Origin: Spinactinospora alkalitolerans
GTDB taxonomy: Bacteria; Actinomycetota; Actinomycetes; Streptosporangiales; Streptosporangiaceae
NCBI RefSeq assembly: GCF_013408795.1
Contig: NZ_JACCCC010000001.1
Coordinates: 1,240,001 to 1,304,000 of the forward strand
Direction of reading: 5' to 3'
DNA length: 64,000 nt
Shown here: in pieces, positions 1 to 64,000 of the stretch
How positions within the stretch are numbered: the first letter of the stretch is position 1
Layout: each line of letters starts with the position of its first letter
The notes under the pieces: model-generated
What the model was told of the DNA's origin: nothing
What the model saw: the letters and a program-made list of their open reading frames with translations, nothing else
Databases searched by the model: none
Program-made: the position numbers and the translations under genes

Positions 1-2443
1 TCCAGAGCGAAAGGCGGAGCCGGTCCACACAACGCTCGTCGTTGAAGAGATACTGGCGATCGAAGGAACGGAAGGAAACGGGGGCGATCGGAGGGGGAGT
101 GAGCGCTTTCTCCAAGGAGCCCAGTCGGGGCGCGGGTCTTTCGATCCATCGGCTCTGCGTGGCTTTGAAAAGACGGTTCTTGTCCTCAGGGGCCGCGGAT
201 GCGAGTCGATTCCACCGCCGCAGCAGGGTTTTCCGGTCCGGGGCGTATACCCAGGTCCGATTCGGGTTCACGCCGGTCTGCCGCCACGGCAGCAGATCGT
301 CCATGGCGGGGTGGGAACGCCAGAGCGACTCCTCCGGGACGAACGGTGAGGTCCACTCCGCCTCGCACTTCTGCCAGCGTGCGCCGTCCAACCGCAGTTC
401 CGGATCACCGTCCAACGCACCGAACTTGGCCGCGCGCTCACCTTCCAGTCGAGTGTGCCAGACGCGTGCGGGTTCTCCCGGGCGCGGACGTCCGTACCGC
501 GCGAAGATGCCGATGCAGACGGGCTGCTGCACGCCTCCGAAGATCCGGGTGCGTCCCGGCGGACGGTGTCCCTCCGGCGACAGGTCGATCACCCAGCCCT
601 CGTCGGCGGTCGTGCGCAGGTAGCGCCGCATACCGGCGAACGCGCTCTGGGTCAGGTACGCGGACGTGCTGACGAAGGCCACGATTCCGCTCGGCTGCTC
701 GGGGTGGGCGTCGAACACCTTCCAGGTGGCCCAGCGCCAGAAGTACGTGCCCACCGCCGACAGCTTGTATTCGAGTCGGCCGTTGCCGGATTCGCGGAAC
801 TCGTCCATGGACGGCCTGGCGGTGATCGGGTCGGCGACCGGATCCGACCGGCGTGCCTCAAGCCACGGTGCGGGGTCCTGCTGCCTCGCATCCTTGATGT
901 AGGGCGGATTCCCGATGACCACCATCACCGGGGTCGCCTTCTTAATCCGGTTCGCCTCGTCCCTGAAGCGGACGATCTCCTCGTAGCGCAGCCCGAACCG
1001 TTCATAGGCGTGATGCGGATCGTCGAGCGTGTTGACCAGGAAGCGCCGGTGCTCCTCGGGAACCTCGGTGCCGTACTGCTCCTTCAACTGCTGGTGCAGA
1101 CGCAGCTCGGCGACCGCGAACGGGGCGGTGCTGCGTTCGAAGCCGACCAGGCGATCGCGGTACAGCTCCTTCAGGTGGGTTCGGGCGTGCACCTCGCCGA
1201 ACGTGTCGCTCAGGGTTCCCGCGACGGAGTTCATCACCGAGGCGAGGAAGGTTCCCGTGCCCATCGCCGGGTCGACCGTGGTCACGGACTCGTCGGCCAG
1301 ACCGCGGTGCCGCGCCATACGGCTCTTGAGAACGTCGTCGACGAAGTCGGCCATGAATCGGGTGACCGGTTCGGGGGTGTAGTAGGAGCCGGTCTCCTTG
1401 CGGAGTTCGGGATCGTAGCGCGACAGGAACGTCTCGTACAGGTCGACGTAGGCGGTCTGCTCCCCACGCATCATGCGCTGCCAGTCGATCGGCTCCAGAA
1501 CGCGGATGAGAGTGGGGAGTATGGTCGATTCCTGCGCGGTGCGTGAACCGGTCAGAATGCCGAACGCCTCTCCGAGGAAGGGGTGGCGCTTGCCGAGGAG
1601 TTCGCTGATCTCATGGACGCTGCGGCCGCTGAACTGGGCACCGGACTCCCGCGCCAGGATCAGGGCGAAGGTGATGGTCTGGGCGTAGGCGTCGGCGAAG
1701 TCCCGTCCAGAGGCGAGTTGGGGGAACAGCAGTTGCCGCCATTCCTCGGCCAGTCGGGTGAACGGTCTGTCGCCGCCGTTGGCCCGCTCTTCGGCGATGA
1801 TCTCGGCCACCTCGTCGCGTAACTGCCGGCAGAGGTCGGCTGTTCGGCTGATGAGCTGGTCGAGGGTGTAGTTAGGTTCGGGTTCCCAGGAAAGAAAATC
1901 CCAGATCAGCCGCTCGAACTCCGCTCCTACGGCATGCTTCGGCCGCCGCCTGCCGAAGAGGCCGGAGATCTCAACGGTCGGTCCCTGCTGTACGCCGTAG
2001 CGGAACAGTGCCCACTGTGTTCCGTTGCTGTAGAGAATGTTGGGCAGTCTCTGGAATTTCTCCCACTGTTCACGGTCGTGCCTGTCCAGGAAGTCGCTGG
2101 GCGGGATCGGCTTCGACGGCTTCTTCAGTTCCACATAGCCGATTCGGTTGTTCGGGCCGGCTGAGACGCCGGTGGCGTCCACCCCGAAGTCCGGACGTGC
2201 CTGCAATGCGGGGAGGGAGACCTCGCCGTAGGCGCGGGCGGGAATTCCCAGGGTTCCGCCCATGCTTTCGATCAGTACCTTGAACGGTCCGCGCAACTGC
2301 TCTTCGTCCTGGCCGCCGCGTCCCAGGGAATTCGTCACCGACGTGGCGAAGTCCGCGACGATCCGTTCGACGACTTTGCGTTGGCGGGGTATCCGGCCTT
2401 GGAGGTTCACTGCTTCGTCTGGACCGTACGGCAACGCCGTCAT
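1..2443 (-). CDS. Type IIG-like restriction nuclease-methyltransferase (partial, C-terminus outside window)
   Basis: A single open frame of 814 codons runs off the left edge. The ATG at 2443 is preceded by GGAG at 5 bases. The N-terminal part carries a PD-(D/E)xK-like nuclease signature: D85 in RPDFGV, then E105-L-K107 in GYVELKKP. A helical stretch follows, then an N6-adenine methyltransferase with the SAM motif DPAMGTGTF (D391) and the catalytic motif NPPY (N512-Y515). The remaining C-terminal residues resemble the target-recognition region of Eco57I/type ISP-like enzymes. No helicase motifs lie between nuclease and methyltransferase, so a type IIG architecture fits better than type ISP. 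It should cut and methylate DNA from one polypeptide. It is divergent from the GmrSD-like gene. Confidence 0.85.
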   Translation of the reverse strand, partial: MTALPYGPDEAVNLQGRIPRQRKVVERIVADFATSVTNSLGRGGQDEEQLRGPFKVLIESMGGTLGIPARAYGEVSLPALQARPDFGVDATGVSAGPNNRIGYVELKKPSKPIPPSDFLDRHDREQWEKFQRLPNILYSNGTQWALFRYGVQQGPTVEISGLFGRRRPKHAVGAEFERLIWDFLSWEPEPNYTLDQLISRTADLCRQLRDEVAEIIAEERANGGDRPFTRLAEEWRQLLFPQLASGRDFADAYAQTITFALILARESGAQFSGRSVHEISELLGKRHPFLGEAFGILTGSRTAQESTILPTLIRVLEPIDWQRMMRGEQTAYVDLYETFLSRYDPELRKETGSYYTPEPVTRFMADFVDDVLKSRMARHRGLADESVTTVDPAMGTGTFLASVMNSVAGTLSDTFGEVHARTHLKELYRDRLVGFERSTAPFAVAELRLHQQLKEQYGTEVPEEHRRFLVNTLDDPHHAYERFGLRYEEIVRFRDEANRIKKATPVMVVIGNPPYIKDARQQDPAPWLEARRSDPVADPITARPSMDEFRESGNGRLEYKLSAVGTYFWRWATWKVFDAHPEQPSGIVAFVSTSAYLTQSAFAGMRRYLRTTADEGWVIDLSPEGHRPPGRTRIFGGVQQPVCIGIFARYGRPRPGEPARVWHTRLEGERAAKFGALDGDPELRLDGARWQKCEAEWTSPFVPEESLWRSHPAMDDLLPWRQTGVNPNRTWVYAPDRKTLLRRWNRLASAAPEDKNRLFKATQSRWIERPAPRLGSLEKALTPPPIAPVSFRSFDRQYLFNDERCVDRLRLSLW

Positions 2444-2643
2444 CGCGTCTCCGGGGGTGAGACCTGTCCCTTCACCTACCAGGAGACGCTTTGGAATGAA
2501 ATAAGTCAATGGCTGATATATAGGAGGAAAGGGAAGTGAGTGAACCGGGATGATCAGAGTTGATGAAGTGAATGTTCATCGAGCTCCGATTGGGCGATGG
2601 TCGCTTTCTCGCTCTCCGTCTCTTGAGTGAACCGCCGGTAGTG

Positions 2644-2663
2644 GAACCGTGCTCGTACGGTTC
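2644..2663. promoter_or_regulatory. Inverted repeat in the defence-gene divergent intergenic region
   Basis: A 7-bp perfect inverted repeat (GAACCGT, six-base spacer, ACGGTTC) lies in the 315-bp gap between the divergent nuclease-methyltransferase (2443) and GmrSD-like gene (2759). It could be an operator or a small hairpin. The rest of this gap holds no convincing gene. It is less GC-rich than the flanks and must contain both promoters. Confidence 0.35.
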
Positions 2664-2758
2664 GTGTCGATCGGCGCATGAGGAAAGCGCCTGTCCTCCA
2701 GGTGCGGAATACTGGTCCGGAGCACGTACCGGTCCTGATCCCCCCGTAGAGGACGACG

Positions 2759-5041
2759 ATGACGAAGCTCTCCACCCTCCTCGACCACATCGATAGCGGA
2801 GCGATGCTGCTGCCGGAGTTCCAGCGCGGATACGTGTGGAACCGCGACCAGGTCAGAGGACTGATGCGCTCCCTCTATCTAAACTATCCGGTCGGCTCGC
2901 TCCTGGTCTGGGAGACAGAGGTGGAACCCTCATCGGTCCGGGGCGAGTACAACGCCACCGGGTCCAGAGCCCTGCTGCTCGACGGCCAGCAGCGCATCAC
3001 CTCGCTGTACGGGGTCATGCGCGGCCGACCTCCCGCGTTCTTCGAGGGCGACGCCAACGCCTTCACCGGTCTGCACTTCAACGTCGAGACCGAGGTCTTC
3101 GAGTTCCACATGGCGAACAAGATGCAGGGCGACTCACGCTGGGTGGATGTGTCGCGCCTGTTCCGCCGGGGAGTCGACGCGGTGCTGGACGGCTTCGACG
3201 ACGACATGCCCCGTTCAGACGAGCGGGTCTTCACCCGCCGCCTGATGAAGCTCCACGCGATCCAGGAGCGCGATTTCCACGAGGAGAAGATCACCGGCAG
3301 GGACAAGACCGTCGATGTCGTCGTCGACATCTTCAACCGGGTGAACTCCGGTGGAACCAAGCTGTCCAAAGGTGACCTCGCGTTGGCGAAGGTGTGTTCG
3401 GAGTGGCCTGAGGCGCGTTCCGTCATGCGGGAGCACCTGGCCCGATGGGAGGAGGCCGGTCTCTCGTTCAGCCTCGACTGGCTGCTGCGCTGCGTCACCG
3501 CGGTCGCCACCGGAAGGCCCTTCTTCTCCTCCCTGGAGGACGTCGACACCAAGGACTTCCGTGCCGCACTGGAGTCGGCCGTCCACTACATCGGCAGGTT
3601 CCTCGACGCCCTCGCGGGGCGGTTGGGCCTCGACCACGACCGTGTGCTCATGGGGCGCTACGCCATTCCGGTGGTGTGCCGACTGCTCCACCTCAACGGC
3701 GGCGACTTCGATGATGCCGGGCACCGAGACCGCGTTCTCTACTGGTACGTTCATGCGGCGCTGTGGGGCCGGCACTCCGGTTCCACCGAGACGATGCTCG
3801 CCCAGGACTATGCCGCGGCCCAGGCCGACGGGGTCGACGGGCTCCTCCGCGCGCTGGAGAAATGGCGCGGCGGTCCGCTGGCGGTTCGGCCCGTCGACTT
3901 CGCCGGATCCACCAAGGGATCGCGCTTCTACCCGCTGCTGTACCTGCTGACCCGGGTCGGACAGGCCCGCGACTTCGGATCGGGCCTGCCGCTGCACGCG
4001 GAGATGCTGGGTCATCTGACCAGCCTCCAGGTGCACCACATCTTTCCCAAGGCCCTGCTCAAGGACCACTACGACCGCAGGCAGGTGAACGCGGTAGCCA
4101 ACTTCTGCTTCCTCACCCAGGACACCAACCTCAAGGTGGGCAAGCAGGCCCCGGAGAAGTATTTCACCGAAGCCGAGCAGAAGAATCCGGGAGTTCTGGA
4201 GTCCCAGTGGATTCCGCTCGCATCGGAGCTGCGCGGTGTCGACCGCTACGAGGATTTCCTGCGCGAACGCACGGAACTGCTGGCCGATGCCGCCAACCGG
4301 TTCCTGGACGAACTCCGCGAGGGCGGTACGGCCACGGTGGGAGCAGATCTGAGGCGGGTCGCGGTGATCGAGGAAGACGACACCGAGCACGACGCCCGCG
4401 CCGCGCAGATCACCGACCTCATCGACGAGCTGATCGCACTGGGCTGCGCCGCTCCCCGGCGCGACGTCGAGATCACCGATCCGTCCGGCGGGCGTCCTCT
4501 CGCGGTGGCCGAGGCCTACTGGCCGGACGGATTGCAGACCGGGCAGGACGATCCGGTGGTGTTGGAGCTCGACCCGGACGAGGCCGACGAGGCGGCACTG
4601 GAGGGGCTCGGCTTCCGGGTCTTCACTTCCGGCGAGGCGCTGCTGGAGTATGCGCGGCTGCGCAACGCCGCGGCGGCCGGAGTGGAGGGTGAGGAGCCGT
4701 CCGTACCGGCCACAGAAGAGTCGACGGCCGAGGGCGCCGAGGCCCCGGAGGTCCTGGCCGCGTTCGACGAGGCCCTGCATTCGGCGTGCGACCGGGCGCA
4801 GACGGAGGCCGGGTACCGGGCGGCATACTTCCGGCGGATGCTTGAGGACCGCGGCGCGCTGGCGACGGCCCGGCTGCTGCTGGCCAAGCCGACCATCTCA
4901 GACGGCTTCGTTCAACTGTGGGAGCGCGGGCGGCTCGATCTGACCGTGGAGGGGGTCGTGCTCGACCATCCGGCCTACGCCCGGCTCTTCACCCCCGAGG
5001 AACTCGACATCGCTCGCAGCCGCATCGAGCGGCACCGGTAG
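2759..5041 (+). CDS. GmrSD-like DUF262/DUF1524 endonuclease (type IV restriction-like)
   Basis: This 760-residue protein starts at an ATG preceded by AGAGG. It has an N-terminal DUF262 (GmrS/ParB-like) domain with PEFQRGYVW and the hallmark DGQQR (D75), and a central DUF1524 HNH-type nuclease motif HHIFPKALL (H426-H427) followed by conserved asparagines. This matches fused GmrSD enzymes, which cleave modified phage DNA in an NTP-dependent way. The last 200 or so residues (AEAYWPDG, then a GFRVF-like strand) look like an extra small domain, possibly a degenerate nuclease fold; that is inference. It lies convergent to the helicase gene and divergent from the type IIG-like gene, which supports a defence island. 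Confidence 0.85.
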   Translation: MTKLSTLLDHIDSGAMLLPEFQRGYVWNRDQVRGLMRSLYLNYPVGSLLVWETEVEPSSVRGEYNATGSRALLLDGQQRITSLYGVMRGRPPAFFEGDANAFTGLHFNVETEVFEFHMANKMQGDSRWVDVSRLFRRGVDAVLDGFDDDMPRSDERVFTRRLMKLHAIQERDFHEEKITGRDKTVDVVVDIFNRVNSGGTKLSKGDLALAKVCSEWPEARSVMREHLARWEEAGLSFSLDWLLRCVTAVATGRPFFSSLEDVDTKDFRAALESAVHYIGRFLDALAGRLGLDHDRVLMGRYAIPVVCRLLHLNGGDFDDAGHRDRVLYWYVHAALWGRHSGSTETMLAQDYAAAQADGVDGLLRALEKWRGGPLAVRPVDFAGSTKGSRFYPLLYLLTRVGQARDFGSGLPLHAEMLGHLTSLQVHHIFPKALLKDHYDRRQVNAVANFCFLTQDTNLKVGKQAPEKYFTEAEQKNPGVLESQWIPLASELRGVDRYEDFLRERTELLADAANRFLDELREGGTATVGADLRRVAVIEEDDTEHDARAAQITDLIDELIALGCAAPRRDVEITDPSGGRPLAVAEAYWPDGLQTGQDDPVVLELDPDEADEAALEGLGFRVFTSGEALLEYARLRNAAAAGVEGEEPSVPATEESTAEGAEAPEVLAAFDEALHSACDRAQTEAGYRAAYFRRMLEDRGALATARLLLAKPTISDGFVQLWERGRLDLTVEGVVLDHPAYARLFTPEELDIARSRIERHR

Positions 5042-5064
5042 CAGGGGCGTTCCGAGCGGCCGAA

Positions 5065-5092
5065 GGGGCGGGCCGGAGATCCGACCCGCCCC
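5065..5092. terminator. Bidirectional hairpin between convergent genes
   Basis: Arms 5065-5077 and 5080-5092 pair over 13 positions with one mismatch. They sit in the 56-bp gap between the convergent GmrSD-like and helicase genes. There is no clear T-tract, as is usual in this organism. Confidence 0.6.
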
Positions 5093-5097
5093 GATGC

Positions 5098-7194
5098 TCA
5101 CTTCGCGGGCAGGAACGGGCTGGGGTCACCGCCATGGGAGAGGTAGAGCGCGTCGCGCGCCCGGGTGCATGAGACGAACAGCAGATTGCGTTCGCGCTGC
5201 AGGTCGTGGCCGTGCGCGACGGGGTCCTCGGTGCGATCGGTGACCTGGGTCTTCAGCGGCAGCAGGTCCGCGTCCACGCCGACGACCGCCACACATCGGA
5301 ACTCCAGCCCCTTCATCCCGTGCATGGTGCCCACCCGTACCCCTGGGCCGTCGACCAGCGGGCCGTTGTCGATGTCGGCCTCACGAAGGCGAGCCGTCAC
5401 CGAGTCGGCGACGGAGCGGGTGCGCACGGCGATTCCGATGGAGTCGGCTTCGACCCCCTGTTCCAGCCATCCGTTGATCTGACCGACCAGGGCGTCGAGT
5501 TCGGCCGTGCGTTCGGTGAAACCGTGTACGACGGGCCTGCGGCCGTGCAGTGGGGAGATGTAGGTCTCCAGGCCGTCCTCCAGATCGTCCAGCCCGGTGA
5601 TGGGCGCGGCTCCCAGAAGACGCACCGCCCAGGACAGGATCTCCTGGGTACTGCGGTAACTGACGGTCAGTTTGCGGCTGCGGCCGCGCACGTTGATACC
5701 GAGCGCGGCCAGTGAGACCCGATGATCGTAAATCCGCTGGTGTGGATCGCCCGCGATGAATAGATCGTCGGGGCCCTCGGGGACCAGCGCCCGGATCAGT
5801 CGCCACTTCGCCGGATGCAGGTCCTGGGCCTCGTCCACCACCACATGCGTGTACAGCCGCTCCCCGGTGCGGTTCAAAATGTCGGCGGCCTCGGCGGCCA
5901 CCTGAGTGAACGTCCACTGGTTCGCCTGTGCCATCCGCTCGGTGGCGGCCAGGACGGCGCGCCATACCCTCTGCTTCTGGTCGGCGCTGAGCCGATTGCC
6001 GCGTCCGCGCCGCTGGGCCTCCAGATAACCGCGTTCGGTACGCAGATCCTGGGCGAGGACGACCTGCTCCCATTCGGACAGCAGGAAGGCCCCGGAAAAA
6101 CCGCTGTCCGCGCCGGCCTCGTCCCAGAGTCGTTCCAGCTCACGGGAGCGGGGAAACTTCAGCGTCGTTCCCCGCTCCCGGCTCACCACCTCGTAGGCGA
6201 CCTTGTCGAGGTTGCGCACATCGATGCGATCACGCTGTCCCGGATCCTTGATCAGCAGTTCCATCTGTGAGCGCAGTGCCGCGTCGAGCGTCTTGGTGAA
6301 CGTCGTCAGCAGGATCTGTGGTGGGCCGGAGTCGTATCCGGCGGCGAGGTGGGCGACGCGGTGTACTGCGGTCACCGTCTTACCGGTGCCGGCGCCCCCC
6401 GTCACCATCGCCGGCCCGTTGTAGCTCCGGCGGTAGGCGATCCTGCGCTGTTGAGGGTGCAGGAACACCCGCCACAGATCGAACGGGGTGTCCAGCATCT
6501 CGCGCAGGCTTTCGGGGCCTTCCACGAAGACCGCCTGGCCGGGGGTGCGGCGGATCGCCGCGGTGAGGTCCTCCGGGTCGATCTCCTCAGGTGCGACCGC
6601 TTCCACCAGATCCTTGCTGACCTCGGCCCAAGCCTCTTCCGGGGTCATACCGGAGGCCAGCGCCACCAGGGCGTTGTGCTGCGCAGCGGGCATCATCGAC
6701 TGGATGGCGTCGAGATGGCCTTCGTCGGGAAGCAACCGCACGATCGACAGAGTCCGGTCGTCGATGCCCAGCTGGGTCAGGTGTTTGTCCGGAACGTGGT
6801 CGAACAGTCTGCTCTCGGCCGCTGCGGCGACCGGTGCGAGAACATCGCTCATGGTCTGCAGTTGCGCCTCGTCACGGATCTCCAGCACACCCAGCGCCCG
6901 GTTGACGGAAAAGCGTTTGTTGCGGATGTAGGCGTAGGCCTCGTCATGCGGCAGGACCGTCACCAGTAGATAGGTGTCACCCTGCTCGGGAGCGAGCACG
7001 ACTCCTCGATAGTTCTGGGTGATGCGCAGGGAACGGGCACGGGGATCACGCGCGTCGGCGACCTTCTCCAGGTGGCCCCCGGCGTAGTAGGTGTCGGCGA
7101 ACTTGTCGAGCGCCTCGTCGACGGCCTTCTGAACCCGTTTCTCCAGCTTCGCGTATCGGGTCAGAAAGTCCTTGTCGATCGCGAGCTGAGGCAT
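5098..7194 (-). CDS. UvrD/Rep-family helicase with N-terminal RelE/ParE-like domain
   Basis: The 698-residue protein starts at the ATG encoding MPQLAIDKDF, behind GAGAGGA; the frame is open further upstream without a better site. Residues 1-100 (EKRVQKAV, RSLRITQNYRGVV, LLVTVLPHDEAY) resemble a RelE/ParE toxin fold. The helicase part has Walker A GGAGTGKT (K272), Walker B VVDEAQD, and a late motif HGMKGLEF that fits superfamily 1 UvrD enzymes. ATP-driven 3'-5' DNA unwinding is the family activity. Whether the RelE-like part is a nuclease or only a recognition module is unknown. It is convergent with the GmrSD-like gene and probably part of the same defence region. Confidence 0.8.
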   Translation of the reverse strand: MPQLAIDKDFLTRYAKLEKRVQKAVDEALDKFADTYYAGGHLEKVADARDPRARSLRITQNYRGVVLAPEQGDTYLLVTVLPHDEAYAYIRNKRFSVNRALGVLEIRDEAQLQTMSDVLAPVAAAAESRLFDHVPDKHLTQLGIDDRTLSIVRLLPDEGHLDAIQSMMPAAQHNALVALASGMTPEEAWAEVSKDLVEAVAPEEIDPEDLTAAIRRTPGQAVFVEGPESLREMLDTPFDLWRVFLHPQQRRIAYRRSYNGPAMVTGGAGTGKTVTAVHRVAHLAAGYDSGPPQILLTTFTKTLDAALRSQMELLIKDPGQRDRIDVRNLDKVAYEVVSRERGTTLKFPRSRELERLWDEAGADSGFSGAFLLSEWEQVVLAQDLRTERGYLEAQRRGRGNRLSADQKQRVWRAVLAATERMAQANQWTFTQVAAEAADILNRTGERLYTHVVVDEAQDLHPAKWRLIRALVPEGPDDLFIAGDPHQRIYDHRVSLAALGINVRGRSRKLTVSYRSTQEILSWAVRLLGAAPITGLDDLEDGLETYISPLHGRRPVVHGFTERTAELDALVGQINGWLEQGVEADSIGIAVRTRSVADSVTARLREADIDNGPLVDGPGVRVGTMHGMKGLEFRCVAVVGVDADLLPLKTQVTDRTEDPVAHGHDLQRERNLLFVSCTRARDALYLSHGGDPSPFLPAK

Positions 7195-7394
7195 GGGGGA
7201 AGTCCTCTCCAGGCGTCTGGAACGCGGTCGCGGAAGAACGCCGGGTTTCCTACGGGGAGGGGAAACCCGAGACAAGGCCACCTTACGGTCTGCACGCGTA
7301 CCGCAGACTGCGCCGTCGACCGTGCCCGCACCGGCCCGCTCGCCGTCTCGTACACGCGATCAGCACCGCGGCGGAGAATGAGCGGCTCCGGCTC

Positions 7395-8384
7395 TCACTC
7401 TCTCCGCGGCGCTGCCAGGGAGCCGGTGAGGTGGACGGTCGTCGGGAGCGTTCGGCTGGGCGGGCGGGGGGTCTCCGGGGTGGCTTCGATGATGTCGGCC
7501 AGGGCCGACACCGCTCGCCGGCCCAGTTCGGCGACCGGGACGCGGACGGCGGTCAGGGGTGCGCCGGGCAGGTCGGCGAAGGCCATGTCGTCGGCCGCGG
7601 CCACGCTGATGTCCTCGGGGACGCGCACGCCGCGGCGGCTCAGTTCGAAGACCAGGCCCAGCAGCACCGAGCTGTTGTAGGCGAGTGCCGCCGTGCATCC
7701 CGACGCCAGGACGGCGTCGGCGGCCGCCGCGCCTTCGGTGAACTCCGGCGGCATCGGCCCGAGGACCCGGATTCGCAGGTCGGGGCGGCTCGCATGGTCG
7801 GAGAGGGTCTGCTGTCGGCGCCGGTCCATCCAGGAGCCGGGCGGCCCCGCGAGGTAGGCGACGTCGGTGTGGCCGAGTTCGACCAGGCGGTCGTAGACGC
7901 GGGCCAGCCCCCCGGGGGTGTCGACGGTGTAGGAGGTGAGGCCGGGGACCTTGCGGTTGACGACCACCACGGGCCTGCGGTCGTGGACCTTCTTCAGCTC
8001 CGCGGCCGTGCCCACGGGCATCAGCAGCACGAACCCGTCGACCTGGCCTTCGAGTTCACCGAGGGCGGCGGCCTCGCGTTCGGGCGAGCCGTCGGTGACG
8101 GCGATGATGAGCCACCGCCCGGTCTCCTTGGCCATGGCCTGGGCGCCGGCGATGCTGCCGGCGTAGAAGGGGTTGTCCAGGCCGGGGACGAGCATGGCCA
8201 GGAACCCGGTGCGCCCGGTGGTGAGCGCGCGGGCCGCGGGGTTGGCGCGGAACCCCACCTGTTCGGCGGCGGCGCGCACGCGCTCCAGCGTGCGGGGGGA
8301 GACCATGTCGGGCCGGCTCATGGCCCGGGACACCGTTGAAGCGGACACTTTGGCGATCCGCGCCACCTCCTCAAGTCCGGCCAC
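7395..8384 (-). CDS. LacI-family repressor of the purine salvage operon
   Basis: It has an N-terminal LacI helix-turn-helix (LEEVARIAKVSASTVSRAMS) followed by a periplasmic-binding-protein-like effector domain, 329 residues with the chosen start. I chose the GTG at 8384 because GAAGGAG sits five bases upstream; another GTG at 8438 lacks a ribosome site. The gene is divergent from the ABC importer/nucleoside hydrolase/adenine deaminase operon, and two overlapping palindromes lie between them. Local repression relieved by a purine or nucleoside is the likely mode; the ligand is inferred from context. Confidence 0.85.
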   Translation of the reverse strand: MAGLEEVARIAKVSASTVSRAMSRPDMVSPRTLERVRAAAEQVGFRANPAARALTTGRTGFLAMLVPGLDNPFYAGSIAGAQAMAKETGRWLIIAVTDGSPEREAAALGELEGQVDGFVLLMPVGTAAELKKVHDRRPVVVVNRKVPGLTSYTVDTPGGLARVYDRLVELGHTDVAYLAGPPGSWMDRRRQQTLSDHASRPDLRIRVLGPMPPEFTEGAAAADAVLASGCTAALAYNSSVLLGLVFELSRRGVRVPEDISVAAADDMAFADLPGAPLTAVRVPVAELGRRAVSALADIIEATPETPRPPSRTLPTTVHLTGSLAAPRRE

Positions 8385-8472
8385 TCCGGCTCCTTCGTCT
8401 CGTCTCGGCACGGCGTCATCGGTTCTTAACACGGCCACCCCTGGCCGGGGGTGCGGTCACAGGCTACGATGC

Positions 8473-8498
8473 TGCAAGCGCTTGCAGAAGCGCTTGCA
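8473..8498. promoter_or_regulatory. Tandem LacI-type operators upstream of the purine operon
   Basis: TGCAAGCGCTTGCA at 8473-8486 is a perfect 14-bp palindrome. A second copy of the AAGCGCTT core lies at 8488-8495, 12 bp on, within TGCAGAAGCGCTTGCA. The pair lies in the divergent region between the LacI gene and the first permease gene, so it can control both directions. Confidence 0.75.
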
Positions 8499-8578
8499 CG
8501 TATTTCGCCTGTTCGACAGGGATGTAATTTGCAATCTGCGTATCGGTGCGGCCGGACGCCGACCTCCCGGGGGTGGAT

Positions 8579-9400
8579 GTGACCCGCCGCGTCACCATGC
8601 GCGTACTGCTGCTCCCCGGTCTGGCCGTGCTGCTGTTCGCCTTCCTCTACCCGGTGGCGCTCACACTCGCGGCACCGCCCGACGGCGACCCGGCGACGGT
8701 CGCCCGCGAGACCGGGACCCTGCTCAGCGACCCCCACCTGCTGCCGGTCATCGCCCGCAGCATCCGCGTGGCGGTCATGACCACGCTGATCTGCCTTCTC
8801 CTGGGCTTCCCCACCGCCTACCTCGTCTCCAGGGCGCCGGCCCGTTGGTCCGGCAAGCTGCTGGCGCTGGCGATCTTCCCGCTGATGCTCAACACGGTCG
8901 TGCGCACCTACGGCTGGATCGCCGTGCTCGGCGGCAACGGCGTGCTCAGCACCGCGTCCCAGGCCCTGGGGCTGGGCCGGGTCCAGCTGCTCTACACCGA
9001 GACCGCGATCGTGCTCGGCCTCGTGCAGCTCTTCCTGCCGCTGATGATCCTGTCCAGTTACTCCAGCCTCTCCCAGCAGGACCCGCGGCTGGAGGACGCC
9101 GCGCGCGGCCTGGGAGCCGGACCCGGCCGGGTGTTCCGCCAGGTCGTGTTCCCGCTCGCGCTCCCCGGCGCCCTCGTGGGCTGCACCCTGGTGTTCGCCG
9201 GATCGATCACCGCCTTCACCACGCCGCAGCTGCTCGGCGGCTCGCGCGAGCGCATCCTGTCCACCCTGCTCTACAGCAGGGTCAACGTGAGCCTCGACTG
9301 GCCCTCGGCCAGCGCGGTCGCGCTGGTCATGACGGTGCTGGTGCTCGCGGTGGCGGCGCTGTCGGGCCGGCTGAGCAAGCGAGGGAGCACCACCTCATGA
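8579..9400 (+). CDS. ABC transporter permease, spermidine/putrescine type (PotB-like)
   Basis: A 273-residue inner-membrane protein with about six hydrophobic segments. The cytoplasmic coupling loop reads DAARGLGAGPGRVFRQVVFP. It belongs to the MalF/PotB-like (BPD) permease family usually tied to polyamine or iron importers. The GTG at 8579 follows GGGGGTGG; a GTG at 8546 has no ribosome site, and an ATG at 8597 is also possible. It is the first gene of an operon with overlapping stop/start codons. The downstream purine enzymes suggest that nucleosides, not polyamines, are carried. Confidence 0.85.
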   Translation: MTRRVTMRVLLLPGLAVLLFAFLYPVALTLAAPPDGDPATVARETGTLLSDPHLLPVIARSIRVAVMTTLICLLLGFPTAYLVSRAPARWSGKLLALAIFPLMLNTVVRTYGWIAVLGGNGVLSTASQALGLGRVQLLYTETAIVLGLVQLFLPLMILSSYSSLSQQDPRLEDAARGLGAGPGRVFRQVVFPLALPGALVGCTLVFAGSITAFTTPQLLGGSRERILSTLLYSRVNVSLDWPSASAVALVMTVLVLAVAALSGRLSKRGSTTS

Positions 9401-10185
9401 TCCTGAGACGCCCGCTGCTGTCCCTGCTGAGCGCGATTGCGTTCACCGTCATGCTCGGCCCGGTGGTGATCCTGCTGGGGGTGGCGTTCACCGCCGGCAG
9501 CACCCTGACCTTCCCACCCGAGGGCCTGTCCCTGCGGTGGTTCGCCGCCGCGGTGGAGTACCGGCCCTTCATCGACACGCTGGGCACCAGCCTCGTCGTC
9601 GCGGTCGCCTCCACGCTCGCCGCGCTGGTGCTGGGCGTGCCCGCCACGCTGGCGCTGCAGCGCGGGGCCGTGCCGGGGCGGGCGGTGGTCGAGAACCTGT
9701 TCATGACCCCGATCATCGTGCCCGAGCTCGTCCTGGGGCTGGCGCTGTTCCAGCAGTTCATGGTGGGGCTGCACATCACAGCGCTGGGGACGCTGATCAT
9801 CGGGCACACCGTCCTGCTGCTGCCTTATGCGGTCCGGGTCGTGGGCGCCTCGCTGGCCCTGGCCGACCCGAAGCTGGAGGAGGCCGCCCGCGGCCTCGGC
9901 GCCGGCCCGGTCCGCACCTTCTTCACGGTGACGCTGCCGGTCATGCGCCCCGGGATCATCTCGGCCACGATCCTGGCCTTCATCACCTCCCTCAACAACG
10001 TCCCGCTGTCGCTGCTGCTGACCGGCCCGGGCGTGGCCACGCTCCCGGTCGAGATGCTCAACTACGTGCAGTCCTCGTTCGATCCGGTGGTCGCGGCGGT
10101 CAGCGTCATCCTGCTGGCACTCAGCGTCGGGGTGGCACTGCTCACCGAGCGCCTCGTCGGGTTCAACAAGGTCTTCGGCCGCTAG
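9397..10185 (+). CDS. ABC transporter permease, spermidine/putrescine type (PotC-like)
   Basis: A 262-residue second membrane subunit that overlaps the previous gene at ATGA. It has a signal-anchor-like first helix and about six membrane segments. The coupling loop EEAARGLGAGPVRTFFTVTLP near its C-terminal half is the contact for the ATPase. With its partner it forms the heterodimeric channel of the importer. Confidence 0.85.
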   Translation: MILRRPLLSLLSAIAFTVMLGPVVILLGVAFTAGSTLTFPPEGLSLRWFAAAVEYRPFIDTLGTSLVVAVASTLAALVLGVPATLALQRGAVPGRAVVENLFMTPIIVPELVLGLALFQQFMVGLHITALGTLIIGHTVLLLPYAVRVVGASLALADPKLEEAARGLGAGPVRTFFTVTLPVMRPGIISATILAFITSLNNVPLSLLLTGPGVATLPVEMLNYVQSSFDPVVAAVSVILLALSVGVALLTERLVGFNKVFGR

Positions 10186-10212
10186 CGGCCGGGTTCAAGG
10201 AGGCATCGCGAA

Positions 10213-11229
10213 ATGACACCAGTAGTCCGGCTCGACGGCGTGGGGCGGCGGTTCGGCGGCGCGAAGAACGGCGTCGCGGCGGTCGACGGCCTCGACCTCA
10301 CCGTCGAGCGCGGCAGCTTCACGACGCTCCTCGGCCCGAGCGGGTGCGGCAAGACCACGACACTGCGCATGATCGCCGGATTCATCCGGCCCACCTCGGG
10401 GCGCATCCTGCTGGAGGGCGAGGACGCCACGAGCACGCCGCCCGAACGCCGCAACATCGGCATGGTGTTCCAGTCCTACGCCCTGTTCCCGCACATGTCG
10501 CTCACCGACAACGTGGGCTTCGGCCTGCGCGCCCGCAGGCTCCCCTCCGCCGAGGTCAGGCGGCGCGCGGGCGAGGCACTGGAGCTGGTGGGCCTGTCCC
10601 ACGCCGCCGACCGCAAGCCCGCCGAACTGTCGGGCGGGCAGCAGCAGCGGGTCGCCCTGGCCCGGGCCGTGGCCATCGAGCCGTCGGTGCTGCTGCTGGA
10701 CGAGCCGCTGTCCAACCTCGACGCCCGCCTGCGCGTGCAGATGCGCCGGGAGCTGCTGCGGGTGCAGCGCGAGACCGGGGTCACCGCCGTCCTGGTCACC
10801 CACGACCAGGACGAGGCGCTCCAGCTCTCCGACACCATGGTGATCCTCAACAGCGGCCGGCTGGAGCAGCAGGGCGACCCGCGCGCGGTCTTCCCCGCGC
10901 CGGCCAACCGCTTCGTCGCCGAGTTCCTCGGCTACGACAACTTCCCCGATGTGCCCGGCATGGGCCCGGTGACGATCCGCCCCGAGCACGTCGTGCTGTC
11001 CGCGGTCGGCACCGGCGGCGGAGCGGACGGCGCGGAGCTGGACGGCACGGTCACCGACGTCACCTACCAGGGCAGCCACTGCCTGGTCGGAGTGACGGCC
11101 GGATCGGACCGCGTCACCTGCGTGCACCCCGGCGACGAGTTCCGGCCGGGCGACGCCGTGCGCGTCCTGCTGCCCCGGCACCGCCTGGTGGAACTGGCCG
11201 ACGGCGCCGCGCCGGCGGGTGCGCGGTGA
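10213..11229 (+). CDS. ABC transporter ATP-binding protein (PotA/FbpC-like, with TOBE region)
   Basis: A 338-residue ATPase preceded by AAGGAGG. Motifs in order: Walker A GPSGCGKTTT, Q-loop FQSYALFPH, signature LSGGQQQR, Walker B VLLLDEP, and H-loop VTHD. A C-terminal beta-rich TOBE-like regulatory region follows (from about residue 250, VTIRPEHVV). It powers the two permeases encoded just upstream. The 27-bp gap before it is the only non-overlapping junction in this operon. Confidence 0.9.
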   Translation: MTPVVRLDGVGRRFGGAKNGVAAVDGLDLTVERGSFTTLLGPSGCGKTTTLRMIAGFIRPTSGRILLEGEDATSTPPERRNIGMVFQSYALFPHMSLTDNVGFGLRARRLPSAEVRRRAGEALELVGLSHAADRKPAELSGGQQQRVALARAVAIEPSVLLLDEPLSNLDARLRVQMRRELLRVQRETGVTAVLVTHDQDEALQLSDTMVILNSGRLEQQGDPRAVFPAPANRFVAEFLGYDNFPDVPGMGPVTIRPEHVVLSAVGTGGGADGAELDGTVTDVTYQGSHCLVGVTAGSDRVTCVHPGDEFRPGDAVRVLLPRHRLVELADGAAPAGAR

Positions 11230-12272
11230 GGCGGGTCGTCGCCGCCGTGTCCGGCGCCCTCGCCGCCACCATGGCACTGACCTCGTGCGCTCCCACCCGC
11301 GAGAACGACACCGACACCCTCGTCGTGAGCACCTTCGCCTTTGCGACCGAGGAGTTCATGCAGGTCATCGGTGAACCGTTCGAGGAGGCCACCGGGATCG
11401 AGGTGGTGCTGGACACCGGCAACAACGCCACCCGGCTGACCAAGCTCCGGATCAACAAGGAGCGGCCCGACACCGACGTCGTGCTCATCTCCGACTACTA
11501 CGCCCAGATCGGCAAGGAGATGGAGCTGTTCGAGAAGGTGCACCCGACCGCGGTGCCCGCCATGGCCGAGATCGCCCCGTGGGCCGTCGACCCCGACGGC
11601 TACGGCCCCGCCTACACCTTCCAGCTCCTCGGCCTGATGTACCGCACCGACACCGTGCGGCAGCCGCCCGACTCCTGGGACGACCTCTATGAGTCCGAGG
11701 TCCCCGGCGGATTCGCGCTGCCCGACATCTCGGTCTCGGCCGGCCCCATGCTGGTCCAGGCCACCGCCGAGGCCTACGGGACGGGCCCGGCCGACGTCGA
11801 CACCGGGTTCGAGCGGCTCGCCGGGATCGGCCCCGAGGCGCTGCAGTTCTACACCCGCTCCACCGAGCTCACCAGCCTCCTGGAGCGGGGCGAGGTCGCC
11901 ATGGCCCCTGGCCTGGACAACTTCGCGATGAACGCGGTGGAGTCCGGGCAGCCCATCGGATTCGCCGTGCCCGACGAGGGGCGCGTGATGACGGCCAACA
12001 CCGCCCAGATCGTGGCCGGCGCCCCGAACCGGGAGGGCGCGCAGGAGTTCGTCGACTTCCTGCTCGACCCGGAGGTCCAGTCCGAGGTGGCCGAGGTCAT
12101 CTACGACAAGCCGGTCCACCCCGACGCCGAGGTCACCGACCTGATGACCGACGTCGCGGGCGAGTCGGCCCTGGACCCGGCCGGGACCGGCTACCACCAG
12201 GGCGACCTGGAGCTCATCGCCGCCGAGCGCACGGCCTGGCTGGACCGCTTCGTGGAGGAGGTCGCCAGATGA
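11226..12272 (+). CDS. Substrate-binding lipoprotein of the purine-cluster ABC importer (PotD-like)
   Basis: The 348-residue protein begins at a GTG overlapping the ATPase stop (GTGA). It has a lipoprotein signal peptide with lipobox LTSC around residue 20, then a PotD-type extracellular binding fold. It would capture the ligand outside the membrane and deliver it to the permeases. Position directly upstream of nucleoside hydrolase points to a purine nucleoside or related ligand. That is inference, since the family is better known for polyamines. Confidence 0.85.
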   Translation: MRRVVAAVSGALAATMALTSCAPTRENDTDTLVVSTFAFATEEFMQVIGEPFEEATGIEVVLDTGNNATRLTKLRINKERPDTDVVLISDYYAQIGKEMELFEKVHPTAVPAMAEIAPWAVDPDGYGPAYTFQLLGLMYRTDTVRQPPDSWDDLYESEVPGGFALPDISVSAGPMLVQATAEAYGTGPADVDTGFERLAGIGPEALQFYTRSTELTSLLERGEVAMAPGLDNFAMNAVESGQPIGFAVPDEGRVMTANTAQIVAGAPNREGAQEFVDFLLDPEVQSEVAEVIYDKPVHPDAEVTDLMTDVAGESALDPAGTGYHQGDLELIAAERTAWLDRFVEEVAR

Positions 12273-13231
12273 GCACACCGGTCCTCGTCGACTGCGATCC
12301 CGGCGTCGACGACGCCATAGCGCTGCTGTACGCCCTGGCCTCCCCCGAGCTGGACGTGCGCGGCGTGACCACGGTCGCGGGCAACGTCTCCCTGGCCCAC
12401 GCCAACCGCAACGCCGCCCGGGTGCTCGACCTGGCCGGCGCCCGCGACGACCTGCCCCTCGTTCCGGGCCTGACCGGCCCCGTCGCCCGGCCCGCGCGCA
12501 TCCCCGACGAGCCGATCCACGGCGAGGGCGGCCTCGGCGGACTTGACCTGCCCGAGACGGGCCGGGTCCCCGTGAGCGGCCACGCCCCGGGGTGGCTGGC
12601 CGAGCAGGCGCTGGCCGCGCCGGGAGAGCTGACCCTGGTGGCGCTGGGCCCGCTGTCCAACGTCGCGGCGATGCTCACCCTGCACCCCGAGGCGGGGCCG
12701 GCGCTGCGCGAGATCGTCGTCATGGGCGGGGCCGCCCACTGCCAGGGCAACATCACCCCCGCCGCCGAGTTCAACTTCTTCGCCGACCCCGAGGCGGCGC
12801 GCCTCGTCCTGGAATCGGGGCTGCCGGTGCGGGTCGTGGGCCTGGACGTCACGCGGGCCGCGCTCTTCCCGCTGGAGCGGGCCGACCGGCTCGCCGCGCT
12901 GCCGGGAGCGGCGGGGGCCGCGGGGACGCTGCTGCGCGGATTCGTGCTGCGCTACCGCGAGCGCTTCGGCGTCGCCGCCGTCCCGGTGCACGACGCGCTC
13001 GCCGTCGCCGCCGTCACCCACCCCGGCCTGCTCGACTTCGAGAGCGGGGCGGCCACGGTCGAGTGCGCCGGAGAGGTCTCCCGCGGCGCCCTGGTCGCCG
13101 ACCTGCGCCGACCGGAGCGCACGCGCGCGGTGCGCGTCGCCCTCGGGGTCGACGCCGAGGGCTTCACCCGGCTGCTCGCCGACCGCCTCGCCGGCTACGC
13201 CGACCCGACCGCGACCACCGACCGACCATGA
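12269..13231 (+). CDS. Inosine/uridine-preferring nucleoside hydrolase (IunH family)
   Basis: A 320-residue cytoplasmic hydrolase overlapping the binding-protein gene at ATGA. The calcium-binding signature DCDPGVDDA places aspartates at residues 8, 10, 14 and 15, as in characterised nucleoside hydrolases. VHDALAVA near residue 240 supplies the conserved histidine and aspartate. It splits ribonucleosides into base and ribose. It shares an operon with a transporter and adenine deaminase, so adenosine-type nucleosides are plausible substrates. Confidence 0.9.
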   Translation: MSTPVLVDCDPGVDDAIALLYALASPELDVRGVTTVAGNVSLAHANRNAARVLDLAGARDDLPLVPGLTGPVARPARIPDEPIHGEGGLGGLDLPETGRVPVSGHAPGWLAEQALAAPGELTLVALGPLSNVAAMLTLHPEAGPALREIVVMGGAAHCQGNITPAAEFNFFADPEAARLVLESGLPVRVVGLDVTRAALFPLERADRLAALPGAAGAAGTLLRGFVLRYRERFGVAAVPVHDALAVAAVTHPGLLDFESGAATVECAGEVSRGALVADLRRPERTRAVRVALGVDAEGFTRLLADRLAGYADPTATTDRP

Positions 13232-14955
13232 GGACCGAGGAACCCGCCGTGCCCCACTCCGCCCCCGTCGACCTGCTCATCCGGGGCGGCAGCGTGCTGT
13301 CGGTGCAGACCGGAGAGGTCTGGGCCGCCGACGTCGCCGTCGTCTCGGACGCGATCCGGGCCGTACTGCCGCCCGGAACGCCCGCCGAGGCCGCCGAGGT
13401 GCTCGACGCCACCGGGCTCGTCGTCGCGCCCGGCTACATCGACGCGCACATGCACATCGAGAGCTCCATGCTCGCCCCGCGCGAGTTCGCGCGCATCACC
13501 CTGCCGCGGGGCACCACCACCGTGCTGGCCGACGCCCACGAGATCGTCAACGTCGCCGGACGCGACGCCCAGGCCTGGATGATCGAGCAGGGGCGCGGCA
13601 CGGGCCAGACGATGCGCTGGGCGGTCCCCTCGTGCGTCCCGGCGCTCGCCGGGTTCGAGACCGCCGGCGCCGAGCTGAGCGCCGAGGACATCGACGAGAT
13701 GCTCGGCTGGGACGGCGTGACGACCCTGGGCGAGGTGATGGACTACCGGGCGGTCGTCTCCGGCGAGCGGCGGATGCGCGACATCGTCGCGGTCGCCCGT
13801 GCCCGCGGGGTCCGCCTCGACGGCCACTGCCCCAACCTCTCCGGCGCCGACCTGAACGAGTACCTGTGGGCGGGGATCGACTCCGACCACTGCAAGAACA
13901 CCGCAGAGGTCGCGGTGGAGAAGGCCCGGCTGGGCATGCTGCTGATGCTGCAGGAGAAGTGCCTGACCCCCGAGGTCGTCGACGCGCTGCTCGCCCTGCC
14001 GCACCTGCCGGACCTGTGCCTGGTGACCGACGACGTCGCGGCGGACGCCATCCTCGACTCCGGCCACCTCGACCGCGTCGGCCACGTCGCCCTCGAACGC
14101 GGGATGGCGCCGATCGACGTGCTGCGGGCCCTCACCGTGCACCCCGCGCGCCGGCTCGGCCTGCACGACCGCGGAGCGGTGAGCCCCGGCAAGCGCGCCG
14201 ACCTGGTGCTGCTGCGCTCCCTCACCGACCTCACCCCCGCGGTTGTGATCGCCGGCGGAGCGGTGCGCGGCCGCGGCGGACGTCCCGTGGACGACGCGCC
14301 CGCGGCTCCCACGGGCAACCCCTTCGCCGCGACCGTGCACCTGGAGGCGCGGAGCGAGCACGACGTGCTCTGGCGGGCGGACCTGCCCGACGGGGAGCAC
14401 GTCTTCCGCGCCCTGCGGGTCAACGAGGTCGACACCTACACCGAACCGGCCGAGGTCGTGCTGCCCGTGCGCGACGGCGTCGTGGACTGGGAGGGGCGCA
14501 CCGCGGTCGTCGCCGTGCTGGAGCGCCACACCGGCCGCGCCGCGATGTCGGTGGCCCCGGTGGTCGGCCACGACCTGGGAGAGGGGGCCTACGCCGGCAC
14601 CTACGCCCACGACAGCCACAACCTCACCGCCGTCGCCACCACCCGTGCGGCGCTGCGGACCGCGGTCAACGCGGTCATCGAGGCGGGCGGCGGCCTGTGC
14701 GCGGCGATCGGCGGGGCGGAGCCCGTCCTGCTGCCGCTGCCGATCGGCGGCGTGATGTCGGAGCGCTCCGCCGACGAGGTCGCCCGTGCCTGCGGCGCGG
14801 TCCGCGCGGCCCTGCGTTCCTGGGGATGGCGCAACCGCAACGTGTTCATGAGCGTCTCGACGCTCACTCTCGCGGTGTCCCCCCAGGTCAAGATCACCGA
14901 CCGAGGCCTGGTCCGGGTCGTCGACCGCGCCTGGGAGCCGCGGACACTGGGCTGA
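13228..14955 (+). CDS. ade: Adenine deaminase
   Basis: A 575-residue amidohydrolase-superfamily enzyme starting at ATGA on the hydrolase stop. The metal-binding motif PGYIDAHMHIESSM, the DAHEIVNV segment, GHCPNLSG and IDSDH are those of bacterial adenine deaminase, and its length is normal for the family. It converts adenine to hypoxanthine and ammonia. After nucleoside hydrolase releases the base, this gives a two-step route from imported adenosine to hypoxanthine for salvage or nitrogen use. It is the last gene of the operon. Confidence 0.9.
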   Translation: MRTEEPAVPHSAPVDLLIRGGSVLSVQTGEVWAADVAVVSDAIRAVLPPGTPAEAAEVLDATGLVVAPGYIDAHMHIESSMLAPREFARITLPRGTTTVLADAHEIVNVAGRDAQAWMIEQGRGTGQTMRWAVPSCVPALAGFETAGAELSAEDIDEMLGWDGVTTLGEVMDYRAVVSGERRMRDIVAVARARGVRLDGHCPNLSGADLNEYLWAGIDSDHCKNTAEVAVEKARLGMLLMLQEKCLTPEVVDALLALPHLPDLCLVTDDVAADAILDSGHLDRVGHVALERGMAPIDVLRALTVHPARRLGLHDRGAVSPGKRADLVLLRSLTDLTPAVVIAGGAVRGRGGRPVDDAPAAPTGNPFAATVHLEARSEHDVLWRADLPDGEHVFRALRVNEVDTYTEPAEVVLPVRDGVVDWEGRTAVVAVLERHTGRAAMSVAPVVGHDLGEGAYAGTYAHDSHNLTAVATTRAALRTAVNAVIEAGGGLCAAIGGAEPVLLPLPIGGVMSERSADEVARACGAVRAALRSWGWRNRNVFMSVSTLTLAVSPQVKITDRGLVRVVDRAWEPRTLG

Positions 14956-15155
14956 CGGCGGCCGCGGACCAGAGGTGCCGGGGCGGTGCACGGGCGATCG
15001 GCGGCCGTCCGCCTCGGCGGGGTCGGGAGACGGGGACGCCCAGGCCGGCTCGCACAGCTTTTCGCGTGGTGACGAGACCGCTTCGGGCGCGCATGCGTGA
15101 GTATGGGGTGGGCCTGCCATGCGTGATCGGGGCGGGAAACGGGCGAGGGGGAGTC

Positions 15156-16412
15156 GTGGGTGAGGCCGGGCGGCACGGGGACTCGGTTGACGAGCTGATC
15201 GCCGGGGCGCTGGCGGCGTTGGGGCGGCGGGACGGCGCGGGGTTCCGGTGGCGGGCGGACCAGTTGGTCGCGCGGCCCGATGAGGCGGCGCGCGGCGCCG
15301 TGGACCGCGCCCTGTTCTCCCGGCTCGTCGTCACCGTCGGCTACGCGTGGCACAACGGGTGGCAGCCGGCCGAGCTGGTGCGCCACGTCCGGCGGGAGAG
15401 CGGCACCGGAGCCGACGACGGGGCCGTCCACGGGCGGGTGGCCGCCGACGCGGTCGCGGCGCAGATGCGCCGCTACGACGCCGCGACCGTCGACGAGCGC
15501 TGGGAGGCGCAGCTGGCCGCCCTCGACGCGCGCGTGTGGTGGGCCTCCGACGACGACTACGTGCGGGAGTGGAGCGTGCGCGAGGGCGCCCGGCGCGCCG
15601 AATGGGTGGAGTACGCGCTCGAAGCGCTGCACGTGCTCTCCGCGCTCCCTCCGCTCGCCCCGCTGTGCCCGCCTCCCGGCAGGGCCCGCCGGAGTCCGGC
15701 GGCGGAGCCGACGCGGCGCGCCCCGGTGGAGCAGCGGATGCTCGACCGGGTCCGGGCGCTGCTGGCCAAGGCCGAGTCCACCGAGTTTCCCCGGGAGTCC
15801 GAGGCGCTGACCGCGCGGGCGCAGGAGCTGATGGCGCGGCACAGCATCGACCACGCGCTGCTGGCGGCCGAAGCCGGGGACGACGGGGACGGCCCGGCGG
15901 GGCGCCGGGTGCCCGTCGACGACCCCTACCCCGAGTCCAAGGCGGTCCTGCTGGACGCGGTGGCCGAGGCGAACCGGTGCCGCGCGGTCTGGGACCAGCG
16001 GCTGGGGCTGTCCACCGTGATCGGCTTCGCCGAGGACGCCGACGCGGTGGAGCTGCTGTTCACCTCGCTCCTGGTCCAGGCCACCACCGCGATGACCAAG
16101 GCCGAGGCCGCGCAGCGGACCAAAGGACGCAAGCGGACCAGGACGTTTCGCCGGTCGTTCCTGCACTCCTTCGCCCAGCGGATCGGTGAACGGCTGGCCG
16201 GAGCCGCCGACTCGGCCGCGAAGCAGGCCGCGGCCGAGTCGGCCGGACGGGACCTGCTGCCGGTGCTCGCGGTCCGGGAGCGGGCGGTCGAGGCGGCCGC
16301 CGAGGAGATGTTCCCGGAGACGGTGCGCAGCAGGGTGCGCGGCGTCCACGACCGGGAGGGCTGGATCTCGGGCCGGGACGCCGCCGACGCGACCCCGCTG
16401 CGCGGCCGCTGA
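15156..16412 (+). CDS. DUF2786 domain protein
   Basis: A 418-residue protein with a central DUF2786 motif (RVRALLAKAESTEFPRESEALT then AQELMARHSI), preceded by a helical region and followed by an alpha-rich domain. Start: GTG at 15156 after GAGGGGGAG; an ATG at 15093 is in frame but lacks a ribosome site. The 200 bp before it hold nothing recognisable. The function of this family is unknown; it is common in actinomycetes and some phages. It has no operon partner and is convergent with the ArsR-rhodanese gene. Confidence 0.7.
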   Translation: MGEAGRHGDSVDELIAGALAALGRRDGAGFRWRADQLVARPDEAARGAVDRALFSRLVVTVGYAWHNGWQPAELVRHVRRESGTGADDGAVHGRVAADAVAAQMRRYDAATVDERWEAQLAALDARVWWASDDDYVREWSVREGARRAEWVEYALEALHVLSALPPLAPLCPPPGRARRSPAAEPTRRAPVEQRMLDRVRALLAKAESTEFPRESEALTARAQELMARHSIDHALLAAEAGDDGDGPAGRRVPVDDPYPESKAVLLDAVAEANRCRAVWDQRLGLSTVIGFAEDADAVELLFTSLLVQATTAMTKAEAAQRTKGRKRTRTFRRSFLHSFAQRIGERLAGAADSAAKQAAAESAGRDLLPVLAVRERAVEAAAEEMFPETVRSRVRGVHDREGWISGRDAADATPLRGR

Positions 16413-16683
16413 TGTGCCGGGTCGCCGGTTCGGTAGGGATCGCCGCCGGGAGCCGGAGACCTCGGGTGGCCGTGATGCCGGTGCCACCCGGACGGGGCGA
16501 GCACGGCGCAGACCGCACGGCCGCCGAGCCCCGGACAGCGACGGGGGTGCCCAGCGAGTACCCCGGGATCGTGGAGCGCTCGCCCCGGCGTCCACCGCGG
16601 TGCGCACGAGCGCGTCGGCCAGGCCGTCCAGGGTGAGCGGCCCGAAGTCGGCGTCGATGCCCCCGCCGGTGCGGGTCGCGGGT

Positions 16684-17331
16684 TCACGCGCGGTTCCAGC
16701 GGGTGAAGCCCCCGTCCAGCGGCCGCGCCCGGTAGCCGTGCTCGCGCAGCAGCCGCACGGCCTCGGGGGAGACCACGCAGTAGGGCCCCTGGCAGTAGGC
16801 GACGATCTCGGCGTCCCGCGGCAGCCCGGCCGGCCTCTCGTGCAGCTCCTCCATCGGGACCGACGCCGCGTCGGGCACGTGGCCCGCCGCGTAGTCCTCC
16901 GCCGGGCGCACGTCGATGACCACGAGGCCGGGGTCGCCGAACCGCTCCCGCAGCTCCGCCGCCTTCATCGGGCGCATGACCGCGGGGTCGCCGAGGCGGG
17001 CCGCCACCGCGTCGCGCAGGTCGGCCAGCCGGTCCTCGGCGAAGTCCTGGAGCCGGCCGAGGAACTCCGACACCCCGGGGTCGGCGGTCCGGTGGTGGAC
17101 CCGCGTCCCCTCCTTCCGGCCGGTCACCAGGTTCGTGCCGCGCAGCCGCTGCTGCGACTGCGCCGAGGTGTTCTTCAGCGGGATCCCGGCCTCCTCGGCC
17201 AACTGCTCGACGGTGTACTCCTTCTGGTCGAGCAGGCGCAGCCGCACCGGGCGGGACAGCGCCTTGCCGATCCGCGCGAGCTGGGCGTAGACCGGCTCCT
17301 CAGCGACCCCGGCCGTCGATGGGCACCTCAC
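16684..17331 (-). CDS. ArsR-family regulator fused to a rhodanese domain
   Basis: A 215-residue protein. Residues 10-90 form an ArsR-type winged helix (ALSRPVRLRLL, YTVEQLAEEAGI). Residues 120-215 form a rhodanese domain with VVIDVRPAEDYAAGHVP and the active-site loop CQGPYC. It could sense sulfane sulfur or a thiol electrophile through the rhodanese cysteine and so alter DNA binding. The GTG start lies inside the 3' end of the metallo-beta-lactamase gene (32-bp overlap), so the two are co-translated. Confidence 0.85.
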   Translation of the reverse strand: MRCPSTAGVAEEPVYAQLARIGKALSRPVRLRLLDQKEYTVEQLAEEAGIPLKNTSAQSQQRLRGTNLVTGRKEGTRVHHRTADPGVSEFLGRLQDFAEDRLADLRDAVAARLGDPAVMRPMKAAELRERFGDPGLVVIDVRPAEDYAAGHVPDAASVPMEELHERPAGLPRDAEIVAYCQGPYCVVSPEAVRLLREHGYRARPLDGGFTRWNRA

Positions 17332-18154
17332 CGCGCAGGAATTGGACGTACCTCTCGGCGCAGGCCTCGACGACCCGTTTGGCGTCCCGGCGCAGCACCG
17401 GCCCCCACCAGCCGCCGTAGACGCGGTCGAACCGGTAGGGGCGCACCGCCTCGACCACGCCGCGCACCCCGCGCTCCGGCATCGGCAGCCGGTTCGGCGC
17501 GCTCCACGCGAAGGTGACCCGGTCCTCGCCCGGGGTCACGAAGACGGTGTCGCCGACGAGCAGAGCGCCGGCGCCGTCGGCCCCCTCGGCCCAGTGCAGG
17601 ACCGAGCTGCCGGGGAAGTGCCCGCCGCACTGCACGAGGGTCACGCCGGGCAGCACCGGCAGCGAGCCCGACCACGTCCGGACCGCGGGGGTCGGGCGGC
17701 CGAGCCAGGCGACGTCGACCTCGGGCAGCAGGATCTCGGCGTCGAAGGCGCTGCTCCAGTCGGTGATCGCGCCGTACATGTGGGGGTGGCTGGAGCTGAC
17801 GGCGCGCAGCCCGCCCGCGTCCCGCACCGCCTGGACGGCCTGGTCGTCGATAAAGCCGGGCGGGTCCCACAGCAGGTTGCCCTCTGACGTGCGGACCAGC
17901 AGCGCCCGCTGGCCGACGCCCAGGTCCGGCCGCACGCCGATGCCGATCAGGTCCGGCTCCACCTCCCGGATGTCGGTGCGGTATCCGGACGCGGCGAGTT
18001 CGGCCATGGTGGTCCACCGCTGCCCGGCCGGAGGCACCCACTGGCGTTCGTCCGCGCAGATCGGGCAGGTGTCGGGCGGCGATTCGGCCTCGGGGGAGTG
18101 GCCCCCGCAGGTCGGGCAGATCCACACCGGCCGGTCACGCGCTTCGGATTCCAT
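17300..18154 (-). CDS. Metallo-beta-lactamase-fold hydrolase with N-terminal zinc ribbon
   Basis: A 284-residue protein. The first 40 residues contain CPTC and CPIC, a zinc-ribbon or rubredoxin-like knuckle. The following MBL-fold has SHPHMYG in place of the canonical HxHxDH, then GGHFPGS and GDTVF supplying further metal ligands. The altered first motif suggests a changed metal site. The ATG lacks a Shine-Dalgarno sequence and sits just behind a promoter-like stretch, so the mRNA may be leaderless. It leads the operon with the ArsR-rhodanese gene. A role in sulfide or thioester chemistry is inference. Confidence 0.8.
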   Translation of the reverse strand: MESEARDRPVWICPTCGGHSPEAESPPDTCPICADERQWVPPAGQRWTTMAELAASGYRTDIREVEPDLIGIGVRPDLGVGQRALLVRTSEGNLLWDPPGFIDDQAVQAVRDAGGLRAVSSSHPHMYGAITDWSSAFDAEILLPEVDVAWLGRPTPAVRTWSGSLPVLPGVTLVQCGGHFPGSSVLHWAEGADGAGALLVGDTVFVTPGEDRVTFAWSAPNRLPMPERGVRGVVEAVRPYRFDRVYGGWWGPVLRRDAKRVVEACAERYVQFLRGEVPIDGRGR

Positions 18155-18163
18155 GGCTATATA

Positions 18164-18179
18164 TCTAACGAACTTTAGA
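18164..18179 (-). promoter_or_regulatory. Operator/promoter of the MBL-ArsR operon
   Basis: TCTAACGAACTTTAGA is an inverted repeat with 5-bp perfect arms (TCTAA/TTAGA), 10 bp upstream of the ATG at 18154, in an A/T-rich island. On the minus strand CTCGAC and TAGATA are 18 bases apart and make a plausible -35/-10, with transcription starting at or near the ATG. It is a good candidate site for the ArsR-rhodanese regulator. Confidence 0.6.
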
Positions 18180-18217
18180 ATAATGGTCGAGGATCCCCGT
18201 GTGCCGCGGCGGTTCCG

Positions 18218-18256
18218 CCGCTGTGGTCGCGCCCGGCCCGAACGCGACCACAGCGG
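18218..18256 (-). terminator. Hairpin after the von Willebrand A gene
   Basis: Perfect 14-bp stem (18218-18231 with 18243-18256) and 11-base loop, 16 bp past the stop codon of the von Willebrand A gene. No T-tract follows. Confidence 0.65.
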
Positions 18257-18271
18257 CGAGAGGACCGCGGG

Positions 18272-19591
18272 TCAGCGCCGCCGACCGGGGTCGTCCCCGC
18301 CCGGGGCCTGAGGCGGGCGGACTTCGGGGCCCTGCTGCGCGCGGCCGCGCTTGCGGCTGGCCTGGTACTGGCTGGAGTAGGCGGCCTTGGAGACGCGCTT
18401 GGCGTCGTCGCGCCGGGCCCGGCGGGCGAGTTCACCGAGCTCGTCGAGCTGGGCGTCGACGTCGTCGCGCATGCCCGCGGGGGCGCTCGGCCGCCCTTCG
18501 GCGAGCCTGCGGCGCGCGGACTCCAGCTTCGCCGCGGCCGCCTCCCTGTCCCCGCTCTGCAGCGAGGCGGCCGCCTCGCGCTTGGCGGTCTGCGCCTCCT
18601 GGTAGGCGAGTTCGGTGCGCACCGTCGGGTCGGGGATCCGGCCCGCCGCGTCGTCACCGGGAACCACGTTGACCGAGACCGGCAGCGAGACCGTGTACGT
18701 CGTCAGCGACGCCGGATCGACGTAGGTGACCTCGACCGATGCCACCTGCGCCGCACCGAGCGCCGCCGTGCCGGGGACGTCGACGCGCAGCAGCAGCCGC
18801 CGCTGCTCACCGGAGTGGAGGTCGCCGAGCTCCACCATGACCGACCCGTCGTCCAGCCGGGCCGAGGGGAGTTCGCCGACCACCGACACCGACCGCGCCG
18901 CTCCGACGGGTGCTGCCCGCAGCGACGCGGCCTGGGCGGTCTTGTCGAGCAGGTGGTCGACCTCGCCGGCGATGAGCTCCCCGGCGGTGTCGGGCTCCTC
19001 GGCGAACAGCGCGCTGCCGGTGCCGCCGTCGGAGACCGCGCCCAGCAGCTCCTCGTCGTAGCCCAGGCCGTAGCCGAGGGTGCCGGTCGCCACCCCGTGC
19101 CCGTGCGCCGAGCGCGCGCACTCCGCCAGCCGCCGGTGGTCGGTGATGCCCCGGTTGGCGTGCCCGTCCGATATCAGCAGCAGCGTGGCCCCCCGATCAC
19201 CGGAGGCGCGCCGGGCCTCCTGGATTCCGCGCAGCAGTCCGCTCGACAGGTCGGTGGCGCCGCCGGGTTGCAGAGCGCGGATGCGCCGCTTGACCTCGGC
19301 CTTGTCCGTCAGGGGCCCGGCCGGGACCTCGACCCGGGCCTGGTGGTCGAAGCTGACCAGGCCGAAGTCGTCGGTCGGGTCGAGCCGGTCCACCAGCTCC
19401 AGCAGGGCGCGGACCGCGCCGGCCAGGCGTCCCCGCCCCATGGAGCCGCTGCGGTCCAGAACGATCTGCAGCGTCGCGGGCGGGCGCTTCGCGGTCGGCT
19501 TCTCCGGGGCGGTGACGCCGAGCAGGGCGGTCACCGCATCGGCGGAGTCCACCGGGACGACGTCGAAGTCGAGCAGGGCCGATACGTGCAC
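18272..19591 (-). CDS. von Willebrand factor type A domain protein
   Basis: A 439-residue protein starting at a GTG behind AAGGAG. Residues 40-220 form a VWA domain with the metal-ion site DRSGSMG, a threonine in GGATDLSSG and LLISDGHAN. A beta-rich region follows, then a charged helical C-terminus (about residues 310-439) rich in Lys and Arg. It has no signal peptide. VWA proteins mediate metal-dependent protein binding. No chaperone or AAA+ partner lies next to it, so its role is open. Confidence 0.8.
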   Translation of the reverse strand: MHVSALLDFDVVPVDSADAVTALLGVTAPEKPTAKRPPATLQIVLDRSGSMGRGRLAGAVRALLELVDRLDPTDDFGLVSFDHQARVEVPAGPLTDKAEVKRRIRALQPGGATDLSSGLLRGIQEARRASGDRGATLLLISDGHANRGITDHRRLAECARSAHGHGVATGTLGYGLGYDEELLGAVSDGGTGSALFAEEPDTAGELIAGEVDHLLDKTAQAASLRAAPVGAARSVSVVGELPSARLDDGSVMVELGDLHSGEQRRLLLRVDVPGTAALGAAQVASVEVTYVDPASLTTYTVSLPVSVNVVPGDDAAGRIPDPTVRTELAYQEAQTAKREAAASLQSGDREAAAAKLESARRRLAEGRPSAPAGMRDDVDAQLDELGELARRARRDDAKRVSKAAYSSQYQASRKRGRAQQGPEVRPPQAPGGDDPGRRR

Positions 19592-19894
19592 GGGCGGGAC
19601 TCCTTCGATCAGGGGAAGGGGAACACGTCCGCCAGTACAGCACGCGACACCGACAATCGCCCGCCGCAGCGGGATCCCCGGTGGCCGGAGCCGGTCGCCG
19701 GCGGTACGGACGTCTTGTGCCGCGCCTCAACGCCGAGACCGAACCGCGACACAGATTGCGGCGGGAGAGGCGCGTCGCCATCGGGCGGTGGTCTCAGGGC
19801 CCGCACGGGCGGGGCCGGCGGCGGCCGCCGCGGAAATCTCCCGGACGCGGGGGATTGACCCGGTGGCGGCGCGTTCTTAACATTCCACGCAAGG

Positions 19895-19941
19895 TGAATC
19901 GATTCGACGCACCCGTGCGGGCATCTGTCGAATCGATTCGA
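19895..19941. promoter_or_regulatory. Two LacI-type operators before the xyloglucan operon
   Basis: TCGAATCGATTCGA (19928-19941) is a perfect 14-bp palindrome, and TGAATCGATTCGA (19895-19907) shares its GAATCGATTC core. Their centres are 34 bp apart. Both lie just upstream of the LacI gene at 19963, indicating autoregulation of the whole operon. The remaining upstream DNA back to 19592 holds no gene I can see. Confidence 0.75.
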
Positions 19942-19962
19942 TTGCGGAAGAGAGGTGCGGCC

Positions 19963-20997
19963 GTGGCCACGATCAAGGACGTCGCCCGTGCGGCGGGGGT
20001 GGCGCCGAGCACGGTCTCCTACGTGCTCAGCGGTTCGAGGAAGATCTCCGCCGAGACCCGCGTCGCGGTGCAGGCCGCGATCGAGGAGCTGGGCTACCAC
20101 CCCAACGCCGGGGCGCGGTCGCTGCGCAGCACCCGCACCAACGTCATCGCCCTCGCGCTGCCCCTGCCCTCGCGCGGCTACCTGCCGGTCGGCGGGCGCT
20201 TCACGTACGGCCTCGGTGAGGCCGCCGGCGAGCACGGCTACGACCTCCTGCTGATCACGGCGGCCGGAGGAGGGTCAAGGGGGCCCGGCCTGGAGAGGGT
20301 CGCCCGCAGCAGGCTCGCCGACGCGGCCGTGCTCATGGGCGTCGAGATGGAGGACCCCCGGATCGGCGCCATGCGCGCCCTCGGCTTCCCTGTGGCGGTC
20401 CTCGGCCGCCCCGCTGACGAGTCCGCCGCCCCGTGGGCCGACCTCGACTGGGAGGAGGCCGCAGCGGCGTCGGTGCGGACGCTGCACGACGCCGGCCACC
20501 GCCGCATCTGCTACCTCGCGACGGTCGAGGACGACATCCGCAGCCGCCGCAGCTACTCGGTGCGCGGCATCGACGGCGCCGACCGGATCGCCGCCGAACT
20601 CGGCGCGCAGATCCCGGTGTGCCCCTCCAGCGGCGACCCCGAGGAGCTGCGCCGCCGCCTGGACGCCCTGTTCGACGCCGAGCGGCCGCCGACCGCGCTC
20701 GCCGTCCAGCACCCCGCGGCGATCCCGGGCATCCTGCGCCACCTGGCCGGGCGGGGGCTGCAGGTCCCCAGGGACGTCTCGCTCGTGGCCATCGGCAACT
20801 TCCCCGAAGACCTCGGCGGGCTCGATGTCACCCGCATCGAACTCCCCGTCCAGGAGATGTCGGCCGCCGTGACCCGGCTGGCCGTGGCGGCGATCGAGGG
20901 GGCCGGCGACCCCGGTCCCGCCGCCCGCTCCTCTGCCGGACACGTGCTGATCCCGCCCCGGATCACCCGGGGCGGCACCGTGGCGCCCGCGCCCTGA
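19963..20997 (+). CDS. LacI-family repressor of the xyloglucan-type operon
   Basis: A 344-residue regulator. GTG start with AGAGAGG upstream; the LacI signature follows at once (ATIKDVARAAGVAPSTVSYVLSG), then a sugar-binding effector domain ending near the stop. It is the first gene of its own operon: the binding-protein gene starts 92 bp downstream on the same strand. Effector is probably an oligosaccharide released from xyloglucan, inferred from the GH1 and GH31 genes. Confidence 0.85.
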   Translation: MATIKDVARAAGVAPSTVSYVLSGSRKISAETRVAVQAAIEELGYHPNAGARSLRSTRTNVIALALPLPSRGYLPVGGRFTYGLGEAAGEHGYDLLLITAAGGGSRGPGLERVARSRLADAAVLMGVEMEDPRIGAMRALGFPVAVLGRPADESAAPWADLDWEEAAAASVRTLHDAGHRRICYLATVEDDIRSRRSYSVRGIDGADRIAAELGAQIPVCPSSGDPEELRRRLDALFDAERPPTALAVQHPAAIPGILRHLAGRGLQVPRDVSLVAIGNFPEDLGGLDVTRIELPVQEMSAAVTRLAVAAIEGAGDPGPAARSSAGHVLIPPRITRGGTVAPAP

Positions 20998-21088
20998 GCC
21001 CCCATCCCCCATCGCGATCCGAGAGACCCCGCTGGTCGACGCGGGCGGCCCGCCGGTCGCCCGCCCGTCCCGACGACGGAGAACCCCC

Positions 21089-22336
21089 ATGAGAGACCGC
21101 CCCCTCCGCCCGCCGCCGGCCGCGCCCGTCATCGCGGCCGCCGCGGCGCTCGTGCTCATCGGCGCGGGCTGCGCCGCCGAACCCGACCCCGACGTCTACA
21201 CGGTCATGAACTCCAACACCGACGAGCCCTACGCCACCTGGGACCAGGAGGCCATGGACCGCTGCGGCGACGAGATCGGCGTGCGCGTGCAGCAGATCAG
21301 CGTCCCGGCCGACCAGCTCGTCCCCAAGGCGCTGCGCATGGCCTCGTCGAGGTCCCTGCCCGACGTCCTCACCATCGACGGCTCGGACCTGCCCCAGTTC
21401 GCCGCTGCCGGGGGGCTGGTCCCCCTGGAAGAACTCGGCCTGTCGACGGAGACGCTGTCCGAGGGCGCGGTCTCCTTCGGCAGCTACGAGGGCACCTACT
21501 ACGGGGCCGCCCGCGCGGTGAACTCGCTGGGGCTCTTCTACAACGAGGAGATGCTGGCGGAGGCGGGCGTCGAACCGCCGGAGACCTGGGAGGAGCTCGG
21601 CACGGCGGCGGCCGGGCTCACCGAGGGCGACCGCTACGGCCTCGCGATCAGCGCCCTGGCCACCGAGGACGGGGTCTACCAGTTCCTGCCGTGGCTGTGG
21701 TCCAACGGCGGCGACGAGCGGGAGCTCGACTCGCCCGAGGCGGTCGAGGCGCTGGAGTACGTCACGTCGCTGATCGACGGGGGCTCGGCGTCGCGGTCGG
21801 CCGTGAACTGGACCCAGGCCGACGTCAACGACCAGTTCATCGCGGGCAACACCGCCATGATGATCAACGGCCCGTGGCAGATGCCGGTACTCAAGGAGCA
21901 CCCCGAGCTGGACTGGGCCGTGGTGGAGATCCCCGTGCCCGAGGCCGGCGGCACCCCGGTGGCCCCCATCGGCGGGGTGACCTTCACGGTCCCGGTCAAC
22001 CGCGACCACCCGGAGCGGGAGGAGGTCGCGGCGCGGATCGTCGCCTGTATGACCACCCCCGAGGCGCAACTGGACTGGTCCACCAAGGGCAGCAACGTCC
22101 CCGTCGACCCGGGCGCGGCCGAGGAGTACCGCGAGGCGGTGCCCCGACTCGCGGCCTTCGCCGACCAGGTGCAGACCGCGCGCAGCCGGACCGAGTACGT
22201 CGGCACCGACTGGAACATCTACTCGCAGGCCATCGGCACCGCGCTGCAGGCGGCGCTGACCGGCGAGGCCGCTCCCGAGGACGCCCTCGCCCGCGCGCAG
22301 TCCCAGGTCGAGGCGGAGCTGAGGAGCCGGACATGA
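21089..22336 (+). CDS. Sugar ABC transporter substrate-binding lipoprotein
   Basis: The 415-residue protein has a lipoprotein signal peptide (lipobox IGAGC around residue 28) and a MalE/UgpB-type solute-binding fold (YYGAARAVNSLGLFYNEEML, then MMINGPW). It would bind oligosaccharides on the cell surface. The downstream permease gene overlaps its stop codon. The cluster has no ATPase gene; in actinomycetes such CUT1 importers usually share the ATPase MsiK encoded elsewhere. Confidence 0.88.
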   Translation: MRDRPLRPPPAAPVIAAAAALVLIGAGCAAEPDPDVYTVMNSNTDEPYATWDQEAMDRCGDEIGVRVQQISVPADQLVPKALRMASSRSLPDVLTIDGSDLPQFAAAGGLVPLEELGLSTETLSEGAVSFGSYEGTYYGAARAVNSLGLFYNEEMLAEAGVEPPETWEELGTAAAGLTEGDRYGLAISALATEDGVYQFLPWLWSNGGDERELDSPEAVEALEYVTSLIDGGSASRSAVNWTQADVNDQFIAGNTAMMINGPWQMPVLKEHPELDWAVVEIPVPEAGGTPVAPIGGVTFTVPVNRDHPEREEVAARIVACMTTPEAQLDWSTKGSNVPVDPGAAEEYREAVPRLAAFADQVQTARSRTEYVGTDWNIYSQAIGTALQAALTGEAAPEDALARAQSQVEAELRSRT

Positions 22337-23298
22337 CGACGATCGCCTCCAACGCGCCCGCCTCCGCTGACCGGGAGCGCTCCCGGACCCCGGACCCCGG
22401 CGTCGCCGCCGCGCGCCGCCGGCGCCGGATCCTCTCGCAGTGGCTCTTCATCGCCCCCGCGGTGCTGTACATGCTGGCCTTCTTCGGCTACCCGCTCGTG
22501 CGCAACGTCGTGATGAGCTTCCAGCAGTACACGCCGGCCACCTACTTCACCGGTGAGGCGCCCTTCAACGGCCTGGACAACTGGCGCGCCGTCTTCACCG
22601 ACGCGCTGTTCGGCGCGTCGCTGTGGCACACCCTGCTGTTCACGGTCGGCTCGCTGGCCGGCCAGTTCGCCATCGGCATGGCGCTGGCCGTGTTCTTCTC
22701 CCGCCGCTTCCCGCTGTCGGGGATCATGCGCTCGCTGCTCCTGCTGCCCTGGCTGATCCCCATGGTGGTGGCCGGAACCGTCTGGCGCCGCGTGCTCGAC
22801 CAGGAGACCGGGGTGCTCAACGAGGCCCTGCAGGGGCTGCGGCTCACCTCGTCCACCATCCCGTGGCTGAGCAGCCCCGACTTCGCGCTGCTGTCGGTGG
22901 TCCTGGTCAACATCTGGATCGGCATCCCGTTCAACATGGTGATCCTCTACGGCGGGCTGCAGGAGATCCCCAAGGAGATCCGCGAGGCCGCCGTCCTGGA
23001 CGGCGCGAGCCCGCTGCGGGCGTTCTTCGGCGTCACCCTGCCCATGATGCGGCCGGTGGTGACCGTGGTGCTGGTGCTGGGCTTCATGTCCACGGTCAAG
23101 ATCCTCGACCTGATCCTGGCGCTCACCAACGGCGGCCCGGCGCACGCCACCGAGACCCTGGGCACCCACACCTACCAGTTGTCCTTCCTGCAACTCGACT
23201 TCGGCCAGGGCGCCGTCGTCGGCAACGTCCTGATCCTGATCAGCATGGTCTTCGCGGTGATCTACCTGCGGGCCAACCGCGACGGGCTGGGGAGATGA
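22333..23298 (+). CDS. Sugar ABC transporter permease (MalF-like)
   Basis: A 321-residue membrane protein overlapping the binding-protein gene at ATGA. A basic cytoplasmic N-terminus of 35 residues precedes about six membrane helices. The coupling loop IREAAVLDGASPLRAFFGV identifies it as a CUT1-family sugar permease. A perfect 16-bp palindrome matching the CelR core lies within codons 13-18. Confidence 0.9.
   Translation: MTTIASNAPASADRERSRTPDPGVAAARRRRRILSQWLFIAPAVLYMLAFFGYPLVRNVVMSFQQYTPATYFTGEAPFNGLDNWRAVFTDALFGASLWHTLLFTVGSLAGQFAIGMALAVFFSRRFPLSGIMRSLLLLPWLIPMVVAGTVWRRVLDQETGVLNEALQGLRLTSSTIPWLSSPDFALLSVVLVNIWIGIPFNMVILYGGLQEIPKEIREAAVLDGASPLRAFFGVTLPMMRPVVTVVLVLGFMSTVKILDLILALTNGGPAHATETLGTHTYQLSFLQLDFGQGAVVGNVLILISMVFAVIYLRANRDGLGR
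22371..22386. promoter_or_regulatory. Intragenic CelR/CebR-like palindrome
   Basis: CCGGGAGCGCTCCCGG is a perfect 16-bp palindrome inside the start of the MalF-like permease gene. Its inner 12 bases equal the core of the established CelR/CebR operator TGGGAGCGCTCCCA. It could act as a roadblock or operator for cellobiose control. It could equally be chance, because it also encodes Arg-Glu-Arg-Ser. Confidence 0.4.
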
Positions 23299-24125
23299 TG
23301 AGCATGCGCATGACGCGCACCGACCGGCTGAACGCCCTCAGCCTCGCCTTCGGCGTGATCGTCCTGGCCGTCCTGCTGTTCCCGCTGTACTGGATGATCA
23401 ACACCGCCCTCCAGCCCGGCGCGGCGATGGCCGAACTCAGGTGGGTCCCGCAGACGCTGGACCTCGGCAACTTCGGCCGCGCCTGGGAGTCCCAGGCGGG
23501 GAACCTGCTCACCAGCATGCTGGTGGCGCTGGGCGCCGTCGCCGTGTGCCTGGTCGTGGCCGCACCCGCGGCCTACGCCCTGTCCCGGCTCCGGCTGCGC
23601 GGCGCCCGCACGGTCGTCTTCGGCACCCTGATCACCCAGATGGTGCCGGGCATCGTCGTCGCCAACGCCCTCTACAACGCCTACGTCGAGCTGGACCTGG
23701 TCAACTCCTACCTCGGCCTGGTCCTCGCCGACGCCTCGCTGGGCATCCCCTTCACCATCATCCTGCTGCGGGCGTTCATGGTGTCGATCCCCGAGGAGGT
23801 GCTGGAGGCCGGGATGGTCGACGGCGCGGGGCGGCTGCGCGTCCTGCTGAGCGTCGTCGTGCCGATGAGCCGCAACGCGCTCATCACCGGCGGGCTGTTC
23901 ACCTTCCTCTTCGCCTGGAGCGACTTCCTGTTCGCCCTGACGCTCAACACCACCGACGCGGTGAAGCCGGTGACGCTGGGCATCTACGAGTACATCGGCG
24001 CCCACGTCGGCGACTGGGGAGCGGTGATGGCCGTGGCGACGCTCTCCTCGATCCCGGCCGCGATCCTGCTCGTCGTCGCGCAGAAGTACGTGGCGGCCGG
24101 GATATCGGGAGGGTCGATCAAGTGA
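23295..24125 (+). CDS. Sugar ABC transporter permease (MalG-like)
   Basis: A 276-residue second permease overlapping the first at ATGA; a second ATG follows directly. It has about six membrane helices and the coupling loop LEAGMVDGAGRLRVLLSVVVP typical of MalG-like CUT1 permeases. Together with the MalF-like subunit it forms the oligosaccharide channel. A 220-bp gap without recognisable features separates it from the glucosidase gene. Confidence 0.9.
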   Translation: MMSMRMTRTDRLNALSLAFGVIVLAVLLFPLYWMINTALQPGAAMAELRWVPQTLDLGNFGRAWESQAGNLLTSMLVALGAVAVCLVVAAPAAYALSRLRLRGARTVVFGTLITQMVPGIVVANALYNAYVELDLVNSYLGLVLADASLGIPFTIILLRAFMVSIPEEVLEAGMVDGAGRLRVLLSVVVPMSRNALITGGLFTFLFAWSDFLFALTLNTTDAVKPVTLGIYEYIGAHVGDWGAVMAVATLSSIPAAILLVVAQKYVAAGISGGSIK

Positions 24126-24204
24126 GCCGGCCACCTCGGATCATTCGACGGGGAGAAGCCGGGTGCCGTTCACAGGCCCTGCTGCACCCCTGTCGGCCCG
24201 GTGA

Positions 24205-25764
<1,560 letters not shown>

Positions 25765-25871
25765 GGCCGGAACCGCACCGACGAGAGGGGCCCGGGTCGG
25801 GGCGGCGGCCACCGGCCGCCGTTTTCGGCCCGGGCCCGCACCACCCGCGCGACACCACACGAAGGCGGCCG

Positions 25872-28220
25872 ATGAAGTTCACCGATGGGTTCTGGCAGAT
25901 GCGGGACGGCGTGCGCGCCCACTACGCGCGCGAGGCCCGCGACGCCCGCGTCCTCGACGACAGGATCACCCTCTACGCCCCCGTTCGGGAGACAGCCCAC
26001 CGGGGCGACACCCTCAACACGCCGCTGCTCACCGTCGACTGCTGGTCGCCGGCCCCCAATGTGATCGGGGTGCGGGTCACCCACCTGGCCGGAGGGGTGC
26101 GCCCGAACCCGGCCTTCGCGCTGTCTCCCGGCACCGGTGTGGTCGCCAAGACGGCCAGGGACGGCTCGATCGTCGAGCTGTCCAGCGGGGCGCTGTCGCT
26201 GCGGGTCGACACCGAGGGGCCCTGGCGCCTGGACTTCCGCGCGAACGGGCGCACGCTCACCTCCGTCGACGAGCGCGGCATGGGGTTCGTGGAGACCGAC
26301 GACGGGGCGCACCACATGCTGACCCGGCTCTCCCTGGGCGTGCGCGAACTGGTCTACGGCATGGGCGAGCGCTTCACCCCGTTCGTCCGCAACGGCCAGA
26401 CCGTGGACATCTGGCAGGCCGACGGCGGCACCAGCAGCGAGCAGGCCTACAAGAACGTCCCCTTCTACCTGACCAACCGGGGCTACGGCGTCCTCGTCGA
26501 CCACCCGGGGGCCGTCTCCTTCGAGGCGGGCTCCGAGGCGGTGGGCCGCGTGCAGTTCAGCGTCGAGGACCAGTCCCTGTGCTTCTACGTCGTCTACGGG
26601 GGGACGCCGAAGGGGGTCCTGGCCGGCTACACCGCGCTCACCGGCCGCCCGGCGCTGCCGCCGCCGTGGTCCTTCGGCCTGTGGCTGTCCACCTCGTTCA
26701 CCACCTCCTACGACGAGGAGACCGTCAGCACCTTCGTCGACGGCATGGCCGAGCACGACATCCCGCTGAGCGTCTTCCACTTCGACTGCTTCTGGATGCG
26801 CGAGTTCCACTGGTGCGACTTCGAGTGGGATCCGGAGGTGTTCCCCGACCCCGAGGGCATGCTGGCCCGCCTCAAGGAACGGGGGCTGCGCGTCTGCGTG
26901 TGGATCAACCCCTACATCGCGCAGCGCTCCGCACTGTTCGAGGAGGGGACGCGCCTGGGGCACCTCGTGCGGCGGCCCGGCGGCGACGTGTGGCAGTGGG
27001 ACAAGTGGCAGGCCGGGATGGCGCTGGTCGACTTCACCAGCCCCGAGGCCCGCGAGTGGTACGCCGACAAGCTGCGCGCGCTGCTCGACATGGGCGTGGA
27101 CGCCTTCAAGACCGACTTCGGCGAGCGCATCCCCACCGATGTGCGATGGGCGGACGGCTCCGACCCGGAGGGCATGCACAACTACTACACCCAGCTCTAC
27201 AACCAGACGGTGTTCGACGTGCTGCGGGAGGCGCGCGGCGAGGGCGAGGCGGTGCTGTTCGCCCGGTCGGCCACGGCCGGCGGCCAGCAGTTCCCGGTGC
27301 ACTGGGGCGGCGACTGCGGCTCCACCTACGGGGCCATGGCCGAGAGCCTGCGCGGCGGGCTGTCGCTGGGCCTGTCCGGGTTCGGGTTCTGGAGCCACGA
27401 CATCGGCGGGTTCGAGGGCACCCCCGACCCCGGCCTGTTCAAGCGCTGGCTCGCCTTCGGCCTGCTCTCCTCGCACAGCCGGCTGCACGGCAGCCGCTCC
27501 TACCGGGTGCCGTGGGCCTTCGGCGAGGAGTCGGTCGCGGTGGCCCGCGCGTTCACCCGGCTCAAGTGCGAGCTCATGCCCTACCTGTTCGGGGCCGCCG
27601 TGCAGGCGCACGAGCAGGGGGTGCCGGTGATGCGGGCGATGCTGCTGGAGTTCCCCGACGATCCGACCTGCCACCACCTCGACACCCAGTACATGCTCGG
27701 CGGCGACCTGCTCGTCGCGCCCGTGCTGAGCGAGGACGGGTCCGTGGAGTACTACGTCCCCGAGGGGGAGTGGACGCGCCTGCTGACCGGCGAGACCGTG
27801 CGGGGACCGGCCTGGCGGCGCGAGACGCACGGCTACGACTCCCTGCCGCTGCTGGTCCGCCCGGGGGCCGTGCTCCCGGTCGGCGCGGTGGCGACCCGGC
27901 CCGACTACGACTACCTGGACGGGCTGACCCTGCGCGTGCACGGCGCCGTCGAGGCCGCGGAGAGCGGCGGGCGGGAGCTGAGGCGGGCCGTGGTGCCCAC
28001 CGCGGAGGGCCACCGGGCGGCGGCCTTCAGGACATGGGCCGGCGACGGCGCCGTCACCGTCGAAGTCCACGCCGAGGACCCGCCCGCCTGGAACGTACTC
28101 CTGGTGGGCGTGCACGGCACGGGAACGGTCGAGGGCGCCTCCCGCGTCACCGACACCGAGGCCGGCGTCCGCGTCGCGGTGGAGGCGGGCACCCGCAGGG
28201 TGCGGGTCGGGCTGCGCTGA
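25872..28220 (+). CDS. GH31 alpha-xylosidase (YicI-like)
   Basis: A 782-residue GH31 enzyme starting at ATG after GAAGGCGG. The nucleophile is D415 in FKTDFGERIP and the acid/base D481 in GGDCGSTYG, nearly the same numbering as E. coli YicI (416 and 482). An N-terminal beta-sandwich, the catalytic barrel and C-terminal beta domains are all present. YicI-type enzymes release alpha-1,6-linked xylose from xyloglucan fragments such as isoprimeverose. It is the last gene of the operon, 107 bp after the GH1 gene. Confidence 0.9.
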   Translation: MKFTDGFWQMRDGVRAHYAREARDARVLDDRITLYAPVRETAHRGDTLNTPLLTVDCWSPAPNVIGVRVTHLAGGVRPNPAFALSPGTGVVAKTARDGSIVELSSGALSLRVDTEGPWRLDFRANGRTLTSVDERGMGFVETDDGAHHMLTRLSLGVRELVYGMGERFTPFVRNGQTVDIWQADGGTSSEQAYKNVPFYLTNRGYGVLVDHPGAVSFEAGSEAVGRVQFSVEDQSLCFYVVYGGTPKGVLAGYTALTGRPALPPPWSFGLWLSTSFTTSYDEETVSTFVDGMAEHDIPLSVFHFDCFWMREFHWCDFEWDPEVFPDPEGMLARLKERGLRVCVWINPYIAQRSALFEEGTRLGHLVRRPGGDVWQWDKWQAGMALVDFTSPEAREWYADKLRALLDMGVDAFKTDFGERIPTDVRWADGSDPEGMHNYYTQLYNQTVFDVLREARGEGEAVLFARSATAGGQQFPVHWGGDCGSTYGAMAESLRGGLSLGLSGFGFWSHDIGGFEGTPDPGLFKRWLAFGLLSSHSRLHGSRSYRVPWAFGEESVAVARAFTRLKCELMPYLFGAAVQAHEQGVPVMRAMLLEFPDDPTCHHLDTQYMLGGDLLVAPVLSEDGSVEYYVPEGEWTRLLTGETVRGPAWRRETHGYDSLPLLVRPGAVLPVGAVATRPDYDYLDGLTLRVHGAVEAAESGGRELRRAVVPTAEGHRAAAFRTWAGDGAVTVEVHAEDPPAWNVLLVGVHGTGTVEGASRVTDTEAGVRVAVEAGTRRVRVGLR

Positions 28221-28234
28221 CGGCTGAGGAACGC

Positions 28235-28282
28235 GCCGGGGCCGCGGCGCCCGCGTCTGCTCGCGGGCGCCGCGGCCCCGGC
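28235..28282. terminator. Bidirectional terminator hairpin
   Basis: Perfect 21-bp stem (28235-28255 with 28262-28282) and a six-base loop between the convergent GH31 and NUDIX-like genes. It is one of the most stable hairpins in the window. Confidence 0.8.
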
Positions 28283-28288
28283 ACGCCG

Positions 28289-28825
28289 TCAGGGCAGCCG
28301 GCCGACGTGGGCCAGCGCCTGCTTGAGCAGCACGCCCTGACCGCCCGACATCTCCTGCTGGAGTTCGGGGCTCGCCGCCTCCTCGGGGGTGAACCACTCC
28401 AGGTCGAGCGCGTCCTGCCGGGGCCGGCAGTCGCCGGCGACCGGGACGACGTAGGCCATGGCCACCGCGTGCTGGCGCGGATCGTGGAACGGGGTGATGC
28501 CGGGGGTCGGGAAGTACTCGGCGACGGTGAACGGCTGCGGTGATGCGGGGATCCGCGGGAGCGCCACCGGCCCGAGGTCCTTCTCCAGGTGGCGCACGAG
28601 GGCGTCGCGGATCCGCTCGTGGTAGAGGACCCGCCCCGCCACCAGGGCGCGGCTGATCGTCGAGTCCGGGGCCGCGCGCAGCAGCAGGCCCACGCGCGTG
28701 ACCGTGCCGGAGTCGTCGGTCCGCACGGGGACGGCGTTGACGTAGACGATGGGCAGCCGCTGGCGCGCCGCGTCCATTTCCTCGCCGGAGAGCCAGCCCG
28801 GCACGGTGTCCGTTGTTTCGGTCAT
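28289..28825 (-). CDS. NUDIX hydrolase-like protein (DUF4916 type)
   Basis: A 178-residue protein found across actinomycetes. It resembles a NUDIX fold, but the box is degenerate: RVLYHERIRDALVRHLEKDLG replaces the usual GX5EX7REUXEEXGU, and the second catalytic glutamates are not obvious. Histidine-rich PFHDPRQHAVAMAYVVPV matches a beta strand of NUDIX relatives. Activity on a nucleoside diphosphate derivative is uncertain. It is a single gene, convergent with the GH31 gene and divergent from the next LacI gene. Confidence 0.65.
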   Translation of the reverse strand: MTETTDTVPGWLSGEEMDAARQRLPIVYVNAVPVRTDDSGTVTRVGLLLRAAPDSTISRALVAGRVLYHERIRDALVRHLEKDLGPVALPRIPASPQPFTVAEYFPTPGITPFHDPRQHAVAMAYVVPVAGDCRPRQDALDLEWFTPEEAASPELQQEMSGGQGVLLKQALAHVGRLP

Positions 28826-28914
28826 GGCGCCGTTCTACCGCATCGGGCGGCCCCGATGCCGCTCACCTCGCCCGTTGAACGGGGACGATGGGGGCTTGGT
28901 ATCCTCAGAGGGAA

Positions 28915-28930
28915 CTTAATCGGTTAACCG
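28915..28930. promoter_or_regulatory. Operator-like palindrome before the mannan-cluster LacI gene
   Basis: CTTAATCGGTTAACCG contains the near-palindrome TTAATCGGTTAA (28916-28927). The same ACTTA/TAA half-sites with six-base spacing recur at 30400-30415 upstream of the transporter operon. This suggests that one regulator binds both sites. Confidence 0.55.
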
Positions 28931-28963
28931 GCCGGAGGTCGGTCATGGAGGTGGGGACCGCCG

Positions 28964-29980
28964 ATGAGACGCCCGACGATCGTCGACATCGCCAAGGCGG
29001 CCGGTGTCTCCACGGGATCGGTCTCCTACGCGCTCAACGGGCGGCCGGGGGTCTCCGAGCCGACCCGCGAGCGCATCCTGGCCGTCGCGGCGGAGATGGG
29101 CTGGGCGCCCAGCACCGCGGCGCGCGCCCTCTCGGAGGGCCGGGTGGGCGCGATCGGCCTGATCGTGGACCGGCCGGCCCAGGTGCTGGGCGTCGAGCCG
29201 TTCTTCATGCAGTTGATCTCCGGCGTCCAGGCGGAGCTGGCCGGAACCGGCACCGCCCTGCTGCTGCAGGTCTGCGAGGACCGGGAGGCCGAGATCCTGA
29301 CCTACCGGCGCTGGTCGGCCGAGCGCAGGGTGGACGGCATGCTGCTGGTGGACCTGCGGGTGGACGACGTGCGGGTGGAGGTCGTCACCCGGCTCGGGCT
29401 GCCGGCCGTGGTGGTCGGCGGGCCCGGCGGCGTCGGGCCGCTGCCCTGCCTGTACTCCGACGACGACACGGCGATGCGCGAGGTCGTGCAGTACCTGGCC
29501 GCGCTGGGGCACCGGCGCGTCGCCAGGGTGGCCGGACCGCCGGAGTTCGCGCACACCGAGGCGCGCTCGGCCGCCTTCACCGCGGCCGCGGCGGAGTTCG
29601 GCCTCGAACACGCCGAGATCGTACACGCCGACTACACGGGCGAGGCCGGCACCAAGGCGACCCGCCGGCTCCTGGCCGCGGCCGCGCGGCCCACCGCGCT
29701 GGTCTACGACAACGACCTGATGGCTGTGGCCGGGCTGGGCGTGGCCCACGAGATGGGGGTGGAGGTGCCGGCCGAGCTCTCCATCGTCGCCTGGGACGAC
29801 TCGGTGCTGTGCCGCCTGGTGCGCCCCGCGCTGACGGCGGTCGGCCGCGACGTGGCCGGGCACGGCAGGCAGGCGGCCCGGATGGCGGCGCGGGCCGTGG
29901 CCGGAAGCCCGGTCGCCGACCAGGCCACGGCCCCGGCGGAGCTCTTCCCGAGGGCGAGCACGGGCCCGGTGCGGAGATAG
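28964..29980 (+). CDS. LacI-family regulator of the beta-mannoside cluster
   Basis: A 338-residue repressor. It has the LacI helix-turn-helix PTIVDIAKAAGVSTGSVSYALNG at the extreme N-terminus, then a ligand-binding domain (VDGMLLVDLRVDD, LALGHRRVARVAG-like segment). ATG at 28964 follows GGAGGTGGGG. An operator-like palindrome lies 35 bp upstream. The transporter and beta-mannosidase operon begins 550 bp downstream with a similar box, so this protein is its likely repressor. Confidence 0.85.
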   Translation: MRRPTIVDIAKAAGVSTGSVSYALNGRPGVSEPTRERILAVAAEMGWAPSTAARALSEGRVGAIGLIVDRPAQVLGVEPFFMQLISGVQAELAGTGTALLLQVCEDREAEILTYRRWSAERRVDGMLLVDLRVDDVRVEVVTRLGLPAVVVGGPGGVGPLPCLYSDDDTAMREVVQYLAALGHRRVARVAGPPEFAHTEARSAAFTAAAAEFGLEHAEIVHADYTGEAGTKATRRLLAAAARPTALVYDNDLMAVAGLGVAHEMGVEVPAELSIVAWDDSVLCRLVRPALTAVGRDVAGHGRQAARMAARAVAGSPVADQATAPAELFPRASTGPVRR

Positions 29981-30288
29981 CGCCGTGTGTGGGATCGGCC
30001 CGGGAAGGGGCTTGGCGGAAACCTTGGCTTCAGGGGTTTGCCACCTCAGCCCCTGGAGGGGGTTCGTGCGGGTGCGGTTCTCTCGTGTGGCCGCAGGCCC
30101 GTTGGGGGTGAACGCCGCACCCGTGCGCGAAGCGGAGCTGTTGCCTTGGGTGCGGGCCGACACCGGGGGTTTCGGTCTGGACGCAGGGCATCCGATGTGT
30201 TTCGCGCGGAGCCGGGCACCCCGGGAACACGGGCCTTCGGCCACGCGACGGGCCGCCCGTTCTCCGCGAGCCCTTATGGCTGAGGTTC
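29981..30288. other. Non-coding stretch upstream of the mannan operon
   Basis: No convincing gene on either strand: short open frames exist but show no recognisable motif, good ribosome site or codon-position bias that I can trust. It ends in a strong terminator. It might hold a decayed gene or a small RNA; I cannot distinguish these. Confidence 0.4.
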
Positions 30289-30321
30289 AAGACCCCCGGT
30301 GGCCGAGCCACCGGGGGTCTT
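30289..30321. terminator. Strong intrinsic terminator
   Basis: Perfect 15-bp stem (30289-30303 with 30307-30321) with a three-base loop, followed by a pyrimidine-rich TCTCCTCTTT. It isolates the mannan transporter promoter from upstream transcription, presumably from the LacI gene. Confidence 0.8.
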
Positions 30322-30399
30322 CTCCTCTTTGTCACAGAGGGGTAACGGCGCGTTAAGGCCTCATTGACGCCATGCCTCCCTCGTGTTTCACTCTTCCCA

Positions 30400-30415
30400 A
30401 CTTATCCGCTTAAGT
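30400..30415. promoter_or_regulatory. Local LacI operator before the mannan transporter operon
   Basis: ACTTATCCGCTTAAGT has perfect 5-bp arms (ACTTA/TAAGT) around six bases. It resembles the site at 28915-28930 near the adjacent LacI gene, and lies 116 bp upstream of the binding-protein start. Confidence 0.55.
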
Positions 30416-30434
30416 CGATGATCCGCCGGGTGTC

Positions 30435-30448
30435 TGGGAGCGCTCTCA
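30435..30448. promoter_or_regulatory. CelR/CebR-type operator
   Basis: TGGGAGCGCTCTCA differs at one position from TGGGAGCGCTCCCA, the established operator of the cellulose regulators CelR (Thermobifida) and CebR (Streptomyces). It stands 20 bp downstream of the local LacI-type box and in front of the mannan importer genes, implying additional control by a cellulose regulator encoded elsewhere. Confidence 0.7.
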
Positions 30449-30530
30449 CGCACCCGGGCGGAGGAGTGACCGCATGAGTTTGATCCGCGGTCAGGGAGCG
30501 GGTGCTCCGGACGGAGGAGGGAGAGTCGTA

Positions 30531-32240
30531 ATGCGAAACCGGATGAAACCGCCGGCCGCGCTCCTGGCGATCGGCCTGGCGGCGACGGCCTGCACCGGCG
30601 AGGGCGGCGGTGGGGGCGGCGCGGGCGCCTACCCGAGGAACGAGACCCTCTACACCACCGGCACCCAGTGGGGACCCCCCGCCAACTGGAACCCCATCAT
30701 GAACTGGACCTATGCCACCGGAACCGTGGGATACGCCTACGAGACGCTGTTCCTCTACGATCCCTACGCCGACGAGTACACCCCCTGGCTGGCCGAGAGC
30801 GGGGACTGGACCGGCGAGGACACCTACGAGCTGAAGCTGCGCGAAGGCGTCGAGTGGACCGACGGCGAGCCGCTCACCGCCGACGACGTCGTCTTCACCG
30901 TCGAGCTCGGCCAGATGGACTCGGTCCCCTACAGCAGCCTGTGGGACTGGCTGGACGGCGCCGAGGCCGTCGACGACCACACCGTCCGCTTCACCTTCTC
31001 CGACCCGCGCCGCCAGGAATGGGCGAACTGGATCTACAGCAACGCCATCGTGCCCGAGCACCTGTGGGCGGACCGCTCGGAGGAGGAGGTGTCCTCCGGC
31101 GCCAACGAGGACCCGATCGGCACCGGTCCCTACGTCTACGAGACCCACGACGAGGACCGCATGGTCTGGGCCAAGAACGAGGACTGGTGGGCCACCGAGG
31201 CCCTCGGCCACGAGGTGCGGCCCGACCACATCGTCGACATCGTCAACTCCAGCAACGACGTCGCGCTGGGCCTGCTCACCCAGAACGACATCGACATCAG
31301 CAACAACTTCCTGCCCGGCGTCGACCAGACCATCGACGGCGACCCGCAGATCTCCAGCTACCACCCCGAACCCCCCTACATGCTCTCGGCCAACACCGCA
31401 TGGCTGGTCATGAACATGGAGCGGGCGCCGATGGACGATCCGGAGTTCCGGCGGGCGCTGGCGCACTCGATCGACATGCAGCGGATCGTCGAGGGCCCCT
31501 ACAGCAACCTGGTGGAGCCGGCCGACCCCACCGGCCTGCTCCCGGCCTGGGAGGACTTCGTCGACCGGTCGGTGGTCGACGAGCACGGGTTCTCCCACGA
31601 CCCCGACGAGGCCAGGAGGCTCCTGGAGGAGGCCGGCTACACCGACGAGAACGGCGACGGCCTCGTCGAGACCCCCGACGGCGACCCCGTCGACCTGACG
31701 ATCATCGTCCCCTCCGGCTGGACCGACTGGATGGAGGCGATCCGGATCATCAGCGAGAGCGCCCAGGAGGTCGGCATCGACCTCGATGCCGAGTTCCCCG
31801 ACGAGGCGGCGCTGCAGGACGCCAGGGAGACCGGCGAGTTCGACATGCTGATCAACAACGAGCGCCAACTCAGCAACACGCCGTGGACCTACTACGAGTA
31901 CCTCTTCCAACTGCCGGTCCAGGAGCGGCAGACGAGGACCAACTTCGGCCGCTACGAGAACGAGGAGGCGTGGGGCCTCGTCCAGGACCTCGCCCGCACG
32001 CCGGTCGAGGACCGCGAGGGAATGCAGGAGATCATCTCCGAACTGCAGGAGATCCACCTCACCGAAATGCCGGTGATCCCGCTCTGGTACAACGGCCTGT
32101 GGTCGCAGGTCAACAACGGGACCTGGACGAACTGGCCCTCCGCGGCCGAGGACACGCCCGACCACCTGCCCACCACGTGGCGCAACTACAACCAGTTGGG
32201 CGCGATTCTGACCCTCACCGAGATCGAACCGGCCCAATAG
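30531..32240 (+). CDS. Opp/Dpp-type substrate-binding lipoprotein (probable mannooligosaccharide binder)
   Basis: A 569-residue protein. ATG at 30531 follows GGAGGGAG; an in-frame start at 30474 would add 19 residues before the signal peptide. The lipobox is AATAC near residue 22, followed by a glycine-rich linker. The SBP_bac_5 fold shows GVEWTDGEPLTADDVVFT and DPEFRRALAHSIDMQRIV. Several families of this class carry beta-glucan or beta-mannan oligosaccharides rather than peptides. The beta-mannosidase gene in the same run suggests that here. Confidence 0.88.
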   Translation: MRNRMKPPAALLAIGLAATACTGEGGGGGGAGAYPRNETLYTTGTQWGPPANWNPIMNWTYATGTVGYAYETLFLYDPYADEYTPWLAESGDWTGEDTYELKLREGVEWTDGEPLTADDVVFTVELGQMDSVPYSSLWDWLDGAEAVDDHTVRFTFSDPRRQEWANWIYSNAIVPEHLWADRSEEEVSSGANEDPIGTGPYVYETHDEDRMVWAKNEDWWATEALGHEVRPDHIVDIVNSSNDVALGLLTQNDIDISNNFLPGVDQTIDGDPQISSYHPEPPYMLSANTAWLVMNMERAPMDDPEFRRALAHSIDMQRIVEGPYSNLVEPADPTGLLPAWEDFVDRSVVDEHGFSHDPDEARRLLEEAGYTDENGDGLVETPDGDPVDLTIIVPSGWTDWMEAIRIISESAQEVGIDLDAEFPDEAALQDARETGEFDMLINNERQLSNTPWTYYEYLFQLPVQERQTRTNFGRYENEEAWGLVQDLARTPVEDREGMQEIISELQEIHLTEMPVIPLWYNGLWSQVNNGTWTNWPSAAEDTPDHLPTTWRNYNQLGAILTLTEIEPAQ

Positions 32241-32260
32241 CCCGTGCGGCCGTTCGATCG

Positions 32261-32311
32261 GTCCGCTCCCCTCTCCTCCCCCCGTTTCACGACCGGGGGA
32301 GGGGAGCGGAC
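32261..32311 (+). terminator. Intra-operon hairpin after the binding-protein gene
   Basis: Perfect 11-bp outer stem (32261-32271 with 32301-32311) and further C-rich/G-rich pairing inside, in the 103-bp gap between the binding-protein and first permease genes. Such hairpins commonly attenuate or stabilise mRNA so that the binding protein is made in excess. Confidence 0.55.
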
Positions 32312-32343
32312 GTCCGCATGGATTCCGTTGTCAGGAGGAGCGT

Positions 32344-33339
32344 GTGTGGCGCTATTTCGGTAGGAAGCTCTTTGTCTACGCCCTCACCTTCTTCGTGGCG
32401 GTGACGATCAACTGGATGATCCCGCGGTTCATGCCGGGGGACCCCGTGCGCAGCATGCTGGCCCGGGCTTCGGTGGGCGACGCCGAGGCCCTGGAGTCGA
32501 TGCGCGACTACTACTCCTCGCTGTTCGGCCTCGACCAGCCCGTCTGGCGGCAGTACCTCAACTTCTGGGGCTCGCTGGCCCAGGGCGACCTCGGCACCAG
32601 CGTGTGGCTGTTCCCCGCGCCGGTCTCCGAGGTGATCATGGGGGCGGTCCCCTACACGCTCGGGCTGCTGATCCCGGCGATCCTGCTGAGCTGGTTCGCC
32701 GGCAACAAGTTCGGCGCGTTCGCGGCGCGCGGCAAATGGCTCGACAACACCGTGCTGCCGGTGGGCTACCTGCTCACGGCCACGCCCTACATGTGGCTGG
32801 GGATCCTGCTGGCCTGGAGCCTGGGGATCGTCGCGGGGATCTTCCCGACGGCGGGCGCCTACGGGTTCGCGCTGCAGCCGTCGTGGTCCTGGCCCTTCCT
32901 CGCCAGCCTGCTGCTGCACTGGTTCCTGCCGTTCCTGTCGCTCTTCCTCGTGGCGTTCGGCGGCTGGGCGATCGGCATGCGCAACATGATCATCTACGAG
33001 CTGGAGGCCGACTACTCCAACTACCTGGAGGCGCTCGGCGCCCCGCGCCGGCTGATCCGCGGCTACGCCTTCCGCAACGCGATGCTGCCCCAGCTCACCG
33101 GGCTGGCCCTGCAACTGGGCACCATCGTGGCCGGCGCCCTGCTCACCGAGATCGTCTTCTCCTATCCCGGGCTGGGCAACCTCATCCTGGAGGCGCTGAA
33201 CAACCGGGACTTCTTCCTGCTCCAGGGCGCCTTCCTGTTCATCGTCCTCGGCGTGCTGATCGCCAACTTCGTCATCGACGTCCTCTACGTCCTGGTGGAT
33301 CCGCGGATCCGGATGCAGATGCAGGGAGGGACCGCATGA
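32344..33339 (+). CDS. Opp/Dpp-type ABC permease (DppB-like)
   Basis: A 331-residue membrane protein starting at GTG after AGGAGGAG. The first helix (KLFVYALTFFVAVTINWMIPRFMPGDP) is the DppB hallmark. Five more membrane segments follow, and the coupling loop contains YLEALGAPRRLIRGYAFRNAMLP. It forms the inner-membrane channel with the DppC-like protein encoded next. Confidence 0.9.
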   Translation: MWRYFGRKLFVYALTFFVAVTINWMIPRFMPGDPVRSMLARASVGDAEALESMRDYYSSLFGLDQPVWRQYLNFWGSLAQGDLGTSVWLFPAPVSEVIMGAVPYTLGLLIPAILLSWFAGNKFGAFAARGKWLDNTVLPVGYLLTATPYMWLGILLAWSLGIVAGIFPTAGAYGFALQPSWSWPFLASLLLHWFLPFLSLFLVAFGGWAIGMRNMIIYELEADYSNYLEALGAPRRLIRGYAFRNAMLPQLTGLALQLGTIVAGALLTEIVFSYPGLGNLILEALNNRDFFLLQGAFLFIVLGVLIANFVIDVLYVLVDPRIRMQMQGGTA

Positions 33340-34259
33340 CCGCAGAGCAGGCACCCCGCGACCGCGTCCCCGGGCCCGATCCGGCGACGGCCCCCGAAGT
33401 CGACGCCGGCGCGCGAGGGCGGGGCGACACCCTCTACTTCGCCCGGCGCAACCCCAAGCTGCTGGCCGGGCTCGCGGTCATCGCCGTGCTCCTGGCCACC
33501 GCCGTCGTCGCCCCGATGTTCATCGAGGAGGGGCCCAACACCTACGTCGGGCCGCAGGCGCAGCCCCCCTCGGGGGAGTTCTGGTTCGGCACCACCAACT
33601 TCGGCCAGGACGTCTTCGCCCAGTTCGCCCACGGACTGCGCTCGACCTTCCTGGTCGGCCTGCTCGGCGGCGGGGTCGCGGCGCTCGTCGGCATGGTCAT
33701 CGGCTTCACCGCCGGCTACCGGGGCGGGCTGGTCGACGAGGTCCTCAACATGATCACCAACATCGTGCTGGTGCTGCCGGCCCTGGTCGTGCTGATCATC
33801 GCCGCCGCCTACCTGGAGGCCCGCGGGATCATGGTGCAGTCGCTGTTCATCGGGCTGACGTCGTGGCCGTGGGCCGCGCGCGCCATCCGCGCCCAGGCCC
33901 TCTCGCTGGCCACCCGGGACTTCGTCGACCTGGCCCGGCTGAGCGGCCGGCGCGGCTGGAAGATCATCTTCCGCGAGATCGCCCCGAACATGAGCTCCTA
34001 CCTGTTCATGACCTTCATCCTGCTGTTCGGCGGGGCGATCCTGATCGCGGCCGGCCTGGACTTCATCGGGCTGGGCCCCACCCAGGGCGTCTCGCTCGGG
34101 CTGATGATGCACAACGGGGTGAGCTGGAGCGCCCTGCAACTGGGCATGTGGTGGTGGTTCGTGCCCCCGGGGCTCGGCATCACCGCCATCGTCGGGTCGC
34201 TCTACATCATGAACGTCGGCCTGGACGAGGTGTTCAATCCGCGACTGAGGGAGTTGTGA
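33336..34259 (+). CDS. Opp/Dpp-type ABC permease (DppC-like)
   Basis: A 307-residue partner permease overlapping the DppB-like gene at ATGA. A hydrophilic N-terminus of about 40 residues precedes the first helix. The segment FWFGTTNFGQDVFAQFAHGLRST is conserved in DppC proteins, and the coupling loop reads DFVDLARLSGRRGWKIIFREIAPN. Confidence 0.9.
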   Translation: MTAEQAPRDRVPGPDPATAPEVDAGARGRGDTLYFARRNPKLLAGLAVIAVLLATAVVAPMFIEEGPNTYVGPQAQPPSGEFWFGTTNFGQDVFAQFAHGLRSTFLVGLLGGGVAALVGMVIGFTAGYRGGLVDEVLNMITNIVLVLPALVVLIIAAAYLEARGIMVQSLFIGLTSWPWAARAIRAQALSLATRDFVDLARLSGRRGWKIIFREIAPNMSSYLFMTFILLFGGAILIAAGLDFIGLGPTQGVSLGLMMHNGVSWSALQLGMWWWFVPPGLGITAIVGSLYIMNVGLDEVFNPRLREL

Positions 34260-35215
34260 GCGGCGTGAGCCTCGAAGTATCCGACCTCACGGTCCACTAC
34301 CGGACGCTGCGCGGTGACGTGCACGCGCTCGACGGCGTCGGCTTCAGCCTCGCCGACGGCGAGATCATGGGCCTGGCGGGGGAGTCCGGCAGCGGCAAGT
34401 CCACCCTGGGCAAGAGCCTCATCCGGATGGACGCCCGGATGAAGCACGTCCGCGGCACCGTGCGCCTGGACGGGGAGGAGCTGCCCGTCGGCGACCAGGC
34501 CGCGATGGCGCCCTTCCGCTACCACAAGGTGTCCCTCATCCCGCAGTACGCCATGAGCGCGCTCAACCCCACCCGCAGGATCGGCAGGATGATCGCCGAA
34601 CTCCTCGAATCGCGGGGGGTGCGCTTCACCTCCGTGCGCGGCGAGCTGCACCGCAGACTGGACCTGGTCGGGCTGTCGGCCGAGGTGCTCAAGCGCTACC
34701 CGATCGAGCTGTCGGGCGGCATGAAGCAGCGGGTGGTGATGGTGCTGTCCACCCTGCTCGACCCGTCGCTGCTCATCGCCGACGAGGTCACCTCCGCGCT
34801 GGACGTCTCCACCCAGCGCGCGGTGTCGGAGGCCCTCGTGGAGTTCCGCGACCGCGGCTACCTCACCGGCATGATCTTCGTGACCCACGACATCTCGCTG
34901 GTCTACCAGATCGCCGACACCATCATGGTGATGTACGCGGGCAAGCCGGTGGAGAAGGCGCCGGCCCGCTCCGTCGTCGAGGCGCCCCGCCACCCCTACA
35001 CCCGGATGCTCATCTCCTCGCTGCCCGAGGTCGGCGTCACCTACACCGAGCAGCGGCTGGCCGGGATCCCGGGCAGCCCTCCGGGCCTCCTCGACCCGCC
35101 GAAGGGCTGCCGGTTCAAGGACCGCTGCCCGCTGGCCTTCGCCAAGTGCGAGGAGGAGCCGCCGTTCGTCGAAGTCGACCGCGGCCACTGGGCCGCCTGC
35201 TGGAAGGCGGGGTAG
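34256..35215 (+). CDS. Opp/Dpp-type ABC ATPase (DppD-like)
   Basis: A 319-residue ATPase starting at a GTG that overlaps the permease stop. Walker A GESGSGKST, Q-loop PQYAMSALNP, signature LSGGMKQR, Walker B LLIADEVTSALD, H-loop THD. The C-terminal oligopeptide-transporter extension carries the cysteine cluster CRFKDRCPLAFAKC, which binds an iron-sulfur cluster in some relatives. It is one of two ATPases in a complete importer. Confidence 0.92.
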   Translation: MSGVSLEVSDLTVHYRTLRGDVHALDGVGFSLADGEIMGLAGESGSGKSTLGKSLIRMDARMKHVRGTVRLDGEELPVGDQAAMAPFRYHKVSLIPQYAMSALNPTRRIGRMIAELLESRGVRFTSVRGELHRRLDLVGLSAEVLKRYPIELSGGMKQRVVMVLSTLLDPSLLIADEVTSALDVSTQRAVSEALVEFRDRGYLTGMIFVTHDISLVYQIADTIMVMYAGKPVEKAPARSVVEAPRHPYTRMLISSLPEVGVTYTEQRLAGIPGSPPGLLDPPKGCRFKDRCPLAFAKCEEEPPFVEVDRGHWAACWKAG

Positions 35216-35220
35216 CGACG

Positions 35221-36153
35221 ATGCTCAGACTCGACCGGGTGTCCAAGGTCTACCGGATCGGCGCCTTCGGCGGGGAGCGGCTGCGCGCCGTCCGCGACGT
35301 CGGCTTCGAGGTGCGGCCGGGCCAGGTGGTCTCGCTCATCGGCGAGAGCGGCAGCGGCAAGAGCACCATCGGCAGGATGGTCCTGGGGCTCACCCCGATC
35401 ACCGAGGGCACCATCACCTTCGAGGGCACCGACGTCTCGCGGCTGCGCGGGCACCGGCGGCGCAAGGAGTACTACCGGCGGGTGCAGGGCGTCTTCCAGG
35501 ACCCCTTCAGCTGCTTCAACCCGATCTTCCCCGCCGACAGGGTCTTCGCGCTGATCCGGGCCGAGTACTTCCCCGAGGCGGGCGACGCCGAATGGCGGCG
35601 CAGGATCGCCGAGTCCCTGGACGTCGTCCGCCTCGGCCCGGCCCAGGTCCTGGGCAAGTACCCGCACCAGCTCAGCGGCGGCCAGCTGCAGCGCCTCCTC
35701 ATCGCCAGGGCGCTGCTGCTCGACATCAGGATGCTGGTCGCCGACGAGGTCATCAGCATGCTGGACGCCTCCACCCGCATCGACGTGCTCAACCTGCTCG
35801 GCGACCTGAAGGCCCGGGGCATGGGCATCCTGTTCGTCACCCACGACCTGTCGCTGGGCAACTACGTCAGCGACACGTCGGTGATCCTGCGGCGCGGGGC
35901 GATCGCGGAGTCGGGGCCGACCGGCCGGGTCTTCGCCAACCCGCTGCACCCCTACACCCGCCGCCTGCTGGCCTCCGTGCCGCGGCTCCACCGCACCTGG
36001 GCGCAGACGGACGCCGAGCGCGCCGCCGACGCGGAGGGCGGCTGCCCGGTGCACGGGCCGGGCGGCGGCGACGGCGGCGGCGTCCGGCTGGTGGAGGCCG
36101 AGGAGGGCCACTTCGTGGGCTGCTCGGGGGACGGCGCGGACGGATCGTGCTGA
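35221..36153 (+). CDS. Opp/Dpp-type ABC ATPase (DppF-like)
   Basis: A 310-residue second ATPase, five bases after the first. Walker A GESGSGKST, Q-loop FQDPFSCFNP, signature LSGGQLQR, Walker B LVADEVISMLD, H-loop THD. The C-terminus has a glycine-rich linker and only a reduced cysteine motif (GCPVHGP ... GCSGD). The following 266 bp before the mannosidase gene contain no feature I recognise. Confidence 0.92.
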   Translation: MLRLDRVSKVYRIGAFGGERLRAVRDVGFEVRPGQVVSLIGESGSGKSTIGRMVLGLTPITEGTITFEGTDVSRLRGHRRRKEYYRRVQGVFQDPFSCFNPIFPADRVFALIRAEYFPEAGDAEWRRRIAESLDVVRLGPAQVLGKYPHQLSGGQLQRLLIARALLLDIRMLVADEVISMLDASTRIDVLNLLGDLKARGMGILFVTHDLSLGNYVSDTSVILRRGAIAESGPTGRVFANPLHPYTRRLLASVPRLHRTWAQTDAERAADAEGGCPVHGPGGGDGGGVRLVEAEEGHFVGCSGDGADGSC

Positions 36154-36419
36154 GGGCGGCGTGACCCGCCAGGGAGGCTGTGGCGAGAGCGCGGCCCGTT
36201 TCGCCGGCGGATGGCCTGCAAACCGGCCGCGGCCGCGCCTCGACACCGAAGCGGTGCTGAGGTCCGGTGCGTACGGTCACCGACGTGCTTCGGCCGCGAG
36301 GCGCGCGCCGGGCCCCTGACGGCACGGGTCTGAATGACGGGCGCGCACTCTCGCGGCAGCCCGCCCCCTTCGCCCACCGCGGTGCACAAGTTCTGAATCC
36401 GAGCGACGTCTGGAGCAAT

Positions 36420-38945
36420 GTGGCAGTCCACTTCGACCTGCGTGAGAACTGGACCGTGCGGGCCGTGCCGCCCGCGGGGCCGCCGGAGGAGGCGGCCGAA
36501 GCGGTCACGGCGCCGGAGGGCGTCCCGGCCGCGGTGCCGGGGTGCGTGCACACCGACCTGCTGGCCGCTGGCCTCATCGGCGACCCCTACGCCGACGACA
36601 ACGAGACCCGGCTGGGGTGGATCGGCCGCACCGACTGGCGCTACGCGACCGTCCTGGCCGAGGACGCGCTGACCGGCCTGCTGGAGGGGGCCGAGCGGCT
36701 CGACCTCGTCTGCGACGGGCTCGACACGGTCGCCGAGGTGCGCCTCAACGACAGGGTCGTGGGCCGCACCGCCAACATGCACCGCTCCTACCGGTTCGAC
36801 GTCACCGACGCGGTGCGCGCCGGGGACAACGAGCTCGCGGTCACCTTCACCTCCGCCTACCGCTACGCCGAGGACCTGCGGCTGCGGCTGGGGGACCGGC
36901 CGGGCGCCTACCCCGAGCCGTTCCAGTTCATCCGCAAGATGGCCTGCAACTTCGGCTGGGACTGGGGGCCGACCCTCGTCACCGCCGGGATCTGGCGGCC
37001 GATCGGCCTGCACGCCTGGAGCACCGCCCGCCTGGCCGGGGTGCGCCCGGAGATCACGGTGCGCACCGGGGCCGACGGCCGGACCGAGGGCGTGGCGCGG
37101 CTGCACGTGGAGCTGGAGCGCACCGGGGCCGGAGCCGACGCGCCGCTGACCCTGACCGCAGCGGTCGCCGGACAGCGGCGCGAGGTCGCCGTCGCCCCGG
37201 GGGAGTCCGCGGCCGTCGTCGAGGTGCGAGTGCCCGATCCGCGGCTGTGGTGGCCGCGCGGCCACGGCGACCAGCCGCTTTACGACCTCGGTCTGCGCCT
37301 GGACGGTCCCGGCGGGGAGCTGGACGCGTGGCGGCGCCGCGTGGGCTTTCGCACCGTCGAGCTCGACACCCGTCCCGACGCGGCGGGCACCCCGTTCACC
37401 ATCCGGGTCAACGGCGAGCCGATCCTGGTCAAGGGGGCCAACTGGATCCCCGACGACTGCTTTCCCGCCCGCGTCACCCGCGAGCGCTACGCCGAACGCA
37501 TCGACCAAGTGGTCGGCGCGAACATGAACCTGCTCCGGATCTGGGGCGGCGGCCGCTACGAGAGCGACGACCTCTACGAGCTCTGCGGCGAGCGCGGCGT
37601 GCTGGTCTGGCAGGACTTCCTGTTCGCCTGCGCGGCCTACCCCGAGGAGCCGCCGCTCGCCGAGGAGGTCGAGGCCGAGGCGAGGGAGGCCGTCGTTCGC
37701 CTGGCCCACCACGCGGCCCTGGTCCTGTGGAACGGCAACAACGAGAACATCTGGGGGCACGAGGACTGGGGCTGGAAGGCCGAGTTGGGCGCCCGCACCT
37801 GGGGCGAGCGCTACTACCTGGACCTGCTCCCGCGGATCGTGGCCGAACTCGACCCGACCCGCCCCTACTGGCCGGGCAGCCCCTACTCCGGTCGGCCCGA
37901 CCGCCATCCCAACGACCCCGCCCACGGCACCGTCCACATCTGGGACGTGTGGAACGAGCGCGACTACACCGGCTACCTCGACTACCGGCCGCGCTTCGTC
38001 GCCGAGTTCGGCTTCCAGGCCCCGCCGGCCCACGCCACGCTGCGGGCCGCGGTCGGCGACGAGCCCCTGGCACCGGACTCGCCCGGCGTCCGGCACCATC
38101 AGAAGGCCGAGGACGGCGACGGCAAGCTCGCGCGCGGCCTCGCCCCGCACTTCGGCCCGGCCGCCGGATTCGACGACTGGCACTACCTCACCCAGGTCAA
38201 TCAGGCCAGGGCCATCAGCCTGGGCATCGAGCACTTCCGCGCCCAGTGGCCGCTGTGCGCCGGCACCGTGGTCTGGCAGCTCAACGACTGCTGGCCGGTG
38301 ACCTCGTGGTCGGCCGTCGACGGGGCCGGGCGGCGCAAACCGCTGTGGTACGCGCTGCGCCGGGTGCACCGGGACCGGCTGGTCACCGTGCGAGCCGACG
38401 GCGGCCTGTCGGTGGTGCTGTGCAACGACACCGGCCGGACGTGGGAGGGGCGGGTGCGCCTGGCCCGCCGCGACCTCGCCGGGGCCGTGCTGGAGGAGGT
38501 CGAGGCCGGGTTCCAGGTCGGCCCGCGCGGGCTGCTGCGGCTGGCCGTGCCCGAGCCGGTCGCCCGGGCCGAGGACCCCGCGCGCGAACTGGTCACCGCC
38601 GACGTCACCGCGGACGGGGACGTCGACCGCGCCTGGTGGTTCTTTGCCGAGGACGTCGACCTGGCCCTGCCCGAACCGGAGTACGACGCCGAGGCGCTGG
38701 TGCGCGGCGGCGACCTGCGGGTCACCGTCACGGCGCGGACCCTCCTGCGCGACCTCGCGCTCTTCCCCGACCGGCTGGACGGCGCGGCCGAGGTGGACGA
38801 GGCGCTGGTCACGCTGCTGCCGGAGGAGTCGCACACCTTCACCATCGAAGGGGGCGCGGCGCTGGACCCCGAAGCGGTGCTGCGTCCGCCGGTCCTGCGC
38901 TGCGTCAACGAGGCGGTCCGCACGGCCCCCGACCCGGCGCGGTGA
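36420..38945 (+). CDS. GH2 beta-mannosidase
   Basis: An 841-residue intracellular enzyme of normal family length. GTG at 36420 follows GGAG; the frame is open back to 36267 but those residues do not resemble the family. The N-terminal sugar-binding domain contains VPGCVHTDL and ACNFGWDWGP. The acid/base is E442 in WNGNNEN and the nucleophile E529 in VAEFGFQ. It removes terminal beta-1,4-mannose from oligosaccharides imported by the upstream Dpp-type system. Separate expression from its own promoter is possible given the 266-bp gap. Confidence 0.9.
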   Translation: MAVHFDLRENWTVRAVPPAGPPEEAAEAVTAPEGVPAAVPGCVHTDLLAAGLIGDPYADDNETRLGWIGRTDWRYATVLAEDALTGLLEGAERLDLVCDGLDTVAEVRLNDRVVGRTANMHRSYRFDVTDAVRAGDNELAVTFTSAYRYAEDLRLRLGDRPGAYPEPFQFIRKMACNFGWDWGPTLVTAGIWRPIGLHAWSTARLAGVRPEITVRTGADGRTEGVARLHVELERTGAGADAPLTLTAAVAGQRREVAVAPGESAAVVEVRVPDPRLWWPRGHGDQPLYDLGLRLDGPGGELDAWRRRVGFRTVELDTRPDAAGTPFTIRVNGEPILVKGANWIPDDCFPARVTRERYAERIDQVVGANMNLLRIWGGGRYESDDLYELCGERGVLVWQDFLFACAAYPEEPPLAEEVEAEAREAVVRLAHHAALVLWNGNNENIWGHEDWGWKAELGARTWGERYYLDLLPRIVAELDPTRPYWPGSPYSGRPDRHPNDPAHGTVHIWDVWNERDYTGYLDYRPRFVAEFGFQAPPAHATLRAAVGDEPLAPDSPGVRHHQKAEDGDGKLARGLAPHFGPAAGFDDWHYLTQVNQARAISLGIEHFRAQWPLCAGTVVWQLNDCWPVTSWSAVDGAGRRKPLWYALRRVHRDRLVTVRADGGLSVVLCNDTGRTWEGRVRLARRDLAGAVLEEVEAGFQVGPRGLLRLAVPEPVARAEDPARELVTADVTADGDVDRAWWFFAEDVDLALPEPEYDAEALVRGGDLRVTVTARTLLRDLALFPDRLDGAAEVDEALVTLLPEESHTFTIEGGAALDPEAVLRPPVLRCVNEAVRTAPDPAR

Positions 38946-38956
38946 CCGCGGGCGCC

Positions 38957-38987
38957 GCCCCCGCCCGGCACGGGTCCGGACGGGGGC
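38957..38987. terminator. Bidirectional terminator hairpin
   Basis: A 12-bp stem with one mismatch (38957-38968 with 38976-38987) and a seven-base loop, between the convergent beta-mannosidase and pectate lyase genes. Confidence 0.65.
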
Positions 38988-38998
38988 AAGCGCTTACC
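38985..38998. promoter_or_regulatory. LacI-like palindrome in a 3' intergenic position
   Basis: GGCAAGCGCTTACC is palindromic except for one pair and shares the AAGCGCTT core with boxes at 8473 and 40172. It lies downstream of both flanking genes, partly inside the terminator's 3' arm, so an operator role is doubtful. Confidence 0.3.
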
Positions 38999-39040
38999 TG
39001 ATGGGCGCGGAAGGGGGCCGTGCCCACCATGGGGAAGGGA

Positions 39041-40045
39041 TCAGATGTTGCCGGGGCCTGCGCCGCCGGAGACGATCGAGGGGATGTCGCCCGGGTCGTC
39101 CAGGGAGTAGGAGTAGGGGATGGGGTCGACGCTTCCGCCGGTCTCGGGGTCGCCGGAGTCGTCGTAGACGTTGTCGCGGGCGACGACGGCGCCGTCGTCG
39201 GAGGAGCCGTAGCCGACGTGGGTGGGGTGATCGACGCCCTCGAAGTAGTTGCCCTCGACCAGGACGCCGGCGTCCATGGTGGAGGCCACGCCGTACTCGG
39301 CGTTGTCGCGGTAGTAGTTGTTGAAGACGTGCACCGGGTTGCCGAAGCGCACCCGCGGGTGCCGGGTGTCGCTGCCGTCGAAGAAGTTGTGGTGGTAGGT
39401 CACCCGCAGGTGCCCGATGTCCTCGGTGTGGCCGTCGGAGTGGCCCAGCAGCATGGACTTGTCGTGGTCGAACACGTGGTTCCAGGAGACGGTGATGTAG
39501 TCCGACTCGCGCTTGGCGTCCACGGCGCCGTCGTGGCCGCCGGTGAAGCTGTTGTGGTCGACCCAGACGTTGGTGGACGCGTCCTGGATGTTGATCGCGT
39601 CGTCGTCCCAGTCGCGGAAGTTGATGTTGCGGATGATGACGTTGTGCGCGGAGTCGACGTCGATCCCGCCGCCGGTGATGGTGGCGTCGGAGCCGAGGCC
39701 GATGATCGTCTTGTCGGAGGCGACGTCGTTCATGCCGGACAGGTCGATGGTGCCGCTGACCTGGACGGTGCGGGGGCCGTCGCTCTGCATGGCCGAGACC
39801 AGGTCGTCTCCGTTGGTGACGGTGGTGGTGTCGCCGCCCGCGCCGCCGGTGGTGCCGCCGTTCTGGCTCGCCCAGCCGATCGGGGAGTCCATCGGGACCG
39901 GGTCGCCGGCGCCGGCCGCGGGTGCGGGCCCGGCGATGGCGGTGACGCCGGCCAGTGCCATGGCCGGCGCCGCGGCGATCGCGGTCCAGGTGCGCCACCG
40001 CCGCGAGGCGCGCGGGGCCGGTGATTCGGTCGTCGGGACGTGCAT
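39041..40045 (-). CDS. Secreted PL1 pectate lyase
   Basis: A 334-residue protein. The N-terminus has twin arginines (ASRRWRTW) and a hydrophobic alanine-rich core ending near AGPAPAAGA, so it is secreted, perhaps by Tat. The parallel beta-helix signature of family PL1 is clear: NVIIRNINFRDWDDDAINIQ, VWVDHNSFTGGHDGAVDAKRES, SDTRHPRVRFGNPVHVFNNYY (the last with the catalytic arginine region). It cleaves polygalacturonate by beta-elimination. A perfect LacI-type palindrome lies 127 bp upstream. Confidence 0.92.
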   Translation of the reverse strand: MHVPTTESPAPRASRRWRTWTAIAAAPAMALAGVTAIAGPAPAAGAGDPVPMDSPIGWASQNGGTTGGAGGDTTTVTNGDDLVSAMQSDGPRTVQVSGTIDLSGMNDVASDKTIIGLGSDATITGGGIDVDSAHNVIIRNINFRDWDDDAINIQDASTNVWVDHNSFTGGHDGAVDAKRESDYITVSWNHVFDHDKSMLLGHSDGHTEDIGHLRVTYHHNFFDGSDTRHPRVRFGNPVHVFNNYYRDNAEYGVASTMDAGVLVEGNYFEGVDHPTHVGYGSSDDGAVVARDNVYDDSGDPETGGSVDPIPYSYSLDDPGDIPSIVSGGAGPGNI

Positions 40046-40171
40046 GAGGAATTCACCTTTCTCGTAGAACCCGCCGCCCCGATGACGGACCTCCTTAGTG
40101 GTCCGCCAAGGGGGAATCGGGACGGCGGGATGCGGTGCCCCACCGGTCCGAGCCCGTGGAGCACCGCAGAG

Positions 40172-40185
40172 GGAAAGCGCTTTCC
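40172..40185. promoter_or_regulatory. LacI-type operator upstream of pectate lyase
   Basis: GGAAAGCGCTTTCC is a perfect 14-bp palindrome at the edge of an A/T-rich stretch, upstream of the pectate lyase start at 40045. The matching regulator is not evident among the four LacI genes here. The flanking differs from the purine box TGCAAGCGCTTGCA. Confidence 0.65.
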
Positions 40186-40868
40186 GTTACCGGAATATTA
40201 CGGACCGGATTCGGGAGTGTCAATAGCGTTAATTGCTCGCTTCGCGAATCCGCAGGTGAGATATTCCAGATTAGATTAATGATCATCGTCGGGTGATATA
40301 AGATCATTGCCGACGCGCTTTCGCCGATCTTGACGTTGCGTTTTCGCCTCGGCCCCGGGATGGAATGGAGTAGGCGTGCGGGTGGGCCCCCTCGACCTCG
40401 ACCCCCTGGGGCCGGGGAGCGTGCACCATCGCCCAGTCACCGCGGGCTTGCGTCCTTCGGCTGAGATTCACACCCCCCGATGGTCGAGGTTGAAACTCAC
40501 GTTGGCGTTGTGGGGGTTATCGCAGCGTTTTCAGGCCCGATAAGGTCGAGATCGCCGGGAGAACCACTGCAGAACGGATACCCGAGCAGCCGACCCGAGC
40601 CTGCCCCTGCTCCTGCTTTTTCGGTGCGGGCCACCCGCCGCTCGGCGGCGGACAAGGCCGCACAGCGCACCTTGGCCGCCTGACCACCGATCACTCGACG
40701 CGACTCCTGCAGACCTCGGTATTCGCGTTGTCTGTGTGCCGCGTCCGGTGGCTACGGCCTGATGTGCGGCCTCGTGGTCGGCGGCCCGGCCGCCTTCGGG
40801 CCGCCGCGGTGTCCCTATGATGATCCCTCGCCCGGTCTGCGCAGGTCCGGGCGTTGAACGGAGAGATC
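40186..40868. other. Intergenic region with unusually A/T-rich left part
   Basis: 40186-40370 is far less GC-rich than the surroundings and likely holds promoter elements. 40440-40700 has short open frames ending in a peptide ADKAAQRTLAA that recurs in altered form near 60861. No intact gene is supported. TATGAT at 40816-40821 is a plausible -10 for the M20 peptidase gene. Confidence 0.4.
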
Positions 40869-42011
40869 ATGGCGATTGACGGACGCGACGCCCACGACCT
40901 GCTGCGGGATCTGATCGCCCTCGACACCGTCGCGGCGGGGGAGGGGGCCGCGGCGGCCCTGACCGCCGGGCTGCTCGACGACGCGGGGCTGTCCACCCGC
41001 ACGGTCGGCTGGGAGCCGGGCCGGGAGCAGGTCGTGGCGGTCACGCCCGAACCGGCCGAGACGCCTCCCCTCACCTTCACCGGGCACCTGGACACCGTCC
41101 CGGCCGACGCCCGCGACTGGCGCACCGACCCCTGGCTGGCCGAACTCGACGGCGACCACCTGGTGGGGCGCGGAGCCAGCGACATGAAGTCGGGCGTCGC
41201 GGCGTTCCTGGCCGCGCTGCGCGACCACCGGTCCCGGCCGCACCGCTGCCGCGGGGTGCAGGTCGTGCTGACCGCTGGGGAGGAGACCGGCTGCGACGGG
41301 GCCGCCCGCATCCCCGCCGACCTGCTCCGCCCGGGCGGCTGGCTGCTCGTCGGCGAGCCCACCGCCAACCGCGTCGTCCCGGCGCACAAGGGCGCGCTGT
41401 GGCTGCGGCTGGCCGCGCGCGGGGTCTCGGCGCACGGATCGGCCCCCGAACTCGGCCGCAACGCGGTCGTCGCGCTGGCCCGGGCCGCCGTCGCGCTGCA
41501 CGACGCCGCCGACTGGCCCGAGGCCGAGGGGTTCGGCGCCGTGACGGCGAACGTGGGGCTGCTCAACGGCGGCACACAGCCCAACGTGGTGCCCGACGCG
41601 GCGGAACTCCTGCTGGACCTGCGGACCGTCCCCGGCTCCGGGCCGGAGGAGCTGCGTTCGCGGGTGCGCGCGATCGTCGGTCCCGACGTCGAGATCGCCG
41701 ACCTGGTGGACCTGCCCATGGTGAGCACCCCGCTGGACTCGCCGCTCGTCGCGGCCGTGCGCGCCGTGCTGCGCGACGCGGGGCTGGCCGACGAGCCGTC
41801 GGCGCCGGCGCGCTTCTTCACCGACGCCTCCGTCCTCGCCGGGGCGCTGGACGCCGCGGGAACGGTGGTGCTGGGTCCCGGGGAGCCCGGCCAGTGCCAC
41901 GTCGTGGACGAGTGGTGCTCGCTGACCCGCCTGGAACAGGCCGTGGACGTCTACGGGCGGCTGCTCGACTCCTGGTGCTCGCCCGGTTCGGACCTGCTCG
42001 ACATGGGCTGA
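40869..42011 (+). CDS. M20-family metallopeptidase (ArgE/DapE-like)
   Basis: A 380-residue cytoplasmic enzyme. ATG at 40869 follows GGAGAG. Zinc-site motifs: FTGHLDTVP, GRGASDMKSG, TAGEETGCDG and VGEPTANRV; a dimerisation lid domain occupies about residues 175-285. The late GPGEPGQCHVVDEWC supplies the last histidine ligand. These enzymes deacylate N-acyl amino acids or cleave dipeptides; the exact substrate cannot be told. Its last 61 bases overlap the 3' end of the opposite-strand LacI gene. Confidence 0.85.
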   Translation: MAIDGRDAHDLLRDLIALDTVAAGEGAAAALTAGLLDDAGLSTRTVGWEPGREQVVAVTPEPAETPPLTFTGHLDTVPADARDWRTDPWLAELDGDHLVGRGASDMKSGVAAFLAALRDHRSRPHRCRGVQVVLTAGEETGCDGAARIPADLLRPGGWLLVGEPTANRVVPAHKGALWLRLAARGVSAHGSAPELGRNAVVALARAAVALHDAADWPEAEGFGAVTANVGLLNGGTQPNVVPDAAELLLDLRTVPGSGPEELRSRVRAIVGPDVEIADLVDLPMVSTPLDSPLVAAVRAVLRDAGLADEPSAPARFFTDASVLAGALDAAGTVVLGPGEPGQCHVVDEWCSLTRLEQAVDVYGRLLDSWCSPGSDLLDMG

Positions 42012-43027
42012 GGCCCCGTCTGCCCGCCCGCCCCGGTGCTCTGGCGCACGACCAGGCTCGGGGCGAGCGCGATGTGGGCGGCGGCGGCGCCCCCCTGCGC
42101 CGCGGTCGCCAGCAGCCGGACCGCCTCGGCCGCGATCCGGTCGCGGGGCTGGCTGATCGTGGTGAGGGCGGGCTCGAACAGGGCGGCGAAGTCGATGTCG
42201 TCGTAGCCGGTGATCCGGATGTCGCCCGGCACGTCCACCCCGTGGTCCCGGCAGGCCCGCAGGGCGCCGAGCGCGATGAGGTCGTCGGCGCACACGATCG
42301 CCTCGGGCAGGTCGGCGTCGCCGAGCAGGACGGCGGTCGCCCGCCGGCCCCAGTCCACGGAGTACTCGCCCAGCAGGATCCAGTCCGGGCGGGTGCGCAT
42401 CGCGAGCCGCTGCGTCTGCAGCCGGAAGCCGGCGAGCCGCAGTTCGGTCGAGGAGTTCGTCAGCGTGGAGCTGATGAAGGCGGCCGAGCGGGCCCCGGTC
42501 CCGTGCAGGTGCTCCAGCAGCAGCCGCATGGACTCGTGGTCGTCGACGCCCACCCAGTCGGTGTTGGTGCCGGCGACGTGCCGGTCGAGCTGGACCAGGG
42601 GGATCGCGGCGGCCGCGGCCTCGACCGCCGGCGTGCTGCGGGTGCCGTGGCACGGGCTGATGATGATGCCGTCGACCTGCCGCGCGGCCAGGGAGCGCAG
42701 GTGCCCCTCCTCCACCGAGGTGTCCTGCCGAGAGTCGCACAGGAACAGTTGCCGGCCCTCCGCCTGCAGCACGTGCTCCACGCTCTCCACCAGCGAGGTG
42801 AAGAACGGGTTGGCGATGCTCGGGACGACCATCCCCACGGTGTCGGTGCGGCTGCGCCGCAGCGCGCTGGCGATGGTGTTGCCCGAGTAGCCGAGCTCCC
42901 GGGCGGCGGCGTCGACGCGCCGGCGGATCTCGTCCGAGACCGGGCGGGCGCCGGAGAGCGCCCGCGACACGGTCGCCGTGGAGACGCCGGCCTTGGCCGC
43001 TACCTGCGCGATCGTTATGCGATGCAA
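41951..43027 (-). CDS. LacI-family repressor of the BtpA-kinase-ABC operon
   Basis: A 358-residue regulator. Upstream ATG/GTG options give a long poor N-terminus, whereas TTG at 43027 follows AAGGAAGG by six bases and leads straight into HRITIAQVAAKAGVSTATVSRALSG. An operator-like palindrome overlaps this start codon. The effector domain is complete (GIIISPCHGTRSTPA, ITGYDDIDFA). The 3' end overlaps the convergent M20 peptidase gene by 61 bp. It is divergent from the eight-gene operon beginning at 43161. Confidence 0.85.
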   Translation of the reverse strand: MHRITIAQVAAKAGVSTATVSRALSGARPVSDEIRRRVDAAARELGYSGNTIASALRRSRTDTVGMVVPSIANPFFTSLVESVEHVLQAEGRQLFLCDSRQDTSVEEGHLRSLAARQVDGIIISPCHGTRSTPAVEAAAAAIPLVQLDRHVAGTNTDWVGVDDHESMRLLLEHLHGTGARSAAFISSTLTNSSTELRLAGFRLQTQRLAMRTRPDWILLGEYSVDWGRRATAVLLGDADLPEAIVCADDLIALGALRACRDHGVDVPGDIRITGYDDIDFAALFEPALTTISQPRDRIAAEAVRLLATAAQGGAAAAHIALAPSLVVRQSTGAGGQTGPQPMSSRSEPGEHQESSSRP

Positions 43028-43035
43028 TCGGTTGC
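43024..43035. promoter_or_regulatory. Operator overlapping the LacI start codon
   Basis: GCAATCGGTTGC is a 12-bp near-palindrome covering the TTG start codon of the LacI gene. It shares GCAATCG-TT with the site at 43134-43145, consistent with autoregulation. Confidence 0.55.
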
Positions 43036-43133
43036 CTTCCTTGGTGACATGCAGACTCCCCCGTAACAGCAGGTTTACAGCATAGGTATTGACCGCCTCG
43101 TTGGAGTGCCCGTACATTCTGGGTACTTTCTCG

Positions 43134-43145
43134 GCAATCGATTAC
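43134..43145. promoter_or_regulatory. Operator upstream of the BtpA-kinase-ABC operon
   Basis: GCAATCGATTAC lies 16 bp before the BtpA-like start codon and matches the site at 43024-43035 in its left half and centre. It is likely bound by the divergent LacI protein, blocking transcription start. Confidence 0.55.
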
Positions 43146-43160
43146 ATCAGCGAGAGGTTC

Positions 43161-44036
43161 ATGAGCAGCCATCAGCAGCCGGGTGTCTTCCCGCCGAAGC
43201 CCGATGCCGTCCGCGAACTCTTCGGGACGTCGCCGGTGATCATCGGGGCCGTGCATCTGCCGCCCCTGCCGGGCAGCCCGCACTACCGCGGGCGGTCCCT
43301 CGACGAGATCTCCCGCTTCGCGATCGAGGAGGCCGCCGCCTACCATGCAAACGGTTGCCACGGCGTGATCGTCGAGAACCACTGGGACATCCCCTTCCTC
43401 AAGCCCGGCGAGCACGGGTACGAGACCGCCGCCGCCATGGCCGTCGTCACCGCGCGGGTGCGCGAGTCCGCTGCCGCGGACCCGGCCGGGGGCGTCGGCG
43501 TGAGCGTGCTGTCCAACGCGGCGGAGTGCTCCATCGCCTCGGCGCACGCCGCCGGCGCCGGCTTCGTCCGCGTCAACCAGTGGGCCAACGCCTACGTCGC
43601 CAACGAGGGCATCATCGAGGGCCGGGCCGCCCGCGCCACCCGCTACCGGCACCGCATCGGCGCCGAGGGCGTCCGGGTCTTCGCCGACGTGCACGTCAAG
43701 CACGGCTCGCACGCCATCGTCGCCGACCGCACCCTCGCCGAGCAGACCGAGGACGCGGAGTTCTTCGACGCCGACGTGCTCATCGCCACCGGCTCGCGCA
43801 CCGGCGACGCGGCGTCCCCCGACGAGGTCGAGGGCATCAAGGCCCACACCCGGCTCCCGGTGGTCATCGGCTCCGGCATCGACGCGGACAACATCGGCGG
43901 CCTGCTGCCCGCCTGCGACGGCGTCATCGTCGCCTCATCGCTCAAGGACAACGGCCGCTGGTGGGGCCGGGTGGCCCCGGAGAAGGTCCGCGCGCTGGCC
44001 GCGGCCGCCGAGCGGGCAGGAGCCGACCTCCGGTGA
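43161..44036 (+). CDS. BtpA/SgcQ-family TIM-barrel protein
   Basis: A 291-residue protein starting at ATG behind GAGAGG. The BtpA family motifs are VIIGAVHLPPLPGSPHY, GVIVENHWDIPF and EGIIEGRAARATRYR. Members are predicted TIM-barrel enzymes of uncertain reaction: SgcQ lies in an E. coli carbohydrate operon and BtpA affects photosystem I in cyanobacteria. Here it is first in an operon with a PfkB kinase and a ribose-type importer, so it probably acts on a phosphorylated sugar or ribosyl compound. That is inference. Confidence 0.85.
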   Translation: MSSHQQPGVFPPKPDAVRELFGTSPVIIGAVHLPPLPGSPHYRGRSLDEISRFAIEEAAAYHANGCHGVIVENHWDIPFLKPGEHGYETAAAMAVVTARVRESAAADPAGGVGVSVLSNAAECSIASAHAAGAGFVRVNQWANAYVANEGIIEGRAARATRYRHRIGAEGVRVFADVHVKHGSHAIVADRTLAEQTEDAEFFDADVLIATGSRTGDAASPDEVEGIKAHTRLPVVIGSGIDADNIGGLLPACDGVIVASSLKDNGRWWGRVAPEKVRALAAAAERAGADLR

Positions 44037-44962
44037 TCCTGTTCTGCGGTTACGCCAACGTCGACGTCGTGGCGCGCGTCCCGGGGCTGCCGGGCGGCGG
44101 CGACCGGGTGCACGCCGCGGCGATCGAGTACCGGCACGGCGGGATGGGCGCCAACGCCGCCGTCGCCGCCGCCCGCATGGGCGCCGACGCGGCCTTCGGC
44201 GGCGCCGTCGGCACCGCACCGATGGACCGGGAGTTCCTCGCCGCGCTGGCCGCCGACGGCGTCGACACGGACTGGTGCCACACCGACGCCTCCGTGGCGA
44301 CGGCGATCGTCCTCGTCACCCCCGACGGCGAGCGCGCCATCATCAGCCGCGACGACGGACTGGACCCGGCGCGCATCGCCGCGGGCGTCCGGCGGCTGGC
44401 CGCGCGCGGCGGCGGCTGGCTCTACCTGGACGGCTACCGCTGGCCGCACGCCGCAGACGCCCTGGCCGAGGCCGACCCGGCCGGGACCGTCCGGCTCTTC
44501 GTGGACCTCGACGGCTGCGCCGACCCCGACGCCGCCCGGGTCGCGCTCTCGTGCGCCCGGCACGCCGTCGCCGGGCGCGCCCAACTGGAGTCCCTCTTCG
44601 GGGCCACGGGCGAGACCCTGTCCGCGCTCGCCCGGCGGCACGACGTCGTCCTGCTCGCCACCGACGGGGCGAACGGCTGGCGGCTGGCCGAGCCCGGCGG
44701 TCGGGTCGAGCACGGGGCGGCGCTGCCCGTCGACGCGGTCGACGCCACCGGGGCCGGGGACTGCTTCTCCGGCGCCTACCTCGCCGGTCTCGACGAGGGC
44801 CTGGCCCCCGTCGCGGCCGCCGGGACCGCGGCCGCCGCCGCGGCCCTGTCCTGCACCGTCACCGGTGCCCGCGGCGCCCCGGACCGCGGTGCCGTCGAGG
44901 CGCTGTCGGCCGGGGCGGCCGACCGCCCCACCCGGACCACACCCATTCGGAGCACACCATGA
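44033..44962 (+). CDS. PfkB-family carbohydrate/nucleoside kinase
   Basis: A 309-residue kinase starting at a GTG that overlaps the BtpA-like stop. The ribokinase-type N-terminal signature is GGMGANAAVAAARMGAD, and the catalytic C-terminal motif is DATGAGDCFSGAYLAG. Early GYANVDVVARVP matches the sugar-binding edge. It would phosphorylate the imported ligand with ATP. Fusion or exchange with BtpA-type enzymes is known in such operons, but the precise sugar is not evident. Confidence 0.88.
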   Translation: MILFCGYANVDVVARVPGLPGGGDRVHAAAIEYRHGGMGANAAVAAARMGADAAFGGAVGTAPMDREFLAALAADGVDTDWCHTDASVATAIVLVTPDGERAIISRDDGLDPARIAAGVRRLAARGGGWLYLDGYRWPHAADALAEADPAGTVRLFVDLDGCADPDAARVALSCARHAVAGRAQLESLFGATGETLSALARRHDVVLLATDGANGWRLAEPGGRVEHGAALPVDAVDATGAGDCFSGAYLAGLDEGLAPVAAAGTAAAAAALSCTVTGARGAPDRGAVEALSAGAADRPTRTTPIRSTP

Positions 44963-45972
44963 CCAAGAACGCGGGGATCGCCGCGCTGAGCGCCATGCTG
45001 CTGCTGGCCACCGCGGCCTGCGACGCCGAGGTGCGCGAGCAGCAGGCGGCCGAGGAGCAGGCGGCGGCCCAGGGCCCGCCGGCCCCCACGGACGTGCCCA
45101 CCGCCTGCGAGGTCGAGGGCGAACCCGTCGAGATCGGCCTGGTCACCATCAACCTTCAGGCCCTCTTCTTCAACCAGATCATCACCGGAGCCCAGCGCGT
45201 CGCCGACGAGGCGGGGGCCGACCTGCAGGTGGTCAACGGCGACGACGACTCCGTCACCCAGGCCAACGCGATCAACGACCTGGTGGCGAGCGGCGTGGAC
45301 GCGGTCGTCGTGGACGCCGTCGACACCGAGGGCATCAGGCCCGCCGTCCGCGGCGCCGACGCGGCCGGCGTGCCGGTCGTGGCGGTCGACGCCACCGTCG
45401 ACGACCCTGCGGTCTCCACCCAGGTCGGCGTGGAGAACGCCGAGGGCGGCGCGCAGATCGGCGAGCACCTGCTGGAGGAGTCCGGCGGCGAGGGGACCGT
45501 CCACGTCGTCAGCGCCCTCAACAGCACCGTCCAGTTGGAGCGCCAGGAGGGCTTCACCGAGGCCGTCGAGGACGGCGGCATGGCCGCGGGAACGGTGGTG
45601 GACGGCCGCAACATCCAGGAGGACGCCCAGACCGCGGCCGAGAACCTGCTCACCGGCGACCCCGACACCGAGTACGTCTACGCCACCGGGGAACCGGCCC
45701 TCATCGGCCTCGCCGCGGCCGTGCGCGGCCAGAACGCCGCCGACCGGGTGACCGTCGTGGGCTGGGACATGTCGGAGCCGGCCGTCGACGGGCTGCGCGA
45801 GGGCTGGATCAGCGGCGTCGTCCAGCAGAACACCTTCGAGTTCGGCTACGCGTCCATGGCCTCCGCCATCCGGCTGGCCTGCGGCGAGGAGGCCCCTGAG
45901 GACATCCCCGTCCCCATCCAGATCGTCACTCCCGACAACGTCGAGGACTACCTCTACTACCTGGAGAAGTGA
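44959..45972 (+). CDS. Ribose-type ABC substrate-binding lipoprotein (RbsB-like)
   Basis: A 337-residue protein overlapping the kinase at ATGA. The lipobox is TAAC at about residue 21. A Glu/Ala-rich linker precedes the Peripla_BP_4 domain (LQALFFNQIITGAQRVADEAG, INDLVASGVDAVVVDAVD). It would bind a pentose, a cyclic sugar or a nucleoside-like molecule. The late GWDMSEPAVDGLREGWISGVVQQNTF is typical of RbsB-type binders. Confidence 0.88.
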   Translation: MTKNAGIAALSAMLLLATAACDAEVREQQAAEEQAAAQGPPAPTDVPTACEVEGEPVEIGLVTINLQALFFNQIITGAQRVADEAGADLQVVNGDDDSVTQANAINDLVASGVDAVVVDAVDTEGIRPAVRGADAAGVPVVAVDATVDDPAVSTQVGVENAEGGAQIGEHLLEESGGEGTVHVVSALNSTVQLERQEGFTEAVEDGGMAAGTVVDGRNIQEDAQTAAENLLTGDPDTEYVYATGEPALIGLAAAVRGQNAADRVTVVGWDMSEPAVDGLREGWISGVVQQNTFEFGYASMASAIRLACGEEAPEDIPVPIQIVTPDNVEDYLYYLEK

Positions 45973-45974
45973 CC

Positions 45975-46730
45975 ATGACCGACGAAACGCCGCTGGTCGA
46001 ACTCCGCGGCATCCGCAAGTCCTTCGGGGCGGTCAGGTCGTTGCGCGGCGTCGACCTGACCCTGGGGCGCGGCGAGGTCCTCGGCCTCGTCGGCGACAAC
46101 GGGGCCGGCAAGTCCACCCTGATGAAGGTCCTGGCCGGCGCCGTCCAGCACGACGAGGGCGAGATCCTGGTCAGCGGGCGCAGCGTGCGCTTCGCCAGTC
46201 CCGCCGGCGCGCGGCGCGAGGGGATCGGCATCGTCTACCAGGACCTCGCCCTGTGCGACACCCTCGACGTGGCGAGCAACCTGTTCCTGGGCCGCGAACC
46301 CCGCAAGGGCCCCTTCCTGGACCGGGCCGCCATGCACGCCCAGGCCGCCCGGATCCTCGACGACCTGCACGTCCGCGTCTCCTCCACCCGCCAGGAGATC
46401 GGCCACCTCTCCGGGGGGCAGCGCCAGACCGTCGCCATCGCCCGCGCCGTCTCCACCCGGCCCGACGTCCTCATCCTGGACGAGCCCACCGCCGCGCTGG
46501 CCGTCGCCGAGGTGGAGTCGGTGCTGCGACTGATCGGCGACGTCGCGGCCAGGGGCGTCGGCGTCATCCTCATCACCCACCGCCTCCAGGACCTGTTCCG
46601 GGTCTGCGACCGCATCACCGTCATGTACGAGGGGTGCAGCGTCGACGACGCGCCGATCTCCGACCTCGACATCGAGAGGCTCGTCGCGATGATCACCCGG
46701 TCCGACACCGACAAGGAGGTCCGCTCGTGA
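45975..46730 (+). CDS. Ribose-type ABC ATPase, single-domain
   Basis: A 251-residue ATPase (Walker A GDNGAGKST, signature LSGGQRQT, Walker B LILDEPTAAL, H-loop THR). Most ribose-type ATPases are tandem two-domain proteins of about 500 residues; this is a one-domain form like FrcA, so it must homodimerise. ATG at 45975 follows GGAGAAG; a GTG six bases earlier would overlap the binding-protein stop. Confidence 0.88.
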   Translation: MTDETPLVELRGIRKSFGAVRSLRGVDLTLGRGEVLGLVGDNGAGKSTLMKVLAGAVQHDEGEILVSGRSVRFASPAGARREGIGIVYQDLALCDTLDVASNLFLGREPRKGPFLDRAAMHAQAARILDDLHVRVSSTRQEIGHLSGGQRQTVAIARAVSTRPDVLILDEPTAALAVAEVESVLRLIGDVAARGVGVILITHRLQDLFRVCDRITVMYEGCSVDDAPISDLDIERLVAMITRSDTDKEVRS

Positions 46731-47770
46731 CCGCGGACACCGCCCCCGGCGTCTCCACGGCGACCGGCGCACCGCCCCGGCCCCCGGGCCGCACGGCGGC
46801 CCTGTGGCAGGAGGCCAACAAGGCGACCCTGCTCATGGTCGCCGTCACGGTCGCGCTCTTCGCCCTGTTCGGCTTCGCGTCGCCGACCTTCCTGACCTTC
46901 GACAACCTCTCGAACCTGGCCACCCAGATCGCCCCGGTGGTGATCGTCGGCGTCGCGATGACCTTCGTCATCACCTCGGGGCAGATCGACCTGTCCGTGG
47001 GCTCCACCATCGCCTTCGTCGCGGCCGTCAGCGCCGAGCTGCTGGTCTCCGGGCTCGACTCCTCCCTGGTGATCGTGATCGGCATCCTCGCCGGCGCCTT
47101 CTGGGGGCTGGTCAACGGCTGGCTGTCGGCCTACAACCGCATCCCGCCGTTCGTGGTGACGCTGGCGACCATGTCGGTCATCCGCGGCATCGCGCTGCTG
47201 CGCACCGAGGGCTTCTCCGTGCCGATCGACAACCGGCTGCTGCTCGCCAGGATCGGCAACGCCGAGTTCCTCGGCTTCTCCGCCCTGGCCTGGATCGCGC
47301 TGGCCATCACCGTGCTCGGCGCGGTGCTGATGCACAAGACCCGCTTCGGCCAGTACGTCACCGGCATCGGCTCCCAGGAGGAGTCGGTGCGCCGGGCGGG
47401 GGTCAACACCCGCCGGATCAAGATGCTCGCGCTCATGCTCACCGGGATGGCCGCCGGCGTCGCCGGCCTGCTCATCGCGGCGCGGCTGGGCTCGGGCTCG
47501 GCGAACTCGGCGCAGGCGTTCGAGCTGACCGTCATCGCGGCGGTCGTGCTCGGCGGCACCGACCTCTTCGGCGGGCGCGGCACGATCGTCGGGACGGTCA
47601 TCGGCGCCGTCATCACCGGGGCGATCGCCAACGGCCTCACCCTGCTCGGCATGAGCCCCTTCCTCACCCCGATCATCACCGGGTGCGTGCTCATCCTGGC
47701 GATCTGGATCAACCTGCGCGGGCGCGACATCGGTCAGCTCGCCGCCAGGATGCTGGGGAGGAGCGGGTGA
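46727..47770 (+). CDS. Ribose-type ABC permease (RbsC-like)
   Basis: A 347-residue membrane protein, GTG start overlapping the ATPase stop and preceded by AAGGAGG. It has about eight to ten hydrophobic helices; the segment VGVAMTFVITSGQIDLSVGS and the loop VRRAGVNTRRIKM are diagnostic for RbsC/XylH-type permeases. It completes a full importer with the two preceding genes. Confidence 0.9.
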   Translation: MTADTAPGVSTATGAPPRPPGRTAALWQEANKATLLMVAVTVALFALFGFASPTFLTFDNLSNLATQIAPVVIVGVAMTFVITSGQIDLSVGSTIAFVAAVSAELLVSGLDSSLVIVIGILAGAFWGLVNGWLSAYNRIPPFVVTLATMSVIRGIALLRTEGFSVPIDNRLLLARIGNAEFLGFSALAWIALAITVLGAVLMHKTRFGQYVTGIGSQEESVRRAGVNTRRIKMLALMLTGMAAGVAGLLIAARLGSGSANSAQAFELTVIAAVVLGGTDLFGGRGTIVGTVIGAVITGAIANGLTLLGMSPFLTPIITGCVLILAIWINLRGRDIGQLAARMLGRSG

Positions 47771-48879
47771 GCGGCGCCGTCGGGGTCGGCACCGTCACGG
47801 GCGTGATCGGCAGCGACCGGCTCGGGCTCACCCTCCCGCACGAGCACCTGGTCAACGATCTGCGCTCCGCCGTGGTGCCGCCGACCCGGCCCGAGCGGGC
47901 GTTCCTCACCGACGCCGCGGTCACGCCGGAACTGGCGTGGCTGCTGCGGGAGGACCCCTACGCCTGCCGCGACCACTGCGTGCTCGACGACGTCGACGCG
48001 GTCGTGGCCGACCTCGCGGTCTTCGCCGAGGCCGGCGGGCGCAGCGTCATCGACCTCACGCCGCCCGGCATCGGCCGCGACCCGGCGGCGCTGCGCGGGA
48101 TCGCCGAGCGCACCGGGCTCAACGTCATCATGGGCTCCGGGTGGTACCTCCAGCGGTTCCACCCGGCCCACCTCGCCAGGACCGGCGTCGACGACCTCGC
48201 CGCCGAGCTCGTCGCCGAGTTCCGCGCCGAGGGGCCCGGGGCGGCCGGCCCCGGCGTCATCGGCGAGATCGGGGTGTCGCCGGACTTCACCGCCGACGAG
48301 CACACCGCCCTGCGCGCGGCCTGCGCGGCCCAGCGGGAGGTCGGCGTCCCGCTCTTCGTGCACCTGCCCGGGTGGCGGCGCCGCGCCTTCGAGGTGCTCG
48401 ACATCGTCCTGGAGGAGCAGGGCGTCGATCCCGGCGCGGTCGTGCTGTGCCACATGGACCCCTCGGGGGAGGACCCCGTGTACCAGCTCGCCGTCGCCGA
48501 ACGCGGGGCGTGGCTGGAGTTCGACATGGTCGGCATGCCGTTCCGCTACCCGGGGGAGGGGCAGTCGCCGGCGCCGGCCGACACCGCCCGAGCCGTGCGC
48601 ACGCTCGTCCGCGCCGGCCACGCCGGCCGGCTGCTGCTCAGCCACGACGTCTTCCTCAAAAGCATGCTGACCCGCCACGGCGGCAACGGCTTCGGCTACG
48701 TTCCGGTGCTCTTCGCCGACCGGCTGCGCGGGCTGGGCGTGGACGACGCCACCGTCGACCTGCTCCTGGCCGGCAACCCGCGGCGGCTCTTCGAGGCCGC
48801 AGCCCGCGGCCGCGGCGCACGACCCGCGGCCGACCCGACAACGAACAACGCGACCATCGCGAGGAAGGAGCCGTCGTGA
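47767..48879 (+). CDS. Phosphotriesterase-family amidohydrolase (PHP/lactonase-like)
   Basis: A 370-residue enzyme starting at a GTG overlapping the permease stop. Metal ligands follow the PTE pattern: LPHEHLVND (first two histidines), GEIGVS (bridging carboxylate in place of lysine), HLPGW, LCHMDPSGED and LLSHDVFLKS (final aspartate). PTE relatives hydrolyse lactones or phosphoesters, or have no assigned substrate. Within a sugar operon a lactonase or phosphoester hydrolase fits best; I cannot choose. Confidence 0.85.
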   Translation: MSGAVGVGTVTGVIGSDRLGLTLPHEHLVNDLRSAVVPPTRPERAFLTDAAVTPELAWLLREDPYACRDHCVLDDVDAVVADLAVFAEAGGRSVIDLTPPGIGRDPAALRGIAERTGLNVIMGSGWYLQRFHPAHLARTGVDDLAAELVAEFRAEGPGAAGPGVIGEIGVSPDFTADEHTALRAACAAQREVGVPLFVHLPGWRRRAFEVLDIVLEEQGVDPGAVVLCHMDPSGEDPVYQLAVAERGAWLEFDMVGMPFRYPGEGQSPAPADTARAVRTLVRAGHAGRLLLSHDVFLKSMLTRHGGNGFGYVPVLFADRLRGLGVDDATVDLLLAGNPRRLFEAAARGRGARPAADPTTNNATIARKEPS

Positions 48880-49622
48880 GCCGCGTCCTCATCGCCGGCG
48901 AGAGCTGGATGACCGAATCGACCCACGTCAAGGGGGTCGACTCATTCACCGTGCACTCCTACGTGGAGGGGGTGGGGCCGCTGCGCGACGCGCTGGAGGC
49001 CGCGGGGCACACCGTCACCCACCTGCCCGCGCACCTGGTCCCCGCGCGGTTCCCCGGCGACGCGGAGGCGCTCTCGGCCTACGACCTGGTGGTGCTCTCC
49101 GACATCGGGGCCAACTCCATCCAACTCGACCCCGCCGTCCTCGAGCGCTCCGAGCGCGGCGAGGACCGCCTGGCCAACCTCGCCGGATGGGTCGCCGAGG
49201 GCGGTGCGCTGATGATGATCGGCGGCTACCTGTCCTTCACCGGCTTCCAGGCCAAGGCCGCGTTCCGGCAGACCCCGATCGCCCCGGCCCTGCCGGTGGA
49301 GCTGCTGCCCGACGACGACCGGGTCGAGCTGCCCGCCGGAGCCGACCCGGCCGTGCTCGACGCCGGGCATCCCGCCCTCGGCGGCGCCGGCGGGCAGTGG
49401 CCGCACCTGCTCGGCTACAACCGCGTCGCCGCCCGCGACGGCGCCGCGACGCTGGCCACGATCAACGGCGACCCGCTCGTCGTCGTCGGCGAGCACGGCC
49501 GGGGGCGCACCGCGGTGTTCACCTCCGACTGCTCGCCGCACTGGGCGCCGCCCTCGTTCTGCGAGCAGTGGAGCGGCTACGGGCGCCTCTTCGACGGGCT
49601 GGTGCGATGGCTGGCGAACTGA
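48876..49622 (+). CDS. DUF1355/GATase1-like protein
   Basis: A 248-residue protein, GTG start overlapping the PTE-like gene and preceded by GGAAGGAG. It resembles the putative cytoplasmic amidotransferase family of Salmonella STM3548 (GESWMTESTHVKGVDSF, YDLVVLSDIGANSI, MMIGGYLSFTGFQ, FTSDCSPHW). The nucleophile-elbow position reads GGYLSF with no cysteine, so normal glutaminase chemistry is unlikely. It may instead bind or isomerise a sugar-like ligand; unproven. Confidence 0.75.
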   Translation: MSRVLIAGESWMTESTHVKGVDSFTVHSYVEGVGPLRDALEAAGHTVTHLPAHLVPARFPGDAEALSAYDLVVLSDIGANSIQLDPAVLERSERGEDRLANLAGWVAEGGALMMIGGYLSFTGFQAKAAFRQTPIAPALPVELLPDDDRVELPAGADPAVLDAGHPALGGAGGQWPHLLGYNRVAARDGAATLATINGDPLVVVGEHGRGRTAVFTSDCSPHWAPPSFCEQWSGYGRLFDGLVRWLAN

Positions 49623-50263
49623 CCGCGGCCTCGCGCAGCGAGCGGCTGCTCGCCGCCACGCGGGGCGCGCTCGCCGACGCCGCGGCGGCGCGGCTGATCA
49701 CCGAGATCACCGAGGGGCGGGTCGACGAGGTCGCCTACGCGCGCTACCTGCTCATCGAGGAGGGGTTCGTGCATGCGGCGGCCCGCGTGCTGGGCGCGGC
49801 CGTGTGGCACGCGCCGAGCTGGGAGGCGACGGTCGGGCACGCGCGCTCCCTGCACGGGCTGGTCACCGAGCAGCGGGCCTATTTCGCCCGGGCGCGCGCG
49901 GACTGGCCGGTCCGCGCCGAGCCGGGCCCGGCGGGGCTGCGGCAGGCCGAGGGGCTGGCGGAGCACGTGCTGCGCGGCGCGGCCGACCACGGCTACCCGG
50001 CGATCGTCACCGCGATGTTCGCCGCCGAGCACCTCTACCTCACCTGGTGCTCGGCCGCCGCCGCCTCCGGCGCGGCGCGCCCGGCCACGGTGCAGAACTG
50101 GGTCGACCTGCACGCCCGCGCCCCGTTCACCGACCAGGTGGCCTTCCTGCGGGCCGAGGTCGACGCCCTGCCCGCCGACGTCGGCGACTCCGCGCTCGCG
50201 GAGTGGTTCACCGGCATGCTCCGCGAGGAGATCCGGTTCCACGACGCGGTGTACCTGGACTGA
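49607..50263 (+). CDS. TenA-like protein (thiaminase-II fold)
   Basis: A 218-residue all-helical protein starting at an ATG 16 bp inside the preceding gene. TenA features: FVHAAARVLGAAVWHAP, AAEHLYLTWCSAA and a C-terminal WFTGMLREEIRFHDAVY with the conserved glutamates. The usual Asp/Cys pattern of TenA_C is not clear, so it may belong to the TenA_E group acting on thiamin-breakdown pyrimidines or an unrelated amine. It is the last gene of the eight-gene operon. Confidence 0.8.
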   Translation: MAGELTAASRSERLLAATRGALADAAAARLITEITEGRVDEVAYARYLLIEEGFVHAAARVLGAAVWHAPSWEATVGHARSLHGLVTEQRAYFARARADWPVRAEPGPAGLRQAEGLAEHVLRGAADHGYPAIVTAMFAAEHLYLTWCSAAAASGAARPATVQNWVDLHARAPFTDQVAFLRAEVDALPADVGDSALAEWFTGMLREEIRFHDAVYLD

Positions 50264-50270
50264 CCGGCGC

Positions 50271-50302
50271 GCCCGGCCGGCCCCGCGAAGGGCCGGCCGG
50301 GC
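50271..50302. terminator. Bidirectional terminator hairpin
   Basis: Perfect 13-bp stem (50271-50283 with 50290-50302) and six-base loop, in the 44-bp gap between the convergent TenA-like gene and the unknown protein gene. Confidence 0.75.
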
Positions 50303-50307
50303 CCCGC

Positions 50308-50811
50308 TCACCACGCCGGGGGCAGGTCCCGGTGCAGGCGGGCGAGGGAGGCCCAGTCCCCGAACCGGGGGACGGGCTCCCAGTGCAGGTCCACCGGGAC
50401 GTCCCGGTGCTCGCTGACCGATTCCCCACGGGTCGCGCTGTCCCGGACGGTCTTCTTCGTGTATCCGTCGGGATGGTAGTCGCAGGTCTCCACGCGCACG
50501 GTGTCACTCAGCATTCGCGAGCGCGAATTCTGCGGATAGTCCCAGGACGTCGTGGCGCCGAGAAAAAGGGAGTCTTCTCCCAGTGAGTGAAATCCGTACG
50601 AGATCTCCTTGCGCCCGTACCGCCCGATGAACGTCGATCCGGCGCGCCCCTCCTCCCAGTCGATCTCGATGATCACGGAGGAGTGCGGCGTGCCTATGAG
50701 CACCGTGAAGGGCTCTCCGAAGCGGTAGCGGCGCTCCGCCTCCTGCGGGGAGACGGGCGTCCGGGGGCGCTGGGACAGCACGTCCCATGCCTCGCAGTAG
50801 GTGATCCTCAT
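50308..50811 (-). CDS. Conserved hypothetical protein, immunity-protein-like
   Basis: A 167-residue soluble protein that I do not recognise with confidence. It is rich in aromatic and acidic residues (YCEAWDVL, VIIEIDWEEG, GRYGRKEISYGF, TTSWDYPQNS), a composition seen in polymorphic-toxin immunity proteins. ATG at 50811; a TTG 15 bases upstream is also open. The gene and its upstream 250 bp are less GC-rich than neighbours, hinting at acquisition. No toxin gene is adjacent. Confidence 0.6.
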   Translation of the reverse strand: MRITYCEAWDVLSQRPRTPVSPQEAERRYRFGEPFTVLIGTPHSSVIIEIDWEEGRAGSTFIGRYGRKEISYGFHSLGEDSLFLGATTSWDYPQNSRSRMLSDTVRVETCDYHPDGYTKKTVRDSATRGESVSEHRDVPVDLHWEPVPRFGDWASLARLHRDLPPAW

Positions 50812-50826
50812 GGGCTTCTCGCTCAA

Positions 50827-51141
50827 TGTCGGTGCCGGATTCCGGCGGACTCGATGGGTGGCCTACCGTAAGTACGGCCGCCGATTCACCTGCATGGCGG
50901 AACCCATCCTCATGGAACCCGGGAGTTCCGTACAGAGGTGTCCGGGTGGGCATTCTTCGCCCTCCGGGTGACGGAATTCAGGCGCTCCCGCTGTAAACCG
51001 GGCCACCTAAATGCGTTTCGGCCGGGAAATCCATTCTGGAAAGGGCTGTCAGGCCTTTCCGCGGCCCTTTTCCGGTGGTAGGGTCCACCGCCCCGGGCGA
51101 GCGTGAGGGATGGGACGGCCGCCCGAGCGGGACCGGCCGTC
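50827..51141. other. Intergenic stretch of 315 bp
   Basis: No gene is supported. It is less GC-rich than average and must contain the promoter of the hypothetical gene at its left end. A hairpin near 51038-51060 lies on the 3' side of the next minus-strand gene. Confidence 0.4.
51038..51060 (-). terminator. Possible terminator hairpin
   Basis: A 9-bp stem with one mismatch (51038-51046 with 51052-51060) and five-base loop, about 80 bp beyond the stop of the gene at 51142. Confidence 0.4.
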
Positions 51142-52089
51142 TCAGCGGGAGCGGCCGCCGCGGGCCGGTCCGCCGGCGAGGGCCTCGCAGACCTCCAGCA
51201 GGCGCGAGCGCAGCGCCGTGCCGCGTTCGGCGAACTCCTTCTGCGCCGCCATGTACTCGGCCTTGCCCTCGGCCGTCTCGATGCGGACGGGGGAGTAGCC
51301 GTGCCCGCTCAGGTCGTAGGGGGAGGCGCGCATGTCGAGCTCGCGGACGTCCCTGGCCAGCTCGAAGCAGTCCAGCACCAGCTCGCCCGGCACGGCCGGA
51401 GTGAGCTTGTAGGCCCACTTGTAGCAGTCCATCGTGGCGTGCAGGCAGCCCGGCTGGTCCTGGTCGACCTGGTCCCGCCTGGTGGGCCGGAGCCGGTTGA
51501 GCGGGCGGGCCTCGGGGGTGAAGAAGCGGAAGGCGTCGTAGTGCGAGCAGTGGACGCGGTGCGACTCCACGACGCGGTCGGTGCCCTCGGAGCCCAGCCG
51601 CAGCGGCACGCGGGCGTGGCGCACCTGTTCGGGGGAGAGCCGGTAGACCATCGCCCACTCGTGCAGCCCGAAGCAGCCCAGGTGCGCCGGGCGGGCGTTC
51701 ACCGCCCGCAGCAGGGCCGAGACGAAGTCGACGGTCGCCCCGCGCTCGGCGTAGAACGCCTCGGCGTCCAACCCCACGCCGCGCGCGGACCCGCCCCGGG
51801 GGTCCGGCACGGTGAACTCCCGGTACCAGCGCCGGTCGAGGCGGTCCAGCGCGGCCTCCCCGAGCAGGACGGCGCCCGCGCCGGGGTGCCAGCGGCGCAG
51901 CCGGCCCGGCTTGTGGCTGTAGTAGGTGAACAGGAAGTCCTCGACCGGGTGCGCGGCGCCGAGCCGGCGCCGCTCCAGGTGGCCGGCCAGCAGCGCGTCG
52001 GCGCGCTCGTGGTGCCGGGCCTCGCGCTCCCGCCACCGCGCCTGCTCCAGGACCCGCCACCCGGCGGCCGCGGGGATGCCGATGCTCAT
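51142..52089 (-). CDS. Conserved actinobacterial protein, often labelled 3-methyladenine DNA glycosylase
   Basis: A 315-residue protein with conserved VEDFLFTYYSHKPGRLRRWHPG, GLHEWAMVYRL and HCSHYDAFRFFTPEARPLN. Actinobacterial homologues are commonly annotated as 3-methyladenine DNA glycosylase, but the sequence has no helix-hairpin-helix or AAG motif that I can see, so that label is weak. Histidine- and tyrosine-rich motifs suggest a metal-dependent or other enzyme. No signal peptide. Confidence 0.65.
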   Translation of the reverse strand: MSIGIPAAAGWRVLEQARWREREARHHERADALLAGHLERRRLGAAHPVEDFLFTYYSHKPGRLRRWHPGAGAVLLGEAALDRLDRRWYREFTVPDPRGGSARGVGLDAEAFYAERGATVDFVSALLRAVNARPAHLGCFGLHEWAMVYRLSPEQVRHARVPLRLGSEGTDRVVESHRVHCSHYDAFRFFTPEARPLNRLRPTRRDQVDQDQPGCLHATMDCYKWAYKLTPAVPGELVLDCFELARDVRELDMRASPYDLSGHGYSPVRIETAEGKAEYMAAQKEFAERGTALRSRLLEVCEALAGGPARGGRSR

Positions 52090-52153
52090 ATCGGCCCCAG
52101 GATATGCGCAGTCCCGGCCCGGCGGCCCCGCGCGGGCCGGGCCGCGGGTCCGC

Positions 52154-52717
52154 TCAGTCCCCGCCGGTGATCAGGGCCCGGAAGGTGACCGGGCCGACCC
52201 ACCCGTCGGCGTCGATGTCCTGCACCGACTGGTACTCCGCCACGGCGCCCCTGGTCTCGGGACCGTAGATCCCGTCGAGGTGGAGGTCGTAGCCGTACCC
52301 GTCGATCAGGGCGACCTGCACCGCCTTCGCCTTCAGGCCGTGGTGCCCCGGGCCGATCAGGCCGAAGTCGTCGCGGATGTCGTTCCAGGTCTCGGCGTCG
52401 GCCTTGCCGGTGATGGGCAGCCTCCTGGCGCTCTGGTAGTCCTCCACCGCCGCGGTGACCTCTTCGTCGAAGACCCCTTCGGCCTCCGACTGGTCGTAAT
52501 GGCCGTACTCGTAGAGCAGGAACTCCACCACGCTCACCCGGAACCCCTCCTGCCCCTCTTCGAGCACCGGCCATTGCCGTGCCTCGACCGCCGGTGACGC
52601 GGAGGGCCGCGTGCTCGATCCGTCGGCCAGGGCCGCCGGAGCCGCCGCCATCGCGCCGGATGTGAGGGCCAGCGCGGTGGCGGCCAGAGCGGCCACCGGG
52701 GTGCGCTTCCTGATCAT
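52154..52717 (-). CDS. Secreted peptidoglycan-binding protein with two PG_binding_1 repeats
   Basis: A 187-residue protein. The start is the ATG giving MIRKRTPVAALAATALALTSG, a clear signal peptide cleaved near AALADG. Two repeats follow: residues 50-110 (VSVVEFLLYEYG ... FDEEVTAAVEDYQSARRLPITGKADAETW) and 120-187 (VQVALIDGYGYDLHLDGIYGPETRGAVAEYQ). Each is a three-helix wall-binding domain. There is no catalytic domain, so it probably anchors to or senses the cell wall. Confidence 0.85.
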   Translation of the reverse strand: MIRKRTPVAALAATALALTSGAMAAAPAALADGSSTRPSASPAVEARQWPVLEEGQEGFRVSVVEFLLYEYGHYDQSEAEGVFDEEVTAAVEDYQSARRLPITGKADAETWNDIRDDFGLIGPGHHGLKAKAVQVALIDGYGYDLHLDGIYGPETRGAVAEYQSVQDIDADGWVGPVTFRALITGGD

Positions 52718-52889
52718 GCGAGTTCCTCTCTCTGAGTGATCGAGTGATGTCCTTGCGTATATAAGACACCGACTTCCCCGCACCGGCCCGCACGACTCGC
52801 GCACGATTCGACGCGCCCAGCGCGGGCAGGACGACCGGGCGGGCCGGACAGCCGTCGGCCCCGACGACGCCGGACGCGGAGGTATCGCG

Positions 52890-53882
52890 ATGAAGCAGCG
52901 GAAGCTGGGCGCTCAGGGACTCACCGTCTCCGAGCAGGGGCTCGGATGCATGGGGATGTCCTTCGCCTACGGGACCGGGGACGACGCCGAATCGCTCCGG
53001 ACCATCGAGCGGGCGCTGGAGCTGGGGATCACCTTCCTCGACACCGCGGACATGTACGGGCCGTGGGCCAACGAGGAGCTGGTCGGCCGGGCGGTCAAGG
53101 GGCGCCGCGACGAGGTCGTCATCGCCACCAAGTTCGGCAACGAGGTCGACTCCGGGGGCGCCATGACCGGGCGGGTCAACGGCCGGCCCGACTACGTCCG
53201 CCGGGCGCTCGACGGCTCGCTGCGCCGCCTGGGCACCGACCGCGTCGACCTCTACTACCAGCACCGGGTCGACCCCGATGTGCCGATCGAGGAGACGTGG
53301 GGCGCCCTGGCCGAGGCGGTCCAGGCGGGCAAGGTCCGCCACCTGGGCATTTCGGAGGCCGCGCCCGAAACGATCCGGCGCGCGCACGCGACCGCCCCGA
53401 TCTCGGCGCTGCAGACCGAGTACTCCCTGTTCACCCGCGACGTCGAGGACGACGGCGTGCTCGCCGCCGTCCGCGAGCTGGGCATCGGGTTCGTCGCCTA
53501 CAGCCCGCTGGGGCGCGGGTTCCTGTCGGGGAACATCCGCGGTATCGACGACCTGCCCGAGGACGACTGGCGGCGCAACGCGCCGCGGTTCCAGGGGGAG
53601 AACTTCGCCAGGAACCTCGACGTCGTGGACGAGGTCCGCGGGCTCGCCGAGGCCAAGGGCGTCACGCCCTCCCAGTTGGCGCTGGCCTGGGTGCTCGCCC
53701 AGGGCGGGGACGTCGTCCCGATCCCGGGCACCAAGCGCCGCCGCTACCTGGAGGAGAACGCCGGAGCCTCCGGCGTCGAGTTCACCCGGGCCGACATCGA
53801 GGCCATCGAGAGGGTCGCGCCGGTCGGCGTGACCACGGGCGAGCGCTACGCGCCGGCGGGCATGCGGACCGTGCGGCGCTGA
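52890..53882 (+). CDS. Aldo/keto reductase
   Basis: A 330-residue NADPH-dependent oxidoreductase with ribosome site GCGGAGG before the ATG. The catalytic tetrad is visible: Asp and Tyr in FLDTADMYG, Lys in IATKFGN and His in YYQHRVDP. Late [16 protein letters not shown] is the cofactor-binding segment. It belongs to the AKR13/YajO-like soluble group that reduces aldehydes and ketones. Single gene with its own terminator. Confidence 0.9.
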
Positions 53883-53914
53883 CCTTCCGCGCGCCCGGAG
53901 AGGGGCGCCCGCGG

Positions 53915-53964
53915 CGTCGCCTCCCTTCACCACCGGATGACGCCGGTGGTGAAGGGAGGCGACG
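53915..53964. terminator. Very long perfect hairpin after the aldo/keto reductase gene
   Basis: A perfect 22-bp stem (53915-53936 with 53943-53964) and six-base loop, 33 bp past the stop codon. There is no T-tract; the stem alone is exceptionally stable. Confidence 0.75.
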
Positions 53965-54067
53965 GAAGGCGACGCAAGACACTGCCAGGTGGCCGGATGG
54001 CGCGGGAGCGGTGTGCTAATGTCAGGATCGGTTGTTAGTCTTTGATTTCGCAGTTGATGGTTCTTGT

Positions 54068-54099
54068 CGCCCGCGGAGTTTTTGGCCGGCGGGCGTTTT
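54068..54099 (+). promoter_or_regulatory. Cold-shock gene leader hairpin (possible attenuator)
   Basis: In the leader of the cold-shock gene, CGCCCGC (54068-54074) pairs with GCGGGCG (54089-54095) and is followed directly by TTTT. This looks like an intrinsic terminator or thermosensitive element within the 5' UTR. The flanking leader is distinctly T-rich (TTGTTAGTCTTTGATTTCG near 54030), unusual for this genome. Confidence 0.55.
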
Positions 54100-54177
54100 C
54101 TGTTTCTGGAATCGGCTCGCGACAGCTCTCGGACGCCGCAACGTGCGCGTCCGGGCCACCGAGCTGAAGGAGAGAAC

Positions 54178-54381
54178 ATGGCTCAGGGAACCGTCAAGTG
54201 GTTCAACGGCGAAAAGGGCTTCGGCTTCATCGCCCCCGACGACGGCAGCGGCGATGCGTTCGTGCACTACAGCGCCATCTCGGGTGCCGGATTCCGCAAC
54301 CTTGAGGAGAACCAGCGCGTCGAGTTCGACATCGTCGCCGGCCCCAAGGGTCCCCAGGCGGAGAACGTCGTCGGCATCTAA
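54178..54381 (+). CDS. cspA: Cold-shock protein
   Basis: A 67-residue single cold-shock domain, nearly identical in layout to actinobacterial Csp[21 protein letters not shown] contains RNP1 (KGFGFI), and DAFVHYSAI is RNP2. ATG at 54178 follows GAAGGAGAG. It binds single-stranded RNA/DNA and prevents mRNA secondary structure. A leader hairpin with a T-tract and a clear downstream terminator flank it, so it is a monocistronic unit. Confidence 0.95.
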
Positions 54382-54412
54382 GACATCCCTCGCGACTCCC
54401 GGTCGTGAGTTC

Positions 54413-54442
54413 CGGGCCCCCACGCCACCGCGTGGGGGCCCG
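54413..54442 (+). terminator. Terminator after the cold-shock gene
   Basis: Perfect 13-bp stem (54413-54425 with 54430-54442), four-base loop, then a short T-rich ACCTGTTT. It ends the monocistronic cold-shock transcript. Confidence 0.8.
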
Positions 54443-54662
54443 ACCTGTTTCCGGCGCACCGGAGGCCGGGACGCGGAGGGCGGCCGCGTCGGGTGAAGAA
54501 GGCGTGACCAGGCGCGATGCGGCCGGACGGCGAGCGGCGCGGCGGCGCCTCCCCGGCCCGGGGCGAGGGGCCGGGGGCCTTCGCGGCCGTGCGGTCTCCC
54601 CCGTTCCGGGCCCGGAGGACCGCGAAGGGTGATATGGCCGTGACGCGCCGTCCCTGGCAAAG

Positions 54663-56108
54663 ATGAGTAAAGTGACGCTAGTCTCATCTAGCCCGGTTTA
54701 CCTCCTATTCCTTCTGGAACTGCGAACCTTGACCGATAACCGCGCCGACGCCGCCTCCCGATGCCCCTGGCAGGACTCCGCCGTCCCGTTGTACGAGGGA
54801 TACGAGGGGACCGACCGCCACGAACTCTGGGAGAGCCTGCGCGAACGCTTCGGCCAGGTGGCCCCGGTGCGCCTGGAGCCCGACCTCGCGGCCTGGCTGC
54901 TGCTGGGCTACGAGGAGAACCTCGCGGTGCTGCGCGACTGGAGCGGCTACTCCCGCGACACCCGCAGGTGGCGGGAGATCCGCGAGGGCCGCCGTGAACT
55001 CGGCGCCGAGCTGCGGCCCACCATGGCCTACCGCTCCAGCGCGCTCTACTGCGACGGCGCCGAGCACGCGCGGCTGATCGCCCCGATCGCCGACGCGCTG
55101 TCCAAGCTGTCGGAGACCCGCGTCCGCAAGGACATCGGCGAGGTCGCCGACCAGCTCATCGACGCCTTCTGCGAACGGGGCGAGGCCGACCTCGTCGGCG
55201 ACTACGCCGCACTGCTGCCCCCACTGCTGATCAACCGGTTCTTCGGCCTGGAGGACGCCTACGGCTACGTCCTCGGCCACCTGTCGACGACGCTGTGGAC
55301 CACCGACGGCGCGGTCGCGGCCGACGCGGTCGCGCGGATGCGCGACTACTTCGTCGGTCTGGTGCAGCACAAGCGCGCCGAGCCCGGCGCGGACGTGACG
55401 AGCTGGATGATGGACCACCCGGCCGAGCTGACCGACGCCGAGATGGCCGATCAGTTGATCCTGCTGGCCGGCGCCGGGCACGAGCCCACCTCCAACCTGC
55501 TCGGCAACGTGCTGCGGCTGCTGCTGACCGACCCCGGCGTCGCACGCGAGTACGCCAGCGGCGGGGTGCTGCTGGACGAGGTCGTCAACCACGTCATCTG
55601 GACCGAGCCGCCGATGCAGGCGCTGGCCGCGCGCTTCCCGACCCGCGACGTCACCATCGACGGCACCGCGATCGGCGCGGGCGAGCCGCTCGTCATCGGC
55701 TTCGCCGCCGCGCACGCCGACCCCCGTCTCGGCCTCACCCGGCACGCACCGGACTCGGCCCTGCCCACCGGCCACAACAGCGCCCACCTGATGTGGGGCG
55801 CCGGCGAGCACCGCTGCCCGGCCCAGCCGCTGGCCCAGCAGATCGTCCGCATCGGGGTGGAGCGGCTGATCGACCGCCTCTCCGGCATCCGGCTGGCGGT
55901 GGACCCCGCCGAGCTGCGCTGGCGCCGCGAGGTCTTCGTCCGCGGCCTGATCGAACTCCCCGTCTCCTTCACCCCGGTGGCGGCCCCCGAGCGCCCGGCC
56001 CCGGAGGCCCCTGCGCCGCCCCCCGAACCGGAACGGCAGGACCAGACCGGCCCCACCGACCTGCTCAGCCGCGTCCTGCGCTGGTGGCGGGGGAGGAGCA
56101 GGTCCTAG
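54663..56108 (+). CDS. Cytochrome P450, CYP157-like, lacking the ExxR motif
   Basis: With the ATG at 54663 the protein has 481 residues; TTG at 54729 would remove 22 residues not typical of the family. The heme-binding loop is WGAGEHRCPAQ with C385, and the I-helix reads AGAGHEPT (A269-T276). In the K-helix, where nearly all P450s have ExxR, the sequence is NHVIW (N309-W313) before TEPP. Streptomyces CYP157 proteins are known to lack ExxR in the same place and share AARFPTRD- and FAAAHADPR-like segments. Substrate unknown. A proline-rich tail of 40 residues is extra. An aldehyde dehydrogenase gene follows 86 bp downstream. Confidence 0.88.
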   Translation: MSKVTLVSSSPVYLLFLLELRTLTDNRADAASRCPWQDSAVPLYEGYEGTDRHELWESLRERFGQVAPVRLEPDLAAWLLLGYEENLAVLRDWSGYSRDTRRWREIREGRRELGAELRPTMAYRSSALYCDGAEHARLIAPIADALSKLSETRVRKDIGEVADQLIDAFCERGEADLVGDYAALLPPLLINRFFGLEDAYGYVLGHLSTTLWTTDGAVAADAVARMRDYFVGLVQHKRAEPGADVTSWMMDHPAELTDAEMADQLILLAGAGHEPTSNLLGNVLRLLLTDPGVAREYASGGVLLDEVVNHVIWTEPPMQALAARFPTRDVTIDGTAIGAGEPLVIGFAAAHADPRLGLTRHAPDSALPTGHNSAHLMWGAGEHRCPAQPLAQQIVRIGVERLIDRLSGIRLAVDPAELRWRREVFVRGLIELPVSFTPVAAPERPAPEAPAPPPEPERQDQTGPTDLLSRVLRWWRGRSRS

Positions 56109-56194
56109 CCTTATCCATCCGGGCCAGTCCGAGGCTTCGGATTTGGACGTTTCGGCCAAAGCCGGACGGGGATGCGGCCAGTAGCGTCACTGGC

Positions 56195-57619
56195 ATGTCT
56201 ACGCGTCCGTTCTGGCTGGCCGGCACTGCTGCTACCGGCGACGATGAAATCACGGTGACCCACCCCTACGACGGGCAGGTCGTGGGAGCGGTGTCGGTGC
56301 CCACCGAGGCCCAGATCGAGGAGGCCGTCGCGGCCGCGCACGGCGTGCTCGACCGGGCGGCGGCGCTGCCGGCCCACGTGCGGGCCGAGGCGCTGGCGCA
56401 CGTCTCCCGGCGGCTCGCCGAGCGCACCGAGGAGATCGCGCGGATCATCACCGACGAGAGCGGCAAGCCCGTCAAGTGGGCGCGCGGCGAGGTCGGCCGG
56501 GCCGTCTCGGTGTTCCGCTGGGCGGCCGAGGAGGCGCGCCGCGACAGCGGGGAGATGCAGCGCCTGGACACCGACCCCGCCGGCACCGGACGCATCGCCG
56601 TGATCCGCCGCGTGCCCAAGGGGGCGGTGCTCGGCATCTCGCCGTTCAACTTCCCGCTCAACCTGGTCGCGCACAAGGTCGCGCCCGCCGTCGCCGTGGG
56701 CGCGCCCATCATCCTCAAGCCGGCTCCGGCCACCCCGATGTCGGCGCTGGTGCTCGGCGAGATCCTGGCCGAGACCGACCTCCCCGCCGGCATGTTCTCC
56801 GTCCTGCCCATGCCCAACGAGCGCGCGGCCTCCCTCATCACCGACGAGCGGCTGCCCGTCATCTCCTTCACCGGCGGCCAGTTCGGCTGGGAGCTGCAGC
56901 GCCGGGCCCCGCACAAGCACGTCACGCTGGAACTGGGCGGCAACGCGGCCGCCGTCGTGCTGGCCGACGCCGACGTCGAGTGGGCCGCCGAGCGGGTCGC
57001 CCTGTTCGGCAACAACCAGGCCGGCCAGGTCTGCATCGGCGTGCAGCGGGTCATCGTCGACGACGCCGTCCACGAGGAGTTCACGGCCCGGCTCGTCGAG
57101 AAGGTGGAGGCGCTGGCGACCGGCGACCCCCGCGACGAGGCGACCGACGTGGGCCCGCTGATCGACGAGGCCGCGGCGGTCCGCGTCACCGAATGGGTCG
57201 AGGAGGCCGTGAGCGCGGGCGCCGAGCTGCTCGCCGGCGGCAAGCGCGACGGCGTCACCGTCGCCCCGACCGTGCTGGCGGCGGCGCCGGCCGACTCCAA
57301 GGTGGTTCGGGAGGAGGTCTTCGGCCCGGTCCTGGTGGTGCAGCGGGTCTCCGGTGTCGACGAGGCGTTCGCCCAGGTCAACAACAGCGACTTCGGCCTG
57401 CAGGCCGGCGTGTTCACCCGTGACCTGCAGACCGCGTTCCGGGCGCACCGCGAGCTCGACGTCGGCGGCGTCATCATCGGCGACGTCCCGTCGTTCCGCG
57501 CCGACCAGATGCCCTACGGCGGGGTCAAGAAGTCGGGAGTCGGCAAGGAGGGCCTGCGCTCGGCGATGGCCGACCTCACCTACGAGCGGGTGATGGTGGT
57601 GACCGGGGTCCCGCTGTAG
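56195..57619 (+). CDS. Aldehyde dehydrogenase family protein
   Basis: A 474-residue NAD(P)-dependent enzyme. The catalytic cysteine is in GQVCIGVQ and the general-base glutamate in LELGGNA; ISPFNFPLNL and GPVLVVQRVSG are family signatures. It lacks residues that would fix one substrate; resemblance is to the lactaldehyde/glyceraldehyde and succinate-semialdehyde groups. It follows the P450 gene on the same strand, but the 86-bp gap leaves co-transcription uncertain. Confidence 0.88.
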   Translation: MSTRPFWLAGTAATGDDEITVTHPYDGQVVGAVSVPTEAQIEEAVAAAHGVLDRAAALPAHVRAEALAHVSRRLAERTEEIARIITDESGKPVKWARGEVGRAVSVFRWAAEEARRDSGEMQRLDTDPAGTGRIAVIRRVPKGAVLGISPFNFPLNLVAHKVAPAVAVGAPIILKPAPATPMSALVLGEILAETDLPAGMFSVLPMPNERAASLITDERLPVISFTGGQFGWELQRRAPHKHVTLELGGNAAAVVLADADVEWAAERVALFGNNQAGQVCIGVQRVIVDDAVHEEFTARLVEKVEALATGDPRDEATDVGPLIDEAAAVRVTEWVEEAVSAGAELLAGGKRDGVTVAPTVLAAAPADSKVVREEVFGPVLVVQRVSGVDEAFAQVNNSDFGLQAGVFTRDLQTAFRAHRELDVGGVIIGDVPSFRADQMPYGGVKKSGVGKEGLRSAMADLTYERVMVVTGVPL

Positions 57620-57648
57620 CGGCCCCGGTCCCGATTCGGCGGGCGAAG

Positions 57649-57684
57649 GCGAGGACCCGGGAGTCGCCCCTCCCGGGTCCTCGC
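57649..57684 (+). terminator. Terminator after aldehyde dehydrogenase
   Basis: Perfect 15-bp stem (57649-57663 with 57670-57684) and six-base loop, 30 bp past the stop codon. The remaining 200 bp up to the convergent protease gene hold nothing recognisable. Confidence 0.8.
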
Positions 57685-57882
57685 GCTCGCCGTCCCCGCG
57701 AGGAGTACCGAGTCCCGGGGCGCCGAGGCCCCGGAGAACCTTCCGGCGGCCCTCATCGAGCTCTGACCGTCGAGTTCACGGGGCGAGGCGGGACTTCCGA
57801 GGCGCGGATCCGCTGTGCCGTCGGCGGCTTGCGCGCACTGCGGCAGCCGATCCCCTGTGCGCCCCCGATCGTCACATGCCGA

Positions 57883-58920
57883 TCAGAGCGCCTGCGCCGT
57901 GTCGTAGACGCGCTCGGCCGCCGAGCCGAGGCGCGGGCCGTACTGCCTGCCGGGGTTGTCGGCGTACTTGAAGCTGATCACCGAGGTGATGGTGCCCGTT
58001 CCGGTGCGGGGGTCGAAGCCCGACAGCCACGGTCCGCCGCTGGAGCCCTCGCTCATCCTGCACGCCATGCCCGAGGCGGACGTGCCGCCCCGGTCGGGGC
58101 GGACCGGGCCGGAGCAGTAGTGCAGGTGGCGGCCGTCGTAGCGGTCCACCGAGGGGTAGCCGAAGGAGTACACCCGATCACTGTGGCCAGTGCCGAACGC
58201 GATCTCCTGGTGCCCCGTCCTCTCGGCCACGTGGGCGCCGCCCGAGCCGGTGTCGAGCACGGCCATCCCGAAGTCGAAGCTGTCGTCGGCCTCGCGCCCC
58301 CACTGCGGCGCGACCAGCATCTCGCGCGCCGTGTAGTCGCCGTAGGGGCGGTCGCCGTCGTCGTAGCCGGGCACGAAGACCCAGTTGCGGGCCCACGGAC
58401 CCGTGCCGTCCTTGAGGCAGTGGCCCGCGGTGATGACCGTGTCCTTGTTCTCAGCGGGGATGACGGAGGCCGAGCAGGTGAAGTCCCTGCCGTTCATGGT
58501 CAAGAAGACCCTGCCGGTGGTCCTGGTGACCTTCCCGCCCCCCGTCCAGCGCTTACCGGTGCTGCCGGAGCGGGGCGCGGCCTGGTGCTCGGTTCCGCCG
58601 TGCCCGGGGGAGGCGGGGGAATCCGCCTCCTGGGCGGCCGTCAGGGGCCGCGCGTCCGGCGCCTCGTCGAGGGACGGCCCGATCGGCTCGGCCGCGGCCA
58701 TGCGCTCGGCCGTCCAGTAGGCCAAAACGTCGCGCCGCTCGCCGGGGCCGTCGGCCGCCGATTGCCGCACGACCCCTTCGTGCGCCCGGGTCGCGGTGGC
58801 GGCGGGCCGGTCGGCGCCACCGCCGTCGGCGGGGACGCCGGCCATGGCGATGGCGATCCCGGCGAGCGGACCGAGGACCTTGTGGGCGACGGACGGTGTC
58901 ATGGACCGGAATTCTGCCAT
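57883..58920 (-). CDS. Secreted trypsin-like serine protease
   Basis: A 345-residue protein. The N-terminus has a signal peptide (VAHKVLGPLAGIAIAMAG), and a pro-region of roughly 100 residues precedes the mature S1-type domain. The triad is visible: His in VITAGHCL, Asp in DFGMAVLD and Ser in GSSGGPWLS. CSASVI and YCSGPV, ACRM give probable disulfides. It resembles V8/glutamyl-type extracellular proteases of actinomycetes rather than streptogrisins. ATG at 58920; the next ATG, 18 bases in, is also possible. Confidence 0.88.
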   Translation of the reverse strand: MAEFRSMTPSVAHKVLGPLAGIAIAMAGVPADGGGADRPAATATRAHEGVVRQSAADGPGERRDVLAYWTAERMAAAEPIGPSLDEAPDARPLTAAQEADSPASPGHGGTEHQAAPRSGSTGKRWTGGGKVTRTTGRVFLTMNGRDFTCSASVIPAENKDTVITAGHCLKDGTGPWARNWVFVPGYDDGDRPYGDYTAREMLVAPQWGREADDSFDFGMAVLDTGSGGAHVAERTGHQEIAFGTGHSDRVYSFGYPSVDRYDGRHLHYCSGPVRPDRGGTSASGMACRMSEGSSGGPWLSGFDPRTGTGTITSVISFKYADNPGRQYGPRLGSAAERVYDTAQAL

Positions 58921-59056
58921 ACTTTCAGTAGCAGGTCAGTCACTTTGTGTTTGCAGGGCAGGTGGGGGAGTCGATCCGCGCCGCCGCGGCGCCGCCCCTC
59001 GTCGACGGGGACGGCGCCGCGGCGGCGGGCGCTCCTCAGCCCACGTGCGCGTCCTT

Positions 59057-60661
59057 TCAGGCCATGGGCACGCTCAGCCAGGACGGATCGTCCTCGGGCG
59101 AACCGAACTCGACCTCGCCGCCGATCCGGCTCTCGCTGGTGTAACGGGGGTCCTTGGTGTCGACCACGAGCGTGAGCTCGTGCCCGGCCGGGACGTCCCA
59201 GACCACGGGGTCGAGTTCCACGTCGATCGCCACCGGCTCGCCCGGCGCCGCGTCGCGCAGCGTGACGGGCTTGTGGGTGATCAGGGCGCCGGTGCCGTAG
59301 CGGTCGACGGCGTAGAGGTAGACGAACAGCGAGGTGTCGGCCCTGCTCGGGGTCACGGTGAGGTGGGCCAGTGGCGCACCGCTGACCGTGGCGCCGTCCT
59401 CGTAGGGTTCGCTCGTCCACACCCCGGCGCGGTAGCGGTTCACGAAGGGCAGCGAGACACCGGTCGGGATGTCGGCGAACTGCTGCAGCGCGCCGCTGGC
59501 CAGCAGCGTGCCGCTGTTGGCCAGGGTGTCGACGCCGGTGCGGATGTCGTAGTCCCAGCCGGTCGCCGGGTCGCCGCTCAGGCCGCCGGTGGACTGCCAG
59601 CGTTCGAACGAGCGCCTGGGCTCGGTCAGGTAGTGGGTGTCGGTGGTCGCGGTGACCGACTCCCAATCGGGGTAGGTCACCCAGCCGCCGGAGCCGTTGT
59701 TGGGCTTCAGGCGCACGGGGTCCTCGGCGTCGATGCCGTTGTCCACGCCCCGCAGGTGGTGGTCGAACCACCGGGTGAGCGACTCCCAGGTCTCGTTGGG
59801 CAGGCCGAAGGCGCCGAAGGCCTCGGGGGTGGCGTGGTCGCCCGGTGTGAGCATGAGCCGCTTGTCGGTGCTGAGCCCGGAGTAGAAGTCGGTCAGCGGC
59901 CCCGGAGGGAAGATCCCGTCGTTCCAGGCGTGCGCGATCATGACGGCCGGGTCGTTCGCGTTGATCAGGTCGATCTTGGTCGCGGCGGACCGCTCCGGCG
60001 CGATGTCGAGGGCCGGCTGCAGGTTGCCCCTGCGGTACTCGTCCTCGACGTGCTCCAGGTCGTCGCCGAGCCGTCCGGTGATCCTGCCGACCGCGAGCAG
60101 CATCTCGACGGTCTGGAAGCTGACGGTCTCGTTGGGGTAGATGGACGCGGCCAGGTCGCTCCAGCCGCTCATCGCGCCGACGGCCTTCACCCGGTCGTCG
60201 ACGGCCGAGGTCAGCAGGCTGATCCCGGCGCCGTAGGAGATGCCGGCCATGCCGATGCGGTCGGGGTCGGCGTCGGTGTTGTCCAGCGCCCAGTCGATGA
60301 CCTTGCGCGCGTCCGTCACGTCCTTGGGGCCGGCGACCTCGATGCCGCCGCCGGAATCCCAGAAGCCGCGCGAGGTGTAGCTGACCACCTGGTAGCCGGA
60401 CTCGTAGGCGAGCCTGCGGGCCGCCCCGACGTACAGCAGGTTGTTGGTGCCCCACGCCGACGGCATCACCAGCAGGGGGTGCGGCCCCGGCCTACCGGTC
60501 GGGGTGATGACCAGGGCCTTCAGGTCGGTGTCGTCGGCGCCGGAGATCGTGACGTACTCCGTGGTGGAGCCGACGTCATCGGCGTGCGCGAGAGGTGGCG
60601 CGAGCATCACGAGGAGTAGTGAGGCGAGGGCGGCAGCCAGCGCCGTCCACGGTTTCTGCAT
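59057..60661 (-). CDS. Secreted CocE/NonD-type alpha/beta hydrolase (X-Pro dipeptidyl-peptidase-like)
   Basis: A 534-residue exported protein (MQKPWTALAAALASLLLVMLAPPLAHA signal region). It contains an alpha/beta-hydrolase domain with nucleophile motif GISYGAG, a late GDHATPE histidine, and a C-terminal jelly-roll (from about residue 390) as in X-Pro dipeptidyl-peptidase and cocaine esterase. It probably cleaves acyl or prolyl substrates outside the cell. Tandem direct repeats lie in its promoter. It follows the same orientation as the serine protease gene. Confidence 0.85.
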   Translation of the reverse strand: MQKPWTALAAALASLLLVMLAPPLAHADDVGSTTEYVTISGADDTDLKALVITPTGRPGPHPLLVMPSAWGTNNLLYVGAARRLAYESGYQVVSYTSRGFWDSGGGIEVAGPKDVTDARKVIDWALDNTDADPDRIGMAGISYGAGISLLTSAVDDRVKAVGAMSGWSDLAASIYPNETVSFQTVEMLLAVGRITGRLGDDLEHVEDEYRRGNLQPALDIAPERSAATKIDLINANDPAVMIAHAWNDGIFPPGPLTDFYSGLSTDKRLMLTPGDHATPEAFGAFGLPNETWESLTRWFDHHLRGVDNGIDAEDPVRLKPNNGSGGWVTYPDWESVTATTDTHYLTEPRRSFERWQSTGGLSGDPATGWDYDIRTGVDTLANSGTLLASGALQQFADIPTGVSLPFVNRYRAGVWTSEPYEDGATVSGAPLAHLTVTPSRADTSLFVYLYAVDRYGTGALITHKPVTLRDAAPGEPVAIDVELDPVVWDVPAGHELTLVVDTKDPRYTSESRIGGEVEFGSPEDDPSWLSVPMA

Positions 60662-60781
60662 GGGGGGACCTCTGGGGGAGCGGGGTGAGCGGGGGAGGGA
60701 TCGATCGGGCGGTCGGTGACCGAGTGAACGGACCGGACCGCGATCCCGTGGACGGCCGCGCCTTACCGTCACGTTCTCTAT

Positions 60782-60817
60782 TTAACTGGGGAGTAACTTA
60801 CTGTGGAGTCAAGTTAA
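60782..60817 (-). promoter_or_regulatory. Tandem direct repeat in the CocE-type promoter
   Basis: On the minus strand, TAACTTGACTCCACAG and TAAGTTACTCCCCAG are two imperfect direct repeats. TTGACT in the first may double as a -35 element. Outer TTAACT/AGTTAA also form an inverted pair. It likely binds an activator or repressor of the secreted hydrolase. Confidence 0.45.
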
Positions 60818-60985
60818 GCCGGGGAGCCCCCGCTTGTAAAGGGGCTTCGGAATCTGCCGGGCAGCGGAGAAGGCCGCGCGGCAGACCGTGGCCGCAGGCG
60901 GCCCGGGCCCGGCCGCCTCGTGCAGAACTCGGTAAGGAGCCGGATCCAGACGCATTCCGCCCCGCTCGGCAGCGGGCGAGGAGGG

Positions 60986-61360
60986 TCAGTCGTCCGCGCA
61001 GGTGCGCAGGGCCAGGAGGCGCGCCAGATCGCGCAGCGATGCCATCGGCCCGGGCCGACGGGCGGCGGGGGCGTGCGGATCGGTCGCCCGCTCCTCCGCG
61101 CGCTCCTCGCGCAGCCGCTCCTGGCTCTCCCGCACGACCTCCGGCGGCAGTTCGACCGCGATCCAGCGCTCCGGGCAGTCCGCGTGCGGACCGGGGGCGA
61201 TCGGCCCGGTCGCCGTCGGGCCCTCTGCCTCCCCCGCCGCCGTCGAGCTTTCCGCCGTCCCCGCCGTCCCCGCCGCCCCCTCTTCGGCCCACGCCGTCCC
61301 CGGTGCGCACAGCGCGATGAACAGGGCGGTGAGCAGTGTCACCAGCGGCGTCCGGCGCAT
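60986..61360 (-). CDS. Small secreted protein of unknown function
   Basis: A 124-residue protein. ATG at 61360 follows GAGGA. A clean signal peptide (RRTPLVTLLTALFIALCAPGTAWA) is followed by an Ala/Gly/Thr-rich linker, then a conserved-looking core DCPERWIAVELPPEVVRESQERLREE and a C-terminal LLALRTCADD. Two cysteines could pair. No family is recognised; it lies upstream of and divergent from dxr. Confidence 0.6.
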   Translation of the reverse strand: MRRTPLVTLLTALFIALCAPGTAWAEEGAAGTAGTAESSTAAGEAEGPTATGPIAPGPHADCPERWIAVELPPEVVRESQERLREERAEERATDPHAPAARRPGPMASLRDLARLLALRTCADD

Positions 61361-61635
61361 GGATGTCCTCGCTGATCGTCGTCGCTGCGGCTGTCCCGGC
61401 GGGGACCGCGGGTGCGGTCGGGCCGCCCACGTAGTCTCACCGCCCCGCGCTGCCCACCGGTAGTGGCGGCGGGGCTGCCTTTGTGTCGTCGGCGCGGCCG
61501 CTCCACCGGCGCGGAAACCGCGGAACGGGCCGAAGGGCGCGGTCAACGTGCCCGCCGCGGCCGCCTCCGGGCCGCCGGACCCGGCGGGACCGATTGTGGC
61601 CGTTTCCGGCCGACGAGGTGCGCGACAATGGGGGC

Positions 61636-62901
61636 GTGCATATCGCGGAACAGCCTGACGAGGTGTCCACCACCGTGTCCTCTCCCACGCGCCGTGAGGT
61701 CGTGATCCTCGGGTCCACCGGTTCGATCGGGACCCAGGCCATCGATGTCGCCACCCGCAACCCCGACCGCTTCCGGGTCGTGGGGCTCGCGGCCGGGGGC
61801 GGCCGCCTCGACCTGCTCGTCGACCAGGCGTGCGCGCTCGGCGTCGAGGCCGTGGCGGTGGCCGACCGGGCCAGGGCGGTCGAGCTGGGCCGCCGCCTGG
61901 CCGAGCGCGGCAGCGCGGCCAAGGTGCTGGCCGGCCCCGAAGGGATCGCCGAGCTCGCCGCCTGGCGGTGCGACGTCGTGCTCAACGGCATCACCGGGGC
62001 GCTCGGCCTGGAATCGACGCTGGCGGCCCTGCGGGCCGGCCGGCTGCTCGCGCTGGCCAACAAGGAGTCCCTGATCGTCGGCGGTCCCCTGGTCCGCCAG
62101 GTCGCCCGGCCGGGGCAGATCGTGCCGGTGGACTCCGAGCACTTCGCGCTCGCCCAGTGCTTCCCCCGGGTGCCCGAGGAGCGGCTGACCAGCCTCGCCC
62201 AGGGCCAGGTGCAGGCGCGACCGGAGGAGGTGCGCCGACTGGTCATCACCGCAAGCGGCGGCCCGTTCCGCGGCCGCTCCCGCGCCGAGCTCGCCGGGGT
62301 CACCCCCGCCGACGCGCTCAACCACCCGACGTGGAGCATGGGCCCGGTCATCACGGTGAACTCGGCCACGCTGGTCAACAAGGGCCTTGAGGTCATCGAG
62401 GCGCACCTGCTGTTCGACGTCCCGTTCGACCGCATCGAGGTCGTGGTGCATCCGCAGTCGGTGATCCACTCCATGGTGGAGTTCGTGGACGGCTCGACGC
62501 TGGCCCAGGCCAGCCCGCCCAGCATGCGGATCCCGATCGCCTACGGCATGGGGTGGCCGCATCGGGCCACCGCCGTGGCGCCCGCAGTGGACTGGACGAA
62601 GGCCCACACCTGGACGTTCGAACCGCTGGACAACGAGGCGTTCCCCGCTGTGGAGCTGGCCTGCCGGGTCGGCGCCGCCGGCGGCACCGCGCCCGCCGTC
62701 TACAACGCGGCCAACGAGGAGGCCGTGGCCGCCTTCCTGGACTCCCGGCTGGCATTCCCCGCGATCGTGGACACCGTGTCCCAGGTAGTCTCAGAACATC
62801 CGGATGCGGACACGGGGTCCGTCCTCACGCCGGCCGAGGTCCACGCGGCCGACGAATGGGCCCGGATCCGCGCCAGGGAGCTGATCGCCCGGCAGGTTTA
62901 A
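61636..62901 (+). CDS. dxr: 1-deoxy-D-xylulose-5-phosphate reductoisomerase
   Basis: A 421-residue core enzyme of the MEP isoprenoid pathway, converting DXP to MEP with NADPH. The Rossmann motif [23 protein letters not shown], the metal-binding [19 protein letters not shown] and [19 protein letters not shown] are all present. Start GTG at 61636 after GGGGG; a GTG at 61663 would trim nine residues. In mycobacteria dxr, rip1 and ispG are adjacent, matching the following gene here. Confidence 0.96.
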
Positions 62902-62913
62902 GGGGACGTCTAG

Positions 62914-64000
62914 ATGGTCGCGTTACTGACCGCACTCGGGATCCTTCTCATGGTCCTGGGCCTGCTCTTCTCCATCGCCTGGCATGAGCTGGGGCACCTG
63001 AGCACCGCCAAGATGTTCGGCATCCGGTGCACCCAGTACATGGTCGGCTTCGGCAAGACCCTGTGGTCGACGAAGAAGGGCGACACCGAGTACGGCGTCA
63101 AGCTGGTGCCGCTCGGCGGGTACGTGCGGATGGTCGGCATGATCCCGCCGGCCAAGAAGCGCGACGACACCTCGGGCAAGCCGATGTCGCGCTGGCGCGC
63201 CATGATCGAGGACGCGCGCGAGGCGAACAACGTCGAACTCGAACCCGGCGACGAGGACCGGCAGTTCTACCAGCGCGCGCCGTGGAAGCGGCTGATCGTG
63301 ATGTTCGCCGGCCCGTTCATGAACCTCGTCCTGGCGGTCGTGCTGTTCGTCATCCTGCTGATGGGGCTCGGCCTCTACCAGCCCACGACGACGGTCGGGG
63401 CGGTGCACGAGTGCGTGGTGCCCGCGGCGACGATCGACGACACCTGCCCCGAGGACGCCGAGCCGTCCCCCGCGGCGCAGGCCGGGCTGCTGCCCGGCGA
63501 CAGGATCGTATCGATCAACGGCGAGGAGACCCCCGACTGGCGCTCGCTGCAGGACGCCATCCGGGCCGACATCGGCCCGGGCACGATCGGCGTCGTGCGC
63601 GACGGCGAGTCGATGACGCTGCGCACCGAGTTCATCGAGAACCAGGTGGTCAAGCTGGACGCCGACGGCGACCCCGTCGTCAAGACCGACGCCGACGGCG
63701 AACCGGTGCTCGACTCCCAGGGCCGGCAGATCCCCGAGACCGTGCCGGCGGGCTTCGCCGGGTTCGTGCCGATGGACGCGCGCCAGCCGCTGAGCGCGGG
63801 CGAGACCGCCGTGTTCATGGGCGACACCGTGCTCGCCGTCGGCGAGGCGATCGTGACCCTGCCGACGAAGATCGACGACGTCTTCGGCGCGGCGTTCCTC
63901 GGTGCCGAGCGGACGCCGGACTCGCCGGTCGGCATCGTGGGGGCCTCGCGCATCGGCGGCGAGATCATGACCATGGAGGCTCCGCTGGTGGACCGGCTCG
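62914..64000 (+). CDS. rip1: Site-2 metalloprotease RseP/Rip1 (partial, runs off right edge)
   Basis: 362 codons are visible. ATG at 62914 lies 12 bp after dxr. The first membrane helix carries the zinc motif HELGH (H24, E25, H28). LGGYVRMVG, MFAGPFMNLVLAVVLFVILL and a PDZ domain (AGLLPGDRIVSINGEETPDW) follow. An acidic insert of about 40 residues with repeated DADGDPV-like units interrupts the region after the PDZ domain. It cuts membrane-spanning anti-sigma factors. The C-terminal LDG motif lies beyond the window. Confidence 0.93.
   Translation, partial: MVALLTALGILLMVLGLLFSIAWHELGHLSTAKMFGIRCTQYMVGFGKTLWSTKKGDTEYGVKLVPLGGYVRMVGMIPPAKKRDDTSGKPMSRWRAMIEDAREANNVELEPGDEDRQFYQRAPWKRLIVMFAGPFMNLVLAVVLFVILLMGLGLYQPTTTVGAVHECVVPAATIDDTCPEDAEPSPAAQAGLLPGDRIVSINGEETPDWRSLQDAIRADIGPGTIGVVRDGESMTLRTEFIENQVVKLDADGDPVVKTDADGEPVLDSQGRQIPETVPAGFAGFVPMDARQPLSAGETAVFMGDTVLAVGEAIVTLPTKIDDVFGAAFLGAERTPDSPVGIVGASRIGGEIMTMEAPLVDRL

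Follow-up and report, generated by a model that had tools for sequence, protein, structure and literature searches.

The 64,000-nucleotide stretch of Spinactinospora alkalitolerans DNA analysed here (the window) contains an eight-gene operon, running from a BtpA/SgcQ-family gene to a gene for a TenA-fold protein, which on comparative sequence evidence is a real and widely conserved bacterial operon, tightly linked across phyla. Our favored reading, to which we give a probability of little more than one half, is that it would encode, under the control of LacI, a pathway acting on an N-linked riboside from outside the cell, a modified or damaged nucleoside-like compound, which would be phosphorylated, deprived of its ribose and hydrolysed at its amide bonds.

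All eight genes were found where an earlier note had placed them (Table 1). Six of the gene junctions are 4-nt overlaps (NTGA) and the last, between the DUF1355 and TenA genes, is one of 10 nt, giving the seven reading-frame overlaps that underlie that note's description of eight genes with overlapping or near-overlapping starts. The same note had claimed a divergent LacI gene with matching operators, and three LacI-type operators are indeed predicted at the divergent LacI start. They have in common the core GCAANCGNTTGC, which is exact in O1 and O3 and has one mismatch in O2; exact matches to it are expected 0.15 times per 64-kb shuffled window. The O1/O2 pair, with a spacing of about 110–120 bp, recurs in loci L025, L026 (plus a third copy), L062 and L064. 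The likely start of lacI is the TTG at 43027, which is preceded by the ribosome-binding site AAGGAAGG and was preferred over the ATG at 43117. The LacI protein is RbsR-like.

Table 1. Predicted genes and sites of the operon region, in window coordinates
Feature	Coordinates	Strand	Basis and remarks
M20 (ArgE/DapE-type) deacylase	40854..42011	+	PF01546 4e-29; convergent with lacI, 3' ends overlap
LacI-family repressor (lacI)	41951..43027	-	Pfam LacI and Peripla_BP_3
Predicted operator O1 ATGCAATCGGTTGCCT	43022..43037	n/a	overlaps lacI start; near-identical site at the same place in L025 and L064
Putative sigma-70-like promoter TTGACC-18-TACATT	43089..43118	+	consensus match only; 1 found vs 0.1 expected
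Predicted operator O2 CGGCAATCGATTACAT	43132..43147	n/a	in front of btpA
BtpA/SgcQ-family protein	43161..44036	+	PF03437 2.9e-63; TIM barrel; proposed phospho-riboside-cleaving enzyme
Predicted operator O3 ATGCAAACGGTTGCCA	43345..43360	n/a	inside btpA; also in L026
PfkB-family kinase	44033..44962	+	PF00294 1.1e-37; best PDB relatives ribokinases (3e-22)
Substrate-binding lipoprotein-like protein (SBP, RbsB-type)	44959..45972	+	PF13407 2.2e-47 (Peripla_BP_4); ortholog of PDB 5HSG
Single-domain ABC ATPase	45969..46730	+	PF00005 2.1e-34 (ABC_tran), 253 aa
CUT2-type permease	46727..47770	+	PF02653 1.2e-43 (BPD_transp_2)
Phosphotriesterase-family (PTER/Pmi1525-like) metallohydrolase (PTE)	47767..48879	+	PF02126 1.3e-46
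GATase1_like (DUF1355) protein	48876..49622	+	PF07090 3.1e-91; STM1381 3SOZ 2e-64
TenA-fold protein	49613..50263	+	PDB 1Z72/2A6B and B. subtilis TenA 2QCX by profile; Ala138/Glu139

The linkage of these genes was assessed in 26 loci that combine an SBP, ABC ATPase and permease of this importer type, whose hosts are Actinomycetota, rhizobia, roseobacters, Pantoea and Klebsiella; this spread across phyla rules out an operon specific to the genus of the window. Genes for PTE and DUF1355 are present in all 26, in varying gene order, as is an amidohydrolase besides these two, and BtpA with PfkB or a nucleoside hydrolase is found in 24 of the 26. In a 395-genome sample of the class, nine SBPs score above 450 bits and all nine lie inside such operons, the next SBPs scoring 319 and then 185 bits. 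The earlier note had proposed a coherent, undescribed pathway, to be checked by conserved co-occurrence and refuted if homologues were only loosely linked. The tight linkage runs counter to that refutation and supports this proposal, and our search of open-licence papers found no description of the gene set as a pathway.

The window BtpA protein matches PF03437 over the whole domain and above the curated cut-off (214 bits against 30), as well as TIGR00259 (192 bits against 153), and falls outside the photosystem I biogenesis equivalog (NF045918, 179 bits where 400 are required). K180, D176 and E72 of BtpA are invariant. Its similarity to TrpA, PRAI and ThiE falls in their phosphate-binding half, and the fold of a model built from three sequences matches ThiE, KDPG aldolase, HisF and PRAI at Z 16–17; the model being weak (pLDDT 65), we read these matches no further than as indicating a probable phosphate-binding TIM barrel.

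The main clue to the substrate is that a nucleoside hydrolase takes the place of BtpA in five variant operons with the same importer type. BtpA is encoded in 19 of the 26 loci, a nucleoside hydrolase in five, neither in two and both in none; correspondingly, a PF01156 gene is absent from the window operon and present in five sister operons, where the hydrolases resemble UriH/RihA; the one in L053, of the Streptomyces type, is encoded at 10130-11071 of that locus. PfkB accompanies BtpA in 20 of 20 loci (L041 counted) and the nucleoside hydrolase in three of five. On the DUF1355 tree the BtpA label needs four changes, of which at least three are forced by well-supported branches. Two Frigoribacterium loci combine the importer genes with those for PTE, DUF1355, TenA and M20, and contain neither BtpA nor a local nucleoside hydrolase; in one of these two genomes no BtpA and no PF01156 match was found anywhere. 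Because a nucleoside hydrolase can stand in for BtpA while operon and importer stay the same, a nucleoside-like substrate is favored, and the exchange points to a bond that is N-glycosidic, not C-glycosidic as in pseudouridine. C-nucleosides such as pseudouridine were considered as the main substrate and rejected on account of the nucleoside hydrolases of the variant operons, which to our knowledge would not cut them. Outside these operons BtpA has FGGY kinases, DeoR regulators and M29/M42 peptidases as neighbors, and E. coli BtpA (SgcQ) adjoins PTS genes, so that BtpA may act on non-riboside sugar phosphates.

The importer bears on the same question. The window SBP shares 41% identity with 5HSG, which the family profile finds at E 1e-135, and its model (pLDDT 83) matches this structure at Z 32.7. 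A further ortholog is encoded at the pRL9 locus of Rhizobium johnstonii 3841. All three components remain below the ribose-importer equivalog cut-offs (RbsB 91/337, RbsA 211/745 and RbsC 189/398 bits). As had been claimed, the ATPase has one ABC domain, and its annotated orthologs are of similar length; the two-domain ATPase of ribose importers (CUT2, RbsABC) is not found in the window operon. We noted that 25 SBP positions, chosen for their conservation, are identical in 23 orthologs drawn from operons with BtpA, with the hydrolase and with neither. The sole intermediate SBP relative in the class sample, seen at one locus, adjoins a divergent Q_salvage (queuosine-salvage-family) gene; it has ALNS, QxxR, DG, TGEP and WD in common with the conserved positions and differs at IN.Q..F and Q289. 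A pattern partly shared and partly different is as would be expected if a common ribose were bound together with another base.

The window PTE (matches: 3K2G 6e-102, 3RHG 5e-85, 9EFA 3e-45) has the metal ligands typical of the phosphotriesterase family, namely the HxH motif, bridging Glu/Lys, two His and Asp; all of these (H25, H27, E167, H199, H229 and D294) are kept and invariant in 23 orthologs. The mammalian relative PTER hydrolyses N-acetyltaurine, an amide (PMC11374699). The DUF1355 protein had been said to lack a catalytic cysteine, and no conserved cysteine is seen in 25 sequences (at most 10 have one at any column), so the catalytic cysteine of class I glutamine amidotransferases is absent from them; DUF1355 also occurs with no ribose gene nearby, in haloarchaea and on pTi A47a. 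The window TenA protein reaches no Pfam or NCBIfam model, and a profile made for it retrieves TenA structures as distant as that of B. subtilis TenA. The thiaminase II (TenA_C) cysteine, Cys135 in the B. subtilis protein, corresponds to Ala138 in the profile alignment to 2QCX; Ala138 and the neighboring Glu139 are invariant in 15 sequences, and in a gapless alignment Glu139 is one position off the TenA_E Glu that stands in the place of the cysteine. TenA is missing in 11 of the 26 loci, with a hydantoinase/carbamoylase-family hydrolase as stand-in in five and M20 alone in six. The M20 deacylase, adjacent or near in L025, L027, L028, L029, L032, L035, L036, L050, L051, L053, L055, L056, L060, L064 and L099, is a probable accessory member of the system beyond the eight genes.

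On the favored reading the importer would take up the N-riboside, PfkB would place a 5'-phosphate on it, and BtpA would split the product into ribose 5-phosphate and the aglycone; in the nucleoside-hydrolase variant cleavage would come first and PfkB would then act as a ribokinase. PTE, together with TenA or the carbamoylase-type or M20 enzyme standing in for TenA, would then hydrolyse amide or ureide linkages in the aglycone. DUF1355, the weakest assignment of the scheme, may take an N-ribosyl or amide intermediate as its substrate. The scheme is favored on account of the gene linkage, the BtpA/nucleoside hydrolase exchange, the shared SBP positions, the Q_salvage neighbor, the phosphate-binding similarity of BtpA, the exchange of TenA and the amidase activity of PTER. 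Against it speak the different neighbors of BtpA elsewhere, the two Frigoribacterium loci, the occurrence of DUF1355 away from ribose genes, the weak BtpA model and the single locus behind the Q_salvage link.

The earlier note had left the substrate as a sugar-linked amine, a nucleoside-like or a thiamin-derived molecule. Were it a sugar-amine conjugate (a glycosylamine, Amadori/Heyns product or N-acyl amino sugar), PfkB would phosphorylate the sugar, BtpA would break a sugar-nitrogen or carbon bond, and release of the amine would fall to the hydrolases. In favor of this, PfkB shows a distant resemblance to fructoselysine 6-kinase, pTi A47a carries fructoselysine kinase and SIS genes at a distance of 6 kb from a DUF1355 gene, BtpA is elsewhere paired with sugar kinases and Zn peptidases, and amide hydrolases are many in the operons. 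Nevertheless, we consider this unlikely: PfkB is far nearer to ribokinases, no SIS deglycase is seen among the annotated operon genes, and with Amadori compounds as substrate one would not expect a UriH/RihA-type nucleoside hydrolase to fill the BtpA position while the SBP stays the same. Salvage of thiamin or of its pyrimidine, in which TenA would be the key enzyme, is highly improbable. The TenA fold would fit it, TenA_E acting on formylaminomethylpyrimidine (PMC10470507), but the importer is of the sugar/nucleoside type, no thi genes occur in the operons, and this part of the earlier proposal is disfavored because the catalytic cysteine is absent from TenA, whose place can be taken by carbamoylase-type or M20 hydrolases.

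The RbsB-type SBP, a PfkB closest to ribokinase and the RbsR-like LacI would equally suit uptake of plain ribose or a simple pentose, with the other genes as extras; yet these extras, constant or nearly so across the 26 loci, would be pointless for ribose, and the SBP scores far below the RbsB cut-offs, making this account improbable. Use of phosphonate or organophosphate esters is suggested by a PTE closest to 3K2G and Pmi1525, the latter being a methylphosphonate esterase. This too has very little likelihood, given that the annotated loci show no phn genes, that both importer and kinase belong to sugar-type families, and that PTER, also close to the window PTE, is an amidase.

A bolder version of the N-riboside reading, which we regard as speculative and rather doubtful, is that BtpA/SgcQ could be a new family cleaving 5'-phospho-ribosides (or sugar-phosphate conjugates) in place of nucleoside hydrolases and DUF1355 a cysteine-free N-ribosyl amide hydrolase, in an undescribed modified-nucleoside route of actinobacteria, rhizobia, roseobacters and enterobacteria. 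Both families are common and have relatives of solved structure or names that go back decades, and we know of no reaction assigned to either. The swap of BtpA for nucleoside hydrolase with the same SBP makes BtpA function directly assayable, and the already crystallised Klebsiella SBP ortholog is usable for nucleoside screening; if true, the reading would uncover a nutrient route of rhizobia, roseobacters and enterobacteria.

Among known systems, pseudouridine catabolism (PsuK and the 5'-phosphate glycosidase PsuG) would follow the same proposed logic, a PfkB-family kinase followed by release of base and ribose 5-phosphate. However, the operon has no PsuG family gene, BtpA being an unrelated TIM barrel, and adds amide hydrolases. 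The RihA/UriH plus RbsK pathways are approached by the five variant operons, which carry such a hydrolase, three of five with PfkB, and the same importer type, whereas the window type has BtpA instead, plus PTE, DUF1355 and TenA. The E. coli sgc operon (SgcQ being BtpA) is likewise of the sugar type and includes a Zn-peptidase-like gene, in this resembling the setting of BtpA here; unlike the window operon it relies on PTS uptake and DeoR-type regulation, and is without PTE, DUF1355 and TenA. By motif, H26, H28 and E169 of mammalian PTER correspond to H25, H27 and E167 of the window PTE, both being near 3K2G. Salmonella STM1381 and STM3548 (PDB 3SOZ and 2GK3) belong to the same DUF1355 family over their full length and differ in gene neighbors, with PfkB, an alpha/beta hydrolase and an APC permease on a related E. 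coli plasmid. Finally, the K. pneumoniae binding protein KPN_01730 (PDB 5HSG, EFI-511059), crystallised empty (APO), is the ortholog of the window SBP, and the K. pneumoniae locus L099 has the whole set in a gene order different from that of the window.

The eight genes on the forward strand are joined by six 4-nt NTGA overlaps and a last overlap of 10 nt, and these seven overlapping junctions indicate that, judged by layout, they form a single transcription unit. The divergent LacI gene, whose best start is a TTG at 43027 preceded by AAGGAAGG, is accompanied by three operators, two of them exact matches to the core, against a chance expectation of 0.15 exact matches per 64-kb shuffle. The operator pair upstream of the operon, about 110 bp apart, is also found in four comparison loci (L025, L026, L062 and L064), and the two Frigoribacterium loci (L027 and L028) carry a pair spaced by 99 bp. 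The operon, divergent regulator and operators described in the earlier note were confirmed. A perfect LacI-type palindrome, CTGCAAGCGCTTGCAG, at 8472-8487 is probably the operator of another regulator.

Features of the operon and its control region (operator core GCAANCGNTTGC)
Feature	Position	Strand	Remark
BtpA, PfkB, RbsB-type binding protein, single-domain ABC ATPase, CUT2-type permease, PTE, GATase1_like (DUF1355), TenA	43161-50263	+	in gene order
LacI-type operator	43022-43037		exact match
LacI-type operator	43132-43147		one mismatch
LacI-type operator	43345-43360		exact match
Sigma-70-like promoter (predicted)	43089-43118		between the first two operators
M20 deacylase	40854-42011		convergent into LacI gene; near the operon in other loci too

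Searches with TenA and DUF1355 recovered the same gene set from additional Nocardiopsaceae and from Actinomycetota outside that family. Beyond this phylum they recovered it from Pantoea and Klebsiella, and from plasmids of Roseivivax, Paracoccus, Ponticoccus, Rhizobium, Shinella, Aureimonas and Agrobacterium vitis. Gene order differs among these loci and PfkB lies on the opposite strand in some; hence the association is more than the inheritance of one frozen block. In Klebsiella pneumoniae 176 the PfkB gene is apparently broken by an IS1 element (L099, 11977-13350). Of 42 tabulated DUF1355 loci, 26 contain the full importer, and all 26 encode both PTE and DUF1355. The plasmid loci were chosen by similarity and rhizobia are over-represented, the least biased sample being 395 genomes of the class; there DUF1355 is uncommon (16/395) and the operon-type binding proteins stand far apart: the nine that score above 450 bits are all encoded in these operons, the next best reaches 319 bits, and no other exceeds 185.

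The most telling variation among the full-importer loci concerns BtpA, which is present in 19, and a nucleoside hydrolase, present in five others (L050, L051, L053, L055 and L056); the two never occur together (0/26). The hydrolase in the place of BtpA belongs to PF01156 (339 bits), with UriH and RihA as nearest relatives. Placing the BtpA label on the DUF1355 tree requires four changes, at least three of them forced by well-supported branches, and therefore the two genes replaced each other on more than one occasion. Most simply read, they share one job, the release of ribose from the same imported ligand. The remaining two loci, both from Frigoribacterium, have neither gene, nor any local ribose-releasing gene; BtpA is absent from both genomes and PF01156 has no match in one of them. 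The window holds a second nucleoside-type gene, a PF01156 nucleoside hydrolase (287 bits) at 12269-13231 (+); an ABC ATPase carrying a TOBE domain is encoded one gene upstream (10213-11229).

The reading of the substrate as an N-riboside rests on this exchange and on comparison of the binding protein sequences. Twenty-five positions, selected for their conservation and thus indicative of sameness between kinds rather than of a measured pocket, are identical in 23 orthologs from loci with BtpA, the hydrolase or neither. The ortholog from K. pneumoniae (PDB 5HSG) was solved empty, and so gives no ligand. The sole intermediate binding protein (locus L100) lies beside a divergent gene of the Q_salvage family, whose characterised members cleave queuosine 5'-phosphate. 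It shares the ALNS, QxxR, DG, TGEP and WD positions with the operon proteins and differs from them at IN.Q..F and Q289, as would be expected, in this one locus, if ribose were held on one side and the base on the other. In this part of L100 (6976-9936) the Q_salvage-family gene, which scores 86 bits versus about 190 for others, lies directly upstream of the related importer, a possible case of uptake of another nucleoside.

PfkB, whose closest relatives are ribokinases, accompanies BtpA in all 20 BtpA loci, L041 counted. The BtpA profile matches the phosphate-binding half of TrpA (6e-6), CutC, ThiE and PRAI, and together with the strict PfkB link this suggests a phosphorylated substrate. Its predicted fold is a TIM barrel (a weak model, pLDDT 65), and its invariant residues are E72, N73, H74, R137, D176, H178, K180, H181, G237-S238-G239 and A258-S259. 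Distant BtpA genes (L077, L089, L090 and L096) generally keep company with a sugar kinase or regulator and a zinc peptidase (FGGY kinases, DeoR regulators, M29 or M42 peptidases), so BtpA may have a broader role on sugar-phosphate conjugates.

PTE retains all six metal ligands, and its nearest relatives are 3K2G and Pmi1525, followed by 9EFA, annotated as phosphotriesterase-related; 3K2G is also the nearest structure to PTER, which hydrolyses N-acetyltaurine, according to the authors of that study (PMC11374699). TenA, found in 15 of the 26 full-importer loci, has Ala138/Glu139 at the position of Cys-Tyr in B. subtilis TenA, and its nearest structures are S. pneumoniae 1Z72/2A6B. A hydantoinase/carbamoylase-type zinc hydrolase occurs in five of these loci, never alongside TenA, and M20 without either in six. 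This replacement suggests that the operon TenA also hydrolyses amides; TenA_E enzymes act on formylaminomethylpyrimidine (PMC10470507).

DUF1355 sequences have no conserved cysteine, and hence are not glutamine amidotransferases of the usual kind. Their neighbors in relatives include LacI, PfkB and a nicotinamide-phosphoribosyltransferase-like gene (NAMPT-like genes also in L054 and L061), to which the Rhodococcus rhodochrous BX2 plasmid adds PRPP synthase, luciferase-type monooxygenase and formate dehydrogenase genes, placing DUF1355 again beside N-ribosyl chemistry. That plasmid cluster (L074, 11519-31559), which also encodes a flavin reductase and an amidohydrolase, looks like one for N-heterocycle breakdown by way of ribosylation. 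Haloarchaeal and Ti-plasmid copies have different neighbors. On haloarchaeal plasmids (L037, L038 and L073) the context is conserved and distinct from that of the operon, with a RidA-type deaminase and a zinc alcohol/glucose dehydrogenase, joined by a PIG-L deacetylase in L038 and L073. On pTiA47a (L042, 7992-16747) DUF1355 is flanked on one side by conjugation genes and on the other by a hydantoinase/SIS/fructoselysine-kinase cluster that may serve opine use.

The earlier proposal of an undescribed pathway for a sugar-linked amine, nucleoside-like or thiamin-derived molecule is thus borne out in part: the gene set is conserved and linked, and the BtpA/nucleoside hydrolase exchange favors the nucleoside-like option. 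After import, which the transporter family indicates, PfkB would phosphorylate the ligand at the 5' position and BtpA would cleave it to ribose 5-phosphate and an aglycone; in the hydrolase variant cleavage would precede the ribokinase step. PTE, together with TenA, carbamoylase or M20, would then hydrolyse amide or ureide bonds, and DUF1355 might act somewhere on an N-ribosyl or amide intermediate. We count the operon with nucleoside/sugar conjugate catabolism, and there is a real chance that a first reaction for BtpA could be assigned through it.
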